21,210 nt of DNA, taken from positions 1-21,210 of the IMG/VR virus record IMGVR_UViG_3300047440_000315; one strand, written 5' to 3'. This stretch comes from a virus. How positions within the stretch are numbered: the first letter of the stretch is position 1; every line of letters starts with the position of its first letter. The position numbers were made by a program, and so were the translations under genes. This document shows, in pieces, positions 1 through 21,210 of the stretch. The notes below the pieces were generated by a model. It did not search any database, was not told the origin of the DNA, and saw only the letters and a program-made list of their open reading frames with translations.

Positions 1-342
1 AGCCACCTCGCCCGCCTCCTGCTCGCCGACGGCCCCTTCGCCGGAGACGAACCCGCGTTCGTCCCGCCCGACACCGGCGCCCCCGTGCAGATCGTCTGGT
101 CCGGCTGGATCCCCGGCGTCGGCTTCACCGCCTGCCTGTACGAGTGGCACGGCGAGACCACCACCGACCGGGGCCGCACCGACGCCCTCGTCTTCCGCGA
201 CACCGGCCGCCGCCTGCCGCCCGACGAGATCCCGCCGCTGATCGCCGAGGACGCCGAGCTGTGGGCCGCCGCCCCCGCCGTGTGGACCGAGGCCATGGCG
301 TCACTGGACATCCCCCGCGAGCTGCTTTGGCCCGGCCTGTGA
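1..342 (+). CDS. Hypothetical protein, 5'-truncated by window edge
   Basis: The reading frame is open from base 1 and ends at TGA 340-342, so this is the C-terminal 113 residues of a gene that starts upstream. A GTG at 85 is in frame, but nothing marks it as a start: there is no Shine-Dalgarno sequence and the frame continues upstream with the same GC-rich codon use. The visible part is acidic and Trp-rich (WSGWIPGVGF, ELWAAAPAVW) with no motif I recognise. It overlaps the next gene by GTGA, so the two are probably translationally coupled. It lies just upstream of the terminase genes. Function unknown. Confidence 0.7.
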   Translation, partial: SHLARLLLADGPFAGDEPAFVPPDTGAPVQIVWSGWIPGVGFTACLYEWHGETTTDRGRTDALVFRDTGRRLPPDEIPPLIAEDAELWAAAPAVWTEAMASLDIPRELLWPGL

Positions 343-548
343 AGGCGTGGGGGCTGTACTCGTCACGGGTAGACCCATACAGCAGTCATGACCTGGTGGA
401 GCTGTTCGCCGACGAGGCCACCGCCGAGACGGCCAGGGCCAACCTGATCGGCAAGCCGATCCACCGCGACGCATGGCTGGACAGGTGGGTGTGGGAGGAC
501 GACGAAGACTTCCCGGACCTGCTGGTGCGCCCGCTGGAGATTCGCTGA
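339..548 (+). CDS. Small hypothetical protein (69 aa)
   Basis: The frame could be extended upstream to an ATG at 144, but 144-338 is coding in the other frame, so I start it at the GTG at 339, which overlaps the previous stop (GTGA). This gives a 69-residue acidic protein beginning MKAWGLYSSRVDPYS, with an aromatic/acidic stretch DRWVWEDDEDF near the C-terminus. There is no signal peptide, membrane segment or known domain. The recurring pattern of a short gene coupled by a 4-base overlap supports it being real. Function unknown. Confidence 0.6.
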   Translation: MKAWGLYSSRVDPYSSHDLVELFADEATAETARANLIGKPIHRDAWLDRWVWEDDEDFPDLLVRPLEIR

Positions 549-552
549 CCGG

Positions 553-579
553 TAGGCTGGGCTCCGCAAGGAGGAGCCC
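553..579 (+). promoter_or_regulatory. Possible promoter and SD-masking hairpin before terS
   Basis: TAGGCT at 553-558 is a possible -10 (actinobacterial TAnnnT), followed by 7 nt and then GCAAGGAGG. No convincing -35 is visible. Bases 559-565 (GGGCTCC) pair perfectly with 573-579 (GGAGCCC), forming a 7-bp hairpin that puts AAGGAGGA in the loop and 3' arm directly before the ATG at 580. This could limit TerS translation. Layout seen; regulation inferred. Confidence 0.4.
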
Positions 580-1299
580 ATGAACCGCCGCCCGAACGGT
601 AAGAGCAACGATCACAGCCGCGACCCGAAGATTCTGGACGCCCTGGAGCGCAAGAAGCTGGAGCTGGACCCGCTGCTCGACCCCTGGGACAAGCAGGAAC
701 GCGAGTCGCCCCGCAACTACGGCCTGTTCCTGCTGTACCGCGACTTCGGCCGCATCCGCACCGTCGCCCAGGTCGCGGAAGCCGCCTCCATGACGTACAC
801 CATCACCGCCCGCCTCGCCCGCTTCAACAAGTGGGTGGAGCGGGCCGGACGGTGGGACGCCGAGCAGGACCGCATCACCGCGATCCGCCTGCACGACCTG
901 CGCGAGGAGATGGCCCGCAGCCACGTCAAGGCCGCCCGCGCCCTGATGGCCAAGGCCCTCGAACGGCTCGCCACCCTCAACGTCAAGACGATCAGCCCGC
1001 ACGCCCTGGTGCTGATGCTCGACACCGCCGCCCGCATCGAACGCGCCGCGCTGGGACTGGAAGGCAAGCAGCAGACCCTGGTCACCACCGCCGTCACCGC
1101 CACCACCGACGACGACGGCAAGCCCGCCATGCGCGTAGAGGTCGGCGTCGCCCACAACCGGATCATGGCGTCGCTCGACGAGATGGTGCAGCGGATGAGC
1201 CCGGAGCAGATCGCCGCCGGATACGAGGAGCTGACCGCCAGCGCGAAGGAGGCCCTGGCGGATCTGGACGCCGCCCTTCCGACACCTCCTCCGTCGTGA
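580..1299 (+). CDS. terS: Terminase small subunit
   Basis: A 239-residue protein that starts at an ATG 5-6 nt after AAGGAGGA. Terminase small subunits bind phage DNA and hand it to the large subunit for cutting and packaging. Residues about 45-90 look like a helix-turn-helix (VAQVAEAASMTYTITARLAR), followed by a WVERAGRWDAEQD stretch typical of actinophage small terminases, in which an RA..WDA..D pattern follows the HTH. The middle (about 100-150) is Ala/Leu-rich and helical, fitting the oligomerisation region. The C-terminus ends in a Pro tail. It sits immediately upstream of terL, the usual order. The family call rests on HTH, the WDA motif and position rather than alignment. Confidence 0.8.
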   Translation: MNRRPNGKSNDHSRDPKILDALERKKLELDPLLDPWDKQERESPRNYGLFLLYRDFGRIRTVAQVAEAASMTYTITARLARFNKWVERAGRWDAEQDRITAIRLHDLREEMARSHVKAARALMAKALERLATLNVKTISPHALVLMLDTAARIERAALGLEGKQQTLVTTAVTATTDDDGKPAMRVEVGVAHNRIMASLDEMVQRMSPEQIAAGYEELTASAKEALADLDAALPTPPPS

Positions 1300-1313
1300 A
1301 GGCGCTGGCGCGG

Positions 1314-1351
1314 CCGGGGGTCGCCCTGCCGGGCGGATGGGCGACCCCCGG
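1314..1351 (+). terminator. Perfect 13-bp inverted repeat between terS and terL
   Basis: CCGGGGGTCGCCC (1314-1326) and GGGCGACCCCCGG (1339-1351) are exact inverse complements around a 12-nt loop. There is no T-tract after it, so it is either an actinobacterial terminator without U-run, a processing site that sets the terS:terL ratio, or a DNA-level site such as a packaging or terminase recognition site. The hairpin is seen; its role is inferred. Confidence 0.5.
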
Positions 1352-1381
1352 TACCCGCACATCCCGGCGTAGTTTTCGATC

Positions 1382-2866
1382 ATGAGCCTGTCCGCCGCCC
1401 AGAGGCTCGCGCTGCTCCCGGCCAAGCTGCGCAAGCTGTGGCTCCGCGAGCAGTCCCGCGAAACCCTGGAAGACATCCAGAAGGGCGCCTGGTGGTGGGT
1501 TGGGCGACCGGAACAGTTCCGGCCGCCCGGCGACTGGCTCGTCTGGCTGATCCGCTCCGGCCGTGGCTGGGGCAAGACCCGCACCGGCGCCGAAGACCTC
1601 CTCGACCGCCTGTTCCGGCACCCGGTCGACGCGTTCGGCCAGCGCACGGAGTGGCTGGTCGTCGCCGAGACCCTCAACGACTGCCGGACCGCCTGCATCG
1701 AGGGTAATTCCGGCTTGCTCGCTGTGCTGCGCCGCATGGGCATGGAGAACCACCGCGACTTCGAGTACCGCAAGTCGCCGAAGCTGATGATCGAGTTCAA
1801 CTCGGGGCAGATCATCTACTTCGAGGGTGCCGACAACGACGACGTCGGCCGTGGCTACAACGCCGCCGGGGCCTGGCTCGACGAGTTGGCCAAGTGGCGG
1901 TACACGTGGGGGGCCTGGTTCGAGGGCATCTTGCCGTCGATGCGCGCCCCGCTGATCAACGACCGGCCCCGGGTCGTGGTCACCACCACTCCGAAGCCGA
2001 TCAAGCTGCTGATCAAGTGGCAGCACGAGACCGACGGCACGGTGGTCATCACCACCGGCAGCATCTTCGACAACATCGCGAACCTGTCCCGCGAGGTCGT
2101 CGAAGAGCTGAAGAAGATCTACGAGGGCACCCGCGCCGGGCTCCAGGAGCTGTACGGGCACCTCCTGGAGGACATCGAGGGCGCGCTGTGGAACCGCGCC
2201 ATGATCGAAAACAACCGGGTGAAGGCCGCCGACCTGCCCGAACTGAAGACCATCGTCATCACCATGGACCCCGGCGCCACCGGCGCAGGCGACGAAACCG
2301 GCCTGCTCGCCGTCGGCCGCGACTACAACAACGAGGACTACGTCCTCGCCGACTGGACCAAGAAGATCGTCGGACACGCCGCCGCCCGCCGCGCTTGGGA
2401 AATGTTTCACAAGTACGGCGCGACCTGGCTGATCATCGAGACGAACATGGGCAAGAAGTGGCTCATGCAGGTCGTCACCGACGCCTACAAGGAGATGCAG
2501 AAGGAGCACCTGCCTGGCTGCGAGCACGCGCATGACTGCGACGACGACTGTGGGCGTGACCGTTGTGACGGTTGCCTGTTCGAGCCCGGCCCACCCCCGG
2601 TCAAGGAGGTGACCTCCCTGGCGGGCAAGAAGCTGCGCGCCGAACCGGTCGCCTCCCGCTACGAACAGAACCGCTGGCATCACGTCGGCACGTTCATCGA
2701 GCTGGAGGACCAGCTGTGCACGTGGGTGCCCGAGGACGCCAAGAGCCCCGACCGGATCGACGCCCTCGTACAGGGCGGCCTCTACCTGATGGGCCGCGAA
2801 GGCTCCCTGGTCCGCGTCTCCGCCCCGCCCACCATGCTGATGCCGGTCAGCTCCCCCTACGGCTAA
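1382..2866 (+). CDS. terL: Terminase large subunit (ATPase-nuclease)
   Basis: A 494-residue packaging motor and genome-cutting nuclease. Walker A is SGRGWGKT at residues 59-66. Walker B is AWLDELAKW at 164-172 with the acidic pair D167/E168. The coupling motif is TTTPKP at 201-206. The C-terminal RNase H-like nuclease shows D296 (TMDPG), E353 (IIETN) and D457/D460 (SPDRID). An unusual Cys/His-rich insert lies between the second and third nuclease motifs: C380, H382, H384, C386, C390, C395 and C398 in an acidic loop, possibly a zinc site. The start ATG has no good Shine-Dalgarno sequence; the preceding bases are the inverse of a repeated GATCGAAAAC motif. Length is normal for the family. Confidence 0.95.
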   Translation: MSLSAAQRLALLPAKLRKLWLREQSRETLEDIQKGAWWWVGRPEQFRPPGDWLVWLIRSGRGWGKTRTGAEDLLDRLFRHPVDAFGQRTEWLVVAETLNDCRTACIEGNSGLLAVLRRMGMENHRDFEYRKSPKLMIEFNSGQIIYFEGADNDDVGRGYNAAGAWLDELAKWRYTWGAWFEGILPSMRAPLINDRPRVVVTTTPKPIKLLIKWQHETDGTVVITTGSIFDNIANLSREVVEELKKIYEGTRAGLQELYGHLLEDIEGALWNRAMIENNRVKAADLPELKTIVITMDPGATGAGDETGLLAVGRDYNNEDYVLADWTKKIVGHAAARRAWEMFHKYGATWLIIETNMGKKWLMQVVTDAYKEMQKEHLPGCEHAHDCDDDCGRDRCDGCLFEPGPPPVKEVTSLAGKKLRAEPVASRYEQNRWHHVGTFIELEDQLCTWVPEDAKSPDRIDALVQGGLYLMGREGSLVRVSAPPTMLMPVSSPYG

Positions 2867-2953
2867 GCTGTCGGCGTTGACCGGCTGATGGCGATCCGCC
2901 ACCGATCCGTTCGGCGCACCGGGTGAAAGCGCGGCAGTGCTGCGCACCTCAAG

Positions 2954-2991
2954 ACGCCCCGACTACCCCACCGCCATGGGGCTCGGGGCGT
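2954..2991 (+). terminator. Terminator-like hairpin after terL
   Basis: ACGCCCCGA (2954-2962) pairs with TCGGGGCGT (2983-2991), and CCCCA (2966-2970) with TGGGG (2977-2981) inside it, giving a 14-bp bulged stem followed by TTCCCG. It is well placed to end the terS-terL transcript before the cargo block. Confidence 0.6.
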
Positions 2992-3010
2992 TCCCGTGTC
3001 CGGACACAGA

Positions 3011-3045
3011 CAGGCCCGGTCCCCACGGGGGTAGGGCCGGGCCTG
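3011..3045. terminator. Bidirectional terminator-like hairpin
   Basis: CAGGCCCGG (3011-3019) pairs perfectly with CCGGGCCTG (3037-3045); an inner CCCC/GGGG pairing can extend it. It lies between the converging terL and the minus-strand gene, so it could stop transcription from both sides. Confidence 0.6.
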
Positions 3046-3074
3046 CTGCGCTGGTCGACAGAGCGACTACAACC

Positions 3075-3332
3075 TTACCGCTTCCGCCGCCGGGGCCGCG
3101 CCCGCCGCAGCCGGGCCATCCGCCGGTCACGGACCCGGTTCAGCTCGGTGATCAGCTCGGAGATGGCCTGCGAGTCCAGGGCGGGGAACGTGGCGATGGT
3201 CCGTACGCGCTCGGCGTAGGGCAGCTCGGAGCGGCACAGGTCCGTGGCGTACCGCACCTGATTCGCTGACGGCGTACGCCGCCACGAGTCGATGACCGGC
3301 CGTTCGATCGTGTCCTTCTCCAGGGTCTCCAT
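3075..3332 (-). CDS. Small minus-strand protein, possible DNA-binding (85 aa)
   Basis: This is the only minus-strand gene I support in the window. The frame opens at a GTG at 3368, but the ATG at 3332 has GGAAGGA 7-8 nt upstream and is preferred, giving 85 residues starting METLEKDTIERPV. The core TPSANQVRYATDLCRSELP followed by an Ala/Ser/Leu helix pair (AISELITELNRVR) resembles the small helical proteins of actinobacteria and their phages with a T..Q..YL..L..E pattern (DUF3072-like). That is a weak family guess. The tail is strongly basic (RRMARLRRARPRRRKR), which suggests nucleic-acid binding. It is transcribed divergently from the gene at 3490 with promoter elements in between, an arrangement typical of a regulator or independent cargo gene. 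Confidence 0.65.
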   Translation of the reverse strand: METLEKDTIERPVIDSWRRTPSANQVRYATDLCRSELPYAERVRTIATFPALDSQAISELITELNRVRDRRMARLRRARPRRRKR

Positions 3333-3371
3333 CTCGCGTCCTTCCGCGACTTCGGTAGGTATGTCCACTTC

Positions 3372-3400
3372 CAGGGTGACGGAAGATCTCCGTATGTCAA
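3372..3400 (-). promoter_or_regulatory. Minus-strand promoter for the gene ending at 3075
   Basis: On the minus strand, TTGACA (3400-3395) is followed after 16 nt by CACCCT (3377-3372), a poor -10. Seven nt further is GACATACC, the same spacing to a GACA sequence seen at the plus-strand promoters in this window. The -35 is perfect; the -10 is weak. Confidence 0.45.
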
Positions 3401-3429
3401 GCCGGAATCGACAAACTGTCCACTAGGCG

Positions 3430-3470
3430 TTGACAGAGGCCGCCACGGCGACTAACGTGGAACACGACAG
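3430..3470 (+). promoter_or_regulatory. Sigma70-type promoter
   Basis: TTGACA at 3430-3435, a 17-nt spacer, and TAACGT at 3453-3458 form a near-consensus vegetative promoter. Seven nt downstream GACAGATCGA begins, which fits the transcription start and is repeated at two other promoters (9037 and 9838). AAGGAGG and the ATG at 3490 follow. Confidence 0.8.
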
Positions 3471-3489
3471 ATCGAACAAGGAGGCAGAC

Positions 3490-3669
3490 ATGCGACTCAC
3501 CACCGGCGACCAGATCCGCCACCGCCGCCGCGACCAGTACGGCACCTTCCACGGCGACACCTTCAACGGCGTACCCGCCGGAGATGCCGACACCGTCTGG
3601 GTCGTCTTCGACGGCTCCGACACCGCCGAGCGCGTCTCCCGCCACCAGCTCGCGAAGGTGGTCGGCTGA
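3490..3669 (+). CDS. Small hypothetical protein (59 aa)
   Basis: The ATG at 3490 is preceded by AAGGAGG at the right distance. The longer frame from 3430 would start on the -35 element and is rejected. The 59-residue product (MRLTTGDQIRHRRRDQYGTF at the N-terminus) has the look of a small beta-barrel, SH3/KOW-like fold: GD.IR, a GTF turn, a TVWVVFDGSD strand and a final helix RHQLAKVV. This fold guess is from pattern only. It is first in a short operon driven by the promoter at 3430 and overlaps the next gene by TGATG. Confidence 0.75.
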   Translation: MRLTTGDQIRHRRRDQYGTFHGDTFNGVPAGDADTVWVVFDGSDTAERVSRHQLAKVVG

Positions 3670-4007
3670 TGGACGCCGGAATCGCCGACACCATCAACCG
3701 CCGCGACGCGCAGCTCATCACCGCCCAGCTCGATGGCAACGACCTGGCCATGCCGACCCCGGAGATCCGCTGGCCGCACGGCCCGATGGCCGACACCTTG
3801 ATGAGCGACCGCCCGGACAGCAACGGCGATCGCGCCTGGCTCGTCGGCCAGCTCGCTGCCCGCACCCCCGGCGTCGCCTTCGACGGCTCCCCCGCCGACT
3901 GCGACTGGGATAACCTCTACAGCCACCTACGGGCCGAGATCCTGGCTCGCCGTGACCCGACTGCGGCATCTGCACACGCGGCCGAGACCCCCGTGCTGGT
4001 GGTGTAG
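3669..4007 (+). CDS. Hypothetical protein (112 aa)
   Basis: The ATG at 3669 overlaps the previous stop (TGATG), so it is translated by coupling. The product is an acidic, soluble protein beginning MDAGIADTINRRDAQLITAQ, with DRAWLVGQLAARTPG and DWDNLYSHLRAEILARR towards the C-terminus. No known domain was recognised. The last codons overlap the -10-like sequence at 4005, so the next transcription unit starts at its stop codon. Confidence 0.7.
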   Translation: MDAGIADTINRRDAQLITAQLDGNDLAMPTPEIRWPHGPMADTLMSDRPDSNGDRAWLVGQLAARTPGVAFDGSPADCDWDNLYSHLRAEILARRDPTAASAHAAETPVLVV

Positions 4008-4021
4008 GGTCACGAGATACA
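4005..4021 (+). promoter_or_regulatory. -10 element preceding a structured leader RNA
   Basis: TAGGGT (4005-4010) is followed by 7 nt and TACAG (4018-4022), the same geometry as the promoters at 3453, 9024, 9825 and 20383. No clear -35 is present. A start near 4018 would put the 14-bp stem beginning at 4022 at the very 5' end of the RNA. Confidence 0.5.
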
Positions 4022-4112
4022 GGGAGGGGATCGGGGAAGGCTCAAACCTCCTTCGGTCTGTCACCCCCGAGCGTCGCTCGCTCGGGGAGGTAGGGCCACC
4101 CGATCCCCTCCC
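4022..4112 (+). ncRNA. Structured leader or small RNA with perfect 14-bp closing stem
   Basis: GGGAGGGGATCGGG (4022-4035) pairs without mismatch with CCCGATCCCCTCCC (4099-4112). Inside, CCCCGAGCG (4065-4073) pairs with CGCTCGGGG (4079-4087), and ACCTCC (4046-4051) can pair with GGAGGT (4086-4091) as an alternative that overlaps the inner stem. No coding frame fits. It lies directly after a -10-like element and ends 33 nt before the gene at 4146. It could be a riboregulator for that gene or a free-standing small RNA. It is not a tRNA, as there is no T-loop and the closing stem is too long. Confidence 0.55.
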
Positions 4113-4145
4113 GCACCGCCCGTCACACAACCTGTGGAGAACCCT

Positions 4146-4331
4146 GTGGACCTGACCCTCTACGCCGTCAGCGCGACTGGCCGCGTCTCTCTCGGCGACG
4201 TTCTCAAGAACGTCAAGTACGTCCAGGTCGAGAAAGCCGGTGACGGCGTGGTGATGCTGACCCCGGTCAACATCAAGGCCGCGTCCGGGCAGAGCTTCGC
4301 GGCCGACGACGAGGACCAGCCGGAGAGCTGA
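4146..4331 (+). CDS. Small AbrB-like protein (61 aa)
   Basis: GTG at 4146 with GGAGA 5 nt upstream is preferred over the GTG at 4134, which has no ribosome site. The product (MDLTLYAVSATGRVSLGDVL at the N-terminus, then KYVQVEKAGDGVVMLTPV) shows the beta-strand pattern of AbrB/SpoVT-type swapped-hairpin DNA-binding domains, where a GRISLG...DG.I.L.P arrangement is common. It ends in an acidic tail. This is a tentative family call from pattern alone. It follows the structured leader at 4022-4112, which may control it. Confidence 0.6.
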   Translation: MDLTLYAVSATGRVSLGDVLKNVKYVQVEKAGDGVVMLTPVNIKAASGQSFAADDEDQPES

Positions 4332-4675
4332 CCCAAGACCAGCAAACGCCCGTGAGCTAGTTGTGCACGCCAGCCGTGGCGTTGACGGAGACGAAAATCG
4401 GGCAAGCAGGGCAAACAAGGGAGACGAACCCCGAAGTGGCCCTGATGCAAGGCGGAGGTATGTGACCTAGAAGTGCAGGGAGATTGATGGTCACTAAACG
4501 TCTCCCTCCTCCGTCAGTTCTGATGCACCACCGCATGAGGCGGGACCGCTCGCCACCTCCGGGCCAGATGCACCCGGATGACAGCCCGGAAAGACGGGCA
4601 CCCGCGCCTGCTGACCGCCGAGCACTCCCGGACCGTCCCGGGTTCACTGCGGAGCCGATATGCAGGCCGGGGCTC
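4332..4675 (+). other. Non-coding, structured region upstream of the tRNA cluster
   Basis: No protein gene is supported. Several inverted repeats are visible: CGGAGG (4453-4458) with CCTCCG (4508-4513), enclosing GTGACC (4462-4467) with GGTCAC (4489-4494); and GGGAGACG (4419-4426) with CGTCTCCC (4499-4506), which crosses the first pair and could form a pseudoknot or alternative fold. GGAGACGAA occurs twice (near 4387 and 4420). Open frames here lack ribosome sites and have codon use unlike the neighbours. Confidence 0.5.
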
Positions 4676-4772
4676 GGGGAGATAGCTCAACAGGGAGAGC
4701 CGAAGAAGCCGCTAGGGAGGTTCCTCCCTGGCGCGCAGCAACGAGATGCAGGTTCAAGTCCTGCTCTCCCCT
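4676..4772 (+). tRNA. tRNA-like element A, anticodon region replaced by hairpin insert
   Basis: Acceptor GGGGAGA (4676-4682)/TCTCCCC (4765-4771) is perfect. T8 and A9 are present. The D arm is GCTC (4685-4688)/GAGC (4697-4700) with a normal loop containing A14, GG and A21. The T arm is GCAGG-TTCAAGT-CCTGC (4748-4764). Between the D and T arms are 47 nt instead of about 23. They contain AGGGAGG (4714-4720)/CCTCCCT (4723-4729), with no 5-bp anticodon stem and 7-nt loop bearing U33 that I can find. The 3' end is T then CG, and CCA is not encoded. It could be an interrupted tRNA, a degenerate tRNA or a tRNA mimic; the amino acid cannot be assigned. Confidence 0.5.
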
Positions 4773-4791
4773 CGCGAAGGAACGACGAGGA

Positions 4792-4824
4792 CCGGCTATG
4801 TGGCGGGGTTCTTCCCGCAGCCGG
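4792..4824 (+). other. Hairpin between tRNA-like elements A and B
   Basis: CCGGCT pairs with AGCCGG, and GCGGG with CCCGC inside it, giving an 11-bp interrupted stem in the spacer. There is no T-tract. It may be a processing site or a terminator. Confidence 0.45.
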
Positions 4825-4871
4825 ATGCTCACCTCGCCGCTAACCGACGCCATCCCCCTGAGCAAGGGATG

Positions 4872-4944
4872 GATGCTGTAGCTCAACGGATAGAGCACCT
4901 GCCTCAACGGCGGGAGGTAGGCGGTTCGACTCCGTCCAGCATCA
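4872..4944 (+). tRNA. tRNA with CAA anticodon, class I fold
   Basis: Complete 73-nt cloverleaf: acceptor GATGCTG/CAGCATC, T8 A9, D stem GCTC/GAGC, anticodon stem CCTGC/GCGGG (one T-G pair), loop CTCAACG, variable AGGTA, T arm GGCGG-TTCGACT-CCGTC, discriminator A. The anticodon reads CAA, which would decode Leu UUG. However, bacterial tRNA-Leu normally has a long variable arm, and here it is only 5 nt. Position 37 is C where a purine is expected. Identity is therefore uncertain. CCA is not encoded. Confidence 0.8.
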
Positions 4945-4945
4945 C

Positions 4946-5041
4946 GAGGTGACCACCGTGTTCGTACGTGAGGGGACCGGAGCCCAGGCTTGCAAGCCTT
5001 GCGACAGTCCGGCACGACGTACGGGGCGGGGCTGGCACCTC
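4946..5041 (+). ncRNA. Long nested hairpin between tRNA-like elements B and C
   Basis: Four nested pairings are seen: GAGGTG (4946-4951)/CACCTC (5036-5041), CGTACG (4963-4968)/CGTACG (5018-5023), CCGGA (4977-4981)/TCCGG (5008-5012), and the 14-nt palindrome AGGCTTGCAAGCCT (4986-4999). There is no T-arm, so it is not another tRNA. It may be a processing signal or an independent structured RNA. The pairing is seen; function is unknown. Confidence 0.45.
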
Positions 5042-5044
5042 GCA

Positions 5045-5089
5045 GTGGGAGGCGATGGCCGCTGTAGGGCAGTAGGCGTTGCCTTCCAC
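5045..5089 (+). other. 9-bp stem hairpin upstream of tRNA-like element C
   Basis: GTGGGAGGC (5045-5053) pairs with GCCTTCCAC (5081-5089), including one G-T pair, enclosing a 27-nt loop. It ends 5 nt before the acceptor stem of element C and may be a 5'-leader processing structure. Confidence 0.4.
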
Positions 5090-5094
5090 GCAAG

Positions 5095-5235
5095 CCCCCT
5101 GTAGCTCAGAGGACAGAGCACCACCTACCGCCCGCAGGCCCGGAAGAGAGGAACGGCTTCCACCTGCGGAACGGCCCGGAGGGAAACGCCGGGAAGCTCA
5201 GGTGGAGGCCGGTGGTTCGATTCCACCCAGGGGCA
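5095..5235 (+). tRNA. tRNA-like element C with 75-nt anticodon loop
   Basis: Acceptor CCCCCTG (5095-5101)/CAGGGGC (5228-5234) has six pairs plus a C-C at the end. The D arm is GCTC/GAGC with loop AGAGGACA. The anticodon stem CCACC (5121-5125)/GGTGG (5201-5205) is perfect, followed by variable AGGCC and T arm GGTGG-TTCGATT-CCACC. All spacings are canonical except the anticodon loop, which has 75 nt (5126-5200) instead of 7. The insert folds on its own: CCGCAGG (5132-5138)/CCTGCGG (5163-5169), GGAAG/CTTCC, and CCCGG/CCGGG. No simple removal leaves a loop with U33, so neither a classical intron nor the amino acid can be assigned. Confidence 0.5.
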
Positions 5236-5358
5236 CGGAGGCAGCTATGCCTAGCTGTGCACCATCGACGGATGGTCGACCCAAGCGAGAAATAGCACCG
5301 CCTGAGCTGTCAACGACGACGGTCCGACACCCTAGGCGGGAGTACGGGTAACAGGGAT
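5236..5358 (+). other. Structured spacer between tRNA-like elements C and D
   Basis: It contains AGCTA-TGCC-TAGCT, then ACCATC-GACG-GATGGT, and a wider CCGCCT/AGGCGG pairing. No protein gene or T-arm was seen. Confidence 0.35.
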
Positions 5359-5359
5359 C

Positions 5360-5472
5360 GCGGTGTGGCGCAGTACGGAGTCCGGACTCCCAAGAAGCGC
5401 ATCGTGATCCCGCCGTGAGGCTGGTGGAGCGGCCCCAGATGGGGCAGACGGGGTTCGACTCCCCGCACGGCA
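5360..5472 (+). tRNA. tRNA-like element D, D-loop and variable-arm insertions
   Basis: The T arm CGGGG-TTCGACT-CCCCG (5449-5465) is perfect. The acceptor is GCGGTG (5360-5365)/CACGGC (5466-5471), 6 nt with one G-G mismatch. After TG, the D stem GCGC (5368-5371)/GCGC (5397-5400) encloses a 25-nt loop holding the palindrome GGAGTCCGGACTCC. An anticodon arm is possible: TCGTG-ATCCCGC-CGTGA (5402-5418, two wobbles), with U33 and anticodon CCC (Gly). The variable region is then 30 nt and holds GCCCC-AGAT-GGGGC. Identity is tentative; it may be non-functional as a tRNA. Confidence 0.4.
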
Positions 5473-5529
5473 CGAGGGATTGGCAGGTAGCCCGGGTAGC
5501 CCCCGGAGTGAATGGCCGACCGGCCCGGC

Positions 5530-5607
5530 ACGGCTCTCAACGCCGGGTGGTAACAGGAACCGGTGATGAGCCGCGAGGGGATGCATACCCGACCGGCGAA
5601 GAGCCGT
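5530..5607 (+). other. Nested hairpin between tRNA-like elements D and E
   Basis: ACGGCTCT (5530-5537) pairs perfectly with AGAGCCGT (5600-5607), enclosing CGCCGG (5541-5546)/CCGGCG (5593-5598). Like the B-C spacer it is a long nested stem and could be a maturation signal. Confidence 0.45.
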
Positions 5608-5613
5608 AGTACC

Positions 5614-5684
5614 GCCCACAGCACGACGGTAGTGCGGACCCTCCCCAAGAGGGTCAAGGGCCGGGTTCGATTCCCGGGTGGGCA
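5614..5684 (+). tRNA. Short tRNA E, possible CCA anticodon (Trp)
   Basis: A 71-nt element: acceptor GCCCAC (5614-5619)/GTGGGC (5678-5683), D arm GCAC-GACGGTA-GTGC, anticodon stem ACCCT/AGGGT with loop CCCCAAG, T arm CCGGG-TTCGATT-CCCGG, discriminator A. Read this way the anticodon is CCA (Trp), but U33 is replaced by C. The acceptor has 6 rather than 7 pairs and only one linker base precedes the D stem. Unlike A, C, D and F it has no large insert. It could be a reduced or decaying tRNA. Confidence 0.6.
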
Positions 5685-5782
5685 CGCTGATGCACGAGAG
5701 AGGTCCAAAAGGGGCGACGGCCCATCGCTGATCTTGTGCTGTCCGAAGCCGGTGTCGACCAGACGTGGACTGGCTGAGGGCG

Positions 5783-5845
5783 GGTTGCCAGACGACATCT
5801 GGAAGGGCCCCCGGGGCCACGGCGCGGTCCTGTCGTCTGGCAACC
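5783..5845 (+). promoter_or_regulatory. 15-bp hairpin in the 5' leader of the gene at 5872
   Basis: Bases 5783-5797 pair without mismatch with 5831-5845 (core GCCAGACGACA/TGTCGTCTGGC), and GGCCCC/GGGGCC forms a 6-bp apical stem. The hairpin ends 13 nt before the GGAGGAGG ribosome site of the next gene. It may end the tRNA transcript, stabilise the downstream mRNA or control its translation. Confidence 0.5.
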
Positions 5846-5871
5846 TACAGCCGAACTTGGAGGAGGAGCCT

Positions 5872-6015
5872 GTGAGCAAGGAAAAGCCGGTGCACGTGCT
5901 CGCGTTGCTCAACGCTGCGCTGCGCGCGAAAGCTGAACGGGCGCGGGCGAAGGAAGCCAGGAAGGCCACCCTCGCCCAGCGGATCGTCCCCCGGAAGGGT
6001 CGAAGGGACAGGTAG
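5872..6015 (+). CDS. Small basic protein (47 aa)
   Basis: The GTG at 5872 follows GGAGGAGG at 6-8 nt spacing. Upstream in-frame starts lie in the structured RNA region and are rejected. The 47-residue product (MSKEKPVHVLALLNAALRAK, then Ala/Arg/Lys repeats) is predicted all-helical and strongly basic, ending RIVPRKGRRDR, so it may bind nucleic acid or act as a small structural protein. It opens a tightly coupled run of small genes; its TAG overlaps the next GTG. Function unknown. Confidence 0.65.
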   Translation: MSKEKPVHVLALLNAALRAKAERARAKEARKATLAQRIVPRKGRRDR

Positions 6016-6260
6016 TGGCGAAGAAGACGGTACGCCCGGCCAGGGGTCGCCCGCCTGGCCGTCGCGGGAAGGGCGGGGTCGGTCCGGGTCCTGCCTACCG
6101 GCCGGGTGGTTCCGGCGGGGGCACCACCCACAAGGGTGGCGACTGTTGCCCGATGGTCGCGGCTGTCCGCTCTGCCCGGCGCGGGAAGTTCCGGCTGGCC
6201 AGGCGGTACGCGTGGATGTCGATCGGGTTGCTCGCTGCCCGGGTCGGCCGGGTCGCCTGA
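6015..6260 (+). CDS. DCCPM-motif protein, copy 1 (81 aa)
   Basis: The GTG at 6015 overlaps the previous TAG. The N-terminal half is a disordered Gly/Arg/Pro-rich basic region (PARGRPPGRRGKGG), followed by a short Thr-His-Lys-Gly linker. From about residue 42 is the conserved block DCCPMVAAVRSARRGKFRLA then RRYAWMS. The same block ends the next two genes, so these are tandem paralogues. The invariant CC pair next to P-M, before a basic amphipathic helix, suggests a metal or disulphide site followed by a nucleic-acid or membrane-binding helix. I do not recognise the family. Confidence 0.75.
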   Translation: MAKKTVRPARGRPPGRRGKGGVGPGPAYRPGGSGGGTTHKGGDCCPMVAAVRSARRGKFRLARRYAWMSIGLLAARVGRVA

Positions 6261-6532
6261 TGTCGGGGCCGCCGGGACGCCGCCGCCCGCAGCGTGAGCG
6301 GCGGCCGGGGAGGGCCGGTAAGAAGCCGCCGCCCATCTACCAGCCCACGAAGAAGGGCGGCGGTACCCAGCACAAGCCGGGTACGCCGACCAGGGGCGGC
6401 GACTGCTGCCCGATGGTGGCCGCTGTGAAGGCGGCCAAGGCGGGCAAGCTGCGGCTGGCCCGCCGCTACGCTGCCATGTCGTTGCGCATCATCGCTGGAA
6501 GGACCCGCTATGCCGTCGTCGCACGGCCGTAA
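6260..6532 (+). CDS. DCCPM-motif protein, copy 2 (90 aa)
   Basis: The ATG at 6260 overlaps the previous stop (TGATG). It has the same architecture as copy 1: a basic Pro/Arg/Gly-rich N-terminus (MSGPPGRRRPQRERRPGRAG), a GGGTQHKPG linker, then DCCPMVAAVKAAKAGKLRLA and RRYAAMSLRIIAGR. It is the most diverged of the three copies in the helix and has an extra tail, RYAVVARP. The 3' end overlaps copy 3 by 23 nt. Function unknown. Confidence 0.75.
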   Translation: MSGPPGRRRPQRERRPGRAGKKPPPIYQPTKKGGGTQHKPGTPTRGGDCCPMVAAVKAAKAGKLRLARRYAAMSLRIIAGRTRYAVVARP

Positions 6533-6725
6533 GCCGCCCAATCCGCAGAAGGTCAAGCCTCAGCACGGCCGTAAGCCGCTCTACCCGGGCCGCCATGACG
6601 GGAAGAGCACCGACGACTGCTGCCCGATGGCCGCCGCCGTCCGTTCGGTGAAGCGGGGCAAGTTCCGGCTGGCCAGGCGGTATGCGGCCATGTCGGTGCG
6701 GCTGCTCGTGGGGAGGCTGGCGTGA
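6510..6725 (+). CDS. DCCPM-motif protein, copy 3 (71 aa)
   Basis: The ATG at 6510 has GGAAGGA about 6 nt upstream, inside the end of copy 2. The N-terminus carries two HGRKP repeats (SHGRKPPNPQK, QHGRKPLYPG), then DDCCPMAAAVRSVKRGKFRL and ARRYAAMSVRLLVGRL. The DNA of its helix is very close to that of copy 1 (both contain AAGTTCCGGCTGGCCAGGCG), so copies 1 and 3 are more recent duplicates than copy 2. Function unknown. Confidence 0.75.
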   Translation: MPSSHGRKPPNPQKVKPQHGRKPLYPGRHDGKSTDDCCPMAAAVRSVKRGKFRLARRYAAMSVRLLVGRLA

Positions 6726-6853
6726 GCTGGATCCTGCTGCTTCAGCTGCTGATCCTGATGACCGCTGCCGCTTTCCTGGTGGAGGCGGTCACGGTGGCCG
6801 TCATCGACAAGCGCCGTGAGGACGCCATCCACCGGAAGGAGGCCGGGCTGTGA
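6722..6853 (+). CDS. Single-pass membrane micro-protein (43 aa)
   Basis: GTG at 6722 overlaps the previous TGA (GTGA). The 43-residue product has one clear membrane segment, residues about 3-28 (WILLLQLLILMTAAAFLVEA), followed by a charged tail (DKRREDAIHRKEAG). The positive tail suggests an N-out, C-in orientation. It overlaps the next gene by GTGA. It could be a small inner-membrane accessory of the DCCPM proteins or unrelated to them. Confidence 0.6.
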   Translation: MSWILLLQLLILMTAAAFLVEAVTVAVIDKRREDAIHRKEAGL

Positions 6854-6951
6854 GGGTCATCCATACGGTCTACTGGCCGCGTAACCGCACGTGCACGGCG
6901 TGGATGCCGTGGAACTGGTACCACAACCGGCGTCCGAAGGGGAGGGGCTGA
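6850..6951 (+). CDS. Trp-rich micro-protein (33 aa)
   Basis: GTG at 6850 overlaps the previous stop (GTGA), and its TGA overlaps the ATG of the next gene (TGATG), so it fills the gap exactly. The 33-residue product has four Trp and two Tyr (core TAWMPWNWYHNRR) and is basic, like a membrane-interface or antimicrobial-type peptide. The double overlap and otherwise empty space support translation. Function unknown. Confidence 0.5.
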   Translation: MRVIHTVYWPRNRTCTAWMPWNWYHNRRPKGRG

Positions 6952-7592
6952 TGACCGCCGACGAACTGGCCGAAACCGTCCGGAAGCTGCACGACGCCCT
7001 GTCCACCTGCACCGACCTGTCGATGACGGTCGCCGCGCAGGGCCTGGAGCTGATGCGCGCCAAGAAGCAGCTGGAGTCGCTGTCGCTGGCGCTGGGCGTG
7101 CTGCGGGAGGCCCGCCGGGACGCCGAGGCGGAACGCGACAAGGCGGGACGCAAGCTGAAGGTCATGGAGGACGGCTACAGCGCGGTGACCAAGCTGGCCG
7201 CCTGCCGCTCCGGCAGCCTGGCCGATGCGACTCGGCTGCTGGAGTACGCGCTGAATCTTCGGCAGCACGGGGAGCGGGCGCCGGGCGGAGCCGAGACGTG
7301 GGCGTGGTTCGACCGGGCCGCCGAGCATCACCTGCGGGGCCTGCCGATTCCCGACCTGGATAGCCCCGTGACTAGTTACTCGCCGGTACAGGTGCCGGAA
7401 AACACGGGGAAACACCCCGCAGAATCCGGCAAGACGGCAGAAACCGCCCAGGAGTCAGAGCGGGAAGCCACGATCCAGACCCTCAAGGCCCGCCTGCCCT
7501 ACTGGGCCGACCAGATCGAAGGCGGCGTCGCCGGAGGAACCACCTGGCTCCGCGCCCTCCGCGAGATGCGACAGACGGCGGAGGAACTGTGA
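6951..7592 (+). CDS. Coiled-coil hypothetical protein (213 aa)
   Basis: The ATG at 6951 follows GGGGAGGGG and overlaps the previous stop. Residues about 1-90 form a long helical, probably coiled-coil region (AETVRKLHDAL, then RAKKQLESLSLALGVLREAR). The middle has a Trp-containing helix (GAETWAWFDRAAEHHLRG) and is followed by a Ser/Thr/Pro-rich linker around 145-170. The C-terminal part holds LPYWADQIEGGVAGGTTWLR. No enzyme motif was recognised. It overlaps the next gene by GTGA. Confidence 0.75.
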   Translation: MTADELAETVRKLHDALSTCTDLSMTVAAQGLELMRAKKQLESLSLALGVLREARRDAEAERDKAGRKLKVMEDGYSAVTKLAACRSGSLADATRLLEYALNLRQHGERAPGGAETWAWFDRAAEHHLRGLPIPDLDSPVTSYSPVQVPENTGKHPAESGKTAETAQESEREATIQTLKARLPYWADQIEGGVAGGTTWLRALREMRQTAEEL

Positions 7593-7789
7593 CCATCACC
7601 GACCTCGAACCCCCCGCCCGCTACGTACGCCTGTCGAAAGGCGCCGTCGTCAAGCACGGCGGACTCGCCGGAACCGACACCATCCACGCCATGGTCCCCG
7701 ACGAGTGGACCGGATCATCCTGCGCGGCCTGCTTCGGCTGGGCCGACGACCCCCGCCACCTCATCACCCCCAAGATCCGCTTCCGGTGA
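7589..7789 (+). CDS. Small hypothetical protein with CxxC-type pair (66 aa)
   Basis: GTG at 7589 overlaps the previous stop; its own TGA overlaps the next GTG. The 66-residue product has GSSCAACFGWADDPRHL near the C-terminus. The single CAAC pair followed by W and H could be a partial metal-binding knuckle. I do not recognise the family. It is tightly coupled on both sides, which supports translation. Confidence 0.65.
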   Translation: MTITDLEPPARYVRLSKGAVVKHGGLAGTDTIHAMVPDEWTGSSCAACFGWADDPRHLITPKIRFR

Positions 7790-8076
7790 CCCGCCCGGAC
7801 CGGAGCACCGGACCCCGGCCGTTCGTCAACATCGACGACGCTACGAAGGTCGGCGTCGCGCTGGGGCAGGTCCGCGAAATGCTGGGCCTGCCCCGCCGCG
7901 CCCTCGCCAAACGGATCGCCGAGGCGACCGGCCGCACGGAGACCAGCGTCAACGCGCAGCTGTGGACGTGGGACACCGGCAAGGTCACCCCGGACACCCC
8001 GTCGCTGGCCGCCTGCCTGGATGCGTTGGGGCTGACCCTGGCGCTCTCATTCAAGATCGAAAACGAGGAGGAGTGA
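7786..8076 (+). CDS. HTH (XRE-like) DNA-binding protein (96 aa)
   Basis: GTG at 7786 overlaps the upstream stop. Residues about 22-90 fit an XRE/Cro-type helix-turn-helix: a first helix VGVALGQVREMLGL, the PRRALAKRIAEATG turn-helix, then SVNAQLWTWDTGKVTPDTPS as recognition helix and linker, and SLAACLDALGLTLALSF as the closing helices. A polar linker in the turn makes it slightly longer than usual. It may regulate this cargo operon or the host. The end carries GATCGAAAAC (8055-8064), and its stop overlaps the RNase AS-like gene. Confidence 0.75.
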   Translation: MTRPDRSTGPRPFVNIDDATKVGVALGQVREMLGLPRRALAKRIAEATGRTETSVNAQLWTWDTGKVTPDTPSLAACLDALGLTLALSFKIENEEE

Positions 8077-8705
8077 TGCGGTACTTCTACGACACCGAGT
8101 TCCTGGAGGACGGCCACACCATCGACCTGATCTCCATCGGCATCGTCGCCGACGACGGACGCGAGCTGTACGCCGTCGCTCAGGAGGTCGGCGAGGAGCC
8201 GCTGCGATCCCGGATCCGCAGCCACGACTGGCTGATGATGAACGTCGTCCCGCACCTGCCGCTGAAGCCCGGCACGACCTCCCGGCCGTCCGAGAAGCTG
8301 CTCACCGGCGGAGGCCGGATCCCTGGCCACTTCGTTCTCGACGACGCCAGCAACGTGATCATGCCGCGCCGGATGATCCGCAACGCTGTCCGCGACTTCC
8401 TGCTGGCCAACGACGGTGCAGAGCTGTGGGCCGACTTCGGCGCCTACGACCACGTGGCCCTCTGCCAGCTGTTCGGCTCGATGGTCGGCCTCCCGCCCGG
8501 CCTGACGATGTTCACCAACGAGTTCCAGCAGGCGTGGCGGGCCCGAGGCTGCCCCGCGCTGCCTCCGCCGTGCGGCGGCCTGCATAACGCCCTGGAGGAC
8601 GCCCGGTACCTGCGGGCCTGCTTCGACGTGACGTTCCGGCCGTCGGAGCCGGTATGGTCGGAGCCGCGCGCCAAGCCCGAGAAGTCCTGGGAAGGGCCGC
8701 TGTAG
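8076..8705 (+). CDS. RNase AS-like 3'-5' exoribonuclease (DEDDh)
   Basis: The ATG at 8076 follows GAGGAGGAG and overlaps the previous stop. The 209-residue product matches the actinobacterial RNase AS type (Rv2179c-like, RNase T fold), which degrades poly(A)-containing RNA. It has D6/E8 in FYDTEF, IDLISIGIV at residues 16-24, D120/D125 in WADFGAYDHVAL, and H170/D175 in HNALEDARY, so the DEDDh set is complete. It may mature or degrade RNA during infection, and it lies immediately before tRNA-like element F. Whether it acts on the unusual tRNAs here is only a guess. Confidence 0.88.
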   Translation: MRYFYDTEFLEDGHTIDLISIGIVADDGRELYAVAQEVGEEPLRSRIRSHDWLMMNVVPHLPLKPGTTSRPSEKLLTGGGRIPGHFVLDDASNVIMPRRMIRNAVRDFLLANDGAELWADFGAYDHVALCQLFGSMVGLPPGLTMFTNEFQQAWRARGCPALPPPCGGLHNALEDARYLRACFDVTFRPSEPVWSEPRAKPEKSWEGPL

Positions 8706-8713
8706 CAAAGCTG

Positions 8714-8851
8714 GGTGGGGTACCCGAAGCGGCCTATCGGGTGATCCGGCGTGGCGGCAACTGGGACATAGCTGCGGCGTTCGGTAGATGATTCGGTGCG
8801 GGACTGTCCATCCCCGCCGGGCCACCGCAGGTTCAAATCCTGCCCCCACCT
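8714..8851 (+). tRNA. tRNA-like element F, class II D arm, about 55-nt insert
   Basis: Acceptor GGTGGGG (8714-8720)/CCCCACC (8844-8850) is perfect. TA, D stem CCCG/CGGG and loop AAGCGGCCTAT are like bacterial tRNA-Tyr and other class II tRNAs. The T arm is GCAGG-TTCAAAT-CCTGC. An anticodon arm is seen at about 8798-8817, with loop CTGTCCA (U33, anticodon GTC, C37) on a stem GGGA/TCCC. About 55 nt (8743-8797) separate the D arm from this arm, where one base is normal. GTGGC (8751-8755 region) can pair with GCCAC (8821-8825 region) around it. Identity is uncertain: the D arm resembles Tyr, the anticodon reads Asp. Confidence 0.55.
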
Positions 8852-8882
8852 CGATCCTGGGCGCCCTGGGCGCACGCCCCCC

Positions 8883-8996
8883 GGGATGTGTTTCCCCTGC
8901 CGCACGATGGCCGCAGAACGCGGCCCGCCGAGGCTCACGGGCACCGGAGCGACGTCGAACGCGGAACGGTGCGGCAGGGGCTCAAACGTCCCTCCC
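8883..8996 (+). ncRNA. Structured element with perfect 12-bp stem
   Basis: CCCCTGCCGCAC (8894-8905) pairs exactly with GTGCGGCAGGGG (8969-8980). Inside, GGCCGC-AGAAC-GCGGCC (8909-8925) is a perfect hairpin, and GCTC/GAGC forms another. GTTT/AAAC and GGGA/TCCC extend the base. It is followed by GCTCAAAC, also present in the 4022-4112 element. It ends 4 nt before the -35 of the next promoter, so it may be a terminator isolating that promoter or an independent RNA. Confidence 0.5.
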
Positions 8997-9000
8997 GGAT

Positions 9001-9042
9001 AGACACTCGCGCAGCCCTGGTGTAGGGTGAGAGCTGACAGTT
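9001..9042 (+). promoter_or_regulatory. Sigma70-type promoter
   Basis: TAGACA (9001-9006), a 17-nt spacer and TAGGGT (9024-9029). Seven nt later comes GACAGTTCGA (9037), then CTAGGAGGAG and the ATG at 9062. The layout matches the promoter at 3430. Confidence 0.75.
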
Positions 9043-9061
9043 CGATCTAGGAGGAGAACAC

Positions 9062-9772
9062 ATGCAGTACGCGGACCCGGCGCTCCACTGGAACGAGTGG
9101 CTGGACGAGAACGCCGACCGGGACGAGGCCACCAAACTGGCCGCCCTGCGCGAGTACATCTTCGCCCTCGCCGTCTCGTGGAACGGCAACGAGAACATCA
9201 CCGCCAGCTGGCTCAACAAGAAGCTGGCCAAGCTGGGCATGACCGAGCGGATCGCCACGGACAACCGGTACGCCCTGACTGTTGAGGTGTCCGGCACCCT
9301 GGAGGTGGGCATCTACGGCGCCACCCGCGTTGAGGCCCTGGAGAAGCTCGCCGCCCTGCTCGACGGCAACCGCAACGACCGCGTCTCCAAGCTGGTTGCC
9401 ACCGCCGACCCCGTGTTCACGGCAGGACCGGAGGACGTGGACCCGAACGTCGTCGACCCGGACGCCCCGACGACCGTGGACGGCACCCTCGTGATGCTCC
9501 GCGAGATCATCATGCTGGGGCACATCTCCGGCCCCCGCTACTGCGAGAACGGCGCCAACGCCGTCCTGCGCTCGTTCGGCCTGGCCGTGATCCCGCCGCT
9601 GAAGTCGTTCACGGTGACCCGCCCGGTGGAGGCCGTGGTGTCGACGACCGTGGAGGCGTACGACGAGGAGACCGCGCAGCGCGTGGCGGGCTGGCGTTGG
9701 GAGAACGGCCGGACCGGCTACACGATGGCCGCCGGTAAGGACACGGACGCCCCGACGGTGGTGCCCGCCTGA
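9062..9772 (+). CDS. Hypothetical protein (236 aa)
   Basis: The ATG at 9062 follows AGGAGGAG and has its own promoter at 9001. The N-terminal third is helical and acidic (WNEWLDENADRDEATKLAAL), with ENITASWLNKKLAKLG resembling a winged or HTH-type helix pair. A beta-rich middle (YALTVEVSGTLEVGIYGATR) looks like a repeated strand domain followed by VEALEKLAALLDG. The C-terminal half contains FTVTRPVEAVVSTTVEAYDE and a Trp-rich strand. No domain was recognised with confidence. It is a single-gene transcription unit followed by a hairpin at 9794, typical of a cargo gene. Confidence 0.75.
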   Translation: MQYADPALHWNEWLDENADRDEATKLAALREYIFALAVSWNGNENITASWLNKKLAKLGMTERIATDNRYALTVEVSGTLEVGIYGATRVEALEKLAALLDGNRNDRVSKLVATADPVFTAGPEDVDPNVVDPDAPTTVDGTLVMLREIIMLGHISGPRYCENGANAVLRSFGLAVIPPLKSFTVTRPVEAVVSTTVEAYDEETAQRVAGWRWENGRTGYTMAAGKDTDAPTVVPA

Positions 9773-9793
9773 TCTCCTCCTAGGGAGAGTGTG

Positions 9794-9824
9794 CAGCCCC
9801 TTGCCTGGTTCAGGTGAGGGGCTG
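9794..9824 (+). terminator. Hairpin terminator overlapping the next promoter
   Basis: CAGCCCCT (9794-9801) pairs with AGGGGCTG (9817-9824), and TGCCTG (9802-9807) with CAGGTG (9811-9816) through two G-T pairs, around a 3-nt loop. No T-tract follows. The -35 of the next promoter (TTGCCT, 9801-9806) lies in the left arm, so ending one unit and starting the next share the same bases. Confidence 0.6.
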
Positions 9825-9847
9825 TATGCTGTGAGTAGACAGATCGA
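9801..9847 (+). promoter_or_regulatory. Promoter for the macrodomain gene
   Basis: TTGCCT (9801-9806), an 18-nt spacer and TATGCT (9825-9830). Seven nt later comes GACAGATCGA (9838), then GGAGGA and the ATG at 9858. Confidence 0.65.
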
Positions 9848-9857
9848 GGAGGACACC

Positions 9858-10436
9858 ATGAACCGCGTCATCGCCGCCTACCGCCACCTGCTCCGCCGCT
9901 TCCGGGGCCGCGTACACATCGAGCTGACCATGGGCGACATCACCACCATGGACGTAGACGCCGTCGTCAACGCCGCCAAAGCATCCCTGCTCGGCGGCGG
10001 CGGAGTGGACGGGGCGATCCACGCCGCTGGCGGCCCGGCCATCCTGAAGGACTGCAAGGCCCTGCGCGCCTACCAGTACCCGAACGGGCTGCCCGTCGGC
10101 GAGGCCGTCGTCACGACCGCCGGTCGCATGCATGCCGACTGGGTCATCCACACCGTCGGCCCCGTGTACGACCCGGCCAAGAACCAGTCCGCCCTGCTGC
10201 GCTCCTGCTACACGTCAGCCCTCGCCGTCGCCGACAACCTCGGCGCCCGCACCATCGCGTTCCCGCTGATCTCCGCAGGCGTCTACGGCTGGCCCATCGG
10301 CGACGCCATCCACCAGGCCCTCGCCGCCATCCGAGCCGCGAAGACCTCCGTCGAGACGGTCTGGCTGGTCCTCTACGACGAGTCGACCTACCGGCAGGCG
10401 TGCAGCATCTACCTCGACCGCCACTTCCGGGTCTGA
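9858..10436 (+). CDS. Macrodomain protein (ADP-ribose binding / hydrolase type)
   Basis: The ATG at 9858 follows CGAGGAGGA and has its own promoter. The 192-residue product is a complete MacroD/YmdB-type macrodomain. It has GDIT at 26-29, VDAVVNAAK at 33-41, the ADP-ribose phosphate loop LLGGGGVDGAIH at 44-55, WVIHTVGPVY at 95-104 and FPLISAGVYGWP in the second phosphate loop. Family members bind ADP-ribose and remove it from proteins, or deacetylate O-acetyl-ADP-ribose. The Asn usually at the end of NAAN (N25 in E. coli YmdB) is Lys41 here, while the partner Asp (D51) remains; activity may be altered. It pairs logically with the ART and NUDIX domains of the giant protein. Confidence 0.9.
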   Translation: MNRVIAAYRHLLRRFRGRVHIELTMGDITTMDVDAVVNAAKASLLGGGGVDGAIHAAGGPAILKDCKALRAYQYPNGLPVGEAVVTTAGRMHADWVIHTVGPVYDPAKNQSALLRSCYTSALAVADNLGARTIAFPLISAGVYGWPIGDAIHQALAAIRAAKTSVETVWLVLYDESTYRQACSIYLDRHFRV

Positions 10437-10437
10437 C

Positions 10438-10602
10438 ATGCAGACCTGCATCGTCAAGGTCGGCGAGCTGGCCGAGTGTGGCCTGCTCTGCGAGTACCTG
10501 ACCGAGAAGCAGGCCAGCGAGCAGGGCCTGCTGTGCTCCGGCTGGCGCCACGCCGACCGCAACATCACCGACCACCACGCCGTCCCCAAGAGCTGGATCT
10601 AG
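10438..10602 (+). CDS. Small Cys-containing hypothetical protein (54 aa)
   Basis: The ATG at 10438 is one base after the macrodomain stop, with no strong Shine-Dalgarno sequence, so coupling is likely. The 54-residue product (MQTCIVKVGELAECGLLCEY at the N-terminus) has four Cys and ends HHAVPKSWI. Codon use is like that of the neighbours, and it fills the gap to the next ribosome site. Function unknown. Confidence 0.6.
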   Translation: MQTCIVKVGELAECGLLCEYLTEKQASEQGLLCSGWRHADRNITDHHAVPKSWI

Positions 10603-10616
10603 CAGAGGAGAACGCC

Positions 10617-10943
10617 ATGAAACTCGCCATCGTCTTCGACGTCCCCGACGACAACACCGGCGTGTACGCGGACGTCGCTGCTCGCATGATCCAGCACCAC
10701 GCCTTCGCCGAGCAGCAGGCGATCAAGCACTGGTCGTTCGACCTGGAAATGCGGCCCGTGGCCGCTCTCGTCGGCGAGGGGGACGACCTGGTCGACGCGC
10801 TGAGGCTGCTCCAGGCCAGCCTCAGCGATGATGTCTACGCCGAGGCTGTGCGAGAGGACTGGGCGCGCGGCCGGGTCGCTGCGGCCGGGAAGAGCTGGGC
10901 AACGCACCTCGCGAAGTTCGATGGGACTGTCCTGGAGCGGTAG
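10617..10943 (+). CDS. Hypothetical protein (108 aa)
   Basis: The ATG at 10617 follows AGAGGAGAA. The 108-residue product begins with a beta-strand, MKLAIVFDVPDDN, and continues with an alternating helix/strand pattern (VYADVAARMIQHHAFAEQ; KHWSFDLEMRPV; DDLVDALRLLQASLS). This suggests a small alpha/beta fold. No catalytic motif was recognised. It lies downstream of the macrodomain gene, probably in the same transcript, and is followed by the hairpin at 10960. Confidence 0.75.
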   Translation: MKLAIVFDVPDDNTGVYADVAARMIQHHAFAEQQAIKHWSFDLEMRPVAALVGEGDDLVDALRLLQASLSDDVYAEAVREDWARGRVAAAGKSWATHLAKFDGTVLER

Positions 10944-10959
10944 CGCCCCGTACACCGGC

Positions 10960-11002
10960 AGAGCCGGGCTGACCACCTACGATGGTGGCCATGCCCGGCT
11001 CT
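10960..11002 (+). terminator. Strong hairpin overlapping the start of the next gene
   Basis: AGAGCCGGGC (10960-10969) pairs exactly with GCCCGGCTCT (10993-11002), with CCACC/GGTGG pairing inside; TCTTTGT follows. This is the best Rho-independent-terminator shape in the window. It covers both possible start codons (10982 and 10991) of the next gene, so it could end the cargo transcript or block translation of that gene in read-through RNA. Confidence 0.65.
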
Positions 11003-11290
11003 TCTTTGTCGTACGTCATCTACCTGCTGGCGTTCGCCCGCATCGTCGTCCTGCTCACCCAGGACATGATCACCGCCCCCTGGCGCGACCCGTTCGTGAA
11101 GTCCCTCGACGAACGCGGCCACGGCCGCCTCGCCTACCTGTTCCTCTGCCCCTGGTGTCTCTCCATCTGGCTGGCCATCCCCGCCGCCCCCGTGATCTAC
11201 GCTTACGCCAATTCGCCGTGGCTGTTCGTGCCCGCCCTCGGGCTGGCCCTGTCTGCGGCGGCGGGCATCCTGGGCCGCGTGAAGGGGTGA
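10991..11290 (+). CDS. DUF1360-like membrane protein (99 aa)
   Basis: Two ATGs are possible, 10982 and 10991; neither has a clear Shine-Dalgarno sequence. I prefer 10991 because TACGAT (10978-10983) is a possible -10 whose start, 8 nt downstream, would give a leaderless mRNA. The 99-residue product has a first membrane segment (SYVIYLLAFARIVVLLT), the signature RIVVLLTQDMITAPWRDPF, a loop ending in LFLCPWCLSIW, and two further membrane segments. The R..LLT.D.IT.P.R and C.WC..W patterns are those of DUF1360 proteins (known in Bacillus and phages, function unsettled). The Cys pair may be redox- or metal-active. Confidence 0.75.
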   Translation: MPGSSLSYVIYLLAFARIVVLLTQDMITAPWRDPFVKSLDERGHGRLAYLFLCPWCLSIWLAIPAAPVIYAYANSPWLFVPALGLALSAAAGILGRVKG

Positions 11291-11294
11291 CGGA

Positions 11295-13256
11295 GTGGGG
11301 CTGCTGAACCGGAAGATCCGACCTGCCGGAGGAGAGCAGGGGCCCGGGACGCGTCCCGCCAACGCGCTGGTAGGCGCCGCCGTCCCCATCAACCTCGGTG
11401 ACGCCGCCTCCTGGCAGATGTTCAAGCTCGGCGACCACCGCTGGCAGTGGGAGGCGTGGCGGCACTACGACATCTGCGGGGAGATGCGGTTCGTTGTCAA
11501 CTGGATCGGCAACGCCGTCTCCCGCTGCCGCCTGTACGCCGCTGACGTCGCCGACGACGGCACCGTAGGCGACGAGACGTCCGACGCGCAGGCCAAGGCC
11601 ATCGCGGAGACGATGTTCGGCACACCCGCCGCGAAGGCCCAAGCTCAGCGGATCCTCGGCATCAACATGATGGTTGCCGGGGACACGTTCATCGTCGCCG
11701 AGGGGTATCAGTCCACCGGCCGTGACGGCACCCCCGACAGCGACAAGTGGTACGTGTGCTCCTCCAGTGAGGTGTTCCGCCGGGGCGACGACATCATGGT
11801 CCGCCGGTCCATCACCCACGGCGGAGGCAACTACAAACTCGACCCGAGCAAGGACCTGCTGATCCGGGTGTGGAATCCGCACCCGCGCCGCCACGACGCC
11901 GCCGACAGTACGGTCCGGGCGATCCTGCCGGTGCTGCGCGAGCTGGAGCAGTGCACCAAGCGCGTGTTCGCCGAGCTGGACTCCCGGCTCGCCGGTGCGG
12001 GCGTGCTGCTGCTGCCGGACAACATCACCTTCCCGCAGCAGCCGCAGGAGCTGCCCGGGGATCCACAGCTGTCCGGGATCGACGGGTTCACGCAGCTGCT
12101 GGCGCAGACGATGGCGACGTCGTTGCAGCAGCGCGACTCGGCCGCCGCCCTGGTGCCGATCATCTTGCAGGTGGCCACCGAGGCCCTGGACAAGATCAAG
12201 CATCTGACGTTCGACTCGACGATCTCCGAGCACATCACGGCGATGCGTGAGGCGGCCGTGAAGCGGATGGCGATGAGCCTGGACATTCCGCCTGAGGTGC
12301 TGACAGGGATGGGCGGCACGAACCACTGGTCGGGGTGGCAGATCGAGGAGTCCTCGATCAAGATCCACATCGAGCCGCTGCTCATCCAGCTCGCCGACGC
12401 CCTCAACGTCGGCTACTTCCAGCCCGCCCTCAAAGCCGCAGGCATCAAGAACCCCGAGAAGAAGACCCTCTGGTTCGACATCGCCGCCCTCACCGTCCGC
12501 CCCAACCGGTCCGAGCAGGCCATGCAGTTCGCCGAGAAGGGCTTCATCTCCGCCAAGGCCGCCCGCGACAACGCCGCCTTCACCGACGACGACGCCCCCG
12601 ACGCGAAGGAACTGGAATACGAGCTGGTCAAGGCCCTGGTCATGGCGCAGCCCGCCTACGCCGGAGATCCCGAGGTGCAGAAGATCCTCGGCCTGCCCGC
12701 CATCTCCATGCCTGCACCTCCAGCGCCGCCCGCGCCGCCGCCCGGCCAGGGCGACCTGATGCCCGGCGACCCCGGCTACGACGCCGCCGGAGCCGACAAC
12801 GCCGACGGGCGCGGCCTGCCGCAGTTCCCGTCCGTCGCCGACGCCGAAGCAGGCAACGTCCCGCCTGCCCGCAAGGGCGGCCAGAAGCTCGGCCAGATCG
12901 CCGCGTCGGCCGCCGCCGACCAGGAGGCCCTGTTCTACGCCGCCGACGGGGCCGTACGCCGCGCCCTGGAGCTGGCCGGTGGCCGCCTCGTCCCCGGACC
13001 GCAGAGGGCCCGCTACACCGTCCCCAAGCATGAGCTGCACACCCGGGTCGTCCCCACCGAGCAGCGCGTCCCCGCCCTGCTCGCCGGAGCCTGGGTGCAC
13101 GTACGCGACCAGGCGACCGGGCTCGGCGTCGACCCGGACAAGCTGGAAGAGCTGCTCGCCGGATACTGCACCGAGCTGATGACCCGAGGTGTCGGCCACG
13201 AGCCGGACCTGCTGCGGACCACCCTGCACCGGGCGCGCGGAGCGCTAACGCCATGA
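11295..13256 (+). CDS. Portal protein
   Basis: GTG at 11295, 4 nt after the upstream stop, gives 653 residues. Portal proteins form the dodecameric DNA channel at one head vertex and dock the terminase. Support: position between terminase and the MuF gene, length, and an actinophage portal-like N-terminal region (GDHRWQWEAWRHYDICGEMR, then FVVNWIGNAVSRCRL). Further support is the helical GINMMVAGDTFIVAEGY segment and the PPEVLTGMGGTNHWSGWQIE stretch near residues 331-352, typical of this portal type (DIPPEVL..G..NHW..W...E). The C-terminal about 180 residues form an extension with a Pro-rich linker (about 470-490) and a helical end, so it is longer than many portals. Its stop overlaps the next ATG (ATGA). 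Confidence 0.88.
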   Translation: MGLLNRKIRPAGGEQGPGTRPANALVGAAVPINLGDAASWQMFKLGDHRWQWEAWRHYDICGEMRFVVNWIGNAVSRCRLYAADVADDGTVGDETSDAQAKAIAETMFGTPAAKAQAQRILGINMMVAGDTFIVAEGYQSTGRDGTPDSDKWYVCSSSEVFRRGDDIMVRRSITHGGGNYKLDPSKDLLIRVWNPHPRRHDAADSTVRAILPVLRELEQCTKRVFAELDSRLAGAGVLLLPDNITFPQQPQELPGDPQLSGIDGFTQLLAQTMATSLQQRDSAAALVPIILQVATEALDKIKHLTFDSTISEHITAMREAAVKRMAMSLDIPPEVLTGMGGTNHWSGWQIEESSIKIHIEPLLIQLADALNVGYFQPALKAAGIKNPEKKTLWFDIAALTVRPNRSEQAMQFAEKGFISAKAARDNAAFTDDDAPDAKELEYELVKALVMAQPAYAGDPEVQKILGLPAISMPAPPAPPAPPPGQGDLMPGDPGYDAAGADNADGRGLPQFPSVADAEAGNVPPARKGGQKLGQIAASAAADQEALFYAADGAVRRALELAGGRLVPGPQRARYTVPKHELHTRVVPTEQRVPALLAGAWVHVRDQATGLGVDPDKLEELLAGYCTELMTRGVGHEPDLLRTTLHRARGALTP

Positions 13257-13444
13257 TCGAAAACGACGTCAAGATGGACGTGATCAGGGGCGACGGGACA
13301 CACGTCTACTGGTCCACCCACTGCCGCCACGACCGGCACGAAGACTGCGCCGCCATCGAGTTGGCGCCGGGCGTCCCGCGCAGCCCGGCCCAGTGCAAGA
13401 CCTGCTCAACCCCGTGCATCTGCACGTGCCACGGAGGACGGTGA
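13253..13444 (+). CDS. Cys/His-rich mini-protein (63 aa), possible zinc binder
   Basis: The ATG at 13253 overlaps the portal stop. The 63-residue product has a Cys/His-rich body: THCRHDRHEDC, then QCKTCSTPCICTCH at the end. This gives seven Cys and several His in CxxC and CxC spacing, probably a small zinc-binding protein. The start coincides with a copy of ATGATCGAAAAC. It lies between portal and MuF, so it may be a minor head component or an assembly helper. Family not recognised. Confidence 0.7.
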   Translation: MIENDVKMDVIRGDGTHVYWSTHCRHDRHEDCAAIELAPGVPRSPAQCKTCSTPCICTCHGGR

Positions 13445-13447
13445 AGC

Positions 13448-14827
13448 ATGCCGCAAAAACTGCCTGACGCGACTGCGCAGAAGCAGGCCGCCGTCGAAGT
13501 CTTCGCCCAATACGAGCCGCCCCTGTACGAGGCGTACCTGGAGATGATGCTGGAGTGGCTGGCCGCCGTGAAGACGGCCATGTTCGCCGGAGGCGTCGCC
13601 CGCCTGCACCTCGTCCCCGACCCGCTGAAGGTGTTCTCCCAGACCCCGAAGTGGCACAGCCTCACCGAGCAGTACACGGCCAAGGTCGCTGAAGACGTCC
13701 TGGCCGCCCCCTACCGGGACCTGTTCGCCGACGGCACCCTGTTCGAGTCCCGGCCGTTCGTCCGGAACTGGATCGCCGGGCGCGCCAACCGGCTCCAGCG
13801 TGTCCCCGACGAGGTGTACGGGCACGTCGCCACGATCATCGACTCGGCCACCACCAACGGGGCCTCCATCCCTGACGTCACCGAGCAGGTCGAGAAGCTG
13901 TTCGACGCCACCGACGTGCAGACCTGGAAGAACCGGGCCCGCACCGTTGCGCGAACGGAGGTCGTCGGCGCTTACAACGGGGGGCTGCACGACGCGTTCG
14001 CGATGGTCGCCGAGAACGACCCGGGCACCGCCTACGTGCACCGCTGGCTGGCCACCGACGACCAGCGGACCCGACCCGACCATCGGGAAGCCGACGGGCA
14101 GGTACGCCCGTGGGGGCAGCCGTTCGACGTCGGCGGATTCGCGATGATGCACCCGCACGACCCGGCCGCCCCGCCGCAGGAGGTCATCAACTGCCGGTGC
14201 ACCGAGCTGATGGAGGTCGCAGGCGAGCCGACGAGGATGGACAACCGCCAGTATCTCGGCGCGTCCATCACCCTTATGCAGGCCGCCTGCACGACCGGGG
14301 AGTTCTGCTTGCAGACCCACAAGCCCGGCCTCTGCAAGGGCCAGCACCGGGGCGGCTACGAGCCCGGCCAGCAGGACGCCAACAAGGGCACCCCGGCCGC
14401 CAGGGCGCAGATCGCCGTGAAGGGCCTGAACACGGCTATCGCCCAGGCGCAAGCTGTGGAGGCCGCCAACGCCGTCACCAACCCGAAGCTGGCCGCCATG
14501 GCCCGCCGGGCCGTCAGCGGCTACCAGCGGGCCCTGAAGCCCCACCAGCAGACCCTGAAGGACGCCGCCCGCACCAACAAGCAGGCGCAGCGGCAGGGGC
14601 AGCGGGACACCCGCGAGCAGGACTCGATGGACAAGCGGGCACAGCGGCAGAAGGACACCCTGAAGCGCCGCGCCGAGGCGATCATCGCCCGTCGTAAGGA
14701 GAAGGCGAAGCTGGCGAAGATGTCCCCCCATCAGCGGGCCGCCTATCACAAGGCGAAGGCCAAGGCGGCTGCGAAGCAGCGGGCCGCGCAGGAGAACAAG
14801 ACGCTGAAGGATGCGGCCAGGGCGTAG
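13448..14827 (+). CDS. MuF-like minor head protein
   Basis: The ATG at 13448 has GGAGG 9 nt upstream. The 459-residue product carries the phage Mu gpF domain, roughly residues 60-255, ending WLATDDQRTRPDHREADGQ at 200-218 and HPHDPAAPPQEVINCRC at 235-251, the hallmark of the family. MuF proteins sit at or near the portal and are often fused to or followed by enzymes carried in the head. A Cys/His knuckle follows at C281, C287, H291, C296 and H300 (PGLCKGQH). The C-terminal about 120 residues are a Lys/Arg/Ala/Gln-rich coiled-coil, likely binding DNA or the next protein. The same PGxCKG knuckle occurs near the N-terminus of the giant protein encoded downstream. Confidence 0.9.
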   Translation: MPQKLPDATAQKQAAVEVFAQYEPPLYEAYLEMMLEWLAAVKTAMFAGGVARLHLVPDPLKVFSQTPKWHSLTEQYTAKVAEDVLAAPYRDLFADGTLFESRPFVRNWIAGRANRLQRVPDEVYGHVATIIDSATTNGASIPDVTEQVEKLFDATDVQTWKNRARTVARTEVVGAYNGGLHDAFAMVAENDPGTAYVHRWLATDDQRTRPDHREADGQVRPWGQPFDVGGFAMMHPHDPAAPPQEVINCRCTELMEVAGEPTRMDNRQYLGASITLMQAACTTGEFCLQTHKPGLCKGQHRGGYEPGQQDANKGTPAARAQIAVKGLNTAIAQAQAVEAANAVTNPKLAAMARRAVSGYQRALKPHQQTLKDAARTNKQAQRQGQRDTREQDSMDKRAQRQKDTLKRRAEAIIARRKEKAKLAKMSPHQRAAYHKAKAKAAAKQRAAQENKTLKDAARA

Positions 14828-14842
14828 GCACGGCGCCCCTCC

Positions 14843-14854
14843 ATGATCGAAAAC
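14843..14854 (+). repeat. Repeated motif ATGATCGAAAAC
   Basis: The exact 12-mer occurs at 2203 region (inside terL), 13253 and 14843, with its reverse complement at 1372-1383; the 10-base core GATCGAAAAC also occurs at 8055. Four of the five copies lie at gene junctions. Possible protein-binding site or chance codon effect; see findings. Confidence 0.4.
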
Positions 14855-14860
14855 AATCGG

Positions 14861-14872
14861 TATGCTCACGGC
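14861..14872 (+). promoter_or_regulatory. Possible leaderless start: -10 before the giant gene
   Basis: TATGCT (14861-14866) ends 6 nt before the ATG at 14873, a geometry seen for leaderless actinobacterial mRNAs. No -35 is evident and no Shine-Dalgarno sequence precedes either possible start. Confidence 0.35.
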
Positions 14873-17800
14873 ATGGCGACGCTCAAGGACACGCTCAAGG
14901 GGTCAGCCACCGTCACCTTCGCGACGGTAGATCCGAAACTGTTCGCGATCCTGACCGGCCTGCCGACGACCCTGGACTTCCAGACGTTGTCGGCCCAGGT
15001 CTACAGCGCCGCGTACAGCATGTCCGCCAGCGCCTCGACCCTGCTGACGCTCGGCAGCCCGGACGCCATCACCGCCTCGATGGCCGCCTGGACCGGCCAG
15101 GACGACGACGCCCACGAGCCGTGCTCCCTGACCGCCTGCCGCACCCCGCTGCACCCCGGCCCCTGCAAGGGCTGGAAGCACACCCTGCACTCCGTCTCCC
15201 CGCACATCTACCGGCAGCTCGAAGAGGAACGCGTCCGCAAGGCCAACCACCGGCGTATCCAGCGGATCGCCGCCCTGAAGGCCGCGAACAAGCCCATCCC
15301 CCGCAAGCTGCTCGAAGAGATCAAGCCGAAGCCCGCGCCGACGCACACGCACGGCATGGCGCCGGTACCGCTCGGCCAGGTCAACCAGAAGGCCGACCTT
15401 GCAGGCGGGCAGGCCCACCACGCCGGGCAGGCCGTCTCCAACGCCGCCGGGATCAAGCCGAACACGGCGGCGTTGCCGAAGGGGCCGAAGCAGAAGAAGC
15501 CGACCGTCGCCGGTCGCGGCCCCGCGTTCGTCATCACCCAGCCGAAGGTCACCGACCAGTACAAGCTGGACAAGGCCGCCAAAATCACTCCGGCTGAGTG
15601 GGACGCCCTCACCCCCGCCGACAAGACGGCCATCCGCAACGAGCTGACCGCGATCAAGGCACGCGGGTTCGGCCCGCAGCAGACCAAGGCCGACGCCCTG
15701 CTGGCCAAGCTCCCCGCCGCCAACACCCTCGGCACGCTGAAGCCCGGCGCGCCCGGCACCATCACCACCCCGTCCGGCCACACGTACCAGAAGGTCAGCG
15801 TCACCCCCGGCAAGGTCAGTCTCGGCCAGGCCACCAAGACGGTCACCCCGCCCGCGCCCGCCACGCCGTCAGCACCGGCCGCCGCGAAGAAGGGCGAGAA
15901 GTTCGTCCACACCGTCGTCGGCCCCGACGGCAAGACCTACACGCGGACCAGCCACCGCGAATACACGCACGCCAGCGTCGTTCGCCTGTCTAACGGCGAC
16001 AAGGTCGTCTGGGGCTTCCACGGCAGCGAGGCCAACGCCCGCGCCACCCCGCTGACGTCCCAGCAGAAGAAGAACGGGATGGCCGTCGTAGACGCGCTGC
16101 CCGTCAAGCGTGAACCGCTGAAGAAGGGCGCGTCCGGGACGCCCTCCCCGTCCACCCCGGCGGCCCCGGCCTCGCCGCCGGGCAACACCCCCGCCGCTCC
16201 GGCCGTACTGTCGCCGGACGCCCAGCAGGCCCGCGCCGTCGCCGGACGCGGCATCGGCCGCCCCACCTCGAAGCTGCACGTCGACACCTACGGCAAGCTC
16301 ACCAAGGCCGACTTCGACTCCCTCGATGACCGGACGCAGCGGACCATCCGCGACGACCTGGCCAACGCCAAGGCGAAGTTCCTCGACCCGAAGAAGCAGC
16401 AGCAGGCGCAGGATCTCCTCGATCGTTTTGGATCAAGGCACACGTCCCCGGCGCCCGGCGCCCCGGCCGTCCCCGCCCACCCGAAGGGCTACAGCGACCC
16501 CGTCGCCCAGGCGGTCGCCGCCGCCCACGGCACCAACGACGCCGCAGCCCTCCACCGGGTCGGGCAGCTGTCGCACACCCAGCTCGACACCCTCGACGCC
16601 GCCGACAAGAAGACCATCACCGCCCGGCTGGCGTTCATCGCGTCGCACCCGAAGGCCGACCCGGCGACCAAGGAGAAGGCGCAGCAGCTCGGCCGCCTCA
16701 TCGTCACCGGCAAGCCCGCCGGGCTGCCGAAGCTCGACCACGAGCCCACCCTGAACGAGATCAACGCCCACCAGGCCAGCACCGGCTTCCACGCGCAGAC
16801 GAAGGCCCTGGAGGCCGCCGCCGACACGGCGATGCCGCGCGCCGACCGGGTCACCGCGCTGAACGGCCTGTCGAAGGCGCACTTCGACGACCTCAACCCG
16901 CAGCAGCAGCGCCGCATCACCGACGCCCTCCAGGACGTCCACCACGAGAACAGCGGCTACGCCAAGGTGCACGACGCCCCGTCGACCATGGCCGGTGAGG
17001 CGATCACCAAGTACACCGGCGACCACCCGGCCGTGCACCGGATCAAGCAGGCCGAGGCCGACTTCCGTGCGGGCAAGACCGACGCCCGGGGGGTGCACCG
17101 CGAGTTCCTGCACGCCCACGTCCAGGCGCCCAGCGGCGTATCGACCCCGCAGGGCGTCCGCGATCAGGTGAACGCCGAGGCGCAGCGGGTCGCCGAGGAC
17201 AACCCGTCGATGCCGCTGTGGCTGCGCTCCACCATGATCGACAACCCGTACTCCGGCAAGCGCGGCAACCCGTACTCCGTGATCTCCCAGCTGTCCATGG
17301 AGCACTCATGGAAGCCCGCACCCCGTCTGAGCCAGTCCGACTTCCGGGAGCTGTTCTCGTCGGCCGACGACGACCTGAAGAACACCCACCCGATCCACGT
17401 CGAAGCGATCAAGGCGTACCGCGAGCACATCGTGCACACCGGCCTGGAGTCCGGCAGCCCCTGGTCCACGGCCACCAAGGGGCTGCTCGTCGACTCGCTG
17501 ACCGGCACCGGCCTCGGCGGGAACAGCCCTGTCGTCACCGACGACCGGATGAAGATGATCGACGCCCTTCCTGCTGGCGACCGGACGCTGGTCCGGACCG
17601 TGCTCGCCGACCGGATCCTGGCGCAGACCACCAACCGGGCCAAGGCCGAAACCGACATCACGCTGCGGCAGTTGCAGGGCCACCCGTACACCGGCGACCG
17701 GCTCGCCGCCGCCATCGGCTCCACCGAACACTTCGTCGGCAAGGACCTTCAGGACACCTACCGCAAGCTGGACCCGCAGGACTTCCAGTCGCTGTCGTAC

Positions 17801-20143
17801 TACGCGCAGAAGTCCATCGGTGAGCAGCTCGACGAGTTGCAGACCAAGGCCGAGCGCAACGGCCCGGTGCTCACGTACGACACGCAGTCCAACGCGCTGA
17901 AGGAGTTCCCCAAGGCCCTGAAGGACCACCTCAACGGTGACCGCGCCGACTACGCCGACCGGCGGCTGCGGATGGCGTCCGACGTCGCCAACTACGGGCA
18001 GAAGATCGTCAACCCGTACGACCGGACCCGCGCGTACGCCGGTGTCCCGATCGGCCAGTTCCGGAACATGTCGCAGACCGACCAGGCCATGGTCAACAAC
18101 GACCTGTACGCCATCGCCGCCGACGCCGGGAACCCGCTGCCGATCCGGTACGGGGCAGCGTTCACCAACGACTTCACCCACGGCCTCGGCCACAACAAGA
18201 TCGACGCGCCGCAGCTTGTCGCGATCGGCGCCACCGACCCGCGCGTCGGCAACGGGCAGCCCGACAGCAACGTCATCCCCGCCCTGGACGCGCTCGACAA
18301 GGCCGCCTACGACAAGCTGGACCAGCCGTACCGCGACGCCATCGACGCGCGGGTCGGCACCATCCAGGGCCCGCAGCAGCAGGTGTTCGAGGCGAAGTTC
18401 CACCCGCAGGCCGCACCGGCCGCGAACCCGTCCGGCGTCGTCCCGACGACCGTGCAGGCGAACGTGCCGCCTCACGTGCAGGACGCCCTGGACACCATCT
18501 ACGGCGTCCACCCGAAGTCGCACACCATGGCGCACCAGCTGTCCACCTACGGCGGGCTGCGCGGCTCCGACTTCAACCAGCTCAACCCGCAGGAGCAGAG
18601 CCACCTGCTGTCCGACCTGTCGTACATCCACACCACCGCGAAGGGGCCGTCGGCCGCCAAGGCGAAGCTGCTGATCGACCGGTTCACCCCGGCCGGTACC
18701 CCGTCCGGTCACATCCCGCCGCAGCCGATCATCCCTCCGGCCAACGCCGTGCCCGGCCAGGTCCGGTATGCGACCCCGCTGGTCGGGTTGGAGAAGGCGA
18801 AGGACGGCGGGAAGAACGGCGACAAGTGGATCACCATCCCGGGCGGTCGCCGGGTGTGGGGCGAGTACGGCGCGTCCGGCCTGATGATCAAGCACACGGA
18901 CCCGGCCACCGGCGAAGAGCGCTACCTGATGGTCCAGCGCGGCCCGGCCATCTCCGACCCCGGCAAGTGGACGTTCCCCGGCGGCGCCTCCGAGTCGAAG
19001 GAGACCCCGCACCAGGGCGCCGCCCGCGAGACCATCGAAGAACTGGGCCTCAAGGACGACGTGTTCAAGGACGCCCTGGTCCACGGCGACTTCACGTACA
19101 CGGTGCCGAACCACCCGTGGAAGTACACGTCGGTGGCCATCTCCGTCCCGTCGATGATCAAGCCGAACCTGTCGACGGCGCACGCCCGCGCCGAAACCTC
19201 CGACGCGAAGTGGTTGACCCTCGCCGAGATCCAGGCCCTCGACAAGTCCGGCGACCTGCACCACCCCATCGCGGGCGGCCTGCTCGAAAAGAACGTCATC
19301 AGCCTGTACCCGGCCGCGTCGTCCCTCGGCCAGGTAGCGGCCCGGCCCGGCCCCGTCTCGAAGCGTCTGGGCCGTCTGAAGCTGCCGTCCGGCGGCCGTC
19401 AGGCCCCGGCCAACTTCAACGCCTGGCCGCACGCCCACAAGCAGTCCAAGGGCAAGAACCTCATCCCCGACAAGGCCGCCTTCGACGCCCAGCGGCAGAA
19501 GATCAAGCAGGACCGCGCCCTGTACGACGCGAAGACCGCCGACGGCCGCCTGGCCGCCATCGGCGCGCAGCAGGGGTTCGACGACACCCCCACCGTCGTC
19601 GACAAGAAGGAGATCGACCGGTTGCTGGCCACCGGCGACTACATCGAGGCGTGGCGCGGCGTGCAGGGCGCCGGAGGCCACGGTTGGCGCGGCTCGAACC
19701 GTTCCAACGGCAAGAGCGCCACGCAGATCAACGAGGAGATGCGGACCGGTCCCGCCTACTACGGCAAGGGCATCTTCGGCAACGGCTACTACCTGGCCAC
19801 CCAGCGGCGCATCGCCGAGCAGTACGCCGACGGCACCCACGGTTCGGTCGTGCGCATGCTCATCCCGAAGACCGCCGTCACCGACACGTACGACAAGGTC
19901 GAGAAGGAGGCGCACAGCCGCGCAGGCCGCACGTCGAAGGCCAAGGGCTCCAGCGGCTACGAGCCGAGCACCTTCTACGACCCGGGCCGGTACGCCGCCG
20001 CGAAGGGCCTCGACGGTATCGAGATCCTGCCCCACACCCGTAACCATCTGGGCCAGGGGGCATCGCACGTCGCCAAGCACGGCAGCCCCGCCTTCAACTG
20101 GCTGAACCGTTCCGTCTTGATCATCCAGAAGGAGCCCGGGTGA
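14873..20143 (+). CDS. Giant head-associated protein: helical repeats, NUDIX, ADP-ribosyltransferase-like domain
   Basis: A 1756-residue protein. An ATG at 14843 is in frame, but the 10 extra codons include AAT, TAT and GCT, rare here, so I start at 14873. N-terminus: CCHCH knuckle C84, C89, H94, C98, H103. Then about eight diverged helical repeats of 35-55 residues (about 228-280, 468-519, 556-610, 656-695, 962-995, 1056-1102, 1136-1177, 1224-1271) joined by Ala/Pro linkers. A NUDIX hydrolase domain follows at about 1330-1475 with a complete box, G1371-x5-E1377-x7-RETIEELGL. The end is ART-like: WRGV (R1595), then AYYGKGIFGNGYYLA (1628-1642) and RRIAEQYA. The role is probably head-packaged effector acting on host targets or nucleotides after injection (inference from MuF linkage and from virion ARTs such as T4 Alt). 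Confidence 0.85.
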   Translation: MATLKDTLKGSATVTFATVDPKLFAILTGLPTTLDFQTLSAQVYSAAYSMSASASTLLTLGSPDAITASMAAWTGQDDDAHEPCSLTACRTPLHPGPCKGWKHTLHSVSPHIYRQLEEERVRKANHRRIQRIAALKAANKPIPRKLLEEIKPKPAPTHTHGMAPVPLGQVNQKADLAGGQAHHAGQAVSNAAGIKPNTAALPKGPKQKKPTVAGRGPAFVITQPKVTDQYKLDKAAKITPAEWDALTPADKTAIRNELTAIKARGFGPQQTKADALLAKLPAANTLGTLKPGAPGTITTPSGHTYQKVSVTPGKVSLGQATKTVTPPAPATPSAPAAAKKGEKFVHTVVGPDGKTYTRTSHREYTHASVVRLSNGDKVVWGFHGSEANARATPLTSQQKKNGMAVVDALPVKREPLKKGASGTPSPSTPAAPASPPGNTPAAPAVLSPDAQQARAVAGRGIGRPTSKLHVDTYGKLTKADFDSLDDRTQRTIRDDLANAKAKFLDPKKQQQAQDLLDRFGSRHTSPAPGAPAVPAHPKGYSDPVAQAVAAAHGTNDAAALHRVGQLSHTQLDTLDAADKKTITARLAFIASHPKADPATKEKAQQLGRLIVTGKPAGLPKLDHEPTLNEINAHQASTGFHAQTKALEAAADTAMPRADRVTALNGLSKAHFDDLNPQQQRRITDALQDVHHENSGYAKVHDAPSTMAGEAITKYTGDHPAVHRIKQAEADFRAGKTDARGVHREFLHAHVQAPSGVSTPQGVRDQVNAEAQRVAEDNPSMPLWLRSTMIDNPYSGKRGNPYSVISQLSMEHSWKPAPRLSQSDFRELFSSADDDLKNTHPIHVEAIKAYREHIVHTGLESGSPWSTATKGLLVDSLTGTGLGGNSPVVTDDRMKMIDALPAGDRTLVRTVLADRILAQTTNRAKAETDITLRQLQGHPYTGDRLAAAIGSTEHFVGKDLQDTYRKLDPQDFQSLSYYAQKSIGEQLDELQTKAERNGPVLTYDTQSNALKEFPKALKDHLNGDRADYADRRLRMASDVANYGQKIVNPYDRTRAYAGVPIGQFRNMSQTDQAMVNNDLYAIAADAGNPLPIRYGAAFTNDFTHGLGHNKIDAPQLVAIGATDPRVGNGQPDSNVIPALDALDKAAYDKLDQPYRDAIDARVGTIQGPQQQVFEAKFHPQAAPAANPSGVVPTTVQANVPPHVQDALDTIYGVHPKSHTMAHQLSTYGGLRGSDFNQLNPQEQSHLLSDLSYIHTTAKGPSAAKAKLLIDRFTPAGTPSGHIPPQPIIPPANAVPGQVRYATPLVGLEKAKDGGKNGDKWITIPGGRRVWGEYGASGLMIKHTDPATGEERYLMVQRGPAISDPGKWTFPGGASESKETPHQGAARETIEELGLKDDVFKDALVHGDFTYTVPNHPWKYTSVAISVPSMIKPNLSTAHARAETSDAKWLTLAEIQALDKSGDLHHPIAGGLLEKNVISLYPAASSLGQVAARPGPVSKRLGRLKLPSGGRQAPANFNAWPHAHKQSKGKNLIPDKAAFDAQRQKIKQDRALYDAKTADGRLAAIGAQQGFDDTPTVVDKKEIDRLLATGDYIEAWRGVQGAGGHGWRGSNRSNGKSATQINEEMRTGPAYYGKGIFGNGYYLATQRRIAEQYADGTHGSVVRMLIPKTAVTDTYDKVEKEAHSRAGRTSKAKGSSGYEPSTFYDPGRYAAAKGLDGIEILPHTRNHLGQGASHVAKHGSPAFNWLNRSVLIIQKEPG

Positions 20144-20373
20144 ACCCCGTAGGTGAGCTGTTCCACCGCCTCAGCAACGCCCTGGGGAGCACAGACGTGC
20201 ACCCCGAAGAGCGTCAGCGAGTCGTCTCCGCCTGGGCTGACGCGGGCGGGGAGGATTCGGCCACCTGGGAGAAGCTGCCCAAGGACGTCCAGGCCCTCGT
20301 CGTGGAGATCGAAAAGCGGGATCCGCAATCGTGGGACGACCCCGCTGACCTGCCGAATCAGAAGGGGATTTGA
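20140..20373 (+). CDS. Small acidic hypothetical protein (77 aa)
   Basis: GTG at 20140 overlaps the TGA of the giant gene (GTGA). The 77-residue product begins MNPVGELFHRLSNALGS and holds VHPEERQRVVSAWADAGGED followed by TWEKLPKDVQALVVEIEKR. It is acidic, helical and soluble. Coupling to the giant gene suggests a partner, chaperone or immunity-type role, but nothing in the sequence shows it. Family not recognised. Confidence 0.75.
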   Translation: MNPVGELFHRLSNALGSTDVHPEERQRVVSAWADAGGEDSATWEKLPKDVQALVVEIEKRDPQSWDDPADLPNQKGI

Positions 20374-20382
20374 CGGCGGCCG

Positions 20383-20400
20383 TACGCTGGGAGCCGACAA
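20383..20400 (+). promoter_or_regulatory. -10 element with GACA start for the lipoprotein gene
   Basis: TACGCT (20383-20388), 7 nt, then GACAAGGAGGAGACACC and the ATG at 20413. The spacing to GACA matches the stronger promoters at 3430, 9001 and 9801. No good -35 at 16-18 nt was found. Confidence 0.5.
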
Positions 20401-20412
20401 GGAGGAGACACC

Positions 20413-20604
20413 ATGGACTACAGGCGCCCCCTGACCGTGCTCGCCGCCGTCGCCGCAGCTTTGATGATCCTGGCCTGCACCGGCCCCGGAACGCCCGCCG
20501 CCGGGGAGTCCTGCGACACGCCCGGCCAGTACCACACCCACACCGACAAGAACGGCACCGTCAGCCTGGTCTGCTCCCCGGACGGGGTGTGGAGGAAAGC
20601 ATGA
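20413..20604 (+). CDS. Probable small lipoprotein (63 aa)
   Basis: The ATG at 20413 follows AAGGAGGAGA. The N-terminus is MDYRRPLTVLAAVAAALMIL followed by ACTGPG: a positive n-region, a hydrophobic core and a lipobox-like ILAC with Cys22, so it is probably lipid-anchored after export. The mature part is about 40 residues with SCDTPGQYHTHTDKNG and VCSPDGVWRKA, i.e. two Cys that could form a disulphide. It may act on the cell surface, for example in superinfection exclusion, as known for some phage lipoproteins (inference). It has its own promoter-like element and overlaps the next gene (ATGA). Confidence 0.75.
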   Translation: MDYRRPLTVLAAVAAALMILACTGPGTPAAGESCDTPGQYHTHTDKNGTVSLVCSPDGVWRKA

Positions 20605-20741
20605 CCGCGCTCAGGGACAGGTCGCATGCCACCATGTACCGGCCCGGGAAGGTCGCCGCGCTGGTCGCCGACCTGTCCCTGGGCATCGCCATGATCGCCG
20701 TCGGAGTGGGCTGCATCATCGCCAGCCTGCTCGGCGCATAG
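20601..20741 (+). CDS. Single-pass membrane micro-protein (46 aa)
   Basis: The ATG at 20601 overlaps the previous stop (ATGA) and follows GGAGGAAA. The 46-residue product has a basic N-terminus (MTALRDRSHATMYRPGK) and one membrane segment (ALVADLSLGIAMIAVGVGCI to the end). Coupling to the lipoprotein gene suggests that the two act together at the membrane. Function unknown. Confidence 0.7.
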   Translation: MTALRDRSHATMYRPGKVAALVADLSLGIAMIAVGVGCIIASLLGA

Positions 20742-20749
20742 GAGGAGAC

Positions 20750-21085
20750 ATGAAGCCGACCATCGGCCGGATCGTCATCTACAAGTCGAAGATCGACAAC
20801 GGGCCGGGCAATGACGTGCTGTCACCCGCCCTGGTGCTCCGCACCCGGGGCAGCACCGTCCAGGCCGTCATCGACCGCTGGGGGCCGGAGCCGCGCACCG
20901 TCGCGTCTGCCAGCGACCCGAGCGTCACGCACGAGACCGCCGCCCGGCCGGAACAGGTCGTGGCCGACCTGCCCGACGACACCACCGTCGACCTGCTGGT
21001 TCACGGCCTCGGCAGGGACTACCGCGAATACGGCGTACGCATGGGTGACGACCGTGGCGAGTGGTCCTGGCCTCCCCGCGTCTAA
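20750..21085 (+). CDS. Conserved phage hypothetical protein (111 aa)
   Basis: The ATG at 20750 follows AGGAGGAGA. The 111-residue product starts MKPTIGRIVIYKSK, continues with SPALVLRT and ends WSWPPRV. It has the general shape of a small beta-rich family common in actinophages (P..GRIV.Y near the start, P.A.V in the middle, W.WP near the end) whose function is not known. The insert between strands is acidic (PDDTTVDLLVHG). The family link is from memory of the pattern, not alignment. Confidence 0.75.
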   Translation: MKPTIGRIVIYKSKIDNGPGNDVLSPALVLRTRGSTVQAVIDRWGPEPRTVASASDPSVTHETAARPEQVVADLPDDTTVDLLVHGLGRDYREYGVRMGDDRGEWSWPPRV

Positions 21086-21089
21086 GCCG

Positions 21090-21105
21090 TATCCTGATCA
21101 GCAAC
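21090..21105 (+). promoter_or_regulatory. Possible -10 before the protease gene
   Basis: TATCCT (21090-21095) is followed by 7 nt and AACGAGAGGGG, then the ATG at 21120. No -35 was found. Confidence 0.3.
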
Positions 21106-21119
21106 GAGAGGGGTAGCGC

Positions 21120-21210
21120 ATGGGGACCGCCTGGAAGATGCCGCTCGCCGTCATCGGGAAGCCGACCGGCGACGGGCGGCAGTTCGACGCTGGCGCGCTC
21201 GACCACCGGG
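21120..21210 (+). CDS. Prohead (capsid maturation) protease, N-terminal fragment
   Basis: The ATG at 21120 follows GAGAGGGG. Thirty codons are visible before the window ends: MGTAWKMPLAVIGKPTGDGR followed by QFDAGALDHR. This opening (PLAVIG.PTGDGR.F..GAL..R) is what I associate with actinophage capsid maturation proteases, which cleave scaffold and capsid during assembly; no catalytic residues are in view. Position after portal and MuF supports the call. Confidence 0.7.
   Translation, partial: MGTAWKMPLAVIGKPTGDGRQFDAGALDHR

Follow-up and report, generated by a model that had tools for sequence, protein, structure and literature searches.

Anticodon-free tRNA-like RNAs in bacterial viruses as candidate processing marks at the ends of phage structured RNAs

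In mammals, mascRNA and menRNA are small tRNA-like RNAs with a reduced, non-decoding anticodon arm, and they are located at the 3' ends of the structured noncoding RNAs MALAT1 and MEN-beta, respectively. Cleavage of the MALAT1 transcript by RNase P at mascRNA creates the 3' end of the long RNA, which is a precedent for the use of a tRNA fold as punctuation. Mitochondrial transcripts use tRNA folds as cut marks in polycistronic RNA, though the mitochondrial tRNAs also decode. The tRNA-like domain of tmRNA is the top half of a tRNA without an anticodon and with an insert in its place. Among phage RNAs, GOLLD and ROOL are encoded near tRNA islands, and the GOLLD linker sometimes contains tRNAs (PMC12286853); a pseudo-tRNA is reported within one mycobacterial GOLLD (PMC6582537). 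Theta ribozymes, which are HDV-like, occur at the 3' ends of phage tRNAs and are proposed to process the 3' trailer (PMC10879173). The GOLLD and ROOL papers place these RNAs near tRNAs, with no mention of a 3' end that abuts an interchangeable, often non-decoding tRNA, and a literature search that drew mostly on sources other than subscription papers and preprints turned up no paper on anticodon-less phage tRNAs or on the GOLLD 3' junction. Phage tRNAs are almost always understood in terms of codons, whereas in the tRNA folds described here selection clearly disregards the anticodon.

The window (the whole 21.2-kb stretch of DNA that was analysed) is an IMG/VR virus fragment carrying terminase, portal and head genes. 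It contains six tRNA-like elements, A to F, all on the plus strand, five of which lie at 4676-5685 between the terminase and portal genes and the sixth at 8714-8851. An arm scan with three required parts (acceptor stem, D arm and T arm) and an unconstrained middle agrees with the predicted folds that these arms are paired in A, B, C, E and F, as the original prediction had held. Its description of four elements as interrupted stands for three. Element A (4676-4772, 97 nt) has an acceptor of GGGGAGA and TCTCCCC, D and T arms, and a long hairpin that replaces the anticodon arm; in C (5095-5235, 141 nt) the anticodon arm carries a structured insert of about 70 nt; and F (8714-8851, 138 nt) has a long hairpin insert between its D and T arms. 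Element D, placed earlier at 5362-5475, is a shortened form and carries no insert: the 5' half of that interval is a leader or spacer module, and the folded element spans 5411-5473 (63 nt), with a 6-bp acceptor and a truncated, tiny arm capped by an AGAU tetraloop. Elements B (4872-4944, 73 nt) and E (5613-5685, 73 nt, with a 6-bp acceptor and C opposite A at its end) are called Leu(CAA) and Trp(CCA) by ARAGORN, yet they are not ordinary tRNAs either. The Trp(CCA) call is not kept in orthologues of E, and in leader-anchored orthologues of both elements the anticodon loops are short (mostly 3-6 nt) and unrelated, with no common triplet.

Standard tRNA finders recover part of the array. In the window, the Rfam tRNA model scores A at 42.9 bits and B at 54.8 bits, both above the cut-off. 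ARAGORN in its default mode calls only B and E, and its intron options add C and a misplaced D. No family other than tRNA exceeded its cut-off in the Rfam scan of the window, which gave no match to GOLLD, ROOL, an intron family or tmRNA, and ARAGORN found no tmRNA in the window. The window elements resemble the tmRNA domain in having an insert where the anticodon would be, but differ from it in that the D stem, absent in tmRNA, is present. Element D bears a weak resemblance to mascRNA (18.2 bits against a cut-off of 42.5), so that no homology to mascRNA or menRNA is detectable with this model.

To place the array in context, about 55 related soil-phage contigs (1.08 Mb) were gathered by terminase and portal searches. 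A first arm scan of these relatives gave 230 matches on the sense strand and 11 on the reverse strand, and a reworked scan gave 206 and 26, some of the reverse matches looking real. This excess on the sense strand indicates that the elements are not chance matches. At the same loci across the relatives, the acceptor, D and T arms are maintained with compensatory changes, while the anticodon region is absent (58-60 nt in total), reduced to 3-6-nt caps or replaced by inserts (elements of up to 203 nt). Elements of the GGNGACG class measure 60, 83, 104, 124, 125 or 194-203 nt, their ends paired and the D arm invariant throughout, and those of the GGGGAGA class, to which A belongs, range from 58 nt, without an anticodon arm, to 151 nt. 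The anticodon arm is missing altogether from the 58-, 59- and 60-nt forms. A 7-nt loop with U33, as in a canonical anticodon arm, occurs in only 10 of 117 unique window-family elements, although the top half of a canonical tRNA, with its paired acceptor, D arm, T arm and elbow contacts, is retained. Several different elements occur per phage, they are gained and lost between relatives, and the anticodon region changes fast. When an isolate with the same array was sought, the nearest one by portal protein, phiAsp2 (38% identity), gave no tRNA match.

Acceptor pairing was assessed on leader-anchored elements, which were chosen by conserved upstream sequence and independently of pairing. Their acceptors form 6.39 of 7 pairs compared with 4.77 +/- 0.20 when the 3' strands are permuted, a value reached in none of 5000 permutations; the test allows a shift for observed and permuted strands alike, and leader B alone is uninformative. 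Without the shift the test is weak for two leaders, owing to register and a mutated T loop. The compensatory changes in the acceptors confirm the earlier proposal that the arms are under selection and the anticodon region is not. By their sequence, the window elements are anticodon-free tRNA-like RNAs that do not decode, and the suggestion of tRNA mimicry gains support in that the top half is kept and the anticodon region is non-decoding.

That the inserts, perhaps a new kind of intervening sequence, are removed to regenerate a decoding tRNA is hardly credible. When its intron options are on, ARAGORN suggests introns in C and D, but the entire anticodon arm is missing from orthologous loci. 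The inserts differ in sequence and place, as was first described, and relatives share no insert site, insert sequence or splice motif; with neither an arm nor a common insert, excision would restore nothing. A constant insert site whose removal regenerates an anticodon loop, as in intron-containing tRNA genes, was not found, and no Rfam intron family matched. The rarity of the 7-nt loop with U33 argues in the same direction. Insertion of hairpins into tRNA genes as mobile elements is not supported, since a single locus carries different kinds of insert. Neutral persistence of decaying or passenger phage tRNA genes that have lost decoding is very unlikely as well. It could account for elements of the window-family classes that still resemble ordinary tRNAs and for pneumococcal GOLLD-adjacent copies with broken acceptors (see below), but it is largely contradicted by the covariation: acceptor changes are compensatory over a wide divergence, elbow contacts are intact, and a Lactobacillus element (see below) is near-identical between diverged flanks.

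Conservation is not confined to the elements. The sequences between them in the window are conserved too, sometimes beyond the elements themselves, and covariation supports their folding as structured RNAs, all on the plus strand. The module between A and B (4773-4871) starts at the base after position 73 of A, and a small hairpin in it ends at the first base of B. A second module (gaggtgacc..., 4945-5094) has nine copies, eight of which begin where a tRNA-like ends; a third (ggaggcag..., 5236-5410) is conserved in its first 105 nt or so; and a leader module (ggtaacaggaa...gtac, 5542-5612) directly abuts E and its counterparts in seven phages. The module at 8852-8990, which has covarying hairpins, starts at the 3' end of F, and in nine related loci it is followed directly by another tRNA-like element that the window does not have. 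Unlike GOLLD and ROOL, the window modules match no Rfam family, and GOLLD and ROOL gave no match in seven relatives. The modules resemble theta ribozymes in sitting at phage tRNA 3' ends and differ from them in having no HDV-like Rfam match and in that the tRNAs here are non-decoding. HDV-like ribozymes were considered as an identity for the modules and seem improbable, as there was no Rfam match at E up to 5 in 4330-5900 and the topology appeared unfit by eye, the theta motif being compared by eye only.

Within the window family, 28 of 40 module copies start no more than 1 nt from a T arm plus acceptor, a coincidence expected at 0.16% of random positions or 0.83% of positions within clusters. 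The other 12 copies have no clear T arm at their start, several having a T-arm-like remnant in the same register. The same module is found behind tRNA-likes of different acceptor classes. At the opposite border, three module families end where a tRNA-like starts, the leader modules lying 0-1 nt from the acceptor. The borders of the tRNA-likes and of the modules coincide, and punctuation is the simplest account. Some modules (L007:8961, L025:2596 and L019:13856) lie behind T-arm-like hairpins whose loops start with ATCGNT instead of TTCGAN, and these hairpins are possibly a further derived tRNA-like class.

A similar junction occurs at the 3' end of GOLLD. In Streptococcus porci a 59-nt anticodon-less element begins 3 nt past the GOLLD 3' end, and a tRNA-type T arm lies directly behind GOLLD in all 15 loci examined (12 distinct) from Streptococcus phages and genomes. 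At the eight distinct loci with a fully paired acceptor, 3-10 nt separate GOLLD from the element, which is a tRNA (called Phe, Ser, Arg or Trp), a 76-nt odd tRNA, a 59-nt anticodon-less form, a 113-nt form with an insert or a 68-nt odd form. The site at the Streptococcus GOLLD 3' end thus holds a tRNA, an insert form or an anticodon-less form interchangeably. Five junctions of the pneumococcal type have degenerate acceptors with 4 of 7 pairs, and across the GOLLD junctions (L390:3426-3876; L492-L500, L507-L512) the T arm and 3' acceptor strand are the most conserved parts. One Lactobacillaceae GOLLD has no tRNA at its 3' end. Six Lactobacillaceae ROOL copies are divided: a tRNA-Lys follows one after 4 nt; in two (L504 and L505, oriented positions of about 2030-2110) a T arm and 7-bp acceptor span the ROOL 3' end, which suggests an overlap between a tRNA-like and the end of ROOL; and the other three lack a tRNA at this position, where at least two have a terminator-like hairpin. 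The window array resembles GOLLD and ROOL, in which a tRNA or tRNA-like stands at the 3' end of every Streptococcus GOLLD and of three of the six ROOL copies examined.

The likelihood is judged about even that the tRNA-likes punctuate the transcript for RNase P and a 3' tRNase and that the structured RNAs of the phage are trimmed in this way. Host RNase P would cut the primary transcript at the 5' end of each tRNA-like, a 3' tRNase (RNase Z) would cut at its 3' end, and the structured RNAs would thereby be trimmed, leaving the tRNA-like as a stable by-product. The retained parts (acceptor stem, T arm, D arm and elbow contacts) are the features by which RNase P, RNase Z and the CCA enzyme know their substrates, and the part that is missing, capped or swapped for larger hairpins is the anticodon arm, which the ribosome needs. 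Decoding is unnecessary for punctuation, which would explain why only the top half is kept. As with mascRNA, a tRNA top half with a non-decoding anticodon region is positioned at the 3' end of a structured noncoding RNA. The phage elements differ from mascRNA and menRNA in that they occur in phages and bacteria, several may be present per locus, the arm is absent or much enlarged, and cleavage is predicted. They differ from mitochondrial punctuation in that the window tRNA-likes are non-decoding.

It is improbable that module and tRNA-like instead remain one RNA, with the tRNA-like as an uncut 3' domain that protects the end or binds protein, in the manner of plant-virus tRNA-like structures or tmRNA. 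A folded acceptor/T/D element can hardly avoid presenting an RNase P site at its 5' end, and modules begin exactly at tRNA-like 3' ends as well, which the uncut domain does not require. The close spacing does fit such a domain, with 0-1 nt between leader modules and acceptor and no more than about 10 nt between GOLLD and the tRNA-like, as do the covalently linked tRNAs in GOLLD cages (PMC12286853).

A wider proposal, put forward tentatively and at slightly less than even likelihood, is that these elements are an undescribed, widespread class of phage RNA, an RNase P/tRNase mark that fixes the ends of GOLLD, some ROOL RNAs and several new actinophage families, and that the association with tRNA islands arises because the tRNA fold, and not decoding, is needed at the 3' ends. 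If the elements are processing marks, this would explain why GOLLD, ROOL and similar giant phage RNAs lie in tRNA islands, these RNAs would gain defined ends, a mascRNA-like trick would have arisen in bacterial viruses too, and some counts of phage tRNAs would be wrong.

Anticodon-less tRNA-likes appear from their sequences to occur in many unrelated bacterial viruses. The pattern TAGCTCA-N(5-9)-GAGC-N(5-17)-GGTTCRANYCC, which leaves no space for an anticodon arm and does not constrain the acceptor, matched more than 120 IMG/VR stretches, and the matches listed include 105 unique elements in other viral contigs. Acceptor pairing among these 105 averages 5.90 of 7 (3.07 +/- 0.12 when permuted), with at least 6 of 7 pairs in 78. 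In these 78 paired elements, again among the matches listed, elbow contacts are retained (Y48 in 76, A21 in 75 and the D-loop GG in 77), the commonest length of the D-to-T linker is 8-9 nt, and CCA is encoded in only 10, as expected for substrates of a 3' tRNase. On the contigs tested, ARAGORN did not report the anticodon-less elements, and such folds are missed in annotation with that program. A near-identical class in the Lactobacillus brevis phages LBR48, Lb and 3-SAC12 is annotated as nothing or as tRNA-OTHER; these phages are isolated, which makes the element directly testable. The Lactobacillus element is about 97% identical across 20 contexts (linker 98%, 3' acceptor 99%, flanks 29-63%), and the search pattern had fixed parts of the 5' half, not the linker or 3' acceptor. 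A scan of bacterial genomes found forms with paired acceptors in Levilactobacillus, Lacticaseibacillus, Corynebacterium and Streptococcus, the remaining matches containing assembly Ns or lying inside ordinary Thr tRNAs.

Many of the elements in other phages are solitary, with no recognised structured RNA adjoining. By rough ORF calls, 26 of 51 scorable anticodon-less elements do not lie between two genes of the same direction as themselves, and some solitary ones are antisense to both neighbours, which suggests that punctuation in cis may not be the sole role. Solitary elements sustain the main rival to processing, namely that the tRNA-likes are stand-alone mimics acting in trans, generic decoys or sponges that would occupy host factors which bind tRNA, or defence toxins directed against the tRNA elbow or 3' end. 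This is unlikely overall, though the number of elements per phage, their gain and loss among relatives, the fast change of the anticodon region and the strong conservation of the solitary Lactobacillus element, linker included, are all compatible with it. Acceptor ends vary freely, G1:C72 being present in only 27 of the 78 paired elements among the matches listed. A specific host tRNA as the model for the mimic was sought in two host genomes and rejected: no parsed tRNA agrees at more than 4-5 of 7 bases with the acceptor of the prophage element in Levilactobacillus or in Corynebacterium, and the nearest in that set is an Arg tRNA beside the element in the prophage itself. This variation and the lack of a parsed host match indicate that no particular host tRNA is copied. 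Trans-acting mimicry also leaves unexplained the exact abutment to structured modules and GOLLD 3' ends, which processing fits better than a decoy.

No single protein family recurs beside the solitary anticodon-less elements as a candidate partner. Terminase and late-activator genes do recur there, a position which tRNA genes generally may share. In phage Lb, an array follows the anticodon-less element (L311:3500-3965) and includes half of an Ile-like tRNA and a long element that encloses a second T arm. Single strong tRNA-like matches occur away from the main cluster on the reverse strand of the relatives L005, L006, L019 and L023. In many genomes of Flavobacterium and Chitinophagaceae (Bacteroidota; L322, L329, L350, L381 and others), D and T arms are found at anticodon-less spacing with unpaired acceptors, and these sequences are not the same class. 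Just downstream of the RNA cluster in the window, at 6015-6725, three small basic paralogues in tandem, each with a (G/D)DCCPM(V/A)AAV motif, are by eye candidate RNA-binding partners. Further on, a 1766-aa reading frame (14843-20143) follows a MuF-like gene, and its C-terminal part resembles, by eye, NUDIX and ADP-ribosyltransferase domains.
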